A DNA stretch of 64,000 nucleotides, taken from contig NZ_NFJF01000006.1 in NCBI RefSeq assembly GCF_002159735.1, positions 62,001 through 126,000 of the forward strand. Direction: 5' to 3'. Under the pieces are notes generated by a model. The model did not search any database, was not told where the DNA came from, and worked only from the letters and a program-made list of their open reading frames with translations. The position numbers were made by a program, and so were the translations under genes. Origin of the DNA: Olsenella sp. An270 (GTDB taxonomy: Bacteria; Actinomycetota; Coriobacteriia; Coriobacteriales; Atopobiaceae). Positions 1-64,000 of this stretch are shown here, piece after piece (position 1 is the first letter of the stretch; each line of letters starts with the position of its first letter).

Positions 1-226
1 TGTCGAGGTCGATCGTCACGAGCATGCCCGCGTCGGCCATGGAGTCCACGGTCTGCTCGTCCCACGAGTCGTCGTCCGACTCGGCGCTGACGAGCTCCCA
101 TGTCCCGACGAGCTCGTCGCGCATCTCCCCCAGGTCGGGACCAGACGTGCCGCCGCCGCACGCGACGAGCGACGTTGCCAGCACGAACGCTCCAGCGAGC
201 GCCCCCAGGGTCCTTCTCAGCCTCAT
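1..226 (-). CDS. Putative secreted lipoprotein, 5' part only
   Basis: The left edge cuts this minus-strand gene, leaving about 75 codons of its N-terminus. Translation starts at ATG 226-224 behind a strong GGGGAGGT ribosome binding site. The protein opens with MRLRR, a hydrophobic stretch and a lipobox LVAC ending at Cys23, then a Gly-rich and acidic region. It should therefore be exported and lipid-anchored on the outer face of the membrane. The visible part (GTWELVSAE followed by a run of Asp) resembles small lipocalin-like or DUF-type lipoproteins, but too little is present to assign a family. Function unknown. Confidence 0.75.
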   Translation of the reverse strand, partial: MRLRRTLGALAGAFVLATSLVACGGGTSGPDLGEMRDELVGTWELVSAESDDDSWDEQTVDSMADAGMLVTIDLD

Positions 227-321
227 GGTTACCTCCCCGTTGGAAGCCTCATTTGACAGAAGAGTAGCTGAAAGGCACCCACGACGGGAAAGCGTTTCTC
301 CGGATTCGGCGGGCGGAGGGG

Positions 322-588
322 CTAGCGGCTGCCGCCGCGGCGCCTGCCGTGGGCATTACGCGGCAGGAGGAAGCGCTCGCAGACGTTGGAGGTGCGCAGA
401 TACTCCGCGCCAAAGGGGTCCACCGTGGGGACCAGGCCCTCGGGCCGCTCGGCGAAGTGGTTCTCGGGGGTCGTGGCCACGTGCGGGTTGGTGAGCGTGT
501 AGCCGCGGCTGCATGCCCCCTGGTAGAGGCCCGACTCCTCGTGGAGCATGAACGTTGCGTAGGCACAGTCAGAGCAGTGAAGACCCAT
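322..588 (-). CDS. Small cysteine-containing hypothetical protein (88 aa)
   Basis: I do not recognise this protein. It begins MGLHCSDCAYA and carries four Cys (about residues 5, 8, 26 and 70), the first two as CxxC, plus several His. This would suit a small metal-binding or redox fold. There is no signal peptide or membrane segment, so it should be cytoplasmic. A GAGGGGG ribosome binding site lies just upstream of ATG 588. It sits 42 bp downstream of the CapA-like gene on the same strand and could be co-transcribed with it. It is accepted as real because of the ribosome binding site, the even composition and the lack of a better frame here. Confidence 0.6.
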   Translation of the reverse strand: MGLHCSDCAYATFMLHEESGLYQGACSRGYTLTNPHVATTPENHFAERPEGLVPTVDPFGAEYLRTSNVCERFLLPRNAHGRRRGGSR

Positions 589-630
589 GGGAACCCCCTC
601 GAGCGGCGTTTCCCTGATGGTACCCCTTTG

Positions 631-1824
631 TCAGGCCTCCCACACCAGCGCGCCGGACGCGGCGTCAAAGCCGTCTCCCAGGCGCTCCGCGCAGAAGTCG
701 ACGCACCACGGGAGAGAGAAGTCGGCGCAGCCGGAGACCAGCCTGACCTGGTTGGCCGCGGCCAGCTCCTCGGTGTAGTCGCGGAGCCGGTAGGTGGTGA
801 ACGCGGTGCCGTCCGCGCGATGCGTGACGAGCGGCGTGAGCGTGCACGAGGTGACCTCGCGGCCACCGTCGAAGCGCAGCGAGACCTGTGCCATGGCGCC
901 CACCATCGTGTCCTTGCGCGGGGACGTGGAGGTGAAGTTGCCCAGGGACCAGAACACGGGCACGGCACGGCCGTCGGCGTCCTCGATCACCTCGAAGGGC
1001 TGCATGACGTGGGGATGGCTGCCAATGATCGCGTCGACGCCGGCGTCGGCGAGGACCTGCGCCCAGCGGCGCTGGTCGTCGCTCGGCCCGGCGGCGTACT
1101 CTACGCCCCAGTGCGGGAAGGCCAGGATCGCCTCGGCGCCCGCGGCGCGGGCAGCCTCCGCGTCCTCGGCGATCCGAGCCTCGTCCAACAGGCGTACGGC
1201 CCAGGGCTGCGGCAGGGGGATGCCGTTGGTGCCGTAGGTGTAGTTGAGCACGGCGATGCGATGCCCCTCGAGCTCGACCAGCGGAATGACGTCGAAGGCC
1301 TCCTGGCTGTCGGCGATGCCGGTGACCAGGACCTCGGGGTGTGCGGAGCGCCAGTACGAGAGCGCGGACTCGATGCCCGCCATGCCCTTGTCGAGGGCAT
1401 GGTTGGACGCGCCGAGCGAGACGTCAAAGCCCGCGGCGACCTCGGCGTCGCCGATCTCCTGCGGGCTGTTGAACGTGGGATAGCCGGAGAGTCCCAGCCC
1501 CTCGCCGCCGAGGATGGTCTCCTGGCCGACGACGGCCACGTCCGCGGCGGCCACGTCGTCCGCCACCTGGGCGAAGAGGTGGTCGTAGGCGCGCGTGCCG
1601 TCCGCGCGCACGCCGCTCTCCCAGACGCGCTGGTGCACGAGGACGTCGCCGATCGCGAGGACGGCGAGCTCGTCGGGCGCCGCCTCGTCGAGGACGGTCG
1701 CCCGCTCGAGGGCGTCGTCGGACGGAGCGGGCGCCTCGCTGCGGGAGCAGCCCGCAAGGGCACCCAGGCCGGCCATGCCGGCGAGCGAGAAGAACTCTCT
1801 GCGCGTGAGCGTCCTGCGTGCCAT
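631..1824 (-). CDS. CapA family (PGA_cap) metallophosphatase-like lipoprotein
   Basis: This is a 397-residue CapA/PgsA-type protein of the calcineurin-like superfamily, related to poly-gamma-glutamate capsule proteins. The N-terminus LTRREFFSLAGMAG ends in a lipobox LAGC near residue 26. The twin Arg followed by FF suggests Tat export and lipidation. Family motifs occur in order: GDVLVH (about residue 59), ASNHALDKG (about 142), FPHWGVEY (about 238) and IGSHPHV (about 268), supplying the His, Asp and Asn residues expected at a metal site. No capsule genes lie beside it, so a role in poly-glutamate synthesis is not supported here. A generic surface hydrolase is an equally good reading. ATG 1824 follows GGGAGG. 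Confidence 0.85.
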   Translation of the reverse strand: MARRTLTRREFFSLAGMAGLGALAGCSRSEAPAPSDDALERATVLDEAAPDELAVLAIGDVLVHQRVWESGVRADGTRAYDHLFAQVADDVAAADVAVVGQETILGGEGLGLSGYPTFNSPQEIGDAEVAAGFDVSLGASNHALDKGMAGIESALSYWRSAHPEVLVTGIADSQEAFDVIPLVELEGHRIAVLNYTYGTNGIPLPQPWAVRLLDEARIAEDAEAARAAGAEAILAFPHWGVEYAAGPSDDQRRWAQVLADAGVDAIIGSHPHVMQPFEVIEDADGRAVPVFWSLGNFTSTSPRKDTMVGAMAQVSLRFDGGREVTSCTLTPLVTHRADGTAFTTYRLRDYTEELAAANQVRLVSGCADFSLPWCVDFCAERLGDGFDAASGALVWEA

Positions 1825-1858
1825 GGGGCCTCCCCCGGACGGGCGCGCCGCCCGAACC

Positions 1859-3262
<1,404 letters not shown>

Positions 3263-3277
3263 GGATACTCCTTCGAT

Positions 3278-3290
3278 GGTTCTTCTCGCC
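3278..3290 (-). repeat. GGCGAGAAGAACC motif, copy 1 (asnS leader)
   Basis: An exact 13-mer on the minus strand, in the same sense as asnS and 16-28 bp before its start codon. It is one of six exact non-coding copies in this window; the others start at 21453, 43139, 46199, 54339 and 55484. Its function is unknown. Confidence 0.7.
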
Positions 3291-3337
3291 TGATTTCCAG
3301 CCCCTAACTCTAGCGCATCGAAGGCCGCTCATTGTCA

Positions 3338-3423
3338 CGTGACTTTTGAGGCCGCAAATCTCGGACGAGGCTCCACGTTTTCCCAGATAGCCGAAAAATC
3401 CGCGTGACTTTTGAGGCCGCAAA
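3338..3423. repeat. Intergenic repeat element with 21-bp direct repeats, copy 1
   Basis: Two identical 21-bp repeats, CGTGACTTTTGAGGCCGCAA plus A, start at 3338 and 3403, exactly 65 bp apart. The 44-bp spacer contains TTTCCCAG and CCGAAAAA. A diverged second copy lies at 59998-60079 with the same 65-bp period and a similar spacer. No reading frame or promoter explains it. The element lies in the asnS/pyrE divergent gap, directly upstream of a TAGAAT (3452-3457) that may be the -10 of pyrE. Confidence 0.7.
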
Positions 3424-3498
3424 AGACACGCGGGCGAGAAGGGCGGTCGGCTAGAATCGAGTCAGCGACAAGAACGCCCGCCCCCCGGAAGGAGCAGC

Positions 3499-4161
3499 AT
3501 GGAAGCCTACAAGCGCGAGTTCATCGAGTTCATGGTCGAGTCGAACGTCCTGAAGTTCGGCGACTTCACCCTCAAGAGCGGTCGCAAGTCCCCGTTCTTC
3601 ATGAACGCGGGCGCCTACGTCACGGGCAGCCAGCTCAAGCGCCTGGGCGAGTACTACGCGCACGCCATCAACGACAACTTTGGCCTGGACTTCGACGTGC
3701 TCTTTGGGCCGGCATACAAGGGCATCCCCCTGTCCGTCACCACCGCGATCGCCCTCCACGACCTCTACGGCAAGGAGGTCCGCTACTGCTCGGACCGCAA
3801 GGAGGAGAAGGACCATGGCGCCGACAAGGGCAGCTTCCTGGGCTCGGCGCTCGCGGACGGCGACCGCGTGGTCATGATCGAGGACGTGACCACCTCCGGC
3901 AAGTCCATCGACGAGACCTACCCCAAGGTGACGGGCGCCGCCAATGTTGAGGTCAAGGGCCTGATCGTCTCGCTGAACCGCATGGAGGTCGGCAAGGGCG
4001 GCGTCGTGACCGCGCAGGAGGAGATCCAGGAGCGCTACGGATTTCCCGTGGCGAGCATCGTGAGCATGGCCGAGGTCGTCGAGGCGCTCGACGGCACCGT
4101 GATCACGCCCGAGCTCAAGGCCGCGATCGACGCCTACTACGAGCAGTACGGCGTGAAGTAG
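3499..4161 (+). CDS. pyrE: Orotate phosphoribosyltransferase
   Basis: PyrE joins orotate to PRPP to make orotidine 5'-monophosphate in de novo pyrimidine synthesis. The 220-residue chain has the type I phosphoribosyltransferase fold. LKSGRKSPFFMNAG forms the N-terminal substrate region, VLFGPAYKGIPLS the first phosphate loop, and VVMIEDVTTSGKS (about residue 130) the PRPP-binding motif. The length is typical of the 220-aa branch. ATG 3499 follows GGAAGGAG. The gene stands alone, without other pyr genes beside it, and ends 10 bp before the convergent deacetylase gene. Confidence 0.96.
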   Translation: MEAYKREFIEFMVESNVLKFGDFTLKSGRKSPFFMNAGAYVTGSQLKRLGEYYAHAINDNFGLDFDVLFGPAYKGIPLSVTTAIALHDLYGKEVRYCSDRKEEKDHGADKGSFLGSALADGDRVVMIEDVTTSGKSIDETYPKVTGAANVEVKGLIVSLNRMEVGKGGVVTAQEEIQERYGFPVASIVSMAEVVEALDGTVITPELKAAIDAYYEQYGVK

Positions 4162-4171
4162 CGGAAGTCCC

Positions 4172-5446
4172 CTACTCCGTCGCAGCCATCTCGGTGGGCC
4201 AGACGGCGCCCTCCGGCAGCGTGGCGTTGCCGGAGGCGACGTCCTCGGGGATGCGGCTGTCCATGGCCATGAGCTCGTTGATCGTCACGAACTTGTAGCC
4301 GCGGGCCTGGAGCGCCTCGATGATCCTGGGGAGCGCCTCGAGGTCCTGGTCGCGGTTGCCGCCGCCGTCATGCATGAGGACGATCGCGCCCGAGTAGGCG
4401 CCGTTCGTGCAGTTGGAGACGATCGCGTCGGCACCCGGGAGGCGCCAGTCCTCGCTGTCGAGGTTCCAGATCACGGACGCCGAGAGCGTCGCGCCCGAGG
4501 CGAGCCAGGTGTCGTTGTTGAAGTCGCCGTAGGGCGGGCGCAGCACCGTCGTCGCAGGCGCGCCGGACGAGGATATGGCGGAGAACGCGTCGGTGACCTC
4601 GGACTGGAGCGTCGCCGCGTCGAGGGTCGTGAGCTGCTGGTGGTTCTGGGTGTGCGAGGCGACCTGGGACCCCTGGTCCTCGATGGCCTTCACGAGGTCG
4701 GGGTTGGCGGCCGCGGCGGAGCCGAGGCAGAAGAAGGTCGCGCGGGCGCCGTACTTGTCGAGGATGTCCAGGTAGCGCTGCGTGTAGGAGCTGGGGCCGT
4801 CGTCAAAGGTGAGCGCGATGACCTTGGAGCCGTCGTCGGGCGTGGGGTTGACGCTCTCGATCACGGCGTTCTGGACCGGCTCGACCTCCTCCTTGAGGAC
4901 CGCCTCTCCGGAGACATCGCCCACGGTGTAGACCGCCTTCCCCGCGCGGCCCCACTGGGCCACGTAGGTGATGGCGCCGATTCGCTCGTAGGGCTCCATC
5001 TTGGGCGCGGTCTCGCGCTCCTCCTCGTGCGAGGCCTCGGTCACGTCGGCACCGTCGCCGAAGACGATCTCCTCGTTGCCCTCCGCGCGGAATGCCGCGA
5101 TCTGCTCGGCGTCGAGCTCCCTGCCAGCGACCGTCGCGGAGAACGGCGCGCCGCCGCCCTCCGAGATCACGGCGCCCCCGACCGAGACGAGGTCGCCCGG
5201 GGCAACCTCGACCTTCTGGGCGGCGATGATCTCCTCGAGGGTGGCGTCGTGGCGCACGTCGGCGAGCGTCCCGTTGACGCGCACGCTCACGGTCCTGTTG
5301 AGCCACAGCCACGCGCCCCCGCCCACGAACGCCGTGACGGCGAGAAGGGCGAGGACGACAAAGACGAGCGAGCCACGGCGCGAGCGACGTGCCGGCCTGC
5401 GGCTGTGCGACGTGCGAGCTCCATGGCGGGGCGTGCTCTGCTTCAT
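4172..5446 (-). CDS. Membrane-anchored polysaccharide deacetylase (NodB domain)
   Basis: A cell-wall-directed deacetylase, probably acting on N-acetylglucosamine of peptidoglycan or another surface glycan. A basic cytoplasmic N-terminus is followed by one membrane segment (LVFVVLALLAVTAFVGGGAW) and a region resembling the small DUF348/ubiquitin-like domains of surface proteins (about residues 50-130). The C-terminal NodB domain (about 205-395) has all five motifs: TFDDGP, SHTQNH, RPPYG, DSEDW and LMHD, so the metal triad (Asp, His, His) and catalytic Asp appear intact. ATG 5446 is chosen over GTG 5455 because GGGTGG lies at better spacing. Modification of this kind commonly protects against lysozyme. 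Confidence 0.9.
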   Translation of the reverse strand: MKQSTPRHGARTSHSRRPARRSRRGSLVFVVLALLAVTAFVGGGAWLWLNRTVSVRVNGTLADVRHDATLEEIIAAQKVEVAPGDLVSVGGAVISEGGGAPFSATVAGRELDAEQIAAFRAEGNEEIVFGDGADVTEASHEEERETAPKMEPYERIGAITYVAQWGRAGKAVYTVGDVSGEAVLKEEVEPVQNAVIESVNPTPDDGSKVIALTFDDGPSSYTQRYLDILDKYGARATFFCLGSAAAANPDLVKAIEDQGSQVASHTQNHQQLTTLDAATLQSEVTDAFSAISSSGAPATTVLRPPYGDFNNDTWLASGATLSASVIWNLDSEDWRLPGADAIVSNCTNGAYSGAIVLMHDGGGNRDQDLEALPRIIEALQARGYKFVTINELMAMDSRIPEDVASGNATLPEGAVWPTEMAATE

Positions 5447-5573
5447 GGGAACCACCCGTGGGACGAGGCTGGCGGGCGCGCGTTCCGCGGGCCCGATAAT
5501 GAGAGCACCAGCGTATCAGTTAGCCGCTTTCAGCGGTGTGACGCTCCCGTCACTCAAGCGCGCGTTTCGGCGC

Positions 5574-6089
5574 TCACAGCCTCGTCACAAGCTCCTCGGT
5601 GGGGCGCCGCCTGAGGTGCATGGCCGAGGGCTCGGCGTCGTCGGCTGGATAGCCGATCGGGAAGAGCGCCACGAGGTCGTAGCCGGCGGTCTCCGGGAAG
5701 GCCTCGTGCACGGCCGGCGCGTCGAAGTGACCGACCCACGTGGTGCCCAGCCCCAGGTCGTGCGCCGCGAGCATGATGTGCGTCCCCACGATCGAGGCGT
5801 CCACGTCCGCGAAGTTGCGGTCGTCGTACTTGCGGACCCACGCCTCGTCCGCCCGGGCCCCCAGCATGAGGATGACCTTGGCGCCAAACGAGAAGCGCGT
5901 GAGGGCCGAGAGACGCTCCACCGCCTCCGGGCTCTCCACGACCCAGAGGTGCCAGGGCTGCTTGTCGACCGCCGTGGGCGCGGCGACGGCGGCCTCCACG
6001 AGCGCGTCGATCTTCTCGGCCTCCACGGGCCTGTCGGAGAGGTCGCGGCAGGAGTAGCGGTCGTGCGCGAGCTGCAGAAAATCGGTCAT
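5574..6089 (-). CDS. Nitroreductase family protein
   Basis: An FMN-dependent oxidoreductase of the NADH-oxidase/nitroreductase fold, 171 residues. The N-terminal YSCRDLSDRPVE matches the (R)SxR FMN-phosphate motif. AAVAAPTAVDKQPWHLWVV is the usual second segment, and LAAHDLGLGTTWVGHF the conserved C-terminal flavin contact. Such proteins work as dimers and reduce nitroaromatics, quinones or flavins with NAD(P)H; the substrate cannot be told from sequence. ATG 6089 is preferred to the upstream ATG 6110 because AAAGGGG precedes it. The end is close to a weak hairpin near 5540 and the next gene on the strand is the deacetylase. Confidence 0.9.
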   Translation of the reverse strand: MTDFLQLAHDRYSCRDLSDRPVEAEKIDALVEAAVAAPTAVDKQPWHLWVVESPEAVERLSALTRFSFGAKVILMLGARADEAWVRKYDDRNFADVDASIVGTHIMLAAHDLGLGTTWVGHFDAPAVHEAFPETAGYDLVALFPIGYPADDAEPSAMHLRRRPTEELVTRL

Positions 6090-6205
6090 GGGAGCCCCTT
6101 TCGTCAGCATGTCCCGAGTATACCCGCGCCGCGCCCGGAGGCCGCTCGAGCATTGCTGAACGAAATGTGAAGATGGGAACCTCGTCGCGGTTTGAATTTT
6201 GCTTG

Positions 6206-6222
6206 TATCATGTCGTCATATA
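6206..6222. promoter_or_regulatory. Candidate GntR operator upstream of the regulator gene
   Basis: The imperfect palindrome TATCATGTCGTCATATA lies 44 bp before the GntR start and overlaps a TATACT (-10-like). Its complement shares about 10 of 13 positions with the promoter region of the PTS operon (TATATCATCACAC). A site common to a regulator and its likely target supports autoregulation. This is inferred from similarity only. Confidence 0.4.
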
Positions 6223-6265
6223 CTCTTATGCCAATGCTTGACAGCTCGAACCACGGGAGGCTCAC

Positions 6266-7021
6266 ATGGCGCCAGACAGCACCGCGCGCCCTGACCTGCT
6301 CTACACCCAGGTGGAGAACAGTCTCCGCCAGAAGATAATCTCGGGGGAGCTCGAGGTCGGAGCGCGTCTTCCCACGGAGCAGGAGCTCTGCGAGCAGTTT
6401 GGCGTCAGTCGCATTACCGTGCGCCGCGCGGTCCAAAACCTCGTCGACGAGGGCCTCATATACCGGCTCCGCGGCCGCGGGACGTTCGTCTCCGCCCCCA
6501 AGCGCATGATTCGGAAGGGCTCCCCCAACTACTTTGGCTACCACGCCTTCTCCGAGGTCGGGGGGAAGAGCCCACGGCGCGTCCTCAGCAGGGAGACGCT
6601 CAGCGCGACGGGGCGGCTCGCCAAGGCCCTGGAGATTCCGGAGGGCTCGCGCGTCTCCATGGTCGAGCGTCTCATATACGAGGAGTCCATTCCGATCGCC
6701 ATAGACTACGTCTACGTCTCCGCCCAGCTCTTCCCCAACTTCCTCGAGGACCTCGGCGAGGACATGAGTCTCTACAGCCTTCTCACCAGCACCTACCAAT
6801 GCGTGCTCGGAAACGAGGAGCTCGTTCTCGACGTCTCGACCGCCCGCGAGAGCGAGGCCCGGCTCCTCTCGTGCTTCGTCGGCTCCCCGCTCTACGTCCT
6901 CTACAAGATCACCAGGGACGCCGACGGGGTACCCCTCCACTACTCCAAGTCGGTCATGCGAGGGGACCGGGCCTCGTTTAGGTTCGTCATCTCCCCCGAC
7001 GGACGCGTCGTTACCTCGTAG
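6266..7021 (+). CDS. GntR/HutC-type transcriptional regulator (UTRA domain)
   Basis: A 251-residue one-component regulator. The winged helix-turn-helix (about residues 12-78) reads LYTQVENSLRQKIISGELE, then LPTEQELCEQFGVSRITVRR, the classic GntR signature. A UTRA ligand-binding domain follows (about 95-245), with SMVERLIYEESIPIAIDYVY as a typical strand pair. Members of this subfamily sense phosphorylated sugars or their analogues. It converges on the dehydrogenase gene of the PTS operon with an 11-bp overlap. Together with similar candidate operators at both promoters, this makes it the likely local repressor. ATG 6266 follows GGGAGG. Confidence 0.92.
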   Translation: MAPDSTARPDLLYTQVENSLRQKIISGELEVGARLPTEQELCEQFGVSRITVRRAVQNLVDEGLIYRLRGRGTFVSAPKRMIRKGSPNYFGYHAFSEVGGKSPRRVLSRETLSATGRLAKALEIPEGSRVSMVERLIYEESIPIAIDYVYVSAQLFPNFLEDLGEDMSLYSLLTSTYQCVLGNEELVLDVSTARESEARLLSCFVGSPLYVLYKITRDADGVPLHYSKSVMRGDRASFRFVISPDGRVVTS

Positions 7022-8129
7022 GCGCGCCCTCGGCGCCCCTCATTCGGCGACCCAGGGCGTCGGTGGCGAGAAGGACGTCCACGACCTCCCTCACGTCGAG
7101 GTGCACCGGACTCGCCCCCCAGGACTCCGCCTCCAGGGCCGCCCGGGCGATCTTCTCGAGGTCGTCTGACGAAGGGTCGAGACGCAGCTCCTCGAACGTC
7201 ACCGGGACGCCACAGTCCACGCACAGGTGTGCCGCGCGCTCGATCTCCTCTGAGGGGTAGTCCTCGGCTATGAGCAGGCTCAGGGTCGAGAAGCCCACGC
7301 GCTCCCCGTGCATGGATCTCTCTCCGTTCGACACCACCGTCATGGCGTTGCCCAATCCGTGAGCGAGCGAGCACCCAACGTTCTCGAACCCTATGCCGCT
7401 GAGAAGAACGTTGGCCTCCACCACGTTCTCGAGGGCGGGCGTGACCGTTCTGGCCGCGTTGGCCCGCACGGCGGCAGGCCCGTCTCGAAACAGCGTCTCG
7501 ACGCAGGCGCGGGCCACGGCCCTTCCGGCGAGTGTGGCCACGCCGCTCTCGGTGTCGCACCACACGTAGTTCGCGTGTCCCGTCCGCTCGTTCGAGACGC
7601 CCTCGTAGTACGTCGAGAGCGCGTCGCCAATGCCCGCGGAAAGAAACCTGACGGGGGCGTTCGCGATCACGCGCGTGTCGACGAGCACGAGGTCGGGGTT
7701 CTTTACGTGAATGACGATGTCGTTCATCTCCCCCTCGTCGCTGTAGAGAATCGACATCGCGCTCGTCGGGGCGTCGGTCGCCGCGATCGTTGGGCACACC
7801 ACCAGCGCGGCACCGTCTGCCGCCAGCATCTTCGCGACGTCGATCACCTTTCCGCCCCCGACCGCCACGATCACGTCATGGCCGGCCCCGGCCTCGCGGC
7901 GGACGCGCTCGACGCTCCCCCTACTGATCTCCCCCTCGAAGGTCACGAGGTCATAGGAGGACCCGCCAAGGTCCCCGTACTCGGAGAAGAGCGAGTCCCC
8001 CAGCATGTGCTGCACGAAAGCGTCCACGACAAAGAGGTGCCTCGTTCCAAACAGGTTCGCGTAGCGAGCCGCGTGGTCTATGATTCCGGGGCCCTGAAGG
8101 TAGTGCCCCACCGATCCCCAAGCCCTCAT
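7011..8129 (-). CDS. Glycerol-dehydrogenase-like iron-containing alcohol dehydrogenase
   Basis: Last gene of the PTS-aldolase operon, 372 residues. GGGKVIDVAK (about residue 93) binds the NAD pyrophosphate, TIAATDAPTS follows as in GldA, and GIGDALSTYYE (about 167) with SLAHGLGN (about 250) and SMHGERVG (about 268) supply the Asp-His-His metal site of group III dehydrogenases. The likely reaction is interconversion of glycerol and dihydroxyacetone, or of a similar small hydroxyketone, with NAD(H). Its position downstream of two fructose-6-phosphate-aldolase-like genes mirrors the gldA/fsaB neighbourhood known in E. coli and suggests that it reduces the ketone released by aldol cleavage. ATG 8129 follows AAAGGAG. 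Confidence 0.88.
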   Translation of the reverse strand: MRAWGSVGHYLQGPGIIDHAARYANLFGTRHLFVVDAFVQHMLGDSLFSEYGDLGGSSYDLVTFEGEISRGSVERVRREAGAGHDVIVAVGGGKVIDVAKMLAADGAALVVCPTIAATDAPTSAMSILYSDEGEMNDIVIHVKNPDLVLVDTRVIANAPVRFLSAGIGDALSTYYEGVSNERTGHANYVWCDTESGVATLAGRAVARACVETLFRDGPAAVRANAARTVTPALENVVEANVLLSGIGFENVGCSLAHGLGNAMTVVSNGERSMHGERVGFSTLSLLIAEDYPSEEIERAAHLCVDCGVPVTFEELRLDPSSDDLEKIARAALEAESWGASPVHLDVREVVDVLLATDALGRRMRGAEGAPTR

Positions 8130-8163
8130 GCAGGCTCCTTTCGATTCGATTCAACAGGTCGAC

Positions 8164-8784
8164 TCACGTGAGCGGGCTCGTCGCCAGCTGGTCGAGGAGC
8201 GCAAGGTCGACGGTGACGTTCTCGGCCCCGGCGAGCAGCGCCCGCTCGACGTCGCGCGGCGTCTTGAGCGAGGCGGCGCACACCATTGCTCGCGCACCAA
8301 TCTCCCGGAAGGCGGCCGCAATGTCGCGCACGACTCCCATGCCGTCGCACCCCGCCCGGTCAAGGCGACTCACGTAGACCGCGACGCAAACGGCGCCCGC
8401 CGCCTCGGCGAGAAGCGCCTGCTCGACGTCAAAGACCGCCGTGCAGGAGGAGCGTATGCCAACCTCGGCAAGCTCGCGTATGGCTCGGTAGCCCTCGGGG
8501 CACGCGGGAATCTTCACGAGCGTGTTGCCGGGGACCTCGGCGACGATCCTGCGCGCGTCAGCAACCATTTCCTCGCACGTGTCGCCCATGACCTCGAGAT
8601 AGAGCTTCGCCTCGGACCCGATCAGCTCCCGAAGGGCGCGCGAGCGCGCCAGGAAGCCCTCCCCCGAGTCCCCGATCCCCTGAACGGCAACGGTCGGATT
8701 GTCGGCAAAGCAGTTGCAGGGGTACGTCCCCGTGGCGGCTCTCACCTCGTCCAGGCTCATGCTCACAAGACAGATCTCGATCAT
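8164..8784 (-). CDS. Divergent, shortened transaldolase/FSA-like protein
   Basis: A 206-residue relative of fructose-6-phosphate aldolase and the small transaldolases, and a paralogue of the adjacent gene. The two align without gaps for the first 91 residues. The Schiff-base lysine (Lys91 in TLVKIPACPEG), Asn29, and the Tyr and Arg of AVYVSRLD are kept. The Asp at position 7 (Asp6 in E. coli FSA) is Val, and the chain ends at SPLT, 26 residues before the partner, so the C-terminal helix that swaps between subunits is missing. It could be an altered-specificity aldolase, a partner subunit or a decaying copy. ATG 8784 is used; GTG 8790 also lies in frame. Confidence 0.85.
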   Translation of the reverse strand: MIEICLVSMSLDEVRAATGTYPCNCFADNPTVAVQGIGDSGEGFLARSRALRELIGSEAKLYLEVMGDTCEEMVADARRIVAEVPGNTLVKIPACPEGYRAIRELAEVGIRSSCTAVFDVEQALLAEAAGAVCVAVYVSRLDRAGCDGMGVVRDIAAAFREIGARAMVCAASLKTPRDVERALLAGAENVTVDLALLDQLATSPLT

Positions 8785-8805
8785 GGCCACCCCAAACGGT
8801 AGAGA

Positions 8806-8832
8806 GGCCCCCGCCGACGCGCGGCGGGGGCC
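8806..8832 (-). terminator. Intercistronic hairpin between the two aldolase genes
   Basis: GGCCCCCGCCG (8806-8816) pairs perfectly with CGGCGGGGGCC (8822-8832) around a 5-nt loop. It is followed on the minus strand by TCTCT. It lies in the 59-bp gap of the operon and could act as a partial terminator or an RNA stabiliser, setting the second aldolase and the dehydrogenase at a lower level than upstream genes. Confidence 0.6.
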
Positions 8833-8843
8833 GAGGTCGTGCG

Positions 8844-9542
8844 CTACGCGACCATGTTGGCTATTCTCGCGCCCTTGCCGAACAGCCCCTCCCAGTCGGA
8901 CTTGAAGGTGTCAAGCGTTCCCTGCGTCATGGGGTGAACGGCCATGGCGCCAAGCATGGGCAGGTCAACGGTAACGTTCTCGGCGCCCGCCTCAATGGCC
9001 CTCTGAAGGTCGAGCGGGGTCTTCAGAGAGGCGGCGCTCACCACGCAGTCAATGCCATGGGAGACGAACGCCTCCTTTATGCGCCTCACGACGTCTATGC
9101 CGTCGCCACCGTTCTTGTCGAGGCGGCTCACGTACACCGCGACGTAGGAGGCGCCCGCCACGGCTGCGAGCATGGCCTGGTTAAAGGTGTAGACCGCCGT
9201 GCAGGACGTGCGAATCCCCAGATCGCGCAGCAGGGAGATCGCCTTGAAGCCCTCGGGGCACGCCGGGATCTTCACGAACGTGTTTCCGGGCACGGCCTTG
9301 ACCATTGCCTGGGCGTCTTCGACGAGCTCCTCGGCGGTGTCGCCCATGGCCTCGAGGAAGAAGGGGGTCTCGCTTCCGATGACGCCGCGAATGTCGAGGG
9401 CGTTCTGAATGAAGGTCCTCCCGGTGCCCTCGAGGCACCTGACCGCAATGGAGGGGTTCATGCTGTAGCAGTTAATGGGGTAGATCTTGCTGGCGGCCTT
9501 CACCATTTCAAAGTCGCCGGTGTCAAGGCAAAACTCAAGCAT
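8844..9542 (-). CDS. Fructose-6-phosphate aldolase-like transaldolase family protein
   Basis: A 232-residue class I aldolase of the FSA/TalC subfamily. The catalytic set of E. coli FSA can be traced: Asp7 (LEFCLDTGD), Asn29 (MNPS), Schiff-base Lys91 (TFVKIPACPEG), Thr115 (CTAVY), Tyr137 and Arg140 (AVYVSRLD), and the C-terminal helix (TFKSDWEGLFGKG). FSA enzymes cleave or form fructose 6-phosphate using dihydroxyacetone and glyceraldehyde 3-phosphate; related proteins handle other ketose phosphates. The start is ATG 9542 after AAGGGAGAG, 10 bp behind PTS IID. Among the two paralogues this is the one with a complete active site. Confidence 0.9.
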   Translation of the reverse strand: MLEFCLDTGDFEMVKAASKIYPINCYSMNPSIAVRCLEGTGRTFIQNALDIRGVIGSETPFFLEAMGDTAEELVEDAQAMVKAVPGNTFVKIPACPEGFKAISLLRDLGIRTSCTAVYTFNQAMLAAVAGASYVAVYVSRLDKNGGDGIDVVRRIKEAFVSHGIDCVVSAASLKTPLDLQRAIEAGAENVTVDLPMLGAMAVHPMTQGTLDTFKSDWEGLFGKGARIANMVA

Positions 9543-9552
9543 CGTCTCTCCC

Positions 9553-10374
9553 TTATCCGAGAATCCCAAGAGCTCCAAGGACAACGCCCAGGACCATGAT
9601 CCCAATGATCTGCGCGAGGATGTTCACACCCTTCTTGTTCAGGGTGTACAGCCCCGCGAAGGCGGCGACGGGAAGCAGGCACGGGAAGATCGAGTCGAAG
9701 GTCTCCTGGAGGGAGAACGCGGTGCCGTTGAGGTCAAAGGCAATCGGCGTGCTCACCACAACGTTCGTCGCGACCATGGCGCCAATGACCATGAGGCCGA
9801 CGACGGACAGCGCGGTCGTGAGCTTCTGCATGACGCTCGTGTCGGAGACCTTGGAGATTATGTTGCCGCCGAGACCGTAGCCGTACTTCACGCCGAGGTA
9901 GCGCAGGGCGATGGTGATCACGTTGTAGATCGCCAGGAACAGGATCGGGCCGAGAATCGAGCCGCTCATGCAGAGGCCACCGACGATGCCGGTCGCAATT
10001 ATGCGCAGGGTGCCGGCAATGAGGGAGTCGCCGATTCCGGCGAGCGGCCCCATGAGCGCGACCTTCATAGAGCTGATCGACGAGGTGTCGAAGCCCTCGT
10101 TGTTGGCGTTCTCCTCCTCCATGGCCGCGACGATGCCGCCGATCAGGGGCTGCATGGTGGTCTGGCAGTTGTAGAACTCGAGGTGGCGCTGGTAGGCGGC
10201 AATGCGGTCCTCGCGGTTGTCGTAAAGCTTCTTGATCGCCGGAATCATGGACCAGCAGAACGCCATGTGCTGCTGACGCTCGAAGTGCCATGCGTGGGAA
10301 GTGGTGAACGACCTCCAGAAGAGGCTGTTGAGCTCCTTCTTGGTGAGCTTCTTCTCGTTAGAACTCGTTGTCAT
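9553..10374 (-). CDS. PTS mannose/fructose/sorbose family IID component
   Basis: The IID subunit pairs with IIC to form the sugar channel of mannose-class phosphotransferase systems. The 273-residue protein shows the family N-terminus LTKKELNSLFWRSF, then the conserved segment YNCQTTMQPLIGGIVAAMEEENAN. MGPLAGIGDSL and a hydrophobic C-terminus follow. ATG 10374 is placed 6 bp after GGAGG and overlaps the end of IIC by 17 bp, which suggests translational coupling. Substrate specificity cannot be read from the sequence. Confidence 0.95.
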   Translation of the reverse strand: MTTSSNEKKLTKKELNSLFWRSFTTSHAWHFERQQHMAFCWSMIPAIKKLYDNREDRIAAYQRHLEFYNCQTTMQPLIGGIVAAMEEENANNEGFDTSSISSMKVALMGPLAGIGDSLIAGTLRIIATGIVGGLCMSGSILGPILFLAIYNVITIALRYLGVKYGYGLGGNIISKVSDTSVMQKLTTALSVVGLMVIGAMVATNVVVSTPIAFDLNGTAFSLQETFDSIFPCLLPVAAFAGLYTLNKKGVNILAQIIGIMVLGVVLGALGILG

Positions 10375-11137
10375 CGTCAACCTCCGTCTCGAGAGCAGAA
10401 CCCTGGCTGGGAATGAAGATGTGGGCCATCATCAGCACGCCAACGAGCACGACGGCAAAGCAGACGATGCCGAGGACGGGAACGCCGAGGTATGCGGCGA
10501 GCAGGAAGCCGAGCAGCAGGAAGACCGCGGTCTCCTTGGAGACGATCATGGTCACCAGCTGGGCGAAGCCGAGGGCGGGAAGAATGCCCGTGGCAATGGT
10601 TATGCCCGTCGTGAGCCAGGCGGGAATGCTGTTGACCAGGGCGGACACCGCGTCCCCGCCAAACATGAAGGCCACGAAGCCAATGACGCCGAAGGTCACG
10701 TCAAACAGGAAGCCGTTGGCCAGGAAGATCGCAGAAATCCCCTTGTCGTTGTCCTCGGCCGCGAACTTGTCCGCGGAACGGGCCATGATCGGAGTAATGA
10801 CGCCGTAGAAGAGGTTGACCACAAAGGCCGAGAGAACCGCGGCGGGCATGGCAATGGTGACGGCCGTGTCAATGCCGTTGCCCGTCGTGATCGCAAAGGC
10901 CGTGCCGAGCACCGAGCCAACGATCATGTCAGGCGGAATCGAAGCTCCGATCGCCTGCATGCCCATGAAGACGAGCTCGAGCTGGAAGCCGATCATGACT
11001 CCCGTGGGAACGTCGCCCAGCGCGAGTCCGACGAGCGCGCCGAGAACGAGCGGCCGTCCCAGCATCGCGGTGCCGACGAAGTAGTCGGCCTTGCCCACGA
11101 ACACTATGAGGCCAATGAGAAAAGCTTGCAGTGCCAT
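10358..11137 (-). CDS. PTS mannose/fructose/sorbose family IIC component
   Basis: The IIC permease of the mannose-class PTS, 259 residues and almost entirely membrane segments. Typical features are an N-terminal LIGLIVFVGKADYF, the LGRPLVLGALVGLALGD stretch and GFQLELVFMGMQAIGASIPPD, which in this family lines the substrate pathway. It sits between IIB and IID in an order normal for this class. A 51-bp gap separates it from IIB, and the ribosome binding site AAGGAGGG precedes ATG 11137. Confidence 0.95.
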   Translation of the reverse strand: MALQAFLIGLIVFVGKADYFVGTAMLGRPLVLGALVGLALGDVPTGVMIGFQLELVFMGMQAIGASIPPDMIVGSVLGTAFAITTGNGIDTAVTIAMPAAVLSAFVVNLFYGVITPIMARSADKFAAEDNDKGISAIFLANGFLFDVTFGVIGFVAFMFGGDAVSALVNSIPAWLTTGITIATGILPALGFAQLVTMIVSKETAVFLLLGFLLAAYLGVPVLGIVCFAVVLVGVLMMAHIFIPSQGSALETEVDDDNEF

Positions 11138-11188
11138 GTGTTTCCCTCCTTGCTTGGTTGTCGTGCGGAGAATCCCCTTGGTCCGCGG

Positions 11189-11662
11189 CTAGAGATCTGC
11201 CGCGGACAGTACCGCCTTCTTGTCCTTTGCCACCTGTCTGACCTCGACCTCGACGCCCTTCTCGACAAGCGCTCGCAGAGTCTCGCGCTCCTGGTCGGTG
11301 ACGTGAACCGCGATTCCCAGGGTCTTGGTGGTCTGGTCCGTTTTCTCGGTGCCGCCGAGATTGAGCGAGGGAATGCCGCACTCCTCGACGAGGCGTGCGC
11401 CGTCCGCCACGCTCCCGGTCACGACAAGGAGCTTGTACTTGTCGGTCACGCCGCTTTTTATGGCTGCAATGGAGTCGTCGATGCTCTTAATCACGAGCTT
11501 CATGCCCACCGGCTTGGCCAGGCGCATGGTCTTCATGCGAATGGGATCGCTCGCCGCCGCGTCCGAGGCGACGAGAATGGCGTCCGCCCCCAGTGCGTGG
11601 CACCAGGAGAACGCGACCTGGCCGTGCAGGAGTCGGTGGTCAACGCGGCAAAGCTTGATCAT
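11189..11662 (-). CDS. PTS mannose/fructose/sorbose family IIB component
   Basis: The cytoplasmic phosphocarrier that passes phosphate from IIA to the incoming sugar. The 157-residue protein begins with the family signature VDHRLLHGQVAF, in which His13 corresponds to the phosphorylated His of IIB-Man/Sor proteins. The rest follows the IIB-sorbose fold (AILVASDAAASDPIRMKTMRL is the usual second segment). It starts 3 bp after the isomerase gene, consistent with one transcript. Confidence 0.94.
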   Translation of the reverse strand: MIKLCRVDHRLLHGQVAFSWCHALGADAILVASDAAASDPIRMKTMRLAKPVGMKLVIKSIDDSIAAIKSGVTDKYKLLVVTGSVADGARLVEECGIPSLNLGGTEKTDQTTKTLGIAVHVTDQERETLRALVEKGVEVEVRQVAKDKKAVLSAADL

Positions 11663-11665
11663 GTG

Positions 11666-12538
11666 CTACCTCTCTTCCTTCTCTGGCTGGCTGTTTTTGT
11701 GGTGTGCTAACTGGGCAAGGCAGCCCTCGTAGAGCTCCCTGGTCTCCCGGACGTAGGACTCGGGGTCGCGGAAGCTCATGGGGTGGACGTACTCGAGCGA
11801 GAATCCGCCGCGATACCCGTGCCGCTCAAAGGCGCGCAGGCTCTCGAGCATGTCGAGTTCCCCGTGACCCCAGGGCATGTGACCGGTCGGGGTGCCGTCG
11901 ACGAAGTGGCAGTGGGCCACGTCGTCGCCAAAGGCCTCGAACCAGTCGTCCACAGTCTCGCCCGCCGCCGACATGGCGCCAAAGTCAATGGTCACGAGGA
12001 GGTTGTCCCGATTGACCCGCTCCTTGATCAGCGCGAGCGACGCGATGTCGGGACCGACCTCGGACGACTTTGTCCAAATGCTCTCGAGCACGAGGTCAAT
12101 CCCCCGCTCGGCTGCATAGTCGGCAAGCCGGCGCAGCATGGTGACGCTCCGCTCGCGCGCCCGCTCGACGGGCTCGTCGTAGTAGTTCCACCCCGGGGTG
12201 ACGAGCACCTTCGGGCAGCTGGTCGCCTGTGCAAGGTCTATGACTTTCTCGAAGTAGGACCTCGTGTTGCTCACGAGAAGCTCTTCGCGGGCGGCTATGT
12301 TGTTGGGCTTTGGGTTGTTCTGCTCCCCGCACAGGCATGCGAGGCGCACGCCATAGGCGTCCATGAGGCGAAGAAGGCGCTCGGGGCCCTCGGAGAACTG
12401 ACCGTTGACCAAAACGTGCTGCGGACAGAGCCACAGCTCGGCCGAGTGCAGGCCAAGGCGCGCACAGCTGGCGAAGAACCCCTCGAGGTCGAAGTAGCGG
12501 TAGCAAATGTTCATGGGGTAGAGGGACTGGGCGTCCAT
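11666..12538 (-). CDS. Sugar phosphate isomerase/epimerase (xylose-isomerase-like TIM barrel)
   Basis: A 290-residue AP-endonuclease-2/xylose-isomerase-like barrel. The segments SAELWLCPQ, LVTPGWNYYD, DLVLESIW, LLVTIDFGAM, VAHCHFVDG and GGFSLEYVHP place Glu, Asp, His and Glu at the ends of strands, as in metal-dependent isomerases and epimerases of this fold. It is embedded between PTS IIA and IIB, so it probably acts on the phosphorylated sugar delivered by this PTS, for example converting an aldose or epimer to a ketose phosphate for the aldolases. That role is inferred from context; the family covers many substrates. The gaps on both sides are 3 bp. Confidence 0.87.
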   Translation of the reverse strand: MDAQSLYPMNICYRYFDLEGFFASCARLGLHSAELWLCPQHVLVNGQFSEGPERLLRLMDAYGVRLACLCGEQNNPKPNNIAAREELLVSNTRSYFEKVIDLAQATSCPKVLVTPGWNYYDEPVERARERSVTMLRRLADYAAERGIDLVLESIWTKSSEVGPDIASLALIKERVNRDNLLVTIDFGAMSAAGETVDDWFEAFGDDVAHCHFVDGTPTGHMPWGHGELDMLESLRAFERHGYRGGFSLEYVHPMSFRDPESYVRETRELYEGCLAQLAHHKNSQPEKEER

Positions 12539-12541
12539 GGC

Positions 12542-12946
12542 CTAGAACTCCTCGGACTCGTCGGAGGCCAACCCGTTGCAGACGAGGATCGACCGCCTTC
12601 CCCGCTCGACAACGCTCTGGACCCCCTCGACGGTGGGCTCGTCCTCGGAGACCAGCTCGACGAGCGTCGGCATGTTCATGCCCGCCACGAGAATGAAGTC
12701 CTTCTCCCCCAGCAGCGCCATGAACTCGTTGTTTACGCTCCCGCCGAATATGTCCGTCACCACGACGACCGCGTCCTCCGGGGAGAACTCGGCGAACGTT
12801 TGGTCAATCTGACTGCGCAGCGAGACGTCCTGGTCAACGTAGGCGCAAATCGTCGAGACGTTGGGAAGGTCACCAAGAATGAAGCTCAGGGTGTCTTTCA
12901 TGCCGTCGGCCAAACGGCCGTGAGACGCCAGTACGATTCTCGTCAT
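12542..12946 (-). CDS. PTS mannose-family IIA component
   Basis: First gene of the operon, a 134-residue EIIA-Man domain that accepts phosphate from HPr. The N-terminus MTRIVLASHGRLADGM carries the phosphorylated His (His9), and VVVVTDIFGGSVNNEF and AGMNMPTLVEL match the dimeric EIIA-Man fold. IIA and IIB are separate chains here rather than fused as in E. coli ManX. ATG 12946 follows GAGGGAGG, 35 bp from the predicted -10. Confidence 0.93.
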   Translation of the reverse strand: MTRIVLASHGRLADGMKDTLSFILGDLPNVSTICAYVDQDVSLRSQIDQTFAEFSPEDAVVVVTDIFGGSVNNEFMALLGEKDFILVAGMNMPTLVELVSEDEPTVEGVQSVVERGRRSILVCNGLASDESEEF

Positions 12947-12976
12947 GCGTGCCTCCCTCTCGCCCGATTTATTATG

Positions 12977-13008
12977 TGTGATGATATAACGTCACATGAC
13001 ATTGTCAA
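12977..13008 (-). promoter_or_regulatory. Promoter and overlapping inverted repeat of the PTS-aldolase operon
   Basis: On the minus strand, TTGACA (13008-13003) and TATCAT (12986-12981) stand 16 bp apart, a good sigma-70-type promoter 35 bp before the IIA start. TGTGA (12977-12981) and TCACA (12992-12996) form an inverted repeat with a 10-bp spacer over the -10 and spacer. The region is markedly AT-rich for this genome. An operator for the neighbouring GntR protein is the simplest reading; the 10-bp spacing does not fit a CRP site, which needs 6. Confidence 0.7.
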
Positions 13009-13143
13009 TACAAATGGGATTTCTGGCTTCAGCCGACCGCTCGGAGTGGAATACCCACCTTCCACCGGTCCCGGACGCGCGGACACGCCGCCGGGGCGGA
13101 GGGCGCGCCGCGCTAGAATGGGTGCCCGCACGAAAGGAGTCAT

Positions 13144-15738
13144 ATGCCCGTCACGCCCGCACCCGAGACCGTCGACGAGGGGCCCAACGCGCCCGGATCG
13201 CTGGGCCGCCTCATACCCTGGCCCGACGACGAGACCTACCCCAACATCCCCGCCGAGGAGGCGCTCGACCTCTTCCTGGGCTGGGTGGAGTCGCGCGGCA
13301 TCGAGCTCTGGCCACACCAGGAGGAGGCGCTGCTCTCCCTGGCGGCGGGCGACCACCTGATCCTGGGAACGCCCACGGGCTCCGGCAAGTCGATGGTGGC
13401 GCTGGGCATGTGCTTCATGAGCGTCTGCACGGACCGGCGTGCCTACTACACCGCGCCCATCAAGGCGCTGGTGAGCGAGAAGTTCTTTGACCTCGTGGAC
13501 CTCTTTGGCCGCGAGAACGTGGGCATGATCACCGGCGACGCCTCCATCAACGCGGATGCGCCGATCATCTGCTGCACGGCGGAGATCCTGGCCAACCAGG
13601 CGCTGCGCGAGGGCGAGAAATGCGACGTGGGCTGCGTCGCCATGGACGAGTTCCACTTCTACGCAGACCCCGACCGCGGCTGGGCCTGGCAGGTGCCGCT
13701 GCTCACGCTGCCACACGCGCAGTTTTTGCTCATGAGCGCCACGCTGGGCGACACCTCGGCCATCGCCGCGGCGCTCTCCGAGCACACCGGCGGGCGCACC
13801 GTCGACACGATCGCCGACGCGCCGCGCCCGGTGCCGCTGTCCTACGAGTTCGTGGACACGGCGCTGGAGGGCACCGTCGAGCTCGTGCTGCGCGCGGGCG
13901 AGGCGCCGCTCTACGTCGTGCACTTCGCGCAGGACGCCGCACTCGCCAGCGCGCAGAGCCTGGCCAGCTACGGCGTCTCCACCAAGGAACAGCGAGAGGC
14001 GATCAAGGAGGCCATCAAGGGAACGCGGTTCACCACCACCTTTGGCAAGACGCTGCAGCGCCTGCTGGGCTGCGGCGTGGGCGTGCACCACGCGGGCATG
14101 CTGCCGCGCTACCGCCTTCTCGTGGAGAGGCTCGCGCAGCAGGGGCTGCTGCCGGTCATCTGCGGGACGGACACGCTGGGCGTGGGCATCAACGTGCCCA
14201 TCCACACCGTGGTGCTCACGGCCTTGTCGAAGTTTGACGGGCGGCGCATGCGCCACCTCAACGCCCGCGAGTTCCACCAGATCGTGGGGCGCGCCGGGCG
14301 CGCCGGCTTTGACACCGAGGGCCACGTCATCGCCGAGGCCACCGAGTACGACATCGAGAACGCACGCGCGCTCGCCAAGGCGGGCGGAGACCCCAAGAAG
14401 GCGCGCAAGATCAAGACCAAGAAGCCGCCCGAGGGGTTTGTGGGCTGGAACAAGCAGACCTTCGAGCGACTGGTCGCCGCCGTGCCGGAGCCGCTGCGGC
14501 CGCGCATGAAGGTGACGCACTCGATGGTGCTCGCCGAGGTCGAGCAGGGCGGCGACGCCTGGGCCCGCGTGCACCGGCTCGTGGAGGAGTCCGCGCAGCC
14601 CGAGGCGGAGAAGGCCGCGCTCGCCACGCGCGCGGACGAGATCTTTGCCACGCTGCTCGACGCCGGCGTGGTCACGCGCGAGGAGCTGGCGGACGGCAGC
14701 ACGTCCTGGTCCACGACCGTGGACCTCCCGGACGACTTTGCGCTGGACCAGCCCCTCTCGCCGTTCCTTCTCGCCGCGCTGGAGCTTCTGGACCCGGAGT
14801 CGGAGACCTATGCGCTCGACGTCATCTCCATGGCCGAGGCAACGCTCGAGGACCCCTGGCAGATCCTGCGCGCCCAGCAGCGCGTCGCGCGGGACCGGGC
14901 GCTCTCCGAGATGAAGGCCGAGGGCGTCGACTACGACGAGCGCATGGAGCGCCTGCAGGAGGTCACCTACCCCAAGCCGCTCGAGGAGCTGCTCGAGCCC
15001 GCCTTCGAGCAGTACTGCGAGAAGGTGCCGTGGGCGCGCGACTTTAGCCTCTCGCCCAAGTCCGTCCTGCGCGACATGATCGAGACCGCGAGCGACTTCA
15101 AGGAGTACGTGGCCCGCTACAACGTGGCGCGCTCCGAGGGCCTCTTCCTGCGCTACCTCTCCGAGGCGTACCGCGCGCTCGACCGCACCGTGCCGCTCGA
15201 CAAGCGCGACGAGCGGCTGCGCGACATCATCTCGTGGCTGGGGCTGGTGGTGCGCACGGTGGACTCCTCGCTCGTGGACGAGTGGGCTGCCGCCGGCGAG
15301 GGCACCTCCGAGGGCCTCGACGCCGCGCCACCCGCCGCGGACGAGGTCGTGCGCGACCGCCGCGGCCTCACGCTGCTGGTGCGCAACGCGCTCTTCGCCC
15401 GCGTGCGGCTGGCGGCGCACGGACGCGCGGAGGAGCTGGGCAAGCTCGACGCCGAGTGGGGCTGGCGCGCTCCGGTGTGGCAGCGGGCGCTGGAGCGCTT
15501 CTTCGACGCACACGAGGAGGTTCTGCTGGACGGCGACGCCCGCAGCGCCGCGTACTTCTCGATAGACGAGAAGGACGAGAAGTCCGCGCACGTCTGGCAC
15601 GTGCACCAGGCGTTCCGCGACTCCGACGACGACCGCGACTTTGGCATCTGGGGCGACGTAGACCTCGACGCCACCCAGGACGAGGGCGCCGTGGTCTTCT
15701 CGGCCTACCGCGTAGGCTTTGTGGACGACGAGGCATAG
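13144..15738 (+). CDS. DEAD/DEAH-box RNA helicase with DUF3516-type C-terminus
   Basis: An 864-residue superfamily 2 helicase of the Ski2-like type found in actinobacteria. Motif I GTPTGSGKS (about residue 75), the YTAPIKALVSEK motif Ia, DEFH as motif II (about 168), LLMSATL as motif III, and motif VI QIVGRAGRAG are intact. The C-terminal third (about 500-864) matches the conserved region named DUF3516. Such enzymes unwind RNA or RNA-DNA using ATP; the exact substrate is not established. A TAGAAT at 13114-13119 may be its -10, and AAAGGAG precedes ATG 13144. helD follows 67 bp downstream. Confidence 0.92.
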   Translation: MPVTPAPETVDEGPNAPGSLGRLIPWPDDETYPNIPAEEALDLFLGWVESRGIELWPHQEEALLSLAAGDHLILGTPTGSGKSMVALGMCFMSVCTDRRAYYTAPIKALVSEKFFDLVDLFGRENVGMITGDASINADAPIICCTAEILANQALREGEKCDVGCVAMDEFHFYADPDRGWAWQVPLLTLPHAQFLLMSATLGDTSAIAAALSEHTGGRTVDTIADAPRPVPLSYEFVDTALEGTVELVLRAGEAPLYVVHFAQDAALASAQSLASYGVSTKEQREAIKEAIKGTRFTTTFGKTLQRLLGCGVGVHHAGMLPRYRLLVERLAQQGLLPVICGTDTLGVGINVPIHTVVLTALSKFDGRRMRHLNAREFHQIVGRAGRAGFDTEGHVIAEATEYDIENARALAKAGGDPKKARKIKTKKPPEGFVGWNKQTFERLVAAVPEPLRPRMKVTHSMVLAEVEQGGDAWARVHRLVEESAQPEAEKAALATRADEIFATLLDAGVVTREELADGSTSWSTTVDLPDDFALDQPLSPFLLAALELLDPESETYALDVISMAEATLEDPWQILRAQQRVARDRALSEMKAEGVDYDERMERLQEVTYPKPLEELLEPAFEQYCEKVPWARDFSLSPKSVLRDMIETASDFKEYVARYNVARSEGLFLRYLSEAYRALDRTVPLDKRDERLRDIISWLGLVVRTVDSSLVDEWAAAGEGTSEGLDAAPPAADEVVRDRRGLTLLVRNALFARVRLAAHGRAEELGKLDAEWGWRAPVWQRALERFFDAHEEVLLDGDARSAAYFSIDEKDEKSAHVWHVHQAFRDSDDDRDFGIWGDVDLDATQDEGAVVFSAYRVGFVDDEA

Positions 15739-15805
15739 CCCCGCGCGCTGCGATGGCGTACCATTGAATGCTCGAAATTCCGTGCCCCAACGCAGAAGGA
15801 GCGCC

Positions 15806-17911
15806 ATGCAGGACCAGGACCCGATCTTTGCGGCCGAGCAGGCCCACCTGTCGGAGCTCTACGCCAAGCTGCTCAAGATCCGCGACGACATCTCCCAGGA
15901 CCTCGAGTCCAACCACAAGGGCGCCAAGCAGGACCTCATCGAGATGAGCGAGGAGGTGCGCCTGGACTTTGGCGGCGCGGACGAGACCATCGAGACGCTC
16001 GCCGCCATCGAGACGCTCAACTCCATCATCGACGCCTACAACCAGTACCACGACTTCAACGTGGACAAGCTCCGCCGTGTGATGCTGCTGCTCATGCAGC
16101 CCTACTTCGCGAAGGTCACGCTCGAGATGCGCCCGGGCCGGCCGCCGCGCGACGTCTACATCGGCGCCGCCGGCATCACCGACGAGCGCAGCCGGCCGCT
16201 GGTGGTTGACTGGCGCTCGCCCGTGGCCGAGACCTACTATAACCAGCAGATGGGACCGACCTCCTACCAGGTGGACGGTAAGACGCGCACGGTGAACCTC
16301 ACGCTACGCCGCCAGTTCGACATCGTGCGCGACACGCTCAACGGCTACTTCGACACCACCGTCGCGATCGAGGACTCGCTGCTGCTGTCGGCCCTCAAGA
16401 AGCACCACACAGAGAAGCTTCAGGCCATCACCGCAACGATCCAGCGCGAGCAGAACGAGGTCGTGCGCCACGAGGACGTGCCCGTCCTGCTGGTGAACGG
16501 CATCGCCGGTTCGGGCAAGACGTCGGTCTTGCTGCAGCGCATCGCGTTTCTTCTCTATCAGGAGCGCAAGACGCTCGACCCCAGCCAGGTCTGGCTCTTC
16601 TCGCCCAACGACGTCTTCGAGAGCTACATCGACACGGTCCTTCCCAGCATGGGAGAGTCCAACCCGCAGACCGTGACCTGGCGCGACTTCGTGGCCGCGC
16701 AGGGCGCCGGCGAGCGCGACCTGGGCCTTGCGACCACGCCCGAGACGCTGCGCCGCATGGACGAGGCCGCGCGGGAGCTCGTCCTCGAGCCCGACGACCT
16801 GCGCGAGATTCGCCTCGGCGACGAGACGCTGCTCAAGGCGAGCCAGGTGAGGAGCGCCGTCGAGAAGTTCGCGGAGTTCGACGTGGGGCCGCGCTTCACC
16901 GCGCTCGTGAAGGAGGAGCTGCACGACCGCCTGAACCGCCGGCTCGCGCAGATGGCTCGCAACGACGACATCCAGGAGGAGATGCTCGGCCTGGACGTGG
17001 AGCGCCAGTACGAGATCTTCGGCGAGACGCTCTCCCCCGACGACGAGGACGAGACGGTCGCCTACGCCAAGCGCTACGTCGAGCACCTCTACGAGGACGC
17101 GCACGAGAAGATCGAGGGGCTCGCGTGGCTGCGGTTCGACCGCATCGGCATGCGGCTGCTGGGCCAGAGCGCACTCTCGGCGACCGAGTGGCTCTACCTG
17201 CGGCTCATCTTCACGGGCATCGGCAGCCGCGACGCTCGCTTCGTCATGGTGGACGAGGTCCAGGACTACACCGAGGCCCAGCTCATGGTGCTCGCGCGGT
17301 TCTTCTCTCGCGCGCACTTCCTGCTGCTCGGCGACGAGCACCAGGCCATCTACGAGGGGACTGCCACATTCGCGCGCATCGCCGAGATCTTCCGCGCCAG
17401 CCACGGGAGCGTGGATGAATGCCGTCTGCTCACGAGCTACCGCTCCTCGCCGGAGATCACGGAGCTCTTCTGCGGCCTGTTGGAGCCGGACGAGCGGCGG
17501 CGACTCACCTCGGTCCAGCGCGCGGGCGTGGAGCCCGTCATCCGCGCGTTCGAAGAAAAGGACGCTTACCTCGAGGCGCTGCGCGCGGCCGTGGCAGAGC
17601 CCGGCGAGGGTCTCACGGCCATCGTGGCAGAGAGCGACGCACGCGTGAGCTGGCTCGCCAAGCAGCTGGGTGACGCGGTGACGGTGATCCGCGGGGGCAT
17701 GTCGCTGCCCGCGGAGGGCGTGGTGCTGCTGCCCCTGCGCGTTGCCAAGGGCCTGGAGTTCGACCACGTCATCGTGCCCGACGCGCAGGCCGAGGTCTAC
17801 CCCGACACGCCGCTCGCGCGCCGGCGCCTCTACACCGCGCTCTCCCGCGCGATGCATCGCGTGACCGTGCTCGCGCAGGGCCCGATCACACCGATGCTGG
17901 GCGCCCGATAG
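15806..17911 (+). CDS. helD: HelD-like superfamily 1 ATPase (RNA polymerase recycling factor)
   Basis: A 701-residue UvrD-like protein of the HelD class, which in other Gram-positive bacteria binds stalled RNA polymerase and releases nucleic acid with ATP. The N-terminus (about residues 8-60) is a predicted coiled coil, followed by the HelD signature around residue 125-150 (YIGAAGITDERSRPLVVDWR, then SPVAETYY). Walker A GIAGSGKTSVLLQRIA, motif II MVDEVQDYTEAQ, LLTSYRSSPEI and the C-terminal VAKGLEFDHVIV are typical of superfamily 1. The start is set at ATG 15806 behind AAGGAG, not at the in-frame GTG 15719, which overlaps the preceding gene. Confidence 0.9.
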   Translation: MQDQDPIFAAEQAHLSELYAKLLKIRDDISQDLESNHKGAKQDLIEMSEEVRLDFGGADETIETLAAIETLNSIIDAYNQYHDFNVDKLRRVMLLLMQPYFAKVTLEMRPGRPPRDVYIGAAGITDERSRPLVVDWRSPVAETYYNQQMGPTSYQVDGKTRTVNLTLRRQFDIVRDTLNGYFDTTVAIEDSLLLSALKKHHTEKLQAITATIQREQNEVVRHEDVPVLLVNGIAGSGKTSVLLQRIAFLLYQERKTLDPSQVWLFSPNDVFESYIDTVLPSMGESNPQTVTWRDFVAAQGAGERDLGLATTPETLRRMDEAARELVLEPDDLREIRLGDETLLKASQVRSAVEKFAEFDVGPRFTALVKEELHDRLNRRLAQMARNDDIQEEMLGLDVERQYEIFGETLSPDDEDETVAYAKRYVEHLYEDAHEKIEGLAWLRFDRIGMRLLGQSALSATEWLYLRLIFTGIGSRDARFVMVDEVQDYTEAQLMVLARFFSRAHFLLLGDEHQAIYEGTATFARIAEIFRASHGSVDECRLLTSYRSSPEITELFCGLLEPDERRRLTSVQRAGVEPVIRAFEEKDAYLEALRAAVAEPGEGLTAIVAESDARVSWLAKQLGDAVTVIRGGMSLPAEGVVLLPLRVAKGLEFDHVIVPDAQAEVYPDTPLARRRLYTALSRAMHRVTVLAQGPITPMLGAR

Positions 17912-18194
17912 CACGCGCAAACCGGGACACGGGGCGGCTCTCGCCGCCCCCCGTGTCCAAAACCGTCTCTCGTGCTACATTTCTCCGCGTTTGAAATCAA
18001 AATGCCCGCTCGTGTAGCACGATTTTCGCTCAAATCCGATTTTTTGTTTTAAAGTTGATTTTGCGAGCTGGGAAAATGCTCCACAACGTCATTCATGTCG
18101 CCTCAAAAGCCAAAATCTACGCTGCACGAACGCCACTTTTGATCAGCGAAAGGGCGTTTATGCCGCACGAAGAGACGTTTTATGCAGCGTCGGC
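17912..18194. other. AT-rich convergent gap with a terminator and two inverted repeats
   Basis: This 283-bp gap between convergent helD and the HAD gene holds no credible gene. A GC-rich hairpin (17925-17958, GGACACGG...CCGTGTCC) should terminate helD. Beyond it lie GTGCTACA/TGTAGCAC (17972-17979 and 18013-18020) and ACGCTGCA/TGCAGCGT (18119-18126 and 18183-18190). CACTTTTG and TTTTCGCTCA strings within it also occur in the repeat at 59998. Confidence 0.6.
17925..17958. terminator. Terminator hairpin of helD
   Basis: GGACACGGGGCGGC pairs with GCCGCCCCCCGTGTCC around a TCTC loop, with one bulged base, 13 bp after the helD stop. It is near symmetrical and could serve both convergent genes, although no clear T-run follows on the plus strand. 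Confidence 0.65.
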
Positions 18195-18992
18195 CTAGAT
18201 TAGGCCAAAGTGACGCAGCGCGGTAACGACACCGTCGTCGCGAACGTCGTCGGTCACGTAGTCCGCGTGCGCCTTGACGGCGTCACGGGCATTGCCCATG
18301 ACCACGGCGGTGTCGGCGATGCTCAGAATCTCAAGATCGTTCTCCGAGTCGCCGAAGGCGTAGACGTGCGCAGGCAGGAAGGGCAGCGCCTCGAGCAGCG
18401 CGCGACCGCCCACGCCCTTGCTGGTGCCGGGAATCGTGAGCTCGTGGTTGCCATCGGCCACGTTGAGGTAGGTGTAGGAGCTCATGAGGTAGTCGCTGGC
18501 CAGGCAGACGTCCAGGCTCTCGTCGGTGAAGTTCGCCTTGCCGAAGACCATCGGGGCGCCCGAACGCTCGTATTCCTCGAGGGAGGGGATGTCCTCGTAG
18601 CCGGGGAGGTGGTCCAGGCCCACACGAAGCGCCGCGGTCCCGTAGGTCCCCTCGAAGGCGGCCTCCATGCCGATCCGGCGCATCTCGTCGACGGTCGCCG
18701 CCAGCGTGTCCGGGGCGATCGTACGGTCGTAGATGACCTCGTCGTCATAGATGACGTGCGTTCCGTCGAGCGTCACGTATCCCGAGAAGGGGAGGTGCTC
18801 GAGGTCGGAGAGGTTGACGATGCTGCGGCCGGAGCACACCACCGCCACGTTGCCCGCCGCCACAAAGGCGCGGATCGCGTCCTCCACGCGCGGGGTGGGG
18901 TTGACGTGCAGGCCTTCGTTGAAGTCACGACACGTGAGCGTGCCGTCCACGTCAAAGAACGCGACCACGGGGCCCTGATTCTTGTTGGCCAC
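18195..18992 (-). CDS. Cof-type HAD-IIB family phosphatase
   Basis: A 265-residue haloacid dehalogenase-type phosphatase with the Cof/IIB cap. FFDVDGTLT (about residue 13) gives the nucleophile Asp and acid/base Asp, VVCSGRS is motif II, and GDSENDLEILSIA with VVMGNA forms motif IV and the C-terminal signature. These cytoplasmic enzymes hydrolyse sugar phosphates, flavin mononucleotide or pyridoxal phosphate; the substrate is unknown. The start is taken as GTG 18992 (VANKNQGPVV) behind GGAGGAG. The open frame continues 81 codons further upstream, but that part has no HAD similarity and overlaps the divergent promoter. Confidence 0.88.
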   Translation of the reverse strand: MANKNQGPVVAFFDVDGTLTCRDFNEGLHVNPTPRVEDAIRAFVAAGNVAVVCSGRSIVNLSDLEHLPFSGYVTLDGTHVIYDDEVIYDRTIAPDTLAATVDEMRRIGMEAAFEGTYGTAALRVGLDHLPGYEDIPSLEEYERSGAPMVFGKANFTDESLDVCLASDYLMSSYTYLNVADGNHELTIPGTSKGVGGRALLEALPFLPAHVYAFGDSENDLEILSIADTAVVMGNARDAVKAHADYVTDDVRDDGVVTALRHFGLI

Positions 18993-19101
18993 TGCTCCTC
19001 CTCCGTCGGGGCTTTCCGTGACCGAGCATACCGTATCGCCCGCCGCGCGAGGCTCTTCTATAATGGGCACCTGAATTCGCCCGCACGTCGAAAGGCCCGC
19101 C

Positions 19102-20466
19102 GTGGACATCACCCCGCAGGAAGTCGCCGAGACCATCTCGATGGTCGCCGAGCAGAATCTCGACCTTCGCACCATCACGATGGGCATCTCGCTCGCCGGA
19201 TGCGCCGACGAGGACATGGGCCGCATGTGCGACAAGGTCTATGACCGCATCACGCACACGGCGGAGCACCTCGTCGAGACCGCGGAGGACCTGGAGGCCG
19301 AGTACGGCATCCCCATTGCCAACAAGCGCGTCTCGGTGACGCCGATCACGCAGGTCGCCGCCGGCTGCGCCGACGAGGACCTCTCCCCGCTCGCCCACGC
19401 CATGGACCGCGCGGCCGAGTCCCTGGGCATCGACTTCATGGGCGGCTTCTCCGCGCTCGTCCAGAAGGGCATGGGCGCCACGGACCGCAAGCTCATCGCC
19501 AGCGTCCCCGAGGCGCTGGCCACCACCGACCGCGTGTGCTCCTCGCTCAACATCGCCTCCACGCGCGCCGGCATCAACATGGACGCCGTGCTGCTCTCCG
19601 CCGAGACCATCTTCGAGTGCGCGCGCCGCACGGTCGACATCGACTGCTACGGCGCGGCCAAGTTCGTCGTCTTTGCCAACATGGTCGAGGACTCGCCGTT
19701 CATGGCAGGCGCCGTGCACGGCTCCGGCGAGGCGGACGCGGTCATCAACGTGGGCGTCTCCGGCCCGGGCGTCATGGCCGCCGCCCTGGCCGAGCTTCCG
19801 GAGTCCGCGAGCCTCATGGACGTTGCCGAGAAGATCAAGCAGACCGCCTTCAAGATCACGCGCGCCGGCGAGCTCATGAGCCGCGAAGCCAGCCGCCGCC
19901 TGGGCGTGGAGAAGGGCATCGTGGACCTGTCGCTCGCGCCGACCCCGGCCGCCGGCGACTCCGTTGCCCGCATCCTGGAGATCATCGGCGTGGGCGAGTG
20001 CGGCGGCCCCGGTACCACCTGCGCGCTCGCGCTCCTGAACGACGCCGTCAAGAAGGGCGGCGTCATGGCCTCCTCCAGCGTGGGAGGCCTGTCCGGCGCG
20101 TTCATCCCCGTCTCCGAGGACGCCGGCATGATCCGCGCGGCCGTGGACGGCGCGCTCAGCCTCGAGAAGCTCGAGGCCATGACCTGCGTGTGCTCCGTGG
20201 GCCTGGACATGATCGCCGTGCCCGGCGACACCTCCGTGGAGACCATCGCCGGCATCATCGCCGACGAGATGGCCATCGGCGTCATCAACACCAAGACCAC
20301 GGCGGTGCGCCTCATTCCGGCAATCGGCTGCGAGGAGGGCGACATGCTCGAGTTTGGCGGCCTCTTCGGCTCCGCGCCGGTCATGCCCGTCAACAAGTTC
20401 GCGGGCAGCGTCTTCGCGCACCGCGGCGGCCGCTTCCCGGCCCCGCTCAACTCGCTGAAGAACTAG
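19102..20466 (+). CDS. UPF0210 (DUF711, PFL-like) family protein
   Basis: A 454-residue member of UPF0210, a family of unknown function with a pyruvate-formate-lyase-like barrel fold. Recognisable stretches are [51 protein letters not shown] and [15 protein letters not shown]. Homologues usually sit beside a small ACT-domain protein (UPF0237); none is visible here. No glycine-radical motif is present, so lyase activity is not expected. GTG 19102 (VDITPQEV) follows GAAAGG, and a consensus TATAAT lies at 19059-19064. It converges on murB with a 20-bp gap. Confidence 0.9.
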
Positions 20467-20486
20467 CGGGGAGCCACGCCCGCAGC

Positions 20487-21410
20487 CTATCCCAGGAAGC
20501 GCACCTCGGGCTCCAGGTGCACGCCAAACTGGCGCTCCACCTCGTCCTGGACGTGCTCAATCACGGCGTGAACGTCGGCGGCGGTGGCGCCACCCGTGTT
20601 CACCACAAATCCGGCGTGCTTGCGGGAGACCTCGGCGCCGCCCACGCGATAGCCCTGCAGGCCCACGTCCATGATGAGCTTGCCGGCAAAATGGCCCTCG
20701 GGCCGCTTGAACGTGGAGCCCGCGCTCGCCATCTCGAGCGGCTGCTTCTCCTCGCGCTGGCGCATGAGGTCGTCCATCTTGGCACGGATCTTCTCGGGGT
20801 CGCCCTTCTCGAGGTCGAACGTTGCGGAGAGGACCACCAGCCCGTCCGTCGCCACGCGGCTGCGGCGATAGCCCAGGTCGAGGTCGTCCACGCCGATCGT
20901 CTCCTGCGAGCCGTCCGGCATGAGCACGCGCACGCACTTGAGCACGTCGGCCACGCACCCGCCGTAGGCACCCGCGTTCATGAAGCACGCACCGCCGACC
21001 GACCCCGGGATCCCGCAGGCAAATTCCAGGCCGGAGAGCCCCAGCTCGCATGCCATCTCGGAGGCCTCACGCAGGTCGACGCCGGCCTGGCACGTCATCT
21101 CTGTGCCGTCCACGCTGACGCCCATGAGGCCCTCGCCCACGGCGACGATCACGCCGCGATAGCCCTCGTCGGAGACCAGCAGGTCGGAGCCGCGGCCCAG
21201 CACGAAGCGCGCCACGCCCGCCTCGTCGCAGGCGCTGATGACGTCGCGCAGCTCGTCAAAGCTCTCGGGGATGACGTAGAGGTCCGCAGGACCGCCCACC
21301 GCAAACGTCGTGTGCTCGCTCATGGGCTCGTCGACGAGGACGTTCTCCTCGCCCACGATGGCGCGCAGCCGCCACTCGAGGGGCTCGCGGGCGCTCTCGC
21401 TCTCAGGCAT
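20487..21410 (-). CDS. murB: UDP-N-acetylmuramate dehydrogenase
   Basis: MurB reduces UDP-GlcNAc-enolpyruvate to UDP-MurNAc with NADPH and FAD in peptidoglycan precursor synthesis. The 307-residue protein has an FAD-binding PCMH domain (TTFAVGGPADLYVI, GRGSDLLVSDEG, GLEFACGIPGSVGGACFMNAGAYG) and the C-terminal MurB domain with AGSTFKRP and LIMDVGLQGYRVGGAEVS. AGSTF rather than the long form marks a type IIb-like enzyme. The canonical GNGSN is GRGSD here. A TATACT (21449-21444) in its leader is a likely -10, immediately downstream of the GGCGAGAAGAACC motif. Confidence 0.95.
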   Translation of the reverse strand: MPESESAREPLEWRLRAIVGEENVLVDEPMSEHTTFAVGGPADLYVIPESFDELRDVISACDEAGVARFVLGRGSDLLVSDEGYRGVIVAVGEGLMGVSVDGTEMTCQAGVDLREASEMACELGLSGLEFACGIPGSVGGACFMNAGAYGGCVADVLKCVRVLMPDGSQETIGVDDLDLGYRRSRVATDGLVVLSATFDLEKGDPEKIRAKMDDLMRQREEKQPLEMASAGSTFKRPEGHFAGKLIMDVGLQGYRVGGAEVSRKHAGFVVNTGGATAADVHAVIEHVQDEVERQFGVHLEPEVRFLG

Positions 21411-21452
21411 GTCGACCTTTCCACGGGTTTTTGGTCACGTCCAAGTATAGTC

Positions 21453-21465
21453 GGTTCTTCTCGCC
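21453..21465 (-). repeat. GGCGAGAAGAACC motif, copy 2 (murB promoter side)
   Basis: An exact 13-mer in the murB sense, just upstream of a TATACT. CGAGAAG overlaps it on the plus strand, making CTTCTCGCCGAGAAG (21459-21471), a small palindrome, between murB and the FMN riboswitch. Confidence 0.65.
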
Positions 21466-21488
21466 GAGAAGTGATACGCTACGGGGGT

Positions 21489-21635
21489 CAGTTTCAGGGC
21501 GGGGTGAAAGTCCCCACTGGCGGTGACGGGCGGCCGTGAGCGGCGCCCCCAGTCCGCGACCCGCGAAAAGGCGGCTGACCCGGTGCGACTCCGGGACCAA
21601 CGGTCACAGTCCGGACGGAAGAAACGGAGGCCATC
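21489..21635 (+). promoter_or_regulatory. FMN riboswitch (RFN element)
   Basis: The conserved FMN aptamer is plain: AGGGCGGGGTGAAAGTCCCC, then ACTGGCGGT, CAGTCCGCGAC, GCTGACCCGGTG, ACTCCGGGACC and CAGTCCGGACGGAAGAAAC. GTTTC (21491-21495) can close helix P1 with GAAAC (21621-21625). The ribosome binding site GGAGG (21626-21630) begins at the next base. FMN binding would therefore place P1 against the Shine-Dalgarno, so translational repression of ribU is the likely mechanism. No T-rich terminator is seen. Confidence 0.96.
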
Positions 21636-22217
21636 ATGGCCGTTTCCACGCGTACGCACGCATCGCACGACACCCACTCCACGACCTCGGGCGGCTCCTG
21701 GTCCACGCGTCGCATCGCCACGACGGCGCTGCTCTGCGCGCTGGCGTTCGTCCTCACGTTCGTCGAGGTCCCCATCTTCCCGCCCGCCCCGTGGCTCATG
21801 TACGACCCCTCCGGCATCGTCGCCTTTGTTGCCGCGCTCGTGTACGGGCCGGCCACCGGCGTGATCGTGACCGTGCTGCCGTGGGTGCTCAAGACGCTCT
21901 TCTCGTTCAACGTGTGGGGCCACCTCATGGCGATCCTCGCCGGCGTGGCGCTCTGCGTGCCGGCCGCCCTCGTCGCGCGGCGCCTGGGCGGCGCGCGCGG
22001 CCTGGCGGCGGGCATGGTGGTCGGCGGCGTGGTCTCGCTCGCCGCGTGCGTCCTGGGCAACATCGTCGTGACGCCGCTCTACACCGCGGTCTCCACGGCC
22101 GAGGTCGTCGCTATGATCGTGCCAATCCTGCTGCCGTTCAACCTCCTCAAGATCGTCCTCAACTGCGTCGTGACGGCGCTGGTGCAGCGGCCGGTCTCCG
22201 CGCTGGTCAGCCGTTAG
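21636..22217 (+). CDS. ribU: Riboflavin transporter RibU (ECF S component)
   Basis: The substrate-binding membrane subunit of an ECF vitamin transporter, 193 residues with about six hydrophobic segments. VEVPIFPPAPWLMYDPSGIV is the RibU signature region, and LPWVLKTLFSFNVWGHLMAIL follows as in riboflavin-specific S components. The FMN riboswitch directly upstream confirms the substrate. The energising genes follow immediately (ecfA after 18 bp, then ecfT), so the whole importer may be under flavin control, although group II ECF modules normally serve several S components. Confidence 0.95.
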   Translation: MAVSTRTHASHDTHSTTSGGSWSTRRIATTALLCALAFVLTFVEVPIFPPAPWLMYDPSGIVAFVAALVYGPATGVIVTVLPWVLKTLFSFNVWGHLMAILAGVALCVPAALVARRLGGARGLAAGMVVGGVVSLAACVLGNIVVTPLYTAVSTAEVVAMIVPILLPFNLLKIVLNCVVTALVQRPVSALVSR

Positions 22218-22235
22218 GCATCAGGCGAGAAGGAC

Positions 22236-23960
22236 GTGGCACCTTCGCAGGACACGCTCGTGCGGCTCTCGCACGTGAGCCTCTTCTACGAGGGGGGCGT
22301 CACCGCGCTCGACGACGTCTCCCTCGAGCTCGCGCGCGGCGAGCGCCTCTGCGTGCTCGGAGCCAACGGCTCGGGCAAGTCCACGCTGGCGTCCGTGATC
22401 TGCGGGCTGCTCGCGCCCGACGAGGGCGAGGTCGAGCTCGTCGGCGAGCGCGTGTGCGCGGGCGGCCGACCCGACCTCGAGGCGTACCGCCGCGCGCGGC
22501 GCTCGCTCGGGCTGGTGTTCCAGAACCCGGACGACCAGATCGTGACGAGCGTCGTGGAGGACGACGTTGCCTTCGGGCCGGAGAACCTGGGGCTGCCGCG
22601 CGACGAAATCGCCCTTCGCGTGGCCCGCGAGCTGCATCGCGTTGCCATGGACGACTACGCGCACGCCGACCCCTCGCGCCTCTCCGGCGGGCAGCGCCAG
22701 CGCGTCTGCATCGCCGGTGCGCTGGCGATGGAACCCGCGGTGCTTGTGCTCGACGAGCCGGGGTCGCTCCTTGACGTCCGAGGGCGCGCCGCGATCCTGC
22801 GCGTGATGGGGCGGCTCGCCGCGGCGGGCACCACCCTCGTCCACGTGACCCACTTCATGGAGGAGGCCCTCGAGGCCGACCGCGTGATCGTGCTCGACCA
22901 CGGCCGCGTGGCGCTCGCGGGCGCGCCGGAGGAGGTCTTCGCCCAGGACGAGAAGATCGCAGGGCTGGGGCTGGAGGTCCCGTTCGCCGCACGCCTCTCC
23001 GAACGGCTGGGCCTGCCCCGGACCTGCGACGAGGCCGCCCTGGTGGATGCTCTGTGTGAGACGAAGGGGACGGGTTCGTTTGTCTCATCTACCCAGGCGA
23101 GCAAGACGCATGAGCCCGCTCGCCCTGCCTCACCCATCCTGCAGGTCGAGCACGCGTCCTTCTCGTACGGGCCGCGTTCGCACGCTCTCGGGGACGTCTC
23201 GCTCGAGATTGCCGCCGGCACCTCCACGGCGATCGTCGGCCAGACGGGCTCGGGCAAGTCCACGCTGCTGCGGCTGCTCTGCGGCCTCGAGGCGCCCGAC
23301 GAGGGGCGCGTCCTCGTGGACGGCAGCGACACCGCGAGGCGGCGCGGGCGCAGGGCCGCCCGCTCGCTCGTCGGCTACGTCATGCAGCACCCCGAGCGCC
23401 AGCTCTTCGCCGAGACGGTCGAGAGGGACGTGGCGTTTGGCCCGCGCAACCTCCGCCTCCCGGCGGACGAGGTCGAGCGGCGTGTGACGCGCGCCCTCGA
23501 GCTGGTGGGCCTCGCCGACAGGCGCGACGCCTCCCCGTTCAAGCTCTCCGGCGGGCAGCGCCGCCTCTGCGCGCTCGCCGGCGTCCTCGCCATGGAGCCG
23601 CGTGTGCTCGTGCTCGACGAGCCCACCGCGGGCCTGGACCCGAGGGGCCGCGCGATGCTGCGGGGCGTGCTCGGGCGCCTGCGCGAGCTCGGCGTCACGC
23701 TCGTCCAGGTCACGCACTCGATGGAGGACGCCGCCCGCGCCGACCGCGTGGTCGCACTCGACCAGGGACGCCTCGTCGCCGACGGCACCCCCGCAGAGGT
23801 CTTCTCGGCGGCAAACGAGCGCCGTCTCGACGAGGGAGGGCTCGGCATCCCCCGCGCGCTGCGCGTGGCGCGCGAGCTCGAGCGACGCGGCTGGCCCTCG
23901 CTCGGCGACCCCCTCACCACCGACGACCTCGTCGCCGCGATCCGAGGGGGCGAGGCCTGA
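22236..23960 (+). CDS. ecfA: Energy-coupling factor ATPase, fused EcfA1-EcfA2
   Basis: A single 574-residue chain carries both ABC ATPase domains that drive ECF vitamin uptake. Domain 1 (about residues 6-250) has GANGSGKST, LSGGQRQR and VLVLDEPGSLLD; domain 2 (about 300-530) has GQTGSGKST, LSGGQRRL and VLVLDEPTAGLD. Domain 1 reads DEPGSLLDV where DEPTxxLDP is usual. The linker contains CETKGTGSFVSS, encoded by an inverted copy of the hairpin repeat found after pth (43762-43794). GTG 22236 is preceded by GGCGAGAAGGAC. ecfT overlaps the stop as TGATG. Confidence 0.95.
   Translation: MAPSQDTLVRLSHVSLFYEGGVTALDDVSLELARGERLCVLGANGSGKSTLASVICGLLAPDEGEVELVGERVCAGGRPDLEAYRRARRSLGLVFQNPDDQIVTSVVEDDVAFGPENLGLPRDEIALRVARELHRVAMDDYAHADPSRLSGGQRQRVCIAGALAMEPAVLVLDEPGSLLDVRGRAAILRVMGRLAAAGTTLVHVTHFMEEALEADRVIVLDHGRVALAGAPEEVFAQDEKIAGLGLEVPFAARLSERLGLPRTCDEAALVDALCETKGTGSFVSSTQASKTHEPARPASPILQVEHASFSYGPRSHALGDVSLEIAAGTSTAIVGQTGSGKSTLLRLLCGLEAPDEGRVLVDGSDTARRRGRRAARSLVGYVMQHPERQLFAETVERDVAFGPRNLRLPADEVERRVTRALELVGLADRRDASPFKLSGGQRRLCALAGVLAMEPRVLVLDEPTAGLDPRGRAMLRGVLGRLRELGVTLVQVTHSMEDAARADRVVALDQGRLVADGTPAEVFSAANERRLDEGGLGIPRALRVARELERRGWPSLGDPLTTDDLVAAIRGGEA
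23056..23088 (+). repeat. Hairpin repeat inserted in the ecfA linker
   Basis: The 33-bp segment is the reverse complement of the repeat at 43762-43794 with three differences. Its ends TGAGACGAA and TTTGTCTCA pair. Here it is read in frame as 11 codons (ETKGTGSFVS) between the two ATPase domains. Confidence 0.8.
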
Positions 23961-24766
23961 TGGCGCTGCGCATAGAGATCGGCCAGTACTACGCCGTGGA
24001 CTCCCCCGTCCACGCGCTCGACGCCCGCGTGAAGCTCTGCTGCGCGCTGGTCGCGCTGGTCGCCGTCTTCTGCTCCGCCAACGCGACCCAGCTCGGCGCC
24101 TCCGCGGCATTCACCCTCGGCGTCCTTGTCGCCGCGCGCGTCCCGGGCGGGCGCGTGATCGCCTCCGTCCGCCCGCTCGTTGCCTTCCTTGCCGTGCTCT
24201 CGCTCTTCAACCTCGTCTTCGTACGGACCGGCGAGCCGCTCGCGACCCTGGGGCCGCTCACCGTCACGACCGGCGGCGCCTGGGCAGCGGTCCTGTACAC
24301 CGCGCGCTTTGCCGTCGCGCTCGTGCTCGGCTCGCTCGTCCTGCTCACCACGACGCCCACCCGCCTCGCCGACGCCCTCGACTCCCTGCTCTCCCCGCTC
24401 TCGCGCGTGGGCCTGCCCGGCCATGAGATCGCCATGGTCTTCTCGCTCATGCTGCGCTTCGTCCCCATGCTCGCCGACGAGGCCTCCGCGATCATGGACG
24501 CCCAGGCGCTGCGCGGCGGCGGTCTCGACGAGGGGGGGCCGGCGCAGCGCGTCCGCTCGATCGCGCCCGTGGTGGTGGCGCTGCTTGCCAGCGGCCTGCG
24601 CCATGCCGACGGCCTCGCCCGCGCCCTCGACGCCCGCTGCTACGAGGGCGGGTCCGGACGCACCCACTTCCATGAGCAGCCCCTCGCCCGCCGCGACGCC
24701 GTCGCCGCGCTCGTCACCGTCATGTTCGTCGCCGCCCTCGCGCTGCTGGGCGCGCTGCCCGGCTGA
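23960..24766 (+). CDS. ecfT: ECF transporter transmembrane component EcfT
   Basis: The 268-residue T component couples ATP hydrolysis by EcfA to S-component movement. The start IGQYYAVDSPVHALDARVKL is the family N-terminus. Several membrane segments follow, and the two Ala-Arg-type coupling motifs appear near ALRGGGLDEGG (about residue 180) and ALDARCYEGG (about 228), which dock into the ATPases. ATG overlaps the ecfA stop by 4 bases, indicating translational coupling. A 320-bp gap holding an inverted-repeat element follows. Confidence 0.94.
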   Translation: MALRIEIGQYYAVDSPVHALDARVKLCCALVALVAVFCSANATQLGASAAFTLGVLVAARVPGGRVIASVRPLVAFLAVLSLFNLVFVRTGEPLATLGPLTVTTGGAWAAVLYTARFAVALVLGSLVLLTTTPTRLADALDSLLSPLSRVGLPGHEIAMVFSLMLRFVPMLADEASAIMDAQALRGGGLDEGGPAQRVRSIAPVVVALLASGLRHADGLARALDARCYEGGSGRTHFHEQPLARRDAVAALVTVMFVAALALLGALPG

Positions 24767-25086
24767 CAGCGTCGAGCGACCGGCGCGAAGAATCTGCCTC
24801 CAAACCCGACTTCTGAACAGTCCCGCCCCATCCGAGGACGATTTATCAAACACTGAATCTAATCCACCTGCGGAAACGACACCGAAGGCGGGTCGGCCGA
24901 GCGAACGACCCCAGAAAACTGTTCAGAAGTCGGTTTCGAAGGCAGGTTGCTCCGAAAGTGCCCGCGAAGAGCGCAGTTTTATCGAGTCGGCACGCCTGCG
25001 CCCGGAACCCGTCGCGTGCACGCCGCGTTTGCCGTAGAATGGAAGACGCTATGGTCATGACCCCGAAACACCGGAGGTAGCAGCGC
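24767..25086. other. Gap between ecfT and purL with repeat element A and the purL leader
   Basis: No gene is seen in these 320 bases. They contain inverted-repeat element A copy 1 (24794-24945 with an outer flank to 24963) and, nearer purL, a TAGAAT at 25035-25040 that may be the -10. GGAGG at 25073-25077 serves purL. No purine riboswitch is recognisable. Confidence 0.7.
24794..24945. repeat. Inverted-repeat element A, copy 1 (152 bp)
   Basis: Terminal arms 24794-24820 and 24919-24945 are 27 bp and match at 24 positions (CTGCC..., CCGACTTCTGAACAG against CTGTTCAGAAGTCGG). The interior is 98 bp and unrelated to the interiors of copies at 52197 and 61758. An outer flank CTCCGAAAGTGCCC (to 24963) follows the right arm, as in copy 2. 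Confidence 0.85.
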
Positions 25087-28000
25087 ATGGTCTCTCGCAT
25101 CTACGTGGAGAAGAAGCCGGGCTTTGACGTGGAGGCGCAGCAGCTCAGAGCCGAGCTCACGAACGTCGTCTCCGAGGGGCTGGCGCCCGACGCGCGCCTG
25201 CGCATCGTCAACCGCTACGACGTGGAGGGCCTGGGCGACGAGCTCTTCGAGCGCTGCGTGCCCGTGGTCTTCTCCGAGCCGCAGGTGGACGTCACCTCGC
25301 GAGAGCTCCCCGCAGACGCAGACGCCGCCGACGTGCGCGTCTTCGCCGTGGAGGCGCTGCCCGGACAGTTTGACCAGCGCGCCGACTCCGCCGCGGAGTG
25401 CGTGCAGCTCATCTCCCAGGGCGAGCGCCCCACCGTGCGCTGCGCCAAGGTCTACGTGATCGAGGGCGCCTGCACCGACGAGGCGCTCGCGGCCATCAAG
25501 CACTACGTGATCAACCCCGTCGAGGCGCGCGAGGCGAGCCTCGAGGAGCGCGCCACGCTGCGCCAGAGCTACCCCGAGCCGGCCGACGTCGAGGTGCTGG
25601 ACGGCTTCCTCGAGCTGGACGACAAGGGCCTCCAGGCCATGATCGACGACCTGGGCCTGGCCATGGACCTCGCCGACATCACGTTCTGCCAGAGCTACTT
25701 CACGGGCGAGGGCCGCGTGCCCACGATCACCGAGATCCGCATGATCGACACCTACTGGTCGGACCACTGCCGCCACACCACCTTTGGCACGACCCTCGAG
25801 CACCTGCAGTTTGACGACAAGGTCGTGGCAGCCGCCTTCGAGCGCTACCTCGAGATGCGCCGCGAGCTCGGCCGCGAGGAGAAGCCGGTCACGCTCATGG
25901 ACATGGGCACGATCGGCGCCAAGTACCTCAAGCACACCGGCCAGCTCAAGAACCTCGACGAGTCCGAGGAGATCAACGCCTGCACCGTAAAGGTCACCGT
26001 TGACGTGAACGGCGAGGACCAGGACTGGCTCTTCCTCTTCAAGAACGAGACCCACAACCACCCCACCGAGATCGAGCCCTTTGGCGGCGCAGCCACCTGC
26101 ATCGGCGGCGCCATCCGCGACCCGCTCTCCGGACGCAGCTACGTCTACCAGGCCATGCGCGTCACCGGCGCGGCCGACCCCACGGTCCCCGTGTCCCAGA
26201 CCATGGAGGGCAAGCTCCCGCAGCGCAAGCTCGTGACCACCGCCGCGGCCGGCTACTCCAGCTACGGCAACCAGATCGGCCTGGCCACCGGCCAGGTCAG
26301 CGAGCTCTACCACCCCGGCTACGTGGCAAAGCGCATGGAGATCGGCGCCGTCGTGGGCGCCACCCCGGCCTCCCACGTCCGTCGCGAGTGCCCCGCGCCG
26401 GGCGACAAGATCGTGCTTCTCGGCGGGCGCACCGGCCGCGACGGCATCGGCGGCGCCACCGGCTCCTCCAAGGCCCACAACGTCGAGTCCCTCGAGAAGG
26501 ACGGCGCGGAGGTCCAGAAGGGCAACCCGCCCATCGAGCGCAAGCTCCAACGCCTCTTCCGCCGCGAGGACGCGTGCCGCCTGATCAAGCGCTGCAACGA
26601 CTTCGGCGCGGGCGGCGTCTCCGTGGCCATCGGCGAGCTGGCCGACGGCCTGGACATCGACCTCGACCTCGTGCCCAAGAAGTACGAGGGCCTCGACGGC
26701 ACCGAGCTCGCCATCTCCGAGTCCCAGGAGCGCATGGCCGTGGCGCTGGCGCCCGAGGACGTGGACGAGTTCATGGGCTACGCCCGCGAGGAGAACCTCG
26801 AGGCCACGGTCGTTGCCACGGTCACCGAGGAGCCCCGTCTGCGCATGAGCTGGCGCGGCAAGACGATCGTGGACGTGAGCCGCGAGTTCCTCGCCTCCAA
26901 CGGTGCGCCCAAGTCCACCTCGGTGCGCGTGACCGCGCCCGCCGAGTACGAGCGCACCTGGACCGGCGACACCCTCGCCGAGAAGATGCGCTCCCTCGTG
27001 ACCGACCTCAACGTGGCCTCCAACAAGGGCCTCTCCGAGCGCTTTGACTCCACGATCGGCGCCGCCACCGTGCTCATGCCCTTCGGCGGTCGCACGCAGC
27101 TCACGCCGCCCATGGCCATGGTCGCCAAGCTCCCCGTTGACGGCGAGACCACCACGTGCTCCGGCATGGCCTGGGGCTTCAACCCCTACCTCATGAGCGC
27201 CAACTGCTACACCGGCGCCTACCTCTCCGTCGTCGAGTCCGTGAGCCGCATGGTCGCCGCGGGCTTTGACCATGAGGACCTCTACCTCACGTTCCAGGAG
27301 TACTTCGAGCGCCTGCGCGACGTCCCCGCCCGCTGGGGCAAGCCCACTGCGGCCCTGCTCGGCGCCCTCATGGCGCAGGTCGACCTGGGCATCGCCTCCA
27401 TCGGCGGCAAGGACTCCATGTCCGGCAGCTTCGAGGACCTGGACGTGCCGCCCACGCTCGTCTCCTTTGCCACGGGCCTCGGCCACGTGGACCGCGTGAC
27501 GTCCCCCGAGTTCAAGGGCGCCGGTCACCGCGTCGCGGTGCTCGTCCCCGACTACGCCGACGACGGCCTCACGCCCGACCCCGCGGCCCTTCTCGACACC
27601 TATCGCCTGGTCGAGGGCCTGATTGAGCGCGGCGAGGCGCTCGCCGTCTCCACGCTGGGCTACGGCGGCGTCGCCGAGGCTGCGTTCAAGATGTGCGTGG
27701 GCAACCGCCTGGGCATCGAGGTCGCGCCCGCCTTTGGCGCCGACGCGCTCTTCTGCCCCTCCTACGGCAGCTTCCTCGTGGAGCTCTCCGACGACGCGGT
27801 CCAGCCCGAGATTCCCGCCAGCGTCACGGCCTCGCTCTTTGGCACCACCACCGAGGCCTACGAGCTCGTCGCCGAGGGCGAGCGTATCGACCTCGCCGAG
27901 CTCCAGGATGCTTGGGAGGGCGCGCTCGAGGGCGTCTTCCCGTATCGTGCTGAAGGCGAGAAGGTCGAGGCGGTCTCGTTCGACGTGGCAAGCGCGGGCG

Positions 28001-28833
28001 TCTCCCGTCCCACCCCGGCGGTCCACGTCGCCCGCCCGCGCGTCATCATTCCCGTGTTCCCGGGCACCAACTGCGAGTACGACACCGCGCACGCCTTCGA
28101 GCGCGCCGGCGCCGTGGCGGACGTCTTCGTCATCAACAACCTCACGCCCGAGGCCGTGGCCGAGAGCACCCACGAGCTGGCGCGTCGCATCCGCGAGAGC
28201 CAGATCGTCATGATCCCCGGCGGCTTCTCCGGCGGCGACGAGCCCGAGGGCTCGGCCAAGTTCATCACCGCGTTCTTCCGCGCGCCCGAGGTCACCGAGG
28301 CGGTGCGCGACCTGCTGCAGGCCCGCGACGGCCTCATGCTTGGCATCTGCAACGGCTTCCAGGCGCTGGTGAAGCTCGGCCTGGTCCCGTTCGGTGACAT
28401 CGTCGAGGCCACGCCCGACGCCCCCACGCTCACGTTCAACACCATCGGCCGTCACCAGAGCCGCCTGGTGCGCACGCGCGTGACGTCCAACCTGAGCCCC
28501 TGGCTCTCCAAGTGCGAGGTCGGCGACGTCCACAACATCGCGATCTCCCACGGCGAGGGCCGCTTCGTCGCCTCGCCCGAGACGGTGCGCGAGCTCGTGG
28601 CCGCGGGTCAGGTCGCCACCCAGTACGTGGACGAGAACGGCGTGCCGGGCATGGCGCTCGACGTCAACCCCAACGGCTCCGTCCTGGCCATCGAGGGCAT
28701 CACCTCGCCGGACGGCCGCGTGCTGGGCAAGATGGGCCACACCGAGCGCTCCGGGGCCGGGCTCTACAAGAACGTGCCGGGCAACGCGTACCAGCCCCTG
28801 ATTGAAGGCGGCGTGAGCTACTTCACCGAGTAG
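25087..28833 (+). CDS. purL: Phosphoribosylformylglycinamidine synthase, single-chain PurLQ
   Basis: FGAM synthase converts FGAR, glutamine and ATP to FGAM in purine synthesis. At 1248 residues this is the large form that fuses the PurS-like N-terminus, two AIR-synthase-like halves and a class I glutaminase. The core shows TYWSDHCRHTTFGT (about residue 220), FKNETHNHPTEIEPFGGAATCIGG (about 317) and ASIGGKDSMSG (about 770). The glutaminase begins near residue 983 (IIPVFPGTNCEYD), with nucleophile Cys in LGICNGFQA (about 1087) and SHGEGRF (about 1154) carrying the His. Neighbours are not purine genes. Confidence 0.97.
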   Translation: MVSRIYVEKKPGFDVEAQQLRAELTNVVSEGLAPDARLRIVNRYDVEGLGDELFERCVPVVFSEPQVDVTSRELPADADAADVRVFAVEALPGQFDQRADSAAECVQLISQGERPTVRCAKVYVIEGACTDEALAAIKHYVINPVEAREASLEERATLRQSYPEPADVEVLDGFLELDDKGLQAMIDDLGLAMDLADITFCQSYFTGEGRVPTITEIRMIDTYWSDHCRHTTFGTTLEHLQFDDKVVAAAFERYLEMRRELGREEKPVTLMDMGTIGAKYLKHTGQLKNLDESEEINACTVKVTVDVNGEDQDWLFLFKNETHNHPTEIEPFGGAATCIGGAIRDPLSGRSYVYQAMRVTGAADPTVPVSQTMEGKLPQRKLVTTAAAGYSSYGNQIGLATGQVSELYHPGYVAKRMEIGAVVGATPASHVRRECPAPGDKIVLLGGRTGRDGIGGATGSSKAHNVESLEKDGAEVQKGNPPIERKLQRLFRREDACRLIKRCNDFGAGGVSVAIGELADGLDIDLDLVPKKYEGLDGTELAISESQERMAVALAPEDVDEFMGYAREENLEATVVATVTEEPRLRMSWRGKTIVDVSREFLASNGAPKSTSVRVTAPAEYERTWTGDTLAEKMRSLVTDLNVASNKGLSERFDSTIGAATVLMPFGGRTQLTPPMAMVAKLPVDGETTTCSGMAWGFNPYLMSANCYTGAYLSVVESVSRMVAAGFDHEDLYLTFQEYFERLRDVPARWGKPTAALLGALMAQVDLGIASIGGKDSMSGSFEDLDVPPTLVSFATGLGHVDRVTSPEFKGAGHRVAVLVPDYADDGLTPDPAALLDTYRLVEGLIERGEALAVSTLGYGGVAEAAFKMCVGNRLGIEVAPAFGADALFCPSYGSFLVELSDDAVQPEIPASVTASLFGTTTEAYELVAEGERIDLAELQDAWEGALEGVFPYRAEGEKVEAVSFDVASAGVSRPTPAVHVARPRVIIPVFPGTNCEYDTAHAFERAGAVADVFVINNLTPEAVAESTHELARRIRESQIVMIPGGFSGGDEPEGSAKFITAFFRAPEVTEAVRDLLQARDGLMLGICNGFQALVKLGLVPFGDIVEATPDAPTLTFNTIGRHQSRLVRTRVTSNLSPWLSKCEVGDVHNIAISHGEGRFVASPETVRELVAAGQVATQYVDENGVPGMALDVNPNGSVLAIEGITSPDGRVLGKMGHTERSGAGLYKNVPGNAYQPLIEGGVSYFTE

Positions 28834-28849
28834 ACGCAAACGCAAGGGT

Positions 28850-28917
28850 GGCCGCCCCGACTTTCACGCAGGAACTGCGCTTCGCGGAAGATTCCTGCTT
28901 AGAAAGTCGGGGCGGCC
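28850..28917. terminator. Long hairpin after purL
   Basis: GGCCGCCCCGACTTTC (28850-28865) pairs perfectly with 28902-28917, and an inner stem GCAGGAA/TTCCTGC lies in the loop. It starts 17 bp after the purL stop and resembles the hairpins beside the RhuM-Fic gene (same CCGCCCCGAC stem). It lacks a T-run, so factor-dependent or stabilising roles are possible. Confidence 0.65.
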
Positions 28918-28968
28918 TGCTTCTGACACATTATTCACGCAGCACAAGCGCCGCCTGAGGAGCTGGAC

Positions 28969-29940
28969 GTGATTGCTGAAAAGGAGAACAGACCATTCAT
29001 CGCCACGACGCCGGGGGTGGTGCTGGCGTGTCTGGCGTCGTGCTTTCTGTGGGGGTCGGCGTTCCCGTGCGTGAAGATCGGCTACGAGCTGTTTGGGATT
29101 GACGCCGCCGACGTGCCGTCCATCCTCGCGTTCGCGGGCACGCGCTTCGTGATCGCGGGCCTCATGGTCGTCGCGGGCATGAGCGTGGCACGGCGACGGG
29201 CGTTCGTGCCGGAGCGCCGCGACCTGCCGTACGTGGGCGCGCTCGCAATCTTCCAGACGATCCTTCAGTACATCCTCTTCTACGTGGGCCTGGCCAACTG
29301 CGCGGGCGTGACGAGCTCGATCCTGGAGGCGAGCAACTCGTTTCTCTGCGTCCTGCTGGCCGCCCTCGTGTTCCGCTTCGAGCGGCTCACGAGCCGCAAG
29401 GTCCTGGGCTGCGTCATCGGCTTTGCCGGCGTGGTGCTGGTGAACGTTGCCGGGGAGACGGGAGGCTTCAGCTTCACGCTCGCGGGCGAGGGCATGGTGC
29501 TCGCGTCCACCGTCGCCGCCGCCACGTCGAGCAACCTCGCCAAGCTCTTCTCGCGCGACCACGATCCCGTGCTGCTCTCCGGATGGCAGTTCGTCCTCGG
29601 CGGCGCGGTGCTGCTCGCGGCGGGGCTCGCCCTCGGCGGGCACGTCGCCCCGGCCGACGCCACGAACCCGCTCCCCGCGCTCGCGCTTCTCGCCTACCTG
29701 GGCTTCATTTCCGCGGGTGCCTACTCGCTGTGGTCGCTCGCGCTGGCCGCGAACCCCGTCTCGCGCGTCGCGGTCTTTGGCTTCATGAACCCGGTCTTTG
29801 GCGTGCTGCTCTCCGCCGTCCTGCTCGGCGAGGCCGACGTGGTGAGCCCCGCGGTCGCCGCCGGCGCGCTCGTGCTGGTGAGCGCGGGCATCGTGGTCGT
29901 CAACCGACGCGAGGGCAGGGCGCGCCGCGCGGACGGGTAG
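28969..29940 (+). CDS. DMT superfamily (EamA) transporter
   Basis: A 323-residue membrane protein with ten predicted hydrophobic segments and the internal duplication of EamA transporters (repeats of about residues 15-150 and 165-305). LASCFLWGSAFPCVKIGYE opens the first repeat and FLWG is typical of the family. The second repeat ends in GFMNPVFGVLLSAVLLGE, the usual signature. Such proteins export amino acids, nucleosides or other metabolites; the substrate is unknown. GTG 28969 follows GAGGAG. The serpin gene follows 34 bp downstream. Confidence 0.9.
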   Translation: MIAEKENRPFIATTPGVVLACLASCFLWGSAFPCVKIGYELFGIDAADVPSILAFAGTRFVIAGLMVVAGMSVARRRAFVPERRDLPYVGALAIFQTILQYILFYVGLANCAGVTSSILEASNSFLCVLLAALVFRFERLTSRKVLGCVIGFAGVVLVNVAGETGGFSFTLAGEGMVLASTVAAATSSNLAKLFSRDHDPVLLSGWQFVLGGAVLLAAGLALGGHVAPADATNPLPALALLAYLGFISAGAYSLWSLALAANPVSRVAVFGFMNPVFGVLLSAVLLGEADVVSPAVAAGALVLVSAGIVVVNRREGRARRADG

Positions 29941-29974
29941 GATAGGGGCAAGCTTCCCGACGAAGGGAGACGCC

Positions 29975-31210
29975 ATGTCCCGTCGCATGCTCGGAATCGC
30001 CGCATCCGCCCTTGTCGCCGTCTCGCTGCTCGCTGGATGCGCCGGCAGCAGCAATCTCACGGCAACGGAGCTCACCGCGGGCACGTCGCCCGCGAGCTCC
30101 GGCTCCCTCGAGGTCGGCGAAGGCTCGGATACCTACGACTTTGCCCTCGGCCTGCTGCGCGAGAGCGCCGACGAGAAGAACACGCTCGTCTCCCCTCTCT
30201 CGGTCCTGTCCGCGCTCGCGATGGCCGAGAGCGGCGCCAGCGGTGAGACCCTGGCCCAGATGGAGCAGGCCACGGGCATGGGCGCGGACGAGCTCGCGGA
30301 CATGCTGCAGGCCTACGGCGCGCTTGCCGGCGACGGTCCGCTCAGGACCGCCAACTCCGTCTGGCTGCGCGACTCCGACGGCCTTTCCGTCGAGGACGAC
30401 TTCCTCGTGACGTGCGGCGAGCGCCTCGGCGCGCAGGTCTTCTCGGCACCCTTCGACGACTCCACCGTGGCAGACGTCAACGCCTGGGTGAGCGAGAAGA
30501 CCGACGAGATGATTCCGCAGATGCTGAGCCAGATCTCCGACAGCGCGCAGGTCCTGCTCGTGAACGCCCTCGCCTTCGACGGCGGCTGGGAGGACCCGTT
30601 TGACTCCGCGCTGGTCTCACCCGATACGTTCACCTGCGAGGACGGCACCGAGCAAGACGTCACGATGATGCACTCCGCGGAGGACAGCTACCTGGAGGGC
30701 GAGTTGGCGACCGGCTTTGTCAAGCCGTACGAGGACTACGACTACGCCTTCGTGGGCCTGCTGCCCGCCGAGGGCGTGAGCGTGGAAGAGCTGCTCGCAA
30801 GCCTTGACGGTGACGCGCTGGAGGAGCTGCTCACGCCCGTGGCGGGCGCCGCCGCGGAGATCGGGCTGCCCAAGTTCACGTCCAGCTACGAGGCGGAGCT
30901 CTCGGACGCACTGCGATCGCTCGGCATGACGGACGCCTTTGACGCGACGCGCGCGGACTTCTCGCGCATGGGCACCTCCGAGCAGGGTCCGCTCTACGTG
31001 GGCAGCGTGCTGCACAAGACGTTCGTCGACGTCAACGAGGAGGGCACGCGCGCCGCGGCGGCCACGACCGTCTCCATGGACGGCGCTGCCGCCCCCGGCG
31101 GCCCGGTCGAGTACCACGAAGTCATCCTCGACCGGCCCTTCGTCTACCTCATCGTGGACCTGCGCTGCGACCTGCCGGTCTTTATCGGCACCTACATGGG
31201 CACGGAGTAG
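29975..31210 (+). CDS. Serpin family protease inhibitor, lipoprotein
   Basis: A bacterial serpin of 411 residues. A signal peptide ends in the lipobox LLAGC (Cys22), so it is exported and lipid-anchored. The serpin core runs from about residue 50 to the end, with SPLSVLSALAMAESGASGETLAQM near the start. NALAFDGGWEDPFD follows, and FVYLIVDLRCDLPVFIGTYMG forms the last strands. The reactive-loop hinge EEGTRAAAATTVSMDG (about 354-369) has the small-residue run expected of inhibitory serpins rather than storage-type ones. A role in blocking host or rival serine or cysteine proteases at the cell surface is inferred. Confidence 0.93.
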   Translation: MSRRMLGIAASALVAVSLLAGCAGSSNLTATELTAGTSPASSGSLEVGEGSDTYDFALGLLRESADEKNTLVSPLSVLSALAMAESGASGETLAQMEQATGMGADELADMLQAYGALAGDGPLRTANSVWLRDSDGLSVEDDFLVTCGERLGAQVFSAPFDDSTVADVNAWVSEKTDEMIPQMLSQISDSAQVLLVNALAFDGGWEDPFDSALVSPDTFTCEDGTEQDVTMMHSAEDSYLEGELATGFVKPYEDYDYAFVGLLPAEGVSVEELLASLDGDALEELLTPVAGAAAEIGLPKFTSSYEAELSDALRSLGMTDAFDATRADFSRMGTSEQGPLYVGSVLHKTFVDVNEEGTRAAAATTVSMDGAAAPGGPVEYHEVILDRPFVYLIVDLRCDLPVFIGTYMGTE

Positions 31211-31218
31211 GTCTCGCG

Positions 31219-31346
31219 CATTGTCTGGGTACTTTTTTCCGCACCACGGAAGTATTCGATCGACTGGGCGCCATATTTCTGCAGGTAGAAAAATGGTACA
31301 GACGAGACCGTACTTCACCACCTCTCAAAAAAGTACCCAGACAATG
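31219..31346. repeat. Inverted-repeat element B (128 bp)
   Basis: Perfect 20-bp ends CATTGTCTGGGTACTTTTTT (31219-31238) and its complement (31327-31346) enclose 88 bp. It fills the convergent gap between the serpin gene and the zinc-ribbon gene. The poly-T/poly-A at the inner edges could serve as a terminator in both directions. Confidence 0.8.
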
Positions 31347-31348
31347 AA

Positions 31349-31522
31349 TCAGCGGGCCGGACGGCGGTGCGTGAGATGCCAGCCGCCACAGTACGGGCAC
31401 TCGTAGACGAAGATCTTGGGCGCGTCCTTGCGGCGGGAGCTCTTCTCCGCCGCCTTCCGGGCGTCGACGCGCGTCTCGTAGCGCTTCTTGCGCCCGCATG
31501 CCCTGAACTCCTGCTCGTCCAT
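31349..31522 (-). CDS. 57-residue zinc-ribbon-like protein
   Basis: A short minus-strand gene beginning MDEQEFRACGRKKRYETRVD and ending RRPAR. An excellent ribosome binding site, GGGGAGGT, lies before ATG 31522. The C-terminus has YECPYCGGWHLTH, a CxxC plus two His, and an earlier Cys9, so one metal ion could be bound. The middle is rich in Lys and Arg. Proteins of this plan (basic helix plus CPYCGxWHLT) are common as small actinobacterial and phage proteins without known function. It is divergent from the ECF sigma gene, with start codons 71 bp apart. Confidence 0.75.
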   Translation of the reverse strand: MDEQEFRACGRKKRYETRVDARKAAEKSSRRKDAPKIFVYECPYCGGWHLTHRRPAR

Positions 31523-31593
31523 CGCACCTCCCCGTCTCCCTTGGGGAACATTATGCGACGCTGGCGCATGTAATGGACAAGGAGGTGAGGGGC

Positions 31594-32154
31594 ATGACCG
31601 ACAAGAGCATCAAGCGCATCGAGAAGTTCATGCGACACGCGATGGCCGCGCACGGCGGCTCCGTCTACCTCGTGGCCCTCGCGCAGACGCGTTCGGAGGC
31701 CGACGCCCAGGACGTGGCCCAGGACGTCTTCTGCCGCCTGCTCACGGACGGCACCGCGTTCACGAGCGACGAGCACCTGCGCGCCTGGCTTCTGCGCGTG
31801 ACCGTCAACCGCTGCCGCGAGCTCTGGCGCGCGCCGTGGCGGCACCGCGTGGAGAACGTAGACGAGCTCGCCCAGCTGCCGGCCCCGGACGCGCCCGTGG
31901 AGGACGCGGCGCTCGAGGAGCTGCGCGCCGACCCGGTCTGGCAGGCGCTCCGGTCCCTGCCCGAGAAGCTCCGCGTGGTGGCGCTGCTCCACTACGTGGA
32001 GGAGTACACGACCGAGGAGATCGCCCGCATCGTGGGCAGCCCGCCAGCGACGGTGCGCACGCGCCTGCACCGGGCGCGCAAGCTGATGAGAGAGACGCTC
32101 GAGTCCCCCGCGAGCCCCGCAGAGGAGGAGAACTATGGACAGGCACACGCTTGA
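31594..32154 (+). CDS. ECF-type RNA polymerase sigma factor
   Basis: A 186-residue sigma-70 family protein of the extracytoplasmic-function type. Region 2 (about residues 15-80) contains DAQDVAQDVFCRLL and LRAWLLRVTVNRCREL, the core-binding and -10-recognition helices. Region 4 (about 115-170) contains LPEKLRVVALLHYVEEYTTE and the helix-turn-helix IARIVGSPPATVRTRLHRARK. ATG 31594 is preferred over ATG 31573 because GGAGGTGAGGGGC precedes it. GGAAC at 31545-31549 could be part of an autoregulated ECF promoter. The next gene overlaps by 20 bp and encodes the probable membrane partner. Confidence 0.92.
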   Translation: MTDKSIKRIEKFMRHAMAAHGGSVYLVALAQTRSEADAQDVAQDVFCRLLTDGTAFTSDEHLRAWLLRVTVNRCRELWRAPWRHRVENVDELAQLPAPDAPVEDAALEELRADPVWQALRSLPEKLRVVALLHYVEEYTTEEIARIVGSPPATVRTRLHRARKLMRETLESPASPAEEENYGQAHA

Positions 32155-33127
32155 GCAGTTCCGCACGCGGGCACGCAAGGCCACGCTGCCCGAGGACGTG
32201 CGCGAGTCCGTCTTGGACGAGATCAGGGTCGAGAAGGGCGAACGCGCCCGCGGCCCGCGCAGGCCGCGCCGGGAGCGGCGGGGCGTCACGCGGCGGACCT
32301 TCGTGCGCGTGGGAGCCGTGGCGGCCGGCGGCGTCGCAGCGTTTCTCGGCGTCAGTGCCCTCATGAACCACGCTGCCGGCAAGAGGGGCAACTGGTTCGC
32401 GCTCACCGCCTACGCCGAGGGCACCGAGGAGCCGGACGGCTCGCGCCTGGCACTCGGCGAGACGTTTGGCGGGCGCATCAGCTGGGCCGGCGGCGTGGAC
32501 CCGGAGAGCGACGGAGACGACCTGCTCATGGTCCACACCGAACTCAACCTCTCGTGCACGGGCGACAACGTGGACACCCTCACGTACCAGCTCGAGGGCG
32601 ACAGCGTTGGCACCAGCGTGGACGTCTACTTCAAGCCCGGGATCTGGATCTTCCAATCCGACTACGAGGGCAGCGGTCCCGTAGCCAACTTCACCGTTGA
32701 CTACGACAGCCAGGACACTCAGAGTCTCCAGGCCCTTCTCACCGGGCGCCTTGCCTACTACGCCATCTACGCCAACATTCCTGTCCCGGACGACCTCGTT
32801 CCCGTGTTTCTGGAGCTTCAGGAGACCGAGGGGACCGAGGAGGAGTCCTCCCGCTTGCTGGAGCTCATGAACCAGGTAGAAGTGCGCGCCGCCGAGCTCT
32901 TTGCCGAGGAGCTCGCCAAGACCACGCTCGTGATGACGGCCACGTTCAACGACGGCAGCGAGCAGACCAAGCGCTACTCGTTCTCCCCGCGCGAGGACTA
33001 CACGCAGATCTACGCCAACTACCTAGAAGAGGATTGGGGGGCCTACCTCGCCGGCGACGACGCCCGCCGGACCGAGCTCACGCAGAACCCGCCGAGCCTC
33101 TATCTGATCACGGAGGCCGAGGGATAA
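32135..33127 (+). CDS. Membrane-anchored partner of the ECF sigma factor (putative anti-sigma/sensor)
   Basis: A 330-residue protein with an N-terminal cytoplasmic region of about 50 basic residues (HTLEQFRTRARKATLPEDVR) and one membrane segment (about 58-80). The remaining 250 residues lie outside the cell. The segment is preceded by VTRRTFVRVGAVAAGG, which looks like a Tat signal but lacks a cleavage site. Size, topology and a 20-bp overlap with the sigma gene fit an anti-sigma factor. The external part matches nothing I recognise, though DUF4179-type proteins have this plan. No zinc-binding HxxxCxxC anti-sigma motif is present. Confidence 0.75.
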   Translation: MDRHTLEQFRTRARKATLPEDVRESVLDEIRVEKGERARGPRRPRRERRGVTRRTFVRVGAVAAGGVAAFLGVSALMNHAAGKRGNWFALTAYAEGTEEPDGSRLALGETFGGRISWAGGVDPESDGDDLLMVHTELNLSCTGDNVDTLTYQLEGDSVGTSVDVYFKPGIWIFQSDYEGSGPVANFTVDYDSQDTQSLQALLTGRLAYYAIYANIPVPDDLVPVFLELQETEGTEEESSRLLELMNQVEVRAAELFAEELAKTTLVMTATFNDGSEQTKRYSFSPREDYTQIYANYLEEDWGAYLAGDDARRTELTQNPPSLYLITEAEG

Positions 33128-33133
33128 ACGAGA

Positions 33134-33172
33134 CCGCCCCGACGTCCTTCTCTCGAGGGAACGTCGGGGCGG
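33134..33172. terminator. Hairpin upstream of the RhuM-Fic gene
   Basis: CCGCCCCGACGT (33134-33145) pairs with ACGTCGGGGCGG (33161-33172) around 15 bases. It lies 6 bp after the sigma-partner stop, and a nearly identical hairpin lies at 34199-34239. Confidence 0.7.
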
Positions 33173-33243
33173 CATTAGTAATTATTGTCCGGTCCACACC
33201 GTACATTTGTTCTACCGAAAGAACGGGAGAGCGGAGGTACGGT

Positions 33244-34194
33244 ATGGGAACGGAGAAGAGCATCGTACTGTTTGAATCGGCGGACGGGTCGGTTGAGCTG
33301 CCGGTGATGCTCGACCCGGCGCGGGAGGACGTCTGGCTGAGCCGCGCGCAGCTTGCGACCCTCTTTGGGCGCGACGTCAAGACCATCGGCAAGCACGTCG
33401 CCAACGCGCTGCGCGAGGAGCTTGCCGGGTCCGAGAATCGAGTTGTCGCAAAATTTGCGACAACTGCCCGGGACGGCAAGACGTACCAGACTGAGCACTA
33501 CAACCTCGACATGGTCCTCTCCGTCGGCTATCGCGTGAAGTCCGCACGCGGTGTGGAGTTTCGCCGCTGGGCGACGGACGTGCTGCGTCGCTACGTCATA
33601 GCCGGACACGCGGCGAACGAGCGACGACTCGAGCAGCTGGGCCAGGTCGCAAAGATCATGGCACGCGTCCCCGAAAGCCTGGAATCCCGCCAGATCCTCG
33701 ACATCGTCCAGAGCTACACCGGGGCACTCGACCTGCTGGACGACTACGACCACCTCTGCGTAACGGCACCCGAGGGCACGCCCGCCGCGCGGGAGATCAC
33801 CTACGAGGAGTGCCGCGAGGTAATCGAGTCCCTGCGCTTTGGTCGGGAGAGCTCGCTCTTTGGCGTGGAGAAGGACGGGTCGTTCAAGGGCGCCATCGGC
33901 AACGTCTTCCAGAGCTTCGACGGACGCGACCTCTATCCCATGCTCGAGGAGAAGGCGGCCCACCTGCTCTACTTCGTGGTGAAGGACCACAGCTTCCTCG
34001 ACGGTAACAAGCGCATCGCTGCTGCGGTCTTCCTGTACTTCCTCGACCGCAACCGGGCGCTCTTCACGCCGGCGGGCGAGAAGGCCATCGACGACAGCGC
34101 GCTCGTGGCCATGACCATCCTCATCGCCGAGTCAAAGCCGGAGGAGAAGGACGTGATGGTGGCGCTCGTGATGCACTTCCTTAAGAGGACGTAA
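33244..34194 (+). CDS. RhuM family protein with C-terminal Fic/Doc domain
   Basis: A 316-residue two-domain protein. The N-terminal RhuM-like part (about residues 15-115) contains DVWLSRAQLATLFGRDVKTI, then YNLDMVLSVGYRVKSARGVEF and FRRWATDVLRRYV. The C-terminal Fic/Doc domain (about 180-315) has HSFLDGNKRIAAAVF (about 249), a full HxFxDGNxR motif, so AMP-transfer or related nucleotide transfer is expected to be possible. Such proteins occur in toxin-antitoxin or defence settings. No antitoxin gene and no inhibitory (S/T)xxxE(G/N) helix was identified. ATG 33244 follows GGAGG; the open frame extends upstream without support. The leader is AT-rich and the gene lies between two matching hairpins. 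Confidence 0.88.
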   Translation: MGTEKSIVLFESADGSVELPVMLDPAREDVWLSRAQLATLFGRDVKTIGKHVANALREELAGSENRVVAKFATTARDGKTYQTEHYNLDMVLSVGYRVKSARGVEFRRWATDVLRRYVIAGHAANERRLEQLGQVAKIMARVPESLESRQILDIVQSYTGALDLLDDYDHLCVTAPEGTPAAREITYEECREVIESLRFGRESSLFGVEKDGSFKGAIGNVFQSFDGRDLYPMLEEKAAHLLYFVVKDHSFLDGNKRIAAAVFLYFLDRNRALFTPAGEKAIDDSALVAMTILIAESKPEEKDVMVALVMHFLKRT

Positions 34195-34198
34195 GGAA

Positions 34199-34239
34199 GC
34201 CGCCCCGACGTCCTTCTCGCAAAGGAACGTCGGGGCGGC
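34199..34239. terminator. Hairpin downstream of the RhuM-Fic gene
   Basis: GCCGCCCCGACGT (34199-34211) pairs with 34227-34239 around 15 bases. The stem and half of the loop equal those of 33134-33172, in the same orientation. It follows the stop codon by 4 bp. Confidence 0.75.
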
Positions 34240-34243
34240 GAAA

Positions 34244-34272
34244 TGATGAAAAGGGACTGTCCCTTTTCATCA
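34244..34272. repeat. 29-bp perfect palindrome at the malic enzyme stop
   Basis: TGATGAAAAGGGAC and its complement flank a single T. The right end supplies the TGA stop of the malic enzyme on the minus strand. The core GGGACTGTCCC recalls the repeats at 23056 and 43762. It could terminate transcription from either side. Confidence 0.75.
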
Positions 34273-35448
34273 CAGGCGGGCGACGCCGGACTTGCGGGCG
34301 GCCTCGGCCACGGCGGCGGCCACGGCGGGCGCCACGCGCTCGTCGAAGGCGCCGGGGATGATGTAGTCGGCGGCGCGGTGCTCGTCGTCGACGAGGCCGG
34401 CGATCGCGTAGGCCGCGGCCTCCATCATGTCGTCGTTGATGTCGGACGCGCGCACGTCGAGGGCGCCGCGGAAGATGCCCGGGAACGCGAGCACGTTGTT
34501 GATCTGGTTGGGGAAGTCGGAGCGGCCCGTGGCTGCCACGGCGGCCCCCGCCGCGAGCGCCTCGTCCGGCATGATCTCCGGCACGGGGTTGGCGCAGGCG
34601 AAGATGATCGGGTCGGCGGCCATGGTGCGGACCATGTCCTGGGTGAGCACGCCCGGGGCGGAGACGCCCACGAAGACGTCGGCGCCCTTGACGGCGTCGG
34701 CAAGGCTGCCCTTCACGCCCTCGCGGTTGGTCCACGTGGCGATCTCGGCCTTCTCGGGGTTGAGGCCCTCGCGGCCCTCGTAGATGGCGCCCGTGCGGTC
34801 GCAGATGATGACGTCCTTCACGCCCATGCGCTGCATGAGTTTGGCAATGGAGATGCCCGCGGCGCCGGCGCCGGAGAAGACCACGCGCACGTCGGAGAGC
34901 GCACGACCCGTGAGGCGGCACGCGTTGATGAGCGCGGCGCAGGTCACGACCGCGGTGCCGTGCTGGTCGTCGTGGAAGACGGGGATGTCGCAGACCTCCT
35001 TGAGGCGGCGCTCGATCTCGAAGCAGCGCGGCGCGGAGATGTCCTCGAGGTTGACGCCGCCGAAGCTGCCGGCGATGAGCTCGACGGTGCGGACGATCTC
35101 GTCCACGTCCTTGGAGCGCACGCACAGGGGGAACGCGTCCACGTCGGCGAAGGTCTTGAACAGGGCGCACTTGCCCTCCATGACCGGCATGCCCGCCTCG
35201 GGGCCGATGTCACCGAGACCCAGCACCGCGGTGCCGTCCGTGACGACGGCCACGAGGTTGCCGCGGCGGGTGTAGGTGTAGGAGTCCTCCACGTTCTCGG
35301 AGATCTTGAGGCACGGCTCGGCGACGCCCGGCGTGTAGGCCACGGCCAGCTCCTCCGGCGTGGTGATCGGCGCGCGGGTGATCACCTCGATCTTGCCCTG
35401 CCACTCCCTGTGCTTGTCCAGCGCGTACTGCTTGGCGTCCTCAGCCAT
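34270..35448 (-). CDS. Malic enzyme, NAD(P)-dependent
   Basis: A 392-residue short-form malic enzyme that decarboxylates malate to pyruvate and CO2 with reduction of NAD(P). The N-terminal domain has ITTPEELAVAYTPGVAEPCL and VVTDGTAVLGLGDIGPEAG. FHDDQHGTAVV carries metal-binding Asp residues, and the Rossmann motif FSGAGAAGISIAKL follows. DRTGAIYEGREGL and SDFPNQINNVLAFPG are family signatures. The phosphotransacetylase domain of MaeB-type enzymes is absent. The cofactor cannot be assigned with certainty. The stop codon lies inside a perfect palindrome. ATG 35448 starts MAEDAKQYAL. Confidence 0.95.
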   Translation of the reverse strand: MAEDAKQYALDKHREWQGKIEVITRAPITTPEELAVAYTPGVAEPCLKISENVEDSYTYTRRGNLVAVVTDGTAVLGLGDIGPEAGMPVMEGKCALFKTFADVDAFPLCVRSKDVDEIVRTVELIAGSFGGVNLEDISAPRCFEIERRLKEVCDIPVFHDDQHGTAVVTCAALINACRLTGRALSDVRVVFSGAGAAGISIAKLMQRMGVKDVIICDRTGAIYEGREGLNPEKAEIATWTNREGVKGSLADAVKGADVFVGVSAPGVLTQDMVRTMAADPIIFACANPVPEIMPDEALAAGAAVAATGRSDFPNQINNVLAFPGIFRGALDVRASDINDDMMEAAAYAIAGLVDDEHRAADYIIPGAFDERVAPAVAAAVAEAARKSGVARL

Positions 35449-35538
35449 GGATGCTCCTATCTCGCGGGCCGGCCACCGCCGGCCAAATACACACCGACTG
35501 CAAGTCTAATCCTACGGAGCGCCGTTGTGGGCCACGAC

Positions 35539-36069
35539 TCAACCCAGCGAGATCGCGCCCAGCCATCCCCAGCGCGGCTCGCATGCCACGCCGTACGCGG
35601 AGAGCCAGGGGGCGAGAGGAACCGCGCGCACGCGACCGCCCGCGCAGTCCATCACGCGGCCGTCGCCCACATAGAGCCCCACGTGCCCGTGGTCCCACCC
35701 GTCGGCGACGTACGGGTGCCTCGCAACCGCGCAGACCATCCCGACGAGCAGGTCGCGCGTGTCCGTGAGGTGACAGAACCCGTCGTAGACCTCGCGCGCG
35801 TCGCCGCTCACGTAACCCAGGCCCAGCCTCGAGAACGCACGCTCGACCCACGCCGCGCACAGGCCCTCGCCCATCGCGGCGGTGCCGCAGGCGCACTCGA
35901 CCAGCCGCCGCTGGAGCGTCCCGGCCTCCATCAGCGCCTGCGGCTCGTGGCCGACGGGCACCCCGCGCCAGGCGGGCTGCCCAAAGGTCGTGGTCACGCC
36001 GTCGGCGGCAAGAAGCCCGCGCTCGCCCAGCGCCGACAGCACGCTCAGCCGCTCGTCCCCCTCGCTCAT
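35539..36069 (-). CDS. NlpC/P60-like protein without signal peptide
   Basis: A 176-residue protein resembling the NlpC/P60 cysteine peptidase fold. GEGLCAAWVERAFSRLGLGY (about residues 66-85) gives the likely catalytic Cys at the start of a helix, and WDHGHVGLYVGDGRVMDCAG (about 125-144) the His strand. There is no signal peptide, so it is either cytoplasmic or delivered by another route; the protein may be a CHAP-like regulator rather than a wall hydrolase. ATG 36069 follows GGGGAGG. Upstream codons in the same frame overlap the galE leader and are not used. Divergent from galE. Confidence 0.75.
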   Translation of the reverse strand: MSEGDERLSVLSALGERGLLAADGVTTTFGQPAWRGVPVGHEPQALMEAGTLQRRLVECACGTAAMGEGLCAAWVERAFSRLGLGYVSGDAREVYDGFCHLTDTRDLLVGMVCAVARHPYVADGWDHGHVGLYVGDGRVMDCAGGRVRAVPLAPWLSAYGVACEPRWGWLGAISLG

Positions 36070-36202
36070 GCCGCCTCCCCGCGAAGCGCCGTTCGCCAAT
36101 TGCCGGGCACCCGTGGCGTCCGTGCCCCGGCACGGACGTATACTAGAAGATGGCGGAAATCGGAGCAAAGCGCTCGAGGCGCCCCACGGGAAAGGACCCA
36201 GC

Positions 36203-37258
36203 ATGAGTGAGAAGATCGCGCCCCAGGACACCTGCGTGCTCGTGACCGGCGGCGCCGGGTTCATCGGCAGCCACACCGTCGTGGAGCTCCTCCAGGCCGG
36301 CTATCAGGTCGTCATCGTGGACGACCTCTCCAACGCCTCCGTCAAGGTGCTCGACCGCATCAAGACGATCGTGGGCGACGAGGCCGCTGCGCGCATGACC
36401 TTCTACGAGGCCGACGTCAACGACCGCGCCGCGCTCGCCAAGATCTTCGACGCGCACCACCCCAGCCGCGTCATCCACTTCGCCGGCTACAAGGCCGTGG
36501 GCGAGTCGGTCACCAAGCCCGTCGAGTACTACTCCAACAACATCGGCAACACCCTCACGCTGGTGGACGTCATGCGCGAGCACGGCTGCAAGTCCATCAT
36601 CTTCTCCAGCTCCGCCACCGTCTACGGCGACCCGGACTCCCTGCCGCTCACCGAGGCGAGCCCCAAGAAGCCCGCGACCAACCCCTACGGCTGGACCAAG
36701 TGGATGATCGAGCAGATCCTCACCGACCTCCACACCGCGGACCCCGAGTGGGACGTCGTCCTTCTCCGCTACTTCAACCCCATCGGCGCGCACCCCTCGG
36801 GCCTCATGGGCGAGGACCCCAAGGGCATCCCCAACAACCTGGTGCCCTACGTCGCACAGACCGCCATCGGCAAGCGCGACGCCGTGCACGTCTTTGGCAA
36901 CGACTACGACACCCCCGACGGCACGGGCGTGCGCGACTACATCCACGTCGTGGACCTCGCGCGCGGCCACGTGGCGGCGCTCGCGTGGATGAACGGACGC
37001 GAGGGCGTTGAGGTCTTCAACCTGGGCACGGGAACGGGAACCTCGGTCCTGCAGATCATCGAGGCCTTCTCCAAGGCCTGCGGCCACGAGATCCCCTACG
37101 TCATCGAGCCGCGCCGCGCCGGCGACGTCACCGCCAACTACGCCGACTGCTCCAAGGCCCGCGAGCTCATGGGATGGGAAGCGCAGTTCGACATCGAGGA
37201 CATGTGCCGCGACTCCTGGAACTGGCAGTCCAACAACCCCAACGGCTACGAGGGATAG
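36203..37258 (+). CDS. galE: UDP-glucose 4-epimerase
   Basis: GalE interconverts UDP-glucose and UDP-galactose with bound NAD. The 351-residue extended SDR protein starts with the Rossmann motif TGGAGFIGSH, has VDDLSNAS as the NAD-ribose contact, SSSATVYG with the catalytic Ser and Thr, and the YxxxK pair in NPYGWTKWMIEQ. RYFNPIGAH and GTGVRDYIHVVDLA are GalE signatures. Trp within YxxxK (YGWTK) is less usual than Arg or Lys. ATG 36203 follows AAAGGA. The polyprenyl synthase gene starts 15 bp downstream. Confidence 0.96.
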   Translation: MSEKIAPQDTCVLVTGGAGFIGSHTVVELLQAGYQVVIVDDLSNASVKVLDRIKTIVGDEAAARMTFYEADVNDRAALAKIFDAHHPSRVIHFAGYKAVGESVTKPVEYYSNNIGNTLTLVDVMREHGCKSIIFSSSATVYGDPDSLPLTEASPKKPATNPYGWTKWMIEQILTDLHTADPEWDVVLLRYFNPIGAHPSGLMGEDPKGIPNNLVPYVAQTAIGKRDAVHVFGNDYDTPDGTGVRDYIHVVDLARGHVAALAWMNGREGVEVFNLGTGTGTSVLQIIEAFSKACGHEIPYVIEPRRAGDVTANYADCSKARELMGWEAQFDIEDMCRDSWNWQSNNPNGYEG

Positions 37259-37273
37259 GCGGACGAGAAGAAC

Positions 37274-38317
37274 ATGGCAGGCTCCTTCGTCGACTATCTG
37301 ACGCGTCGCCTCCCGCTCGTCGAGCGGGCGCTCGCGGGCTCCTCGGGATCGGCACTCACGGACGGCCCCGTCGCGGGCGACCTCGAGCGCTACCTCTACC
37401 GGCCGCTGGAGCGCTTCACCGCGAGCGGCGGCAAGCGCGTGCGTCCCGTGCTCTGCCTGCTGGGCGCCGAGGCGGCGGGGGGCGACCCCGAGGCCGCGCT
37501 CTCGTGCGCGGTGGCCGTCGAGCTCTTCCAGAGCGCGGCCCTCATCCACGATGACATCGCCGACGAGGGCGAGCTGCGCCGCGGCGAGCCGTGCCTGCAC
37601 CGCGTGGAGGGCACCGGGCTGGCGATAAACGCCGGCGACCTGGCGCTCACCCGCGTCTTCGAGGCCATCCTCTCCGACGAGCGCCTCGACGCCGAGCGCA
37701 CGGCGACCGTGCTCGCCGAGGTGGCCCGCATGGAGCGCCACACCCTCGAGGGCCAGGCGCTCGACCTCGGCTGGGTCCGCGACGGGCGCTGGGACGTCAC
37801 GCCCGACGACTACCTCTACATGGTGCGCAGCAAGACCGCGTGGTACACGGTCGCCAGCCCGCTGCGCCTGGGCGCGCTCGCCGCGGGCGGCCCGCGCGAG
37901 ACGGCCGACGGCCTCGAGCGGGTGGGCCTGCCCGCCGGCCTGGCCTTCCAGCTGCAGGACGACCTGCTCAACCTCGTGGGAGACGCCGAGGCGCAGGGCA
38001 AGGACTTCCGCTCCGACATCACCGAGGGCAAGCGCACGCTCGCCGTGGTCTGGGCCCTCGCCCACCTGGGGGACGCCGATCGCGACGAGCTCGTCGCCCT
38101 TCTCGGCTCCCACGTCACGGGCACGGCCGAGAAGGACCGCGCGGTCGGGCTCATCGAGCGCGGCGGGGGCGTCGAGCGGTGCCGCGAGCTCGCGCGGGAG
38201 TGCGCCGACGAGGCCAGGGGCGCGGCGGACGATCTCGCGCGGGACGGTCGCATCTCGGTTGAGGCTCGCGACCTTCTGTGCTCTATGGCAGACTTCTTCG
38301 TGGAGCGCGCGAGCTAG
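37274..38317 (+). CDS. Polyprenyl (trans-isoprenyl) diphosphate synthase
   Basis: An all-trans prenyl chain elongase of 347 residues that condenses isopentenyl diphosphate with allylic diphosphates. GGKRVRP (about residue 52), the first Asp-rich motif in ALIHDDIADEGELRRG (about 91) and the second in FQLQDDLLNLVGDAEAQGKD (about 229) are present, with the Lys of YMVRSKTAWY. The residues before the first motif (ELFQSAALIHDD) suggest medium to long products, so geranylgeranyl or longer is more likely than farnesyl, but length cannot be fixed. The first motif has a DDxxD spacing. ATG 37274 is directly preceded by GACGAGAAGAAC. Confidence 0.93.
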   Translation: MAGSFVDYLTRRLPLVERALAGSSGSALTDGPVAGDLERYLYRPLERFTASGGKRVRPVLCLLGAEAAGGDPEAALSCAVAVELFQSAALIHDDIADEGELRRGEPCLHRVEGTGLAINAGDLALTRVFEAILSDERLDAERTATVLAEVARMERHTLEGQALDLGWVRDGRWDVTPDDYLYMVRSKTAWYTVASPLRLGALAAGGPRETADGLERVGLPAGLAFQLQDDLLNLVGDAEAQGKDFRSDITEGKRTLAVVWALAHLGDADRDELVALLGSHVTGTAEKDRAVGLIERGGGVERCRELARECADEARGAADDLARDGRISVEARDLLCSMADFFVERAS

Positions 38318-38344
38318 GACGCGCCCGCGAGTACGGGAGAGACG

Positions 38345-39262
38345 ATGGAAACGATACGCGAGGGAGCGACGGGCGCAGCCGTCGAGGACATTCAGGAGCG
38401 GCTGACGTCGCTCGGGTACGCGATCGAGGAGTCGGAGCGCGAGGAGTGCTCCTTCGGTCGCTCCACGGCCACGGCGGTCGCGCGCTTCAGGCTCGACCAC
38501 GGGCTCTCGCTCGGCGACGCCGTCGACGGGCCCACGTGGGCGGTTCTCGTCGACGAGGGCTACCAGCTCGGCGACCGCACGCTCTACCTGCGACTCCCCA
38601 ACTTCCACGGCAACGACGTCCGCCAGCTCCAGGAGCGCCTCAACGTGCTCGGCTTCTCCTGCGGGCCCGCCGACGGCGTCTACGGCGTGCACACCGAGGC
38701 GGCGGTGAAGCTCTTCCAGGAGAGCATCGGCGCCCTCGCGGACGGCATGGCGTTCCAGGACACCTTCGACGCCGTCGAGCGCCTGCGTCACGTCTGGGCC
38801 GGCAAGCCCGCCGACGGCCCGCACCCCCAGGGGTCCATGGGCTTCGCGCGCGCCGCGAGCGTGCTCGAGAGCGCCGGCATCGCCATCACGGCCGACGACC
38901 CCATCTCGCGCAACGTGGCCGGGCGCCTCTGGAACCTCGCCCACGCCACCGTGGACGACTGCGCCCTCGAGCTCGTGGACGACCCCGAGGCCGCCGGCGA
39001 CGACACCCGCGTCCTTATCGTCCTCTCGACCGAGCCCCTGCCCGAGAACGTGGCCGCGGGCATGGGAAACCTCGTCCTCGACGACTTTGACACGCTGCCG
39101 CGGCGCCTTCGCTCGGCGATTCAGAGCTCCCCGGCCTCGCCGCGCGCCGTCCGAATCGAGCTCCCGGTGGGAACGGGCGCGTTCACGATGAGCGACGCGC
39201 AGACCTTTGCCGTGCTCCTGCTCGACGCCGTCTGCGCCGCGTTCGACCACCTCGAGCTGTAA
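38345..39262 (+). CDS. Protein with two peptidoglycan-binding-like domains
   Basis: A 305-residue protein with two N-terminal PG_binding_1 repeats. One covers residues 3-70 (EGATGAAVEDIQERLTSLGY) and one 85-150 (NDVRQLQERLNVLGFSCGPA, then DGVYGVHTEAAVKLFQ). The C-terminal half (about 165-305) resembles the amidase-like region that follows such repeats (LIVLSTEPLP, DAQTFAVLLLDAV), but no catalytic zinc residues are evident. No signal peptide is seen, so wall location is doubtful. It lies in a plus-strand run after galE and the prenyl synthase with a 27-bp gap. Confidence 0.8.
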   Translation: METIREGATGAAVEDIQERLTSLGYAIEESEREECSFGRSTATAVARFRLDHGLSLGDAVDGPTWAVLVDEGYQLGDRTLYLRLPNFHGNDVRQLQERLNVLGFSCGPADGVYGVHTEAAVKLFQESIGALADGMAFQDTFDAVERLRHVWAGKPADGPHPQGSMGFARAASVLESAGIAITADDPISRNVAGRLWNLAHATVDDCALELVDDPEAAGDDTRVLIVLSTEPLPENVAAGMGNLVLDDFDTLPRRLRSAIQSSPASPRAVRIELPVGTGAFTMSDAQTFAVLLLDAVCAAFDHLEL

Positions 39263-39306
39263 GCGGGTCATCTGGGGAGCGCCCCAGCCGACAGACGGGA
39301 GGGCCC

Positions 39307-40548
39307 ATGTTCAGCCCGTTCAGAGACGCCAACGGGGCGCCCAAGCGCCTCGCCGAGGTGGCCTGGGACGACCTCGCGCAGCTCGCGGACCTCGACGAGG
39401 GCTTCGTCCTTGAGTTCAAGCGCGAGTACGGGCCCTCCGTCCAGCGCAAGATCCCCAAGATCGTGGCGTCGTTCGCCAACTCGCGCGGCGGCTGGCTCGT
39501 GATCGGCGTCGACGACGACACCCACGCCGTCTGCCCCGTCGCACGTCGCAGCGCCGACTTCGGGCAGATCATCGGCGAGCTCTGCCGCCGGCACGTCTCG
39601 CCCGCGCCGGCCTTCGACGTGCGCTTCCTGCCCGACCCCGCCGACGAGTCCCAGGGGGTTGTCATCGTCCGCGTCGCCGAGGGCGACTTCCCGCCCTACA
39701 TCGCCGACGGCGTGGTCGAGATTCGCGAGGGCTCCACGTCGGGCCCCGCCACGGGCGCCTCCCTCGTGGAGCTCTACGGCAAGGCCACCGGACGCCGCCA
39801 CGAGATCGCGCAGTTCTGCAACAGGACCGTCTTCTACCCGTCCGCAGGTCCCGACGGCAGGCCGCTGCCCCTCTTTGACCTCTACCTCTACCACCTGGGG
39901 CGTCCCGAGGGCACCCCCTCGCGCGAGGAGGTCGCGACCCACGTGGAGGCCATGCGCGCCGTCTTCGCCGACCAGCACCTCGACTGCCACGTGAGTCACG
40001 CCCACGACTCCCTCATCATCCGCAACGCCCTCCCGGCGGGCCCCGCCGACACCCACTCGGCGATCGAGCTCTTTGGCGACGAGTCGATGAAGCTCACGGT
40101 CCCGGCCGTCCTTCTCGACGACGCCCGCCGCGCGCGGGCGCTGGCCAGCATGCGCCGGCTCGGGCTCTTCTCGGCGAACGAGGAGCGCCTCATAGACGCC
40201 CGGGCCACGCTGCGCCGCGTCTCTCGCATGGCGTCGCTGCTCGACCGCTACGTGCGTCGGCGCGAGATTGCCTGGCAGGAGTACGCCGTCGCCTACGAGC
40301 TGGAGAACATGGCCGGAATCATCCTCTGGAGCGACAGCCCCGTCTACCGTGACTACGTCGCCGAGCGGGGGCTGCTCTCGTGCGGGACCACCGACTGCCG
40401 CAGCCGCGTGCGCTACCTCGACGACGGCGAGCACGACTCCTTCCGCGCCCGGCAGTTCGCGGGCAGCCACTTCTTCGAGGCGTGCGGCCTGCCGCTCGGC
40501 TCCCCCGACCCGCAGGACAACGCCCTCGTGGACGCCCTGCTCCGCTGA
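39307..40548 (+). CDS. AlbA_2 (Schlafen-type) domain protein
   Basis: A 413-residue protein whose N-terminal 140 residues are an AlbA_2 domain. LDEGFVLEFKREYG, KIVASFANSRGGWLVIGVDD and GVVIVRVAEGDFPPYIADG are the usual conserved segments. AlbA_2 domains occur in predicted transcriptional regulators and in nucleic-acid-directed or defence proteins. The C-terminal 250 residues match nothing I recognise and have no ATPase domain, so this is not the common AlbA_2-ATPase type. It ends 49 bp before tRNA-Gln. ATG 39307 follows GGGAGG. Confidence 0.8.
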   Translation: MFSPFRDANGAPKRLAEVAWDDLAQLADLDEGFVLEFKREYGPSVQRKIPKIVASFANSRGGWLVIGVDDDTHAVCPVARRSADFGQIIGELCRRHVSPAPAFDVRFLPDPADESQGVVIVRVAEGDFPPYIADGVVEIREGSTSGPATGASLVELYGKATGRRHEIAQFCNRTVFYPSAGPDGRPLPLFDLYLYHLGRPEGTPSREEVATHVEAMRAVFADQHLDCHVSHAHDSLIIRNALPAGPADTHSAIELFGDESMKLTVPAVLLDDARRARALASMRRLGLFSANEERLIDARATLRRVSRMASLLDRYVRRREIAWQEYAVAYELENMAGIILWSDSPVYRDYVAERGLLSCGTTDCRSRVRYLDDGEHDSFRARQFAGSHFFEACGLPLGSPDPQDNALVDALLR

Positions 40549-40597
40549 CCGCCCGCCCCGACCGGCCGCTTCCTGCTACAATTGGCCCCGGCGGCAC

Positions 40598-40672
40598 AGG
40601 GGTATCGTCCAATGGTTAGGACAGTGGTTTTTGGTGCCATCAATGTGGGTTCGAATCCTACTACCCCTGCCA
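40598..40672 (+). tRNA. tRNA-Gln (anticodon TTG)
   Basis: The 75-nt sequence including encoded CCA folds as a standard cloverleaf. AGGGGTA pairs with TACCCCT, the D arm is GTCC/GGAC, the anticodon loop is TTTTGGT with TTG at 34-36, and GTGGGTTCGAATCCTAC is the T arm. A TACAAT (40577-40582) is a likely -10. It reads CAA glutamine codons. Confidence 0.96.
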
Positions 40673-40731
40673 CCGCTGCCTCGCGTTATCATGTTTGTGT
40701 AAGGGACTCACGCGTCGCTTGGAGGCTACCT

Positions 40732-42126
40732 ATGCCCATGACCGCGATCGTCCTCGCTGCCGGCGAGGGAACGCGCATGAAGTCCCGTCACCCCAAGGTC
40801 ATGCACAAGCTTCTCGACCGTCCGCTCGTCTCCTGGGTCACGCGCGCCGCGCGCGAGGCCGGGGCCGAGCGCATCGTCGTGGTCGTGGGGCATGGCGCCG
40901 ACGAGGTGCGGGCACATCTTGCAAACGAGAAGTACGTCGAGTGCGTCGAGCAGACGGAGCGCCTGGGCACCGGCCACGCCGTGCGCGTCGCCCTCGAGGG
41001 CGCCCACGTCACCGAGGGGCCCGTCGTGATCCTGAACGGCGACCTGCCGCTCATCGAGCCCGCCACCGTCCGCGCCTTCGCGGACTCCGTCGCCGACGGC
41101 GGCCACGCCGCCGCCATCCTCACGATGACGCCGCCCGACCCGTACGGCTACGGCCGCGTCGAGCTCGCCGAGGACGGGACCGTCGCGCGCATCGTCGAGC
41201 AGAAGGACTGCACGCCCGAGCAGGCCGCGCAGCTCACCGAGTGCAACGCCGGCTGCTACGCCTTCGACGGCGCCCTTCTCGCCGCGCACATCGGCGAGGT
41301 GGGCAACGACAACGCCCAGCACGAGTACTACCTCCCCGACATGGTGGAGATTCTGCGCGGCCACGGCCACGCCACCACGATCGTCCACTGCGAGGACTAC
41401 CGCGAGGGCCTCGGCGCCAACAACCGCTCCCAGCTCGCGGAGCTCACGCGCCTCGCGCAGGAGCGCATCAACGAGCGCCTGATGGACGAGGGCGTCACCA
41501 TGCTCGACCCGCGCACGGTCTGGGTGGGCCCCGACGTCACCGTGGGCCGCGACACGGTTCTTCTCCCCATGACCATGCTCTGGGGGAAGACGAGCGTGGG
41601 CGAGGAGTGCACGGTCGGCCCCAACACGCGCCTCACCGACTGCACCGTCGCCGACCACGTGTCCCTCGAGGAGACCGTGGGCGTTGACGTGACCATAGAC
41701 GAGGGCGTCACCTGCGGCCCGCGCGCGTACCTGCGCGGCGGCGCGCACGTGCTGGCCGGCGCCCACGTGGGCACGCACGTGGAGATCAAGAACTCCACGA
41801 TCGGCAAGGGCTCCAAGGTGCCGCACCTCTCCTACATTGGCGACTGCACGATGGGCGCCGGCGTCAACATCGGCGGTGGCTCCATCACCTGCAACTACGA
41901 CGGCGTGCACAAGAACCGCACCACGATCGGCGACAACGTCTTCGTGGGGTCCGACACCATGATGGTCGCGCCCGTCACGATCGGCGACGGCGCGCTCGTG
42001 GGCGCCAGCTCCTGCGTCACCGCGGACGTCCCTGCCGACGCGCTCTACCTCGAGCGCGCCGAGCAGCGCATCGTAGAGGGGTACGCCGCGAGGCGACTCG
42101 AGAGACTCAAGAGAGACGAGGCCTAG
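40732..42126 (+). CDS. glmU: Bifunctional N-acetylglucosamine-1-phosphate uridyltransferase/glucosamine-1-phosphate acetyltransferase
   Basis: GlmU makes UDP-GlcNAc by acetylating glucosamine 1-phosphate and adding UMP, supplying the wall precursors used by MurB upstream in the pathway. The N-terminal pyrophosphorylase (residues 1-230) opens TAIVLAAGEGTRMKSRHPKV, with LNGDLPLI and NAGCYAFD. The C-terminal left-handed beta helix (about 250-450) contains hexapeptide repeats, KNSTIGKGSKVPHLSYIGD and GGGSITCNYDG. Length 464 is normal. ATG 40732 is 6 bp from GGAGG; ATG 40738 is too far. Its stop codon abuts the prs start. Confidence 0.97.
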   Translation: MPMTAIVLAAGEGTRMKSRHPKVMHKLLDRPLVSWVTRAAREAGAERIVVVVGHGADEVRAHLANEKYVECVEQTERLGTGHAVRVALEGAHVTEGPVVILNGDLPLIEPATVRAFADSVADGGHAAAILTMTPPDPYGYGRVELAEDGTVARIVEQKDCTPEQAAQLTECNAGCYAFDGALLAAHIGEVGNDNAQHEYYLPDMVEILRGHGHATTIVHCEDYREGLGANNRSQLAELTRLAQERINERLMDEGVTMLDPRTVWVGPDVTVGRDTVLLPMTMLWGKTSVGEECTVGPNTRLTDCTVADHVSLEETVGVDVTIDEGVTCGPRAYLRGGAHVLAGAHVGTHVEIKNSTIGKGSKVPHLSYIGDCTMGAGVNIGGGSITCNYDGVHKNRTTIGDNVFVGSDTMMVAPVTIGDGALVGASSCVTADVPADALYLERAEQRIVEGYAARRLERLKRDEA

Positions 42127-43125
42127 ATGTACGAGAACCTGAGCCAGCCCATGCCGCTCCAGAAGGAGATCAAGCTCTACAGCGGCACCGGCAACCCCGA
42201 ACTGGCCGAGAAGATCGCCGAGATCCTGCACCTCGAGCTCCAGGGGCTCAACATCGAGAAGTTTGCCAACGGCGAGATCTACGCCCGCTTTGACGAGTCC
42301 GTCCGCGGCGACGACGTCTTCTTCATCCAGTCGCTCTCCGGCGCCAACGTGAACGACCTGCTCATGGAGACGCTCGTCGTGGCCGACGCCGCCAAGCGCG
42401 CCTCCGCCTCCAAGTTCACCGCGGTGCTCCCCCACTACTGCTACGCCCGCCAGGATCGCAAGGCCGCCGCGCGCGAGCCCATCACCGCGCGCCTGGTGGC
42501 CAACCTCCTCGAGGCCGCCGGTGTGGACCAGGTCATTACCATCGACCTGCACCAGGGTCAGATTCAGGGCTTCTTCGACATTCCCGTGACGCACCTCACC
42601 GCGCTCTACCTCATCGGCGACTACTTCAAGGCCAAGGACTTCGACTGGGACAACACCGTCGTCGTCTCCCCCGACATGGGCCGCGCCAAGGTGGCCAAGC
42701 GCCTCGCCGACTACCTGGGCTGCGAGTTTGCCATCGCACACAAGAGCCGCCCGAAGCACAACGCCTCCGAGGTCATGGGCATCATCGGCAACATCGAGGG
42801 CAAGACCTGCATCGTCAACGACGACATGATCGACACGGCGGGCACCCTCTGCAGCTCGGTCCGCAAGCTCAAGGAGATGGGCGCCGGCGACATCTACGTC
42901 TCCGCGACGCACGGCATCTTCTCCGGCCCCGCCATCGAGCGCCTGCAGGACGCGCCGCTCGAGGAGTGCGTGGTCACCGACATCATCCCCTGCGAGGCCG
43001 CCAACAAGCCGGGCTCCAAGATCCGCGCCATCTCCGTGGCCAACGAACTCGCCGAGGCCATCAACAGCGTCTACATGCGCCAGTCCGTCTCCGAGATCTT
43101 CGGCGGCCGCGGCGCCGAGATCTGA
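42127..43125 (+). CDS. prs: Ribose-phosphate pyrophosphokinase
   Basis: Prs makes PRPP from ribose 5-phosphate and ATP; PRPP feeds pyrE and the purine pathway also present in this window. The 332-residue protein has ARQDRKAAAREPITARLVAN, IDLHQGQIQGFF and HKSRPKHNASEVMGIIGN. The PRPP loop CIVNDDMIDTAGTL and ATHGIFSG follow. KSRPKHN replaces the common KRRPKAN, and VSPDMGRAKVAKRLA the usual VSPDxGGVxRA, a modest divergence seen in some Gram-positive enzymes. It begins on the base after the glmU stop, the classic glmU-prs arrangement. Confidence 0.96.
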   Translation: MYENLSQPMPLQKEIKLYSGTGNPELAEKIAEILHLELQGLNIEKFANGEIYARFDESVRGDDVFFIQSLSGANVNDLLMETLVVADAAKRASASKFTAVLPHYCYARQDRKAAAREPITARLVANLLEAAGVDQVITIDLHQGQIQGFFDIPVTHLTALYLIGDYFKAKDFDWDNTVVVSPDMGRAKVAKRLADYLGCEFAIAHKSRPKHNASEVMGIIGNIEGKTCIVNDDMIDTAGTLCSSVRKLKEMGAGDIYVSATHGIFSGPAIERLQDAPLEECVVTDIIPCEAANKPGSKIRAISVANELAEAINSVYMRQSVSEIFGGRGAEI

Positions 43126-43138
43126 TCTATCCGCACGC

Positions 43139-43151
43139 GGCGAGAAGAACC
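43139..43151 (+). repeat. GGCGAGAAGAACC motif, copy 3 (prs-pth gap)
   Basis: An exact 13-mer in the sense of prs and pth, 13 bp after the prs stop and just before a GC-rich hairpin (GCGGGG at 43156 pairing CCCCGC at 43176). Confidence 0.65.
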
Positions 43152-43155
43152 TGTC

Positions 43156-43181
43156 GCGGGGTCGCCTCCGGGCGGCCCCGC
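43156..43181 (+). terminator. Intercistronic hairpin between prs and pth
   Basis: GCGGGG and CCCCGC close a stem whose loop can pair further (CGCC with GGCG). CTTTCG follows instead of a T-run, so it is a weak or partial terminator. Confidence 0.5.
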
Positions 43182-43198
43182 CTTTCGTAGGGGGAGAC

Positions 43199-43762
43199 AT
43201 GCTCGCACCAGCAAGGCCCGCCACCATCCGCATCGTCTGCGGCCTCGGCAACCCCGACGCCGAGTACGCCCGCACGCGCCACAACGCCGGCTTCGCCACC
43301 GTCGACGCCGTGGCGGCGCGTCGGGGCGTGCGCTACTGGAAGTCCGAGGCGGGCGCACAGGTGGCCTCCATCACGGTGACCGACAAGGACGGCGAGAAGC
43401 GCGAGGTTCTTCTCGCCAAGCCCATGAGCTATATGAACACCTCCGGCGGGCCGCTCTCCAAGCTGGCCCGCGCCCACCGCGTAAGGCCGGAGGAGATCCT
43501 CGTGGTCCACGACGAGGTGGACCTGGATGCCGGCGAGGTGCGCCTCAAGCTGGGCGGCGGCCTCAACGCCCACAACGGCCTGCGCTCCATCGCCGACAAA
43601 CTCGGGAGCCGCGACTTCGCGCGCGTGCAGTTTGGCATCGGCCGGCCGCCCGGGCGCATGCAGGTCGCCGACTACGTGCTGCGCGAGCTCAAGGGCACCT
43701 TCCTCGAGGAGTTCGAGCTCACCGTCGAGCGCGCCGCCGACCTCGTGGAGCAGACGCTGTAG
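43199..43762 (+). CDS. pth: Peptidyl-tRNA hydrolase
   Basis: Pth frees tRNA from prematurely released peptidyl-tRNA. In the 187-residue chain, IVCGLGNPDAEYARTRHNAGF holds the catalytic His and the Asn that binds the tRNA end. KPMSYMNTSGGPL, ILVVHDEVDLDAG (catalytic Asp) and GGGLNAHNGLRSI follow, as in the family. ATG 43199 follows GGGGGAG. The stop codon TAG overlaps the first base of a 33-bp hairpin repeat. Confidence 0.96.
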   Translation: MLAPARPATIRIVCGLGNPDAEYARTRHNAGFATVDAVAARRGVRYWKSEAGAQVASITVTDKDGEKREVLLAKPMSYMNTSGGPLSKLARAHRVRPEEILVVHDEVDLDAGEVRLKLGGGLNAHNGLRSIADKLGSRDFARVQFGIGRPPGRMQVADYVLRELKGTFLEEFELTVERAADLVEQTL

Positions 43763-43794
43763 TGAGACAAACGAACCTGTCCCCTTTGTCTCAC
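43762..43794 (+). repeat. Hairpin repeat after pth
   Basis: GTGAGACAAA and TTTGTCTCAC (10 bp each) flank CGAACCTGTCCCC. It begins at the last base of the pth stop codon. The reverse complement lies inside ecfA at 23056-23088 with three changes. Confidence 0.8.
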
Positions 43795-43811
43795 CGCTCG
43801 CCGCACGAATG

Positions 43812-43839
43812 TTGGAATGTGCCAGCGCTGGGGTACAAT
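43812..43839 (+). promoter_or_regulatory. Predicted promoter of nfnAB
   Basis: TTGGAA (43812-43817) and TACAAT (43834-43839) stand 16 bp apart, 60 bp before the nfnA start. Confidence 0.6.
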
Positions 43840-43898
43840 CGAGAGTTGGAAGGCCACATGGCCCAACAACGAGGGAATGCAGGAGAGGAGTGCGGTTA

Positions 43899-44741
43899 AT
43901 GTACAAGATCCTCGAAAAGACGCAGTTCTCGGAGAAGGTGTTCAAGTTCCGCATCGAGGCGCCCCGGATGGCCAAGCACGCTCACGCCGGCCAGTTCCTG
44001 ATGGTGCGCGCCAACGAGACGGGCGAGCGCGTCCCGTTCACGCTCGCTGGCTGGAACGCCGACGAGGGCTGGGTCGAGTTCATCTTCATGGTGATCGGCA
44101 AGACCACCGAGATGCTGTCCACCTACGAGGCGGGCGACTCCATCAAGGACGTCACCGGCCCGCTGGGCATGCCCACCGAGATGGCCGACGGCCCCTGCGC
44201 GGTCATCGGCGGCGGCGTCGGCCTGGCCATCGCCTACCCGGTCGCCAAGCACCTGGTCGAGACCGGCCACGAGGTCCACGCCATCATGGGCGCGCGCACC
44301 AAGGACCTCCTCCTGCTCGAGGAGCAGTTCCGCGAGCTCCTGCCGGAGGACCACATCCACATCACCACCGACGACGGCTCCTACGGCGAGAAGGGCGTGG
44401 TCACCGCGCCGCTCGAGCGCCTGCTCCAGGAGAAGGCCGTCACCCAGGTCTTCTGCGTCGGCCCCGTGCCGATGATGAAGTTCTCCGCCCTCACGGCCGA
44501 GAAGTACAACACGCCGATCACCGCGTCGCTCAACCCGATCATGGTCGACGGCACCGGCATGTGCGGCTGCTGCCGCGTCGAGGTCGACGGCGAGACGAAG
44601 TTCGCCTGCGTCGACGGCCCCGACTTCGACGCCACCAAGGTCGACTGGAACGACCTTCGCGCGCGTCAGGCCGCGTATCTCACCGAGGAGGGCCAGTCCC
44701 TCAAGGCCTACGAGGAGGCGAACTGCGCATGCCACAGGTAA
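43899..44741 (+). CDS. nfnA: NfnA-type FAD/NAD-binding [2Fe-2S] subunit (sulfide/dihydroorotate-dehydrogenase-like)
   Basis: A 280-residue ferredoxin-reductase-type protein. FAD-binding residues lie around VPFTLAGW, and the NAD domain begins CAVIGGGVGLAIAYPVAKHL. A C-terminal [2Fe-2S] cluster site GTGMCGCCRV with a downstream Cys (FACVDGP) matches the small subunit of NADH-dependent ferredoxin:NADP oxidoreductase. With NfnB it should bifurcate electrons between NADPH, NAD and ferredoxin in the cytoplasm. A plain sulfide-dehydrogenase beta subunit (SudB) cannot be excluded because the proteins are homologous. ATG 43899 follows GGAGAGGAG. It overlaps nfnB by 13 bp. Confidence 0.9.
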   Translation: MYKILEKTQFSEKVFKFRIEAPRMAKHAHAGQFLMVRANETGERVPFTLAGWNADEGWVEFIFMVIGKTTEMLSTYEAGDSIKDVTGPLGMPTEMADGPCAVIGGGVGLAIAYPVAKHLVETGHEVHAIMGARTKDLLLLEEQFRELLPEDHIHITTDDGSYGEKGVVTAPLERLLQEKAVTQVFCVGPVPMMKFSALTAEKYNTPITASLNPIMVDGTGMCGCCRVEVDGETKFACVDGPDFDATKVDWNDLRARQAAYLTEEGQSLKAYEEANCACHR

Positions 44742-46129
44742 ACGGTCGCTTTGTCCCCGACATGAAGTCCCCGCGCACGCCGGACAACGAGGAGCCGGCA
44801 GCCGAGCGCGCGTGCGACTTCCGCCCCGTCGACAAGGGCTTCACCAAGGAGATGGCGCTGGCCGAGGCCGAGCGCTGCATGGACTGCAAGAAGCCGTTCT
44901 GCGTTGACGGCTGCCCCGTCAACATCAACATCCCCAAGTTCATCGAGAAGATCCGCGAGGAGAAGTTCGGCGAGGCGCTGGACATCATCCGCGAGGACTC
45001 GATGCTCCCCGCCATCTGCGGCCGCGTGTGCCCACAGGAGAACCAGTGCGAGGGCAAGTGCATCCGCGGCAAGAAGGGCGACCCGGTGGCCATCGGCCAG
45101 CTGGAGCGCTTCCTCGGCGACCAGCCCGAGCTCGCCTCCAAGCCCAAGATGGCCCCCAAGAACGGCAAGAAGGTCGCCGTCGTGGGCTCCGGTCCGTCCG
45201 GCATCACCTGCGCCGGCGAGCTCGCCCGCAACGGCTTCGACGTCACCGTCTTCGAGGCCTTCTTCACCGGCGGCGGCGTGCTCGTCTACGGCATCCCCGA
45301 GTTCCGTCTGCCCAAGGCCGTCGTCAAGCGCGAGATCGACGGCCTGGAGGAGATGGGCGTCAAGTTTGAGTACAACTCGGTCGTGGGCCGCATCACCGAC
45401 GCCGACGAGCTCTTCGCCGAGGGCTTCGACGCCATCTACATCGCCACGGGCGCGGGCCTGCCCAAGTTCCTCAACGTCCCGGGCGAGAACCTCCCCAACG
45501 TCTTCTTCGCCAACGAGTACCTCACGCGCGTGAACCTCATGAAGGCGAACCGCTTCCCCGAGTACGACACCCCCACCAAGCACGGCAAGAACGTCGTGGT
45601 CTTTGGTGGCGGCAACGTCGCCATGGACGCGGTGCGCACCGCCAAGCGCCTGGGCGCCGAGCGCGCGATCATCGCCTACCGCCGCACCGAGGACGAGATG
45701 CCCGCCCGTCGCGCGGAGCTCCACCACGCCAAGGCCGAGGGCGTCGAGGTCATGCCGCTCGTCGCGCCGCTGGAGTTCGTGAAGGGCGAGGACGGCGCCG
45801 TGTGCGCCGTGCGCGTCCAGAAGATGGAGCTCGGCGAGCCCGACGCCTCCGGGCGTCGTCGCCCCGTGCCCATCGAGGGCGCCGTCGAGGAGATCCCCTG
45901 TGACGTGGCCATCTCCGCCATCGGCACCAACGCCAACCCGTTCGCCAAGATGATCGGCGACATCAAGCTCAACAAGTGGGGATACATCATCGCCGACGAG
46001 GACGGCCGCACCTCCGACCCGCGCATCTGGGCCGGCGGCGACATCGTCACCGGCGCAGCCACGGTCATCCTGGCCATGGGCGCCGGCAAGACCGCGGCGG
46101 CCAGCATCACCAAGGCGCTCGTCGGTTAG
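44729..46129 (+). CDS. nfnB: NfnB/GltD-like NADPH-dependent oxidoreductase large subunit
   Basis: A 466-residue protein of the glutamate-synthase small-subunit family, often annotated gltA. Its N-terminal Cys clusters (RCMDCKKPFCVDGCPV and CGRVCPQENQCEGKC, about residues 50-110) bind two [4Fe-4S] centres. VAVVGSGPSGITCAGELARN binds FAD and VVVFGGGNVAMDAVRTAKRL the NADPH. IWAGGDIVTGAATVILAMGAG closes the FAD site. The partner nfnA immediately upstream and the lack of a GOGAT large subunit nearby favour the Nfn transhydrogenase over glutamate synthase. A strong terminator follows. Confidence 0.92.
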   Translation: MPQVNGRFVPDMKSPRTPDNEEPAAERACDFRPVDKGFTKEMALAEAERCMDCKKPFCVDGCPVNINIPKFIEKIREEKFGEALDIIREDSMLPAICGRVCPQENQCEGKCIRGKKGDPVAIGQLERFLGDQPELASKPKMAPKNGKKVAVVGSGPSGITCAGELARNGFDVTVFEAFFTGGGVLVYGIPEFRLPKAVVKREIDGLEEMGVKFEYNSVVGRITDADELFAEGFDAIYIATGAGLPKFLNVPGENLPNVFFANEYLTRVNLMKANRFPEYDTPTKHGKNVVVFGGGNVAMDAVRTAKRLGAERAIIAYRRTEDEMPARRAELHHAKAEGVEVMPLVAPLEFVKGEDGAVCAVRVQKMELGEPDASGRRRPVPIEGAVEEIPCDVAISAIGTNANPFAKMIGDIKLNKWGYIIADEDGRTSDPRIWAGGDIVTGAATVILAMGAGKTAAASITKALVG

Positions 46130-46152
46130 CGCTCAGAGCCGCAGCACACGAG

Positions 46153-46189
46153 AGCGGGCCTCCCGGGAAGCCGGGGGGCCCGCTTTTTG
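46153..46189 (+). terminator. Rho-independent terminator of nfnAB
   Basis: AGCGGGCC pairs with GGCCCGCT, with further G/C pairing inside, followed by TTTTT. Located 24 bp after the stop. Confidence 0.9.
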
Positions 46190-46198
46190 CCGGGACGA

Positions 46199-46211
46199 GG
46201 TTCTTCTCGCC
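46199..46211 (-). repeat. GGCGAGAAGAACC motif, copy 4
   Basis: An exact 13-mer on the minus strand between nfnB and groL. A plus-strand near-copy ending ACG lies at 46282-46294. Confidence 0.65.
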
Positions 46212-46245
46212 CGCCCTCGTCTCCTCTTCCTAGCCTCTCTTTCGC

Positions 46246-46356
46246 CGAGTGTACGAGTTTGCGCCCACCGGCCACTGCTCGGGCGAGAAGAACGACCCGT
46301 TTGCCCAGTTGGCGTTATTCTCAGCCCTAGCCCGGCATCCCTAACTCGTACACTCG
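46246..46356. repeat. Inverted-repeat element C (111 bp)
   Basis: CGAGTGTACGAGTT (46246-46259) and its exact complement (46343-46356) enclose 83 bp. Its plan is similar to elements A and B, but the end sequences are unrelated. Confidence 0.7.
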
Positions 46357-46396
46357 ATGAAAACGCCCCTCCCGCAGGAAGCGTCAGCCAAAAGGA

Positions 46397-46426
46397 GGAG
46401 CCCCCGGTCGCGTGACCGGGGGCTCC
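46397..46426 (-). terminator. Terminator of groES-groL
   Basis: GGAGCCCCCGGTC pairs with GACCGGGGGCTCC around four bases. On the minus strand it is followed by TCCTTTTGG. It lies 31 bp past the groL stop. Confidence 0.85.
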
Positions 46427-46457
46427 ACAGCCTGGACTGATTCAGCCGGGCGACTCT

Positions 46458-48098
<1,641 letters not shown>

Positions 48099-48133
48099 TC
48101 ATTCCTCCAAAGTTCTTCTCGCGTGGTGCGAGG

Positions 48134-48424
48134 CTAGTCCTCGATGATGGCGTAGATGTCGTCGGCGCGCAGGAGCAGGTAGTCCTCGCCGTCGATCTTC
48201 ACCTCGTTGCCGCCGAACTTGCCGTAGAAGACCTCGTCGCCGGGCTTCACGTCCATGGCGATGCGCTCGCCCTTGTCGTTCGTCTTGCCGGCGCCCACGG
48301 CGACGACCTGACCGCGCTGCGGCTTCTCCTGCGCGCCGCTGGAGATGTAGAGACCGGTCGAGGTCTTCTCCTCCTTGGGGGCGGGCTTCACGAGGACGCG
48401 GTCACCAAGCGGCTTGAGAGTCAT
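48134..48424 (-). CDS. groES: 10-kDa co-chaperonin GroES
   Basis: GroES caps GroEL. The 96-residue protein begins [20 protein letters not shown], has the mobile loop around [18 protein letters not shown], and ends [13 protein letters not shown], all standard. ATG 48424 follows AAGGAGG. No CIRCE (GCACTC-N9-GAGTGC) or HspR-type repeat was found in the 225-bp upstream region, which is somewhat AT-rich near 48520-48570, where TATAAG (on the minus strand) may be the -10. Confidence 0.98.
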
Positions 48425-48594
48425 GTTCGAGTACCTCCTTCTTGCGTCCGAGCGGACGCACCTGCGGCGCCTGAGCGCGCCGCCCTAGCCAACGTTGTGA
48501 ATGATACCCAGACGCGCGGACTTATACCAGCACGCGTGAAAAAATCTTACAACACGCACTTAGATTTTCTGAGGCGTTCGCGCACAGACAGAAG

Positions 48595-48624
48595 AACGGG
48601 CCAAGGGACGTCCCTTGGCCCGTT
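48595..48624 (-). terminator. Palindromic terminator of the 48650-49309 lipoprotein gene
   Basis: AACGGGCCAAGGGA and its complement flank CG, a perfect 14-bp stem, followed by TCTTCTGT on the minus strand. It is 26 bp past the stop. Confidence 0.8.
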
Positions 48625-48649
48625 CCGCGCGTCGGCTCTCTGCCGGGGG

Positions 48650-49309
48650 TTATGCCGCCGGGGAGGTGAACACGTAGGTCGCCGTGCCGGAGGCGAAGGT
48701 GGCGTCGATCCCGTAGCGATAGCCGGGCTCGACGCTGAACTCGACCTTTCCGCCCGCGACCTCCACGTCGACGGGCTCGCCCGTCACGGAGGCGGGGTCG
48801 ACCGCGCTCGCGGAGCCGGCCGCGGCCACGGCGTCGGCGAGCTCGGCCTCGCTCCAGCGGGTCACGGTGGCGCCCGTGGCGTCGGCGTTGAAGGCCACGA
48901 CGACGGGGGTGGCAGCCGTCACGTCGGCGGAGACCATGCCCTTGGCCGCGTACTGGACCGGATGCGGGGCGTCGGTGGTGACCGTCATGGGCTCGCCGTC
49001 GTTGTCGAACGTCCACACGGAGCCGCAGCTCATGGGATAGAACTCGGCGGTCTGGCCGTCGAGCTCGTAGGTGCCGGTCGCCAGCGGCGGGTCGGCGGGG
49101 TCGGCCTGGGAGGTCGAGGGCTCCTCGGGCTCCGTGGCCTCTGCCTGCTGGTCGTCCCTCTCGGCCGGCTCGTCCTCGACGACCTGCTCCTGCTGCTCCT
49201 CCGCCGGGTCCGACGCGGGCTCCTGCCTGGGTCCGCAGCCGGCGGCGACGAGCGTGAGGCAGAGCGCGCCGGTCAGCATGAGGGCGGGCAGCGCGACGTT
49301 GCGCTTCAT
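48650..49309 (-). CDS. Secreted lipoprotein, paralogue of the 49418 gene
   Basis: A 219-residue exported protein of unknown function. The signal peptide ends in a lipobox VAAGC (about residue 25). An acidic, low-complexity linker rich in Glu, Gln and Asp follows (about 27-75), then a globular domain (about 80-219). That domain aligns with the divergent neighbour over CGSVWTF/CGYTWTY, ATVTRWSEAEL/IEVMRWSEDAL and VEPGYRYGIDATF/AEPDYRYAILATF. I do not recognise the fold. ATG 49309 follows GGGAGG; an upstream in-frame ATG lacks support. Confidence 0.82.
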   Translation of the reverse strand: MKRNVALPALMLTGALCLTLVAAGCGPRQEPASDPAEEQQEQVVEDEPAERDDQQAEATEPEEPSTSQADPADPPLATGTYELDGQTAEFYPMSCGSVWTFDNDGEPMTVTTDAPHPVQYAAKGMVSADVTAATPVVVAFNADATGATVTRWSEAELADAVAAAGSASAVDPASVTGEPVDVEVAGGKVEFSVEPGYRYGIDATFASGTATYVFTSPAA

Positions 49310-49417
49310 GTCGATACCTCCCTGGGTCTCGTGGGACTCCATCATAGCACGCGCCCCCTCGCGGCCCCGCCGCCCGCGCCTCTGCTACGATGACCGGACC
49401 CGACCACGGAGGACCGC

Positions 49418-50185
49418 ATGACCCGAACGATCGCCGCACGCGCCGCCCTTCTCGCCGTCCTCGCGCTTCTCGTCCTTGCCGGATGCGCGTCCGGCCGAGC
49501 CGGCACGGACCCCGTCGACGAGGAGGAGGGTTTCGTGAGCACCGCGATGGTCGTCACGTTTGGCGACGGCGAGGTCCTCTTTGTGGACCAGGACACCGAG
49601 TCGCCCTACTACCCCACGCTGCCGGAGGGCACGCCCGAGCTCGCGGCAGGCAACATCGTGCGCGTGACCGGCAACGGCATCATGCTGGAGAGCTACCCCG
49701 GACAGTACCCGGGCATCACCAAGGTCGAGGTCGTCGAGGAGGGCACGCCCGCGGACGCCGAGAAGTACGACGAGCTCGTGGCACAGATCTGGCAGCCCAA
49801 GGACCCGTCCGAGCCGCCGCTGGCCTCCCTCGAGTACGCGACCGATCTTGCCGTCGTCACGCTTCTCCCGACGACCTGCGGCTATACGTGGACATACGAG
49901 CAGGACGGCAACGAGCAGACCGTTGCCGTGGACACGCTCGCGCCGACCGACTACGCCGCCGGTGAGCTCCCGGACGCCATGCTCAAGGAGCCCGCGGAGG
50001 TCACGGTGAGCTCTGACGTGGAGGTCACGGGGATCGAGGTCATGCGCTGGAGCGAGGACGCGCTCGACGTCGAGGGCGAGAAGGTCGAGGTCGCAGGCCT
50101 CACGTTCGCCGCCGAGCCCGACTATCGCTATGCGATTCTCGCCACCTTCGACGCCGGCGAGGTCACCTACGCCTTCACTGCCTAG
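49418..50185 (+). CDS. Secreted lipoprotein, paralogue of the 48650 gene
   Basis: A 255-residue exported protein. The lipobox LAGC lies near residue 23. An extra N-terminal domain (about 35-110: VVTFGDGEVLFVDQDTESPY, GNIVRVTGNGIMLESYPGQY) has a small OB-like look, as in DUF3221-type proteins. The C-terminal domain (about 130-255) is the one shared with the divergent lipoprotein. The pair probably arose by duplication. Function is unknown; surface binding or inhibition is a guess only. The stop codon at 50183-50185 directly abuts that of nadE. Confidence 0.82.
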   Translation: MTRTIAARAALLAVLALLVLAGCASGRAGTDPVDEEEGFVSTAMVVTFGDGEVLFVDQDTESPYYPTLPEGTPELAAGNIVRVTGNGIMLESYPGQYPGITKVEVVEEGTPADAEKYDELVAQIWQPKDPSEPPLASLEYATDLAVVTLLPTTCGYTWTYEQDGNEQTVAVDTLAPTDYAAGELPDAMLKEPAEVTVSSDVEVTGIEVMRWSEDALDVEGEKVEVAGLTFAAEPDYRYAILATFDAGEVTYAFTA

Positions 50186-52114
50186 CTACAGCTCCTCCAG
50201 CTCGGCGAGCCAGAGGGTCGAGCAGGCGTCGGAGGGCATGCGCAGGTCGCCGCGGGGACTCACCGCCGCCGAGCCCACCTTGGGGCCGTCGGGCAGACAG
50301 CTGCGCTTGAACTGCTGCGCGAAGTAGCGGCGGTAGAAGACCTTGAGCCAGGAGAGGATCGTCTCATCGTCGTAGGTCCCGCCCAGCGCGTGGCGCGCCA
50401 GCCGGAAGACCTTGCGCGGGCCGGCACCGTGGCGCAGCACCTCGTAGAGGAAGAAGTCATGCAGTTCGTAGGGGCCGACGAGGTCCTCCGTCCTCTGCGC
50501 GATCTGGCCGTCGCCCGTGGCGGGCAAAAGCTCCGGAGAAACGGGGGTGTCCAAGATGTCCAGCAGGACGTCCTTCTCGGCCGCGTTGTCGCAGGTGTCG
50601 GCCACGTAGCGCACGAGGTGGCGCACCAGCGTCTTGGGCACGCTCGCGTTGACGGCGTACATGGACATGTGGTCACCGTTGTAGGTGGCCCAGCCCAGTG
50701 CGAGCTCGGAGAGGTCGCCGGTGCCGATGACGAGGCCACCCTCCTGGTTGGCCACGTCCATCAGGATCTGCGTCCGCTCACGAGCCTGGGAGTTCTCGTA
50801 GGTGACGTCGTGGACCGACTCGTCATGGCCGATGTCGGCGAAGTGCTGGCGCACGGCGTCGGCGATGGCGATCTCGCGCAGGGTCGCGCCGAGCGCGTCG
50901 GCGAGCTGGGCGGCGTTATCGTGCGTGCGGTCGGTGGTGCCAAATCCGGGCATGGTCACGGCGATGACGTCCTCGCGTGCGAGGCCCAGGAGGTCGAAGG
51001 CGCGCACGGTCACGAGCAGAGCGAGCGTGGAGTCCAGGCCTCCCGAGAGGCCGATCACGGCGTGGCGGGAGCGCGTGTGCCCGAGCCGCTTGGCAAGGCC
51101 GTGGGCCTGGATGGCGAGGACGTCCTCGCAGCGCTCGGCACGGCGCGAGGCGTCGGACGGCACGAAGGGATGCGGGTCCACCCAACGCGTGAGGTGCACG
51201 TGGTGCACGTCCAGCGTAAAGCGGCTCACGTGGTAGTCGAGCTGCGCGGCGTTGGCGACGGTCTGGAACGTGGACATGCGGCGGCGCTCGGCGGCGAGCT
51301 GACGCACGTCGACCTCGGTGAGCGCGCGGCCGCCGCCGAAGGGGACGCCCTCCGCGAGCAGACGACCGTTCTCGGCAACGAGGTCGTGCCCGGAGAAGAC
51401 GAGGTCCTGCGTGGACTCGCCCGTGCCGGCACTGGCGTAGACGTAGCCGCAGACGAGGCGGGCGCTCTGGCCGCGTACCAGCTCACGGCGGTAGTCGGCC
51501 TTGCCGACGAGCGCGTTGGAGGCGCTGAGGTTGCAGACGAGCGTGGCGCCGGCCTGCGCGTGGCGAATCGACGGCGGCTCCGGGACCCAGAGGTCCTCGC
51601 AGATCTCCGCCGCCACCACGAGCTCCGGCAGCTCCTCGCAGGCGAAGAGCTGACTCGTGCCAAAGGGGACGTCCAGCTGGCCCGCCACGTCTATGGGCAC
51701 GACGTCGGCAGTGCCGGGGACGAAGTGGCGCCCCTCGTAGAACTCGTTGTAGGTGGGGATGTGACGTTTGGGCACCACGCCGAGAATCGTGCCGGACGAG
51801 ATGGCGGCGCAGCAGTTGTAGAGCTTGGCGTTCACGCGCACGGGCACGCCCACGAGCAGGAGCGCGTCGAGGTCCGCCGTGCGGGCGGCAAAGTCGGCCA
51901 GGCCCTGCTCGGCGGCGTCGAGCAGGGCCTCCTGCCAGAAGAGGTCCTCACAGGTGTAGCCCGTAACCGCGAGCTCGGGCAGCACCACGACCGAGGCGCC
52001 GTCCTCGGTGCAGGCGCGGCTAGCAGCCGCCACGCACGCGTCCACGTTGAAGGCGACGTCCGCGACGCGCACCTCCGGCGTCACCGCCGCGACCTTGACG
52101 AACCCGTCCTGCAT
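50186..52114 (-). CDS. nadE: Glutamine-dependent NAD+ synthetase
   Basis: NadE amidates deamido-NAD using glutamine-derived ammonia. The 642-residue form joins an N-terminal nitrilase-type glutaminase (residues 1-290) to the synthetase. The glutaminase triad is visible as VVLPELAVTGY (Glu), VVPKRHIPTYNEFYE (Lys) and AAEICEDLWVP (Cys). The synthetase (about 345-642) has the P-loop GLSGGLDSTLAL. ATG 52114 begins MQDGFVKVAA. It lies downstream of the amino-acid ABC operon, separated by inverted-repeat element A copy 2. Confidence 0.96.
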   Translation of the reverse strand: MQDGFVKVAAVTPEVRVADVAFNVDACVAAASRACTEDGASVVVLPELAVTGYTCEDLFWQEALLDAAEQGLADFAARTADLDALLLVGVPVRVNAKLYNCCAAISSGTILGVVPKRHIPTYNEFYEGRHFVPGTADVVPIDVAGQLDVPFGTSQLFACEELPELVVAAEICEDLWVPEPPSIRHAQAGATLVCNLSASNALVGKADYRRELVRGQSARLVCGYVYASAGTGESTQDLVFSGHDLVAENGRLLAEGVPFGGGRALTEVDVRQLAAERRRMSTFQTVANAAQLDYHVSRFTLDVHHVHLTRWVDPHPFVPSDASRRAERCEDVLAIQAHGLAKRLGHTRSRHAVIGLSGGLDSTLALLVTVRAFDLLGLAREDVIAVTMPGFGTTDRTHDNAAQLADALGATLREIAIADAVRQHFADIGHDESVHDVTYENSQARERTQILMDVANQEGGLVIGTGDLSELALGWATYNGDHMSMYAVNASVPKTLVRHLVRYVADTCDNAAEKDVLLDILDTPVSPELLPATGDGQIAQRTEDLVGPYELHDFFLYEVLRHGAGPRKVFRLARHALGGTYDDETILSWLKVFYRRYFAQQFKRSCLPDGPKVGSAAVSPRGDLRMPSDACSTLWLAELEEL

Positions 52115-52196
52115 GGGACCTCCCTCGCACGTACCGCCTGTGGGGAAATCGTATCACGCCCGCCCGGGGCCAAGCCTCAAGCAACCGGACAAGAGC

Positions 52197-52348
52197 CTGC
52201 CTTCAAAGCCGACTTGTGAACAGGTTTGGAATTCGGGCACGCAGCAGAGCGCCTGACGCCCGGCGTTTTCGCAGGATTCACGAGCACACCGGGGCGACAT
52301 GCGACATGTCCGAACAGAAAACTGTTCACAAGTCGGCTTTGAAGGCAG
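52197..52348. repeat. Inverted-repeat element A, copy 2 (152 bp)
   Basis: Arms 52197-52223 and 52322-52348 are perfect 27-bp complements (CTGCCTTCAAAGCC..., CTGTTCACAAGTCGG). The 98-bp interior is unrelated to those of copies 1 and 3 apart from AGAAAA before the right arm. The outer flank TCTCGAAAGTGCCC (to 52366) matches copy 1. The whole nadE-glnQ gap (52115-52387) holds no gene. Confidence 0.88.
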
Positions 52349-52387
52349 GAGTTCTCGAAAGTGCCCCCGGGGACCGATACGCGACCG

Positions 52388-53152
52388 CTATTCCTCGAGG
52401 TAGCGGGAGAGGAACTCGCGGGTCCTGGGGTGCTCGGGCGCGGAGAAGATCTTGTCGGGGGCGCCCTTCTCGGCGATGACGCCCTTGTCCATGAAGACGA
52501 CCTCGTCGGAGACGTTGCGCGCGAAGGCCATCTCGTGCGTGACCACGACCATCGTCATGCCCTCGGCCGCGAGGCGCCGCATGACCTCGAGGACCTCGCC
52601 CACGATCTCGGGGTCGAGCGCGGAGGTGGGCTCATCGAAGAGCATGAGGTCGGGCTGCATGCAGAGGGCGCGCGCGATGGCGACGCGCTGCTTCTGGCCG
52701 CCGGAGAGGTTGTTCACGTCCGCGCGGGCGAAGTCGGCGAGGCCCACCGACTCGAGGTGACGCATCGCGACCTCCTCGGCCTCGGCCTTGCCCATCTTCT
52801 TGAGGGTCACGGGCGCGAGCGTGCAGTTGTCGAGCACGTTCATGTTGTTGAACAGGTTGAAGCCCTGGAACACCATGCCGATCTTCTCGCGCAGGCGGTT
52901 CACGTCCACGTGCTCGGCCGCGAGGTCGGCGCCGTGGAACCAGACGTGCCCGGCGTCGGGCGTCTCGAGCAGGTTGATGCAGCGCAAAAGCGTCGACTTG
53001 CCCGAGCCCGAGGCACCGATGATCGTGACCACCTGGCCCGGCATGACGTCGAGGTTGATGTCGCGCAGGACCTCGAGGTCGCCGAAGCTCTTGCGCAGGC
53101 CCTCGATGCGGACCATCGGCTCGGCGGCGGAGCTGACATTCTTCTCGCTCAT
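52388..53152 (-). CDS. Polar amino-acid ABC transporter ATPase
   Basis: A 254-residue GlnQ/HisP-type ATPase. Walker [15 protein letters not shown]-loop [10 protein letters not shown], signature LSGGQKQR, Walker [15 protein letters not shown] and the switch [10 protein letters not shown] are intact. It energises the permease 3 bp upstream and completes the substrate-binding protein-permease-ATPase operon. The solute is not given by the ATPase; the divergent L-cysteine desulfidase-like gene suggests cystine or cysteine. Confidence 0.95.
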
Positions 53153-53155
53153 GGC

Positions 53156-54316
53156 TTACTCCTCCACCTTCACGGGCTGGTCGGACGTGCTGCCCATGGT
53201 CTCGGCCTTGACGTTGAAATGGTGCGCAAACTTGCCGAGCAGCCACGACGCGATCGCGGTCATGATCAGGTAGAACACGGCCGCCACGAGGTAGGCGTTG
53301 AGCTGCTTGTAGTAGATGCCCGCCACGGTGGACGCGGCGAAGGCCAGGTCGAACACGCCGATGACCGAGAGCACCGACGAGTCCTTGATGTTGATGACGA
53401 GCTCGTTGGAGAGGCCGGGGATGGCGAACTTGATGCCCTGCGGGAAGACGACCCGCACCATGGCCTGCCACTGCGAGAGGCCGAGCGAGCGCGCCGCCTC
53501 CATCTGGCCCTTGTCCACCGACTCGATGCCGCCGCGCAGCACCTCCATCATGTAGGCGGTGGAGTTGAGCGAGACCACCACGAGGCCCGCGATGAAGCGC
53601 GACCAGATGGCGTTGGTCTCGGTGACGCTGAGGCCAAATCCGCTCACCACGGCAAAGCCGGCGTAGTAGACGATAACGCCCTGCACCAGCATCGGCGTGC
53701 CGCGCACCACGGTGCTGTAGAGCTTGGCAAACCAGACGCCGATCTTCTTGAAGAAGCGCACGCAGTCGTTGTCGGAGCGGTCGATCTCCATGATGCGCAC
53801 GAAGACCAGCAGAAGCGCCAGGAAAAACGCGATCAGCGTGCCAAAGACGGCCAGCTCGATGGTGGTAACGATGCCGGTGACATACGTGTCGCGGCCCTGC
53901 TGGAACATGTAGAGCACCTGGGCGAGCATGTCGTCGGGCATCCTGTCCGCGGCGGCGGCCACCTGCCAGGCGCTCGCCAGGCCCATGACCCAGCGGTCAA
54001 CGAGAAGGACCGCGGCGATCGCCCAGATCACGTAGGAGCCCACGCGCAGCGCGCGGGCCACGGCCGGGCGCACGAACGGTGCCGACTCGGCGTAGTTCTG
54101 CCAGTGCGTGAGCTTGTAGACCAGCGCCACGGCCGAGAGCACGAGCCACGCGGCCAGGACGTAGTACATCACCAGCTCGACGGTGAAGGCGTTTGCCAGG
54201 AAGGAGAGCTCCGGGCGCGGCGAGCTGGAGAGCAGCATGCCGAGAAACGCCACGACGCTCGTGCCCAGCAGCACGTAGCGATGGTCGCGCGTCACGAAGT
54301 CACGCAGTTTTGACAT
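53156..54316 (-). CDS. Polar amino-acid ABC transporter permease
   Basis: A 386-residue permease, longer than the usual 220-250 because of an N-terminal extension (about residues 1-165) with extra hydrophobic segments. The HisM/GlnP-type core follows: YVTGIVTTIELAVFGTLIAF, RGTPMLVQGVIVYYAGF and the EAA loop MEAARSLGLSQWQAMVRVVF, ending in FAIPGLSNELVINIKDSS. The long N-terminus is seen in several actinobacterial and Gram-positive homologues. ATG 54316 follows AGGAG. The leader contains an exact GGCGAGAAGAACC. Confidence 0.92.
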   Translation of the reverse strand: MSKLRDFVTRDHRYVLLGTSVVAFLGMLLSSSPRPELSFLANAFTVELVMYYVLAAWLVLSAVALVYKLTHWQNYAESAPFVRPAVARALRVGSYVIWAIAAVLLVDRWVMGLASAWQVAAAADRMPDDMLAQVLYMFQQGRDTYVTGIVTTIELAVFGTLIAFFLALLLVFVRIMEIDRSDNDCVRFFKKIGVWFAKLYSTVVRGTPMLVQGVIVYYAGFAVVSGFGLSVTETNAIWSRFIAGLVVVSLNSTAYMMEVLRGGIESVDKGQMEAARSLGLSQWQAMVRVVFPQGIKFAIPGLSNELVINIKDSSVLSVIGVFDLAFAASTVAGIYYKQLNAYLVAAVFYLIMTAIASWLLGKFAHHFNVKAETMGSTSDQPVKVEE

Positions 54317-54338
54317 CAGGGCTCCTTGCGGTTCTCGC

Positions 54339-54351
54339 GGTTCTTCTCGCC
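54339..54351 (-). repeat. GGCGAGAAGAACC motif, copy 5 (permease leader)
   Basis: An exact 13-mer in the operon sense, 22 bp before the permease start. It directly follows, in transcription, the intercistronic hairpin at 54362-54379. Confidence 0.65.
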
Positions 54352-54361
54352 GTGAACGGGA

Positions 54362-54379
54362 CGGGGGCCAAGGCCCCCG
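54362..54379 (-). terminator. Intercistronic hairpin in the ABC operon
   Basis: CGGGGGCC (54362-54369) pairs with GGCCCCCG (54372-54379) around AA. It lies between the substrate-binding-protein gene and the permease gene, where such stems commonly keep the binding protein more abundant. Confidence 0.6.
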
Positions 54380-54416
54380 CCCCGCTCGGATTGCGTGGGG
54401 GGTTGTTCCCTCGTCG

Positions 54417-55352
54417 CTACGCCGGCTGGCGGTCCATGCAGTCCTGCCACATCTCGAGGCGCTCCTCCTCGGTGATGCCGGCGATGATCTCGTTCAGGCG
54501 GTCGAGCATCTCGTCCTGGCCCTTGGCGATGGCGGCGTTGTCCGGGTTGCTCGGGTCGGAGAAGCCCTCGCCCTCCTCGAGCTCGACCTTCATGAGGTCG
54601 GGGTAGTTCTCGAGCAGGTTGGGCAGCGACATCGAGGAGAACGTGATGGCGTCGCAGGTGCCGTTCTCGATGGCGTCCACCACCAGCGGCACCGTGGCGA
54701 CGGGCGTGAGGTGGTTGACGTCGGGGATCTCCTCGATGAGGTCGTCGTAGAAGGTGTCCTTCTGGCCGAGGACGGAGGCGCCGGAGAAGTCGGAGAGCTT
54801 GGTGGCGCCGGCGTAGGGGCCGTCCTTCTTCACGACGATGATGACCTCGTCGTCGATGTAGGAGTCGGTGAAGTCGGCGGACTCGGCGCGCTCCGGCGTG
54901 ACGGACATGCCGGCGCAGATGATGTCGATGGTGCCGTTGCTCAGGGAGTCGACGAGCGCGCCGAACTCCATCTTCACGGCCACGGGCTCCATGCCCAGCT
55001 CCTCGGCGATGCGCTTGGCGACCTGCACGTCGTAGCCGTCGGCAAAGGCGCCCTCGACGTTCTCGATGGGGATGGTGGTGTCGGACTCCTCGGAGACCTG
55101 CCAGTTGTAGGGGGCGTAGGCGGCCTCCATGCCAACACGGAGGGTCTTGCCGTCACCGAGGGTCGCCCCGGGGGTGTCGGTCGCGGGCTCGTCGGCCGCG
55201 TCGTCAGCGGCGTCGTCGGCACCCTCCTGTGCGGCGGGACCACAGCCGGAAAGGACCATAACGCCCCCCATGCCCGCCACGAGGCTCGAGAGCTTGAGGA
55301 AGTCGCGGCGAGAGACTCTGTCAGATACAAGAACGCGCGGGGTGGCCTTCAT
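54417..55352 (-). CDS. Amino-acid ABC transporter substrate-binding lipoprotein
   Basis: A 311-residue family 3 solute-binding protein. The N-terminus has VSRRDFLKLSSLVAG followed by VLSGCGP, a Tat motif (SRRxFLK) combined with a lipobox, so it is probably exported folded and lipid-anchored. An acidic Ala/Asp linker precedes the binding domain, with GMEAAYAPYNW, FADGYDVQVAKRIAEELGM, DIICAGMSVTPERAESADFT and SGASVLGQKDTF. It is the first gene of the operon; ATG 55352 follows GAAAGGA. Ligand unknown, with cystine or another polar amino acid likely. Confidence 0.93.
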   Translation of the reverse strand: MKATPRVLVSDRVSRRDFLKLSSLVAGMGGVMVLSGCGPAAQEGADDAADDAADEPATDTPGATLGDGKTLRVGMEAAYAPYNWQVSEESDTTIPIENVEGAFADGYDVQVAKRIAEELGMEPVAVKMEFGALVDSLSNGTIDIICAGMSVTPERAESADFTDSYIDDEVIIVVKKDGPYAGATKLSDFSGASVLGQKDTFYDDLIEEIPDVNHLTPVATVPLVVDAIENGTCDAITFSSMSLPNLLENYPDLMKVELEEGEGFSDPSNPDNAAIAKGQDEMLDRLNEIIAGITEEERLEMWQDCMDRQPA

Positions 55353-55483
55353 GGTGGTTCCTTTCCCTTTTGTGGTAATCCCCTTCCGCGCGACGCAACC
55401 GGAGGGGACCCATTCCCCTCCCCCTTGCAAGCGGGCGCACCCGATGCGAGAAAGTTACGCGCACGTCGGCAGGATAGCGCGCG

Positions 55484-55496
55484 GCGAGAAGAACCG
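55484..55496 (+). repeat. GGCGAGAAGAACC motif, copy 6 (desulfidase leader)
   Basis: An exact 13-mer in the sense of the downstream gene, 55 bp before its start, in the divergent gap with the ABC operon. Confidence 0.65.
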
Positions 55497-55551
55497 CGAG
55501 CTGATACCATCGTGGGAAACACCACCGTAACGCCTCACCCGGGAGGACCTC

Positions 55552-56838
55552 ATGGACCAGGAGACCTACGACGCCTACGTCGCCATCCTCGAGGAGGAGC
55601 TCGTCTGCGCGATGGGCTGCACCGAGCCCATCGCCGTGGCCTACTGCGCCGCGCTCGCACGCCAGGTGCTCGGCGCGCTGCCGGAGCGCGTGGAAGTGGC
55701 CGCGTCGGCCAACATCATCAAGAACGTGAAGAGCGTCGTCGTGCCCAACACGGGCGGTGCGCGCGGCATCGAGGCCGCCGCAGCGGCGGGCGTAGTCGCC
55801 GGCGACGCGGACGCCAGGCTCGAGGTCCTGGCCGGCGTGACCGGCGAGCAGGTCGCCGAGATGCACGACTACCTCGCCGCGCACGAGGTGACCGTGGCGC
55901 CGAGCGAGCGCCCGTGGATCTTCGACATCCAAGTGCGCGTCTCGGGCGACGGCCACGAGGCGTTCTGCGAGATCGCCGGCTCGCACACCAACGTCATCCG
56001 CGTGGAGCGCGACGACGAGGCCCTTCTCGACGTGCCGTTCGAGGAGGACGCGGGCGAGCAGGACGCGGGCACGGACCGCAGCTGCCTCTCCATCGAGAAG
56101 ATCGTCGAGTTTGCCGGCGAGGCCGACCTGGAGGACGTCAAGCAGCTGCTCGGTCGGCAGATCGCCTGCAACATGGCGATCGCGCGCGAGGGGCTCGAGG
56201 GCAGTTGGGGCGCCAACATCGGCAGCGTCCTGCTCGACGCCTACGGCGACGGCGTGGCAAACCGCGCCAAGGCCTGGGCGGCCGCCGGGTCCGACGCGCG
56301 CATGGGCGGCTGCGAGCTGCCCGTGGTCATCAACTCCGGCAGCGGCAACCAGGGCCTCACGGCCAGCGTGCCCGTGATCGTCTACGCCCAGGAGCTGGAC
56401 GTCTCCCATGACGAGCTGCTCCGCGCGCTGGTCGTGTCCAACCTCGTGACCATCCACCTCAAGACCGGGATCGGGCGCCTCTCCGCCTACTGCGGCGCCA
56501 CGAGCGCGGGCGCGGGTGCGGCGGCCGGAATCACCTACCTCTACGGCGGGCGGGCGGACGAGATCTCACACACCGTGGTCAACGCCATCGCCATCGACTC
56601 CGGCATGGTCTGCGACGGTGCCAAGGCCAGCTGCGCGGCCAAGATCGCGAGCGCGGTTGAGGCCGGCCTTCTGGGCATGCAGATGCAGCGCCAGGGCAAG
56701 CAGTTCTACGGCGGCGACGGCATCGTGGTCAAGGGCGTGGAGAACACGATCCGCAACGTGGGCGTGCTCGCGGCGCAGGGCATGCGCGAGACGGACCGGA
56801 CGATCATCGAGCTCATGTGCAGGTCCGGCGCGTGCTAG
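55552..56838 (+). CDS. cyuA: L-cysteine desulfidase-like protein (UPF0597/CyuA family)
   Basis: A 428-residue member of the UPF0597 family, related to iron-sulfur L-serine dehydratases and archaeal L-cysteine desulfidase. Conserved Cys motifs that should hold a [4Fe-4S] cluster are visible: AMGCTEPIAVAYC near the N-terminus, and RLSAYCGATSAGAGAAAG with VCDGAKASCAAKI in the C-terminal part. INSGSGNQGLTASVPV is a family hallmark. The expected reaction releases sulfide, ammonia and pyruvate from cysteine. Its divergent position next to an amino-acid importer supports a shared role in cysteine use. ATG 55552 follows GGGAGGA. Confidence 0.88.
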   Translation: MDQETYDAYVAILEEELVCAMGCTEPIAVAYCAALARQVLGALPERVEVAASANIIKNVKSVVVPNTGGARGIEAAAAAGVVAGDADARLEVLAGVTGEQVAEMHDYLAAHEVTVAPSERPWIFDIQVRVSGDGHEAFCEIAGSHTNVIRVERDDEALLDVPFEEDAGEQDAGTDRSCLSIEKIVEFAGEADLEDVKQLLGRQIACNMAIAREGLEGSWGANIGSVLLDAYGDGVANRAKAWAAAGSDARMGGCELPVVINSGSGNQGLTASVPVIVYAQELDVSHDELLRALVVSNLVTIHLKTGIGRLSAYCGATSAGAGAAAGITYLYGGRADEISHTVVNAIAIDSGMVCDGAKASCAAKIASAVEAGLLGMQMQRQGKQFYGGDGIVVKGVENTIRNVGVLAAQGMRETDRTIIELMCRSGAC

Positions 56839-56850
56839 GTCGCCGTGGGG

Positions 56851-56940
56851 CGGCCGGGCGATAAGAACCCGGCGCTCGGACAGTCCTCGCCGCAAAGGGC
56901 GCGGCTGCGGAACTCGCGGCGGGTTCTTATCGCCCGGCCG
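56851..56940. repeat. Inverted-repeat element F with motif-like ends (90 bp)
   Basis: Perfect 21-bp arms 56851-56871 and 56920-56940 (CGGCCGGGCGATAAGAACCC plus G, and its complement) enclose 48 bp. Each arm contains GGCGATAAGAACC, one base from the recurrent GGCGAGAAGAACC. It lies between convergent cyuA and ogt and is probably a two-way terminator. Confidence 0.8.
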
Positions 56941-56973
56941 CGATGCGCCCATCGGCGCCTTGGAGCCGAGGGA

Positions 56974-57456
56974 CTAGACGCGGCCCTGCTCCAGCTCGAG
57001 CAGCGCTCGCTTGCGATCGAGGCCGCCGGCGTAGCCGGTGAGGGAGCCGTCTGAGGCAACCACGCGGTGGCACGGGACGATCACGCTGATGGGGTTCTTG
57101 CCCACGGCGGTCCCAATGGCGCGAGGCGACGACCCCAGCTCAGCTGCGAGCTCGCCGTACGTGCGGGTCTCCCCGTACGGGATGGCCAGAAGCGCGCTCC
57201 ATACGCGGCGCTGGAAGGCGGTGCCGCGCGGTGCCAGCGGGACGTCGGTCACGCCCGGGCGCTCCCCTGCGAAGTACGCGTCCAGCCAGCGGCTCGCAGC
57301 CGCCAGCGCGGGCGTCTCAGCCTCCGCGTTCTTCTCGGCATCATCCAGTCCGCGCGCAAAGTAGCGCTGCCCGTAGAACCACGCGCCCGTCAGGCCCTCA
57401 TCATCTGCCGCCAGCAGCATCCTCCCGAGCGGAGACTCGTAGTCGCAGGTGGCCAT
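56974..57456 (-). CDS. ogt: Methylated-DNA--[protein]-cysteine S-methyltransferase
   Basis: Ogt removes methyl groups from O6-methylguanine to its own Cys, a suicide repair reaction. The 160-residue protein starts MATCDYESPLGRMLLAADDE, has TAFQRRVWSALLAIPYGETR with the helix-turn-helix (TYGELAAELGSSPRAIGTA), and the acceptor Cys in VIVPCHRVVASDGSLTGYAGG. The start codon lies 1 bp after the TsaBD stop, so both belong to one operon. ATG 57456 is chosen; the open frame upstream runs into the tsaD coding sequence. Confidence 0.95.
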   Translation of the reverse strand: MATCDYESPLGRMLLAADDEGLTGAWFYGQRYFARGLDDAEKNAEAETPALAAASRWLDAYFAGERPGVTDVPLAPRGTAFQRRVWSALLAIPYGETRTYGELAAELGSSPRAIGTAVGKNPISVIVPCHRVVASDGSLTGYAGGLDRKRALLELEQGRV

Positions 57457-57457
57457 C

Positions 57458-59914
57458 CTACTCCCAGGTGGGAGGGACGGGGGCGTTGGGGGTGGCCCAG
57501 GTGCCAAGGGCGGCGTTGGGGTCGGCATCGAGCGTGAGCGGCGAGAAGGACCCCGCGTTGTAGCTCCGCAGGGCCGCGATGCCGATCATCGCCGCGTTGT
57601 CGCCGCAGGCCCGCATGGGCGGCACCGTCACGCGCACGCCGCGCTTCTCGAAGGCCTTGCGGTAGGCCGCGCGCAGGCCCGGGTTTGCCGCCACGCCGCC
57701 GCCGACGCAGAAGTCGGAGACGCCGGTCTGCTCCACGGCGGTCACGGCCTTGGCCACCTGCACGTCGATGACCGCCGCCTCGAAGCTCGCGGCCAGGTCG
57801 GGCAGGTTGATGGGGCGCCCCGCGCGGTTCTCGCCCTCGATGTAGGTGATGACGGCGGTCTTGAGGCCAGACAGGCTGAAGGAGTAGTCCCCGCTGTGCA
57901 TCATCGCGCGCGGGAAGTGGATGGCCTTGGGGTTGCCCTGCGCGGAGAGCTTGGAGATCACGGGGCCGCCGGGGTAGCCCAGCCCGAGCGCCTTGGCCAC
58001 CTTGTCGAAGGCCTCGCCCACCGCGTCGTCGATGGTGGAGCCCAGAATCTCGTAGTCGCCCCAGGCGCGCACGTGCACGAGCATGGTGTTGCCGCCGGAG
58101 ACGAGGCTCGCCACGAAGGGCGGCTGCAGGTCCGGCGTCTCGAAGAGGTTGGCCATGAGGTGGCCCTCGAGGTGGTGCACGGCAATGAGCGGCAGGTCGG
58201 CGGCCGCACAGAGACCCTTGGCAAAGGCCACGCCCACCACGAGCGCGCCCACGAGACCAGGTCCCGCCGTGCACCCCACCGCCGCGAGGTCGGCCGGCAC
58301 CAGCGTGTCCACGCCAAAGTGCTCGCCGGCGCGCGCGAGCGTCTCCTCGAAGACGCCCACGATGGCCTCGGTGTGCTTGCGGGAGGCAATCTCGGGCACC
58401 ACGCCGCCGAAGCGCGCGTGGAAGTCGATCTGCGTGGCCACGACGCTCGCGCAGACCACGCCGTGGGAGTCGGTCACGGCCATGGCGGTCTCGTCACAGG
58501 AGGACTCGATCGTGAGGATGAGCGGGCCGGCAGCGGCCAGCGCGGCCGTGGCCTCGGGCGTGCGCTCGCCGGGCACGATGGGCCACGGGCGGATCGAGGG
58601 CGCGGGCTCCGGGCGGCCGGTCGCGATCACGGCGTCCGCCGCGAGCGGCAGCGGGGCACGCAGGATGAGGGCATCGTGGCCGGCGCCGTAGTAGCCCGGG
58701 CGACGGCCCTCCTCCGCGAGGCCGAGCGCGCCGTAGAGGGCGCGGGCGGGCTCGTTCTTGTCGTCCACCTCGAGGGAGATCGTCTGCGCGCCGAGCATCT
58801 GCGCGTCGTAGGCCACGCGAGCAACGAGGCGCGCGGCAATCCCCTCGCGGCGACGCGCCGCGTCCACGACGACCTCCTCGACCTCAAAGTCGGCCCCGGC
58901 GAGCACGCCGCCCGCGAAGCCGATGACGCTCCCCTGGTCGTGCGCGACCCACCAGCTGCGGCCGGGCTGGGAGAGCTCCTCGTAGAACATCTTCTCGGTC
59001 CACGGCGTGTGCGCGGAGGCCTCGTAGACGGCGGCCTCGAGCGCGGCCACGGCGGCGGTGTCGTTCACCGTCATGGGGCGCAACTGCAGGTGGATGCCCG
59101 CGAGCGCGTCATCGACGCCGGTGAGCTCCACGGACGCCGGCTTCTTGAGGCCGAGGCGCGTGCGCTCTGCCTCCTCGGCGTCGGAGAGGCGCGTGTAGAT
59201 GGGAAGGACCAGCGCCGGGTCACCGGACTGCTCGTCAAAGACGCCGGCCTCGACGGCCGCGCGGAGTAGGCCCTCGCCCGTAGGGTACCACGCCTCCTCG
59301 GGCGAGAAGGACGCGAGCCCCGCGGCCTCGAAGCGCGCGCGATACTTGACCAGGCCGTTGCCCGTGAGCGTGAGGTCGGCCGCGTCGGTGCGTCCCGCCC
59401 ACGCGTCCACGCAGGCGTCGGCCTTGAGCACGGTCTCGGCGGGGAAGGTGCGGTGCGCGCCGGCGTCATCCAGTTCGTAGATGCCGGGGTAGACCTCGCC
59501 GCGCATGGCGTCGCCCGCCACCGCGAGCGTGCCGCGCGCGCCGGCGGCATGCGCCGACCACGCCATCGCGTCGAGCGCCGAGGTGCCAAAGAGCGGAAGT
59601 CCCGCGCCGCACGCGAGGCCCTTGGCCGTGGCGATGCCGATGCGCACGCCCGTGAACGAGCCGGGGCCGCGCCCCACGAGCACGGCGTCGAGGTCGCCCA
59701 TCGCAAGGCCGGCGTCGGCGAGCGCCTGCTGCGCCGTGGTCACGAGCTCCACGTTGGCCTGGCGGCGGCACATGTGGTCGCGCGCGGCCAGCACCGTCAC
59801 GGCGCCGTCCGCGCCCACGCGCCCGACGGCGCAGGCCAGCATGTCCGTGGACGTATCCAGCGCAAGGATGATCTTCTCGGCAGGGGTCGCCACCGCGGCG
59901 TTCTTCTCGCTCAT
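57458..59914 (-). CDS. tsaD: TsaB-RimI-TsaD fusion: tRNA t6A synthesis and ribosomal protein acetyltransferase
   Basis: One 818-residue chain joins three proteins. Residues about 15-265 are TsaB (ILALDTSTDMLACAV, LVGRGPGSFTGVRIGIATAK). Residues about 277-425 are a GNAT domain like RimI (MTVNDTAAVAALE, VEEVVVDAARRREGIAARL, LEVDDKNEPARALYGALGL). Residues about 465-818 are TsaD (LTIESSCDETAMAV, VHHLEGHLMANL with the metal His pair, SFSLSGLKTAV, GGGVAANPGLR). TsaB and TsaD work with TsaE (61926-62405) to put threonylcarbamoyl on A37 of ANN-reading tRNAs. The fusion fixes equal dosage. ATG 59914 begins MSEKNAAV. Confidence 0.95.
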   Translation of the reverse strand: MSEKNAAVATPAEKIILALDTSTDMLACAVGRVGADGAVTVLAARDHMCRRQANVELVTTAQQALADAGLAMGDLDAVLVGRGPGSFTGVRIGIATAKGLACGAGLPLFGTSALDAMAWSAHAAGARGTLAVAGDAMRGEVYPGIYELDDAGAHRTFPAETVLKADACVDAWAGRTDAADLTLTGNGLVKYRARFEAAGLASFSPEEAWYPTGEGLLRAAVEAGVFDEQSGDPALVLPIYTRLSDAEEAERTRLGLKKPASVELTGVDDALAGIHLQLRPMTVNDTAAVAALEAAVYEASAHTPWTEKMFYEELSQPGRSWWVAHDQGSVIGFAGGVLAGADFEVEEVVVDAARRREGIAARLVARVAYDAQMLGAQTISLEVDDKNEPARALYGALGLAEEGRRPGYYGAGHDALILRAPLPLAADAVIATGRPEPAPSIRPWPIVPGERTPEATAALAAAGPLILTIESSCDETAMAVTDSHGVVCASVVATQIDFHARFGGVVPEIASRKHTEAIVGVFEETLARAGEHFGVDTLVPADLAAVGCTAGPGLVGALVVGVAFAKGLCAAADLPLIAVHHLEGHLMANLFETPDLQPPFVASLVSGGNTMLVHVRAWGDYEILGSTIDDAVGEAFDKVAKALGLGYPGGPVISKLSAQGNPKAIHFPRAMMHSGDYSFSLSGLKTAVITYIEGENRAGRPINLPDLAASFEAAVIDVQVAKAVTAVEQTGVSDFCVGGGVAANPGLRAAYRKAFEKRGVRVTVPPMRACGDNAAMIGIAALRSYNAGSFSPLTLDADPNAALGTWATPNAPVPPTWE

Positions 59915-59997
59915 TCACAGCTCTTCTCGCTCGGAGGTTCAACCCTTCTAGTGTAGTCAAACCCCGGGCGGGGCGGGCTTGCCGCGCTTCTCGCTCA

Positions 59998-60079
59998 CGT
60001 GACTTTTGCGGCCGCAAATCTCAGCCAAGCTTTTGGGTTTCCCCAGTTGAGCGAAAAACTCGCCTCACTTTTGTGGAAC
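59998..60079. repeat. Intergenic repeat element with 65-bp period, copy 2
   Basis: CGTGACTTTTGCGGCCGCAA plus A (59998-60018) and a degenerate CCTCACTTTTGTGGAACCAA (60063-60082) are 65 bp apart, as in the copy at 3338-3423. The spacers align well (TCTC, TTTCCCCAG, GCGAAAAA). It lies between DUF3783 and tsaB. Confidence 0.65.
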
Positions 60080-60097
60080 CAACACCACAGCCCGGCG

Positions 60098-60532
60098 TCA
60101 CGAGCCCATCTGGGCGTGCTCGGCGGCGACCGCCTCCATCAGCCGCGCGAGCGGCCACGCGCGGTTGGCCTTGGTGAGCAGCGCCTTGGGACCCACTACG
60201 CACCCCGCCTCGCGCGAGCGGGCGAGAAACTCGTTCACCTGCGCGTCGGAGAGGCCGCACAGCAGCACGAACTCCCCCACCGCCGGCGTCGACCCCGCGT
60301 ATGGCATCACCGCCGGTCGGAACCCCGGGAGCCGTGCGAACGCGCCGGCCGGGTCGCCCAGGCGCTCGGGCAGCGCCGTACGCGCCACCACGCCCATCTC
60401 CTTCAGCACCGCCCGGACCGTCGCGCCCTTCTCGACAGAGGGGTCAAGCCCCCAGAGCACCGCGCACGGCGCGGGCCCCGAGGGCTTGACCTTCTTCGAT
60501 CCGGCGGCCTTCTTCCTAGGCCGACCAGCCAT
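60098..60532 (-). CDS. DUF3783 domain protein
   Basis: A 144-residue protein with a basic N-terminal tail ([19 protein letters not shown]) and a DUF3783-like C-terminal region (about 85-135: LLCGLSDAQVNEFLARSREA, VVGPKALLTKANRAWPLARL). The middle (APCAVLWGLDPSVEKGATVR) resembles the first half of the same family. Function unknown; homologues often lie beside rubrerythrin genes. Its ATG overlaps the rubrerythrin stop as TAATG, indicating translational coupling and a link to the oxidative stress operon. Confidence 0.85.
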   Translation of the reverse strand: MAGRPRKKAAGSKKVKPSGPAPCAVLWGLDPSVEKGATVRAVLKEMGVVARTALPERLGDPAGAFARLPGFRPAVMPYAGSTPAVGEFVLLCGLSDAQVNEFLARSREAGCVVGPKALLTKANRAWPLARLMEAVAAEHAQMGS

Positions 60533-61119
60533 TAGCCGAAGTAGCGCTCGAGCAGGCCCTTGAGAGCCTTGCCGTGACGGGCCTCGTCGCGCGCCATCTC
60601 GTGGACGGTGTCGTGGATGGCGTCGAGGTTGTTCTTCTTGGCGCAGGTGGCCAGCTCGACCTTGCCCTGCGTGGCGCCGAACTCGCAGTCGACGCGCCAG
60701 GCGAGGTTGTCCTTCGTGGTGGCCTTCATGTTGGGCTCGAGCTCCTCGCCGAGCAGCTCGGCGAACTTGGAGGCGTGCTCGGCCTCCTCGTAGGCGGCCT
60801 TCTCCCAGTAGAGGCCGATCTCGGGGTAGCCCTCGCGGTGAGCGATGCGCGCCATGCAGAGGTACATGCCGACCTCGGAGCACTCGCCGTTGAAGTTGGC
60901 CTTGAGCTGCTCGAGGATGTAGGCCTTGTCCTCGTCGGAGACGTCGGGGTTGTCCTTCACGGTCTTGTCGTAGATGCCGTACTCGTGCTCGGCGGCGAGC
61001 TTGAGCTCACCCTCGACCTTCTCGAACTGGCTGGCCGGAGCGTGGCAGACCGGGCACTCCGCCGGCGGCTCGGCGCCCTCGTAGATGTAACCGCAGACCT
61101 TGCAGACCCACTTGTCCAT
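60532..61119 (-). CDS. rbr: Reverse rubrerythrin
   Basis: A 195-residue peroxide-detoxifying di-iron protein. Unlike classic rubrerythrin, the rubredoxin-like domain is N-terminal ([26 protein letters not shown], four Cys), followed by the ferritin-like four-helix domain. [20 protein letters not shown] and [12 protein letters not shown] supply iron ligands, and [17 protein letters not shown] the last helix. It should reduce hydrogen peroxide with electrons from NADH oxidoreductases, protecting an anaerobe during oxygen exposure. The upstream Fur/PerR-type gene is its likely regulator. ATG 61119 follows GGAGG. Confidence 0.95.
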
Positions 61120-61182
61120 CGTGAACCTCCTGTTGTCGTGTGGTGCGGGACCGCGGCCCCGCCCCTCTCCTATGCACGCGGC

Positions 61183-61608
61183 TCAGGCGCTCGCCTGTGC
61201 CGTTGATGCCTCGTCGTTCTTCTCGGTCGCCTGGCACGCGGGGCACACGCCGTCAAACTGCACGGTGTGGCCGCAGACCCGATAGCCGGACGCACGCTCG
61301 GCCATGCGCTCCACGTGCTCGTCGAGCACGGGGACCATGACGTCGTCCACCCGGCCGCAGCAGACGCAGCGGACGTGGTAGTGCGCGAACGTCTGGTGGT
61401 CAAAGCGGTCGGCCCCGTTGTTGATGCGCACGCGGCCGATGACGCCCTCGTCGGCGAGCCTCCCCAACGTACGATAGACGGTCGCCCGCCCCACGCTGGG
61501 ATGCTCCGCGTGAACGGCCTCGTAGACCTCGTCGGCGGTGGGATGGTTGGCAAGCGCGCGCAGAGCGTCGGCGATGACCTGGCGCTGCACGGTGTTTCTC
61601 GCTGGCAT
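61183..61608 (-). CDS. Fur family regulator, probably PerR-like
   Basis: A 141-residue Fur-type repressor. The winged helix (about residues 1-80) reads NTVQRQVIADALRALANHPT, then VGRATVYRTLGRLADEGVIGR. The dimerisation domain has HYHVRCVCCGRVDDV and VCPACQA, two CxxC pairs for structural zinc. Linkage with rubrerythrin and DUF3783 in one operon points to peroxide sensing (PerR) rather than iron uptake. Two TGAGA-N5-TCTCA operators overlap the predicted promoter, so it should repress itself and the operon. ATG 61608 follows GGGAGGTGG; the longer open frame starts inside the operator. Confidence 0.92.
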   Translation of the reverse strand: MPARNTVQRQVIADALRALANHPTADEVYEAVHAEHPSVGRATVYRTLGRLADEGVIGRVRINNGADRFDHQTFAHYHVRCVCCGRVDDVMVPVLDEHVERMAERASGYRVCGHTVQFDGVCPACQATEKNDEASTAQASA

Positions 61609-61645
61609 GTCCCACCTCCCTCGTGTCTGATATGAGGATAGCATA

Positions 61646-61678
61646 TTGAGACTAAATCTCAAGTGAGATTTTTTCTCA
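61646..61678 (-). promoter_or_regulatory. Tandem palindromic operators of the fur-rbr operon
   Basis: TTGAGACTAAATCTCAA (61646-61662) and TGAGATTTTTTCTCA (61664-61678) are both TGAGA-N5-TCTCA, with centres 17 bp apart. On the minus strand the first contains a -35-like TTGAGA, 16 bp from TATCCT. Fur-family proteins bind such sites as dimers; the inner sequence differs from the A/T-rich Bacillus PerR box. Confidence 0.75.
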
Positions 61679-61757
61679 TTTTGAATGCCGGAATACGGGC
61701 AGGGGGCGCGCCCGGCCGACGCTTCCAGGCATATTCGACGGGCACTTTTGACGACAC

Positions 61758-61910
61758 CTGCCTTCCACGCCGACTTCTGAATAGATTTCTATTCAGAGGG
61801 ACGCTCAGGCAAAGTTTGGCCCCGCAAAAGACCAGATAAAGTTGGCGCGCATTCCGCCGTTCAGGGTAACGCGCGTCAAAAACTATTCAGAAGTCGGCAT
61901 AGAAGGCAGA
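61758..61910. repeat. Inverted-repeat element A, copy 3 (153 bp)
   Basis: Arms 61758-61784 and 61884-61910 are 27 bp and complementary at 25. GAATAG/CTATTC replaces GAACAG/CTGTTC of the other copies on both sides. The interior is 99 bp. The outer flank is on the left here: GGGCACTTTTG (61740-61750), inverted relative to copies 1 and 2. Confidence 0.85.
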
Positions 61911-61925
61911 TGCTCGAGAAAAAGA

Positions 61926-62405
61926 TCACAGCGCGGCGAGAAGGGCCTCACCCCGCGCGTCGTGCGCGACCAGCCGGACCTCGCGCGGGGGCTCCTCGCC
62001 CGGCGTCGCCTCGTCGTCGAGGCGCGTGACGAAGACGTCCACGCGCGCGTCGCCGATCTGGTCGGCGAACTGCTCGCCCCACTCGATCGAGCATACACCG
62101 TCGGCGCCGAGCACGTCGAAGATCCCCGTGTCCTCCAGCTGGTCGGGGTCGTCCAGACGGTAGAGGTCGAAGTGATAGAGCGGCATCTCGGCGCCCTCGT
62201 AGACCATCTCGATGGTGAACGTGGGGCTCGTGACGTCGCCCTCCACCCCCATGCCGGCGGCGATTCCCTTGGTGAGCTGGGTCTTCCCCGCCCCGAGGTC
62301 GCCCGTCAGCACGAGCACGTCACCGGCGGTGAGGGCGCGGCCCAGACGCTCGCCCAGCGCGATCGTCTCCTCGCGGGAGATCGTGCGGAAGCTCCTCTCG
62401 CCCAT
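61926..62405 (-). CDS. tsaE: tRNA threonylcarbamoyladenosine synthesis ATPase TsaE
   Basis: TsaE is the ATPase that cycles the TsaB-TsaD complex in t6A formation. The 159-residue protein carries Walker A LTGDLGAGKTQLTKGIAAGM, VTSPTFTIEMVYEG, the Walker B-like LYHFDLYRLDDPDQLE and SIEWGEQF, all typical. Its start lies on the base after the stop of the glycosylase gene, in the order alr-UDG-tsaE. Confidence 0.96.
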   Translation of the reverse strand: MGERSFRTISREETIALGERLGRALTAGDVLVLTGDLGAGKTQLTKGIAAGMGVEGDVTSPTFTIEMVYEGAEMPLYHFDLYRLDDPDQLEDTGIFDVLGADGVCSIEWGEQFADQIGDARVDVFVTRLDDEATPGEEPPREVRLVAHDARGEALLAAL

Positions 62406-63020
62406 CTATGCCTCCGTCCCCGCCGGGTGCTCCGCGAGCCAGGCGCCCACCATGCGCAGGTCGGCCTCGAGCAGCGGCTGCCACTCCGCGTGGTAGATGC
62501 AAGCCGCCGGGTGGAACGTCGGGCACACCGTGAAGTGGCCGGTCTGGTAGAGCTGGCCGCGCAGCGAGGTCACGCCCTTGTTGGTGCGCAGGACGAACTG
62601 CGACGCAAAGTTGCCCAGGCACACGATCACGTCCGGCCAGATCGAGCGGATCTGCTCGCGCAGAAACGGCGCGCAGGCCTCGATCTCCTCGGGCTTGGGG
62701 TTGCGGTTCCCGGGCGGTCGGCACTTGACCACGTTGGCGATGTAGATCTGGTCGCGCGTGAGACCAGCCAAGCCGAGAAGGGCGTCCAGCTTGTGGCCCG
62801 CCGCTCCCACGAACGGCTCGCCCTGCAGGTCCTCGTTGCGTCCGGGACCCTCGCCGACGAACATCACGCGCGCGTGCGGGTCACCCACGCCGAAGACGAG
62901 GTTGGTGCGCGTGGCGCCCAGCGGGCAGAGCTGGCAGTTGCCCATGAGGTCGCGGATCTCCCGCAGCGAGACCTCGCGCGGCCCCTGGTGCTCGTGGCCG
63001 GGTATGTGCATGACGGACAT
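62406..63020 (-). CDS. Uracil-DNA glycosylase, type 4/5
   Basis: A Fe-S uracil-DNA glycosylase that removes uracil from DNA. The 204-residue protein has LMGNCQLCPLGATRTNLVFG (first CxxC of the cluster), the active-site loop VGEGPGRNEDLQGEPFVGAAG, NVVKCRPPGNRNPKPEE and a C-terminal VCPTFHPAACIYH. Further Cys in NVVKCRPP and VCLGNF complete possible [4Fe-4S] ligands. ATG 63020 (MSVMHIPGHE) is chosen; TTG 63089 would overlap alr by 20 bp. The gene is likely co-transcribed with alr and tsaE. Confidence 0.9.
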   Translation of the reverse strand: MSVMHIPGHEHQGPREVSLREIRDLMGNCQLCPLGATRTNLVFGVGDPHARVMFVGEGPGRNEDLQGEPFVGAAGHKLDALLGLAGLTRDQIYIANVVKCRPPGNRNPKPEEIEACAPFLREQIRSIWPDVIVCLGNFASQFVLRTNKGVTSLRGQLYQTGHFTVCPTFHPAACIYHAEWQPLLEADLRMVGAWLAEHPAGTEA

Positions 63021-63069
63021 GAGGTCGAGCCCCCTTCGCTCCGCGGCGGTGCCGCCCGCGGCCGTCCCC

Positions 63070-64000
63070 TTACGTGTAGATTTTCTCAAGTCTCATCCCA
63101 AAGTCGCAGACGACCTCGTAGTTGATGGTGTTGCGCAGCGATGCCATCTCCTCGGCGCTGATTCGCTCGTCATCGCTCGCGCCCAGGATGGTGACGACGT
63201 CACCGTACTCCACCGGCCGCGTCGGGCGATAGGAGCGCGTGGGGTTCACGTCCACGGCGAACATGAACTGGTCCATGCAGATGTTGCCCACCTGGCGGCA
63301 GCGCATGCCGCCCACGAGGACCTCCATGCGGTTGGAGAGCTCGCGCGCCAGGCCGTCGGCGTAGCCGATGGGCACGGTGGCGACCTGGATGTTCTGCTTC
63401 GGGACGCGCCAGGTGAGGCCGTAGCCCACGCCGTCGCCCACGTTGGGGTAGATTGCGCGCGTGACGCGGCCGCGCACGCTCATGACCGGCTCCAGGTCAA
63501 GGTAGGAGCGGGTGATCTCCGCAGGGTGGAGGCCGTAGAGGCCGATCCCCACGCGGCACATGTCGAAGTGGCACTCCGGGTGCATGATCGTGCCCGGCGT
63601 GTTATCGCAGTGGACGAGGCCCGTCTCGAGCCCGGCGCCGCGCAGGGCCTCCACGGTCTCGCGGAAGCGGTTGAGCTGCAGGGCGAAGTCCCAGTCGTCG
63701 GGGACGTCGGCGGTGGCGAAGTGCGTGAAGGTGCCGGCGCACTCCAGGCCGCGATGGAAGTCTATCGTGCGGCGCAGCTCGACGGCGTCGGAGCGACGCA
63801 CGCCGATGCGCGTCATGCCGGTATCGACGGCCAGGTGGTAGCGGGCCACGCGGTTCTCGGCGGCAGCGGCCTCACCGAGCGCGAGCGCGAAGTCGGCCGT
63901 GTAGACCGACGGCATGAGGTCGTGCTCCACGAGCGTGCGCACGCAGTCCACGGGCGGCTCGGACAGCACGAGGATGGGCCACTCGACGCCCGCCTCGCGC
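63070..64000 (-). CDS. alr: Alanine racemase, C-terminal part
   Basis: Alr interconverts L- and D-alanine with pyridoxal phosphate, feeding peptidoglycan synthesis. The right edge cuts the gene, leaving about 310 codons that lack the N-terminal PLP lysine. Present are the barrel strands VARYHLAVDTGMTRIGVR, GTFTHFATAD, DMCRVGIGLYGLHP, the base Tyr in VGDGVGYGLTWRVP and the C-terminal beta domain with VGNICMDQFMFAVD. It ends FGMRLEKIYT, close to the normal end of the family. Confidence 0.95.
   Translation of the reverse strand, partial: REAGVEWPILVLSEPPVDCVRTLVEHDLMPSVYTADFALALGEAAAAENRVARYHLAVDTGMTRIGVRRSDAVELRRTIDFHRGLECAGTFTHFATADVPDDWDFALQLNRFRETVEALRGAGLETGLVHCDNTPGTIMHPECHFDMCRVGIGLYGLHPAEITRSYLDLEPVMSVRGRVTRAIYPNVGDGVGYGLTWRVPKQNIQVATVPIGYADGLARELSNRMEVLVGGMRCRQVGNICMDQFMFAVDVNPTRSYRPTRPVEYGDVVTILGASDDERISAEEMASLRNTINYEVVCDFGMRLEKIYT

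Follow-up and report, generated by a model that had tools for sequence, protein, structure and literature searches.

Fixed-length intergenic palindromes of Coriobacteriales, many of them probably recognised by their own Vsr-like nuclease-like proteins

We analysed a window of 64,000 bp, contig C11:62001-126000 of genome G000 (2.01 Mb in total), in which three solo palindromes of one family (family 1) were found, each consisting of two facing 27-bp arms around a central core, with the third copy lying between fur and tsaE. The window also contains one palindrome each of families 2 and 5, as well as a Corio-PBP RNA (Rfam). This RNA points to the Coriobacteriales or a nearby lineage, and the named proteins nearest to the NadE of G000, in a search that may omit very near records, come from Olsenella (76%, and 79% over part of the protein). 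The elements are located as follows, in window coordinates.

24794..24945, + strand: family-1 solo palindrome, copy 1, core on the + strand
24794..24820, + strand: left arm of copy 1
24863..24878, + strand: central core of copy 1, TCCACCTGCGGAAACG
24919..24945, - strand: right arm of copy 1
31219..31346, - strand: palindrome of family 2, which belongs to the same class, with arms CATTGTCTGGGTACTTTTTT, AAGTA at 31250-31254, core at 31274-31289 and TACTT at 31311-31315
46246..46356, - strand: family-5 palindrome, arms CGAGTGTACGAGTT, with a core-like sequence at 46298-46313, about 4-5 bp off centre
52197..52348, - strand: family-1 solo palindrome, copy 2, core on the - strand
52197..52223, + strand: left arm of copy 2
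52264..52279, - strand: central core of copy 2, GAATCCTGCGAAAACG (a looser core scan chose another place in this copy)
52322..52348, - strand: right arm of copy 2
61758..61909, - strand: family-1 solo palindrome, copy 3, core on the - strand, between fur and tsaE
61758..61784, + strand: left arm of copy 3
61825..61840, - strand: central core of copy 3, TTTATCTGGTCTTTTG
61883..61909, - strand: right arm of copy 3

The original prediction had described three copies with facing 27-bp arms and mirror-image arm changes (TGT/ACA and AATAG/CTATT), both of which we confirmed. The interior lengths it gave (98, 98 and 99 bp) are correct for copies 1 and 2; copy 3 ends at 61909 and not at 61910, so the interior is 98 bp in all three window copies. 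Its statement that the interiors share no similarity did not survive once orientation was left free: family-1 copies occur in both orientations, and orienting them brought out at their centre, at a fixed place, a core (approximately ACCTGCGG) that was missing from the earlier comparison, scoring 11.2 bits against a shuffle null with a mean of 4.7 and a maximum of 5.4 (12 shuffles). This core (ACCT|GCGG) is asymmetric and lies at the dyad; in family 1 the arms and core are conserved and the remaining interior has diverged at constant length. The core ACCTGCGGTT seems to resemble the 3' strand of 16S rRNA helix 45, probably by chance. The outer flank GGGCACTTTYG is present as had been described, but is only weakly common to the 14 genomic copies of the family.

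Across G000, family 1 comprises 14 arm pairs spaced by 98 bp (n = 7) or 99 bp (n = 7), 13 of them with both arms found by an arm search allowing at most 2 mismatches and the last (L007), whose right arm has decayed, placed by alignment. The measured distance that had been proposed is supported inside each family that we inspected closely, with a spacing of 98/99 bp in 14/14 family-1 copies. Other two-mismatch arm matches in this genome had no partner arm, and the unpaired matches whose DNA was inspected (L025, L029 and L030) look like chance, as do reversed-pattern controls. A weaker test, a whole-window shuffle scoring single arms at up to 3 mismatches, gave 7 matches compared with 1.86 expected, a number reached in 1 of 100 shuffles.

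The window copies belong to a large population of fixed-length palindromic repeats in Coriobacteria, apparently undescribed so far; searches of the open-access PubMed Central literature showed no account of these repeats or of their gene link. Family 2 was present in 10 of 31 genomes of the genus, its copies being paired exactly, 102-104 bp apart from start to start (the exceptions being one inside-out pair and some unpaired copies) and an interior of 88-90 bp in 38 aligned copies, orthologues included. RAGTA and TACTY stand about 12 bp inward of its arms, with the core between them in most copies; a clear RAGTA was not evident by eye in family 1. A model built on family 2 (R2: arm, about 12 bp, RAGTA, central core, TACTY, about 12 bp, arm) matched at least 49 of 149 genomes of the order, in at least 12 of 77 genera and three bacterial families, the counts being lower bounds because the filters were strict and no more than 23 candidates per genome were scored. 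At 17 loci from other genera the arms differ from those of the window. The position of the core was measured at 15 of these loci (2 were skipped) and deviates from the centre by no more than 1 bp at 14 of them, one of these 14 cores matching at 5/8 positions. Four genomes sampled further (20 copies) each reuse one or two arm sets, with a loop of 81-95 bp in 18 copies and a called arm that ran inward in the other two. A fixed spacing was also seen in a family of G041 (interior 97-99 bp in 13/13) and in family a of G096, whose 10 facing pairs are 104-105 bp apart and which has in addition one inside-out pair and one unpaired copy. Short-loop families (27-46 bp) are without the full plan, and arms differ widely from family to family. 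Inside-out copies, with the arms pointing outward around the core, were seen at L243:18085-18162 (G000), L303 (G006) and L389 (G096); those in G000 and G006 adjoin a Ser/Thr kinase gene. The core is not confined to one family: when three genomes of the genus (864 kb of sequence) were scanned with a matrix built from family 1 alone, 12 of the 88 inverted repeats outside family 1 carried it at the dyad compared with 1 of 528 off-centre windows, some of the 12 being related copies. Control DNA, 537 kb and mostly clostridial, contained 7 palindromes, none of which had the core. Both the architecture and the fixed length are direct observations.

Two family-2 loci with orthologues in 5 and 4 species, respectively, are 81-98% identical to the left of the core and 38-67% to the right, with almost constant total length; three further loci compared in several species show 86-100% identity on both sides of the core, so the notion of a free spacer is not valid everywhere. 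Among family-2 copies, 11 pairs are similar (at least 0.7) to the left of the core and below 0.5 to the right, and the reverse pattern did not occur. We considered half-swapping by recombination at the core and rejected it: many of the similar pairs are orthologous loci, so unequal constraint accounts for much of the asymmetry. This does not account for a left-half lineage, marked by a short inverted repeat of its own, that was found at two different loci with unrelated right halves (L274 and L314 versus L244, L273, L284, L296 and L308). An element that captures DNA, as had been suggested, is not supported, since core and RAGTA are kept across copies and orthologous copies have common interiors.

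Occupied and empty sites were compared at the fur-tsaE gap in 26 of 29 sister loci, leaving out G020, G041 and G043, in which both sides were not found nearby. The gap is nearly empty in G024 and G045, and in other sisters it holds different palindromes, some with the same core. No clean insertion event was caught. One group of sisters carries paired arm changes in this gap (AACGCGCAC/GTGCGCGTT, AACACGCAC/GTGCGTGTT and AACACTCAC/GTGAGTGTT), with a one-sided state in G015. Elsewhere, the G004 orthologue of one family-1 copy (L034) has lost its interior. Around one family-1 copy (locus L009, G000 C8:52255-55268), about 2-3 kb are 96-99% identical in five other species, suggesting a possible recent transfer; identity at three other loci in other species was 83-86%, 94% and 96%. 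A phage-borne or attP site was also considered and rejected: in viral contigs, neither the pattern of family 2 nor the g31 genus arms had any match, and the family-1 pattern had 2 AT-rich matches with different spacing, which we took as chance.

The palindromes are associated with genes for an uncharacterised protein family of about 310-400 aa. The starting gene, in G096, is enclosed by two same-arm palindromes, and its protein weakly matches the Vsr-fold domain REase_MTES_1575 (PF18741; 26.8 bits, below the curated cutoff of 38.2). PF18741 was matched by 4 of 15 members at E ≤ 0.05, even the best of them (6e-6) staying under the curated cutoff, and the weak profile match falls in the C-terminal part of the proteins. 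Residues S177, P178, E180, D225, E236 and H243 are invariant in 15/15 members and form a putative active site. Pfam gave no transposase match for the gene bracketed by arms, PDB sequences no match to partner proteins, and NCBIfam (9 proteins) and PHROGs (15) no match. Viral contigs yielded no match to two partner proteins, and phages none to one; a single partial plasmid match was obtained, from Collinsella aerofaciens, with 44.5% across one third of the query. The family profile (alignment A5) detected the family in 123 of 149 genomes of the order, including 49/49 R2-positive genomes compared with 74/100 others (P = 1e-5; lists compared by eye). An MTES_1575-type Vsr-like domain has been described in a HEPN-fused protein in a paper on conflict systems (PMC3710099), whose account of the domain mentions no link to dispersed palindromes.

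In a first set of partner genes (30 loci from 49 match rows in six genomes), an inverted repeat lay within 160 bp of the stop codon in 21/30, compared with 92/606 predicted genes (P = 1e-10), and 9/30 had no downstream inverted repeat. A second set with one locus per genome gave 28 usable loci, 3 of them already in the first set; among the 25 new genes, 13 had a downstream repeat (P = 3e-5), 17 an upstream repeat (background 78/582) and 23 at least one flanking repeat (background 158/582). Same-arm palindromes on both sides were recognised by eye at 15/55 partner genes, and bracketing by a shared 9-mer at 14/55 compared with 1/582 predicted genes (P = 3e-15). Gene-adjacent arms shared a 10-mer with a solo palindrome of their own genome in 15/32 cases, compared with 22/1024 across genomes (P = 2e-15), and in 12/29 compared with 22/928 (P = 2e-11) without three genes whose arms had been picked by eye; for 17/32 genes no own-genome match was present among the sampled solos. 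Gene-palindrome adjacency and the match between gene arms and solo arms within a genome are directly observed, and many arm families seem, from these matches, to belong to a nuclease-like gene of their own. The following solo families of G000 were matched to genes in this way.

C7:212930-214099: partner gene of family 5, bracketed by the same arms
C3:9837: partner gene of family 3, repeats read by eye
C9:44363: partner gene of family 9, repeats read by eye, one stop inside the wider match
C7:369658: partner gene of family 8, same-arm palindrome on both sides
C1:336024: partner gene of family 6, same-arm palindrome on both sides
C1:484699: partner gene of family 4

A family-1 copy sits 67 bp after partner-gene homology at about C1:429335-430347 of G000, and as this homology runs in two reading frames, the family-1 gene appears frame-broken. 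For family 2, a partner gene was identified in G024 and, from coordinates, in G014; within G000 it was tied to none of the partner genes, and neither was family 7. Two partner genes, L406 in G000 and L407 in G006, are 60% identical with similar upstream DNA, and their flanks differ in the arms on both sides, GAGTGTACGAGTT in G000 and GAGTGTACGAAA in G006, the solos of each genome carrying their own genome's version. Because several protein-arm pairs lie side by side in G000, the co-evolution of DNA recognition is directly testable.

Taken together, we consider it likely that these are families of REPIN-like palindromes, many and perhaps all of them recognised by their own Vsr-like nuclease-like protein. 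The window copies would be solo members of one such family of DNA palindromes. Each palindrome would present two facing binding blocks at a fixed distance around the central core, a block comprising, for family 2 and those families that follow its model, the arm and the RAGTA about 12 bp inward. Many arm families, and perhaps all, would be recognised by their own Vsr-like (PD-(D/E)XK-type) nuclease-like protein, whose gene would lie outside the window and often be flanked by the same palindrome. The protein may bind both arms of the double-stranded palindrome and cut or nick at the core, after which repair or copying from another copy would spread and maintain the palindromes, with protein and arms presumably co-evolving; nuclease activity and mobility we infer. 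A wider formulation, to which we give an even chance, is a two-component selfish or domesticated element of a new class, in which a Vsr-like PD-(D/E)XK family, often with several members per genome, maintains, through each member, its own centre-marked, length-measured palindromes, both arms giving specificity and the action taking place at the dyad core, as an independent non-HUH counterpart of REPIN-RAYT across an order of Actinomycetota.

Several other explanations were weighed against this one. A structured RNA with a long closing stem, one of three ideas in the original prediction, would explain why the arms often change on both sides together. Arms agree more closely within a copy than between copies (1 of 2000 permutations as high in family 1, and 0 of 2000 for 22 distinct copies of family 2). 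When 21 copies of family 2 were aligned with 2 related copies that have other arms, the arm cells comprised 32 double changes, some of them contributed by these two rows, 3 one-sided G-U and 13 mismatches. The scarcity of G-U intermediates in this alignment argues against an RNA, however, as do the less clean family-1 arms, which contain several one-sided states and vary independently on each side at position 25, and the exact length, which is hard to explain for a loop. Covariation is strong but ends with the arms: self-pairing of the interior was absent in families 1 and 2 (P = 0.77 and 0.92), and in RNA folding of single copies the arms paired and no common interior fold was seen. At gathering score, Rfam matched known RNAs in the window and none on an element; in 12 further loci it returned one tRNA and otherwise sub-threshold matches to eukaryotic miRNA/snoRNA families. 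Since the arms match and the interior is unpaired, an RNA hairpin fits less well than phased double-stranded DNA, and the arms are better explained, judging from these patterns, as two copies of one double-stranded-DNA recognition site; the RNA reading is very unlikely. A protein-bridged DNA loop fits best of the three earlier ideas, the binding by a protein being what we infer. Ordinary MITEs of a DDE transposon, with the arms as terminal inverted repeats and a drifting interior, would agree with the inverted arms, the dispersed intergenic copies and a near-identical pair in G001. Against them, arms and core are conserved in family 1 while the other interior has diverged at constant length, target-site duplications in families 1 and 2 were no more frequent than in shuffled pairs, and the gene bracketed by arms is nuclease-like and without a transposase match in Pfam, which makes this origin very unlikely. 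The earlier argument that a simple MITE would keep its interior was soundly reasoned; even so, what is seen remains a non-coding repeat in dispersed copies whose partner gene lies elsewhere.

Host regulatory or chromosome-organising sites, in which a degenerate-nuclease regulator would use the palindromes as operators, some of them autoregulatory, are rather unlikely in our judgement. Intergenic placement, inside-out copies adjoining other genes, retention of copies at orthologous loci and a partner gene apparently at the same place in two species all speak for them. Yet no promoter bias was found: 39 copies fell into 12 convergent, 10 divergent and 17 tandem gaps, compared with 61, 96 and 151 of 308 background gaps between genes predicted with a simple script, and no significant difference was obtained for convergent or for divergent gaps. 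Moreover, the invariance of SPxE, D, E and H points to a retained active site, and the fur-tsaE site holds different palindromes in different species. The same placements led us to reject a terminator or 3'-end element, many copies closely following a stop codon and yet 10/39 lying in divergent gaps. A defence or addiction unit, whose nuclease would attack DNA and whose palindromes would serve as decoys or self-marks, would be in keeping with the HEPN fusion mentioned above, but PADLOC returned one weak match among 9 proteins (12.3 bits, E 0.018), and we regard it as very unlikely indeed, slightly more so than MITEs.

The REPIN-like reading preferred here places the palindromes as a REPIN-like variant and not as a member of REPIN-RAYT. 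The RIP/RIB composite elements of E. coli also consist of facing repeats around a central protein site, which there is an IHF site, with unrelated sequence, and we know of no cognate nuclease gene for them. Correia-type MITEs, at about 150 bp with terminal inverted repeats of about 26 bp, are similar to family 1 in size and arm length, but their interior is conserved; to our knowledge, they have no cognate Vsr-like gene. REPINs, as described in PMC3116915, are dispersed intergenic inverted pairs with spacing peaks of 71 and 110 bp, ends better conserved than the spacer, compensated changes and a linked dedicated transposase gene. The Coriobacteriales palindromes are alike in that short conserved ends form an inverted pair at a nearly constant distance and in a cognate gene tied to the same repeats, though the enzyme differs; they are unlike in the conserved asymmetric core at the dyad, in the absence of a whole-unit hairpin (arms match and the interior is unpaired in families 1 and 2) and in arms that vary widely between families. 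Membership in REPIN-RAYT was rejected since the partner is not a Y1/HUH enzyme: PF01797 (Y1), present in 28/31 genomes of the genus, is absent from the carriers G000, G019 and G041. The GTAG- and CGTC-tagged REPs, described in PMC3733652, are small palindromes, some of them paired with spacers alike in length and not in sequence, as is the case here, and according to that paper the CGTC repeats have no transposase-gene association. Our elements differ from these in their size, mostly 73-185 bp compared with 20-40 bp, and in the tag: on reading, the arms of families 1 and 2 have neither GTAG, the tag at the REP foot, nor CGTC, although some RAGTA(G) motifs contain GTAG.

The analysis connects a nearly unannotated protein family with many palindromes between Coriobacteriales genes that had gone unexplained, and the fixed spacing around a dyad core presents a clear structural puzzle. 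Should activity be demonstrated, "independent class" would be the better term, and HUH enzymes would not be required for REPIN-like life cycles.

Further repeats were observed in the course of this work. A second class has a conserved loop of 36-40 nt (GAGTTCCGCAGCCGCGCCCT..GGCGAGGACTGTCCGA) in long arms that seem unique to each locus (window 56850-56941; L227:8798 and 17258; L234:7832, 7971 and 16837; L235:3499; L233:6663). Near-perfect hairpins with tiny loops, built on GACAAAGGNGAC..., recur in the genus (L235:16796, L240:13758, L242:12936 and the fur-tsaE gap of G012, G013 and G044). The short motif GGCGAGAAGRAC(CTC), sometimes in tandem, is found in many intergenic flanks of the genus, among them fur-tsaE gaps and the flanks of partner genes, and long inverted repeats built on GACAAGGGCGGCGATT-like sequence were seen at L226, L233:14204 and L235:150.
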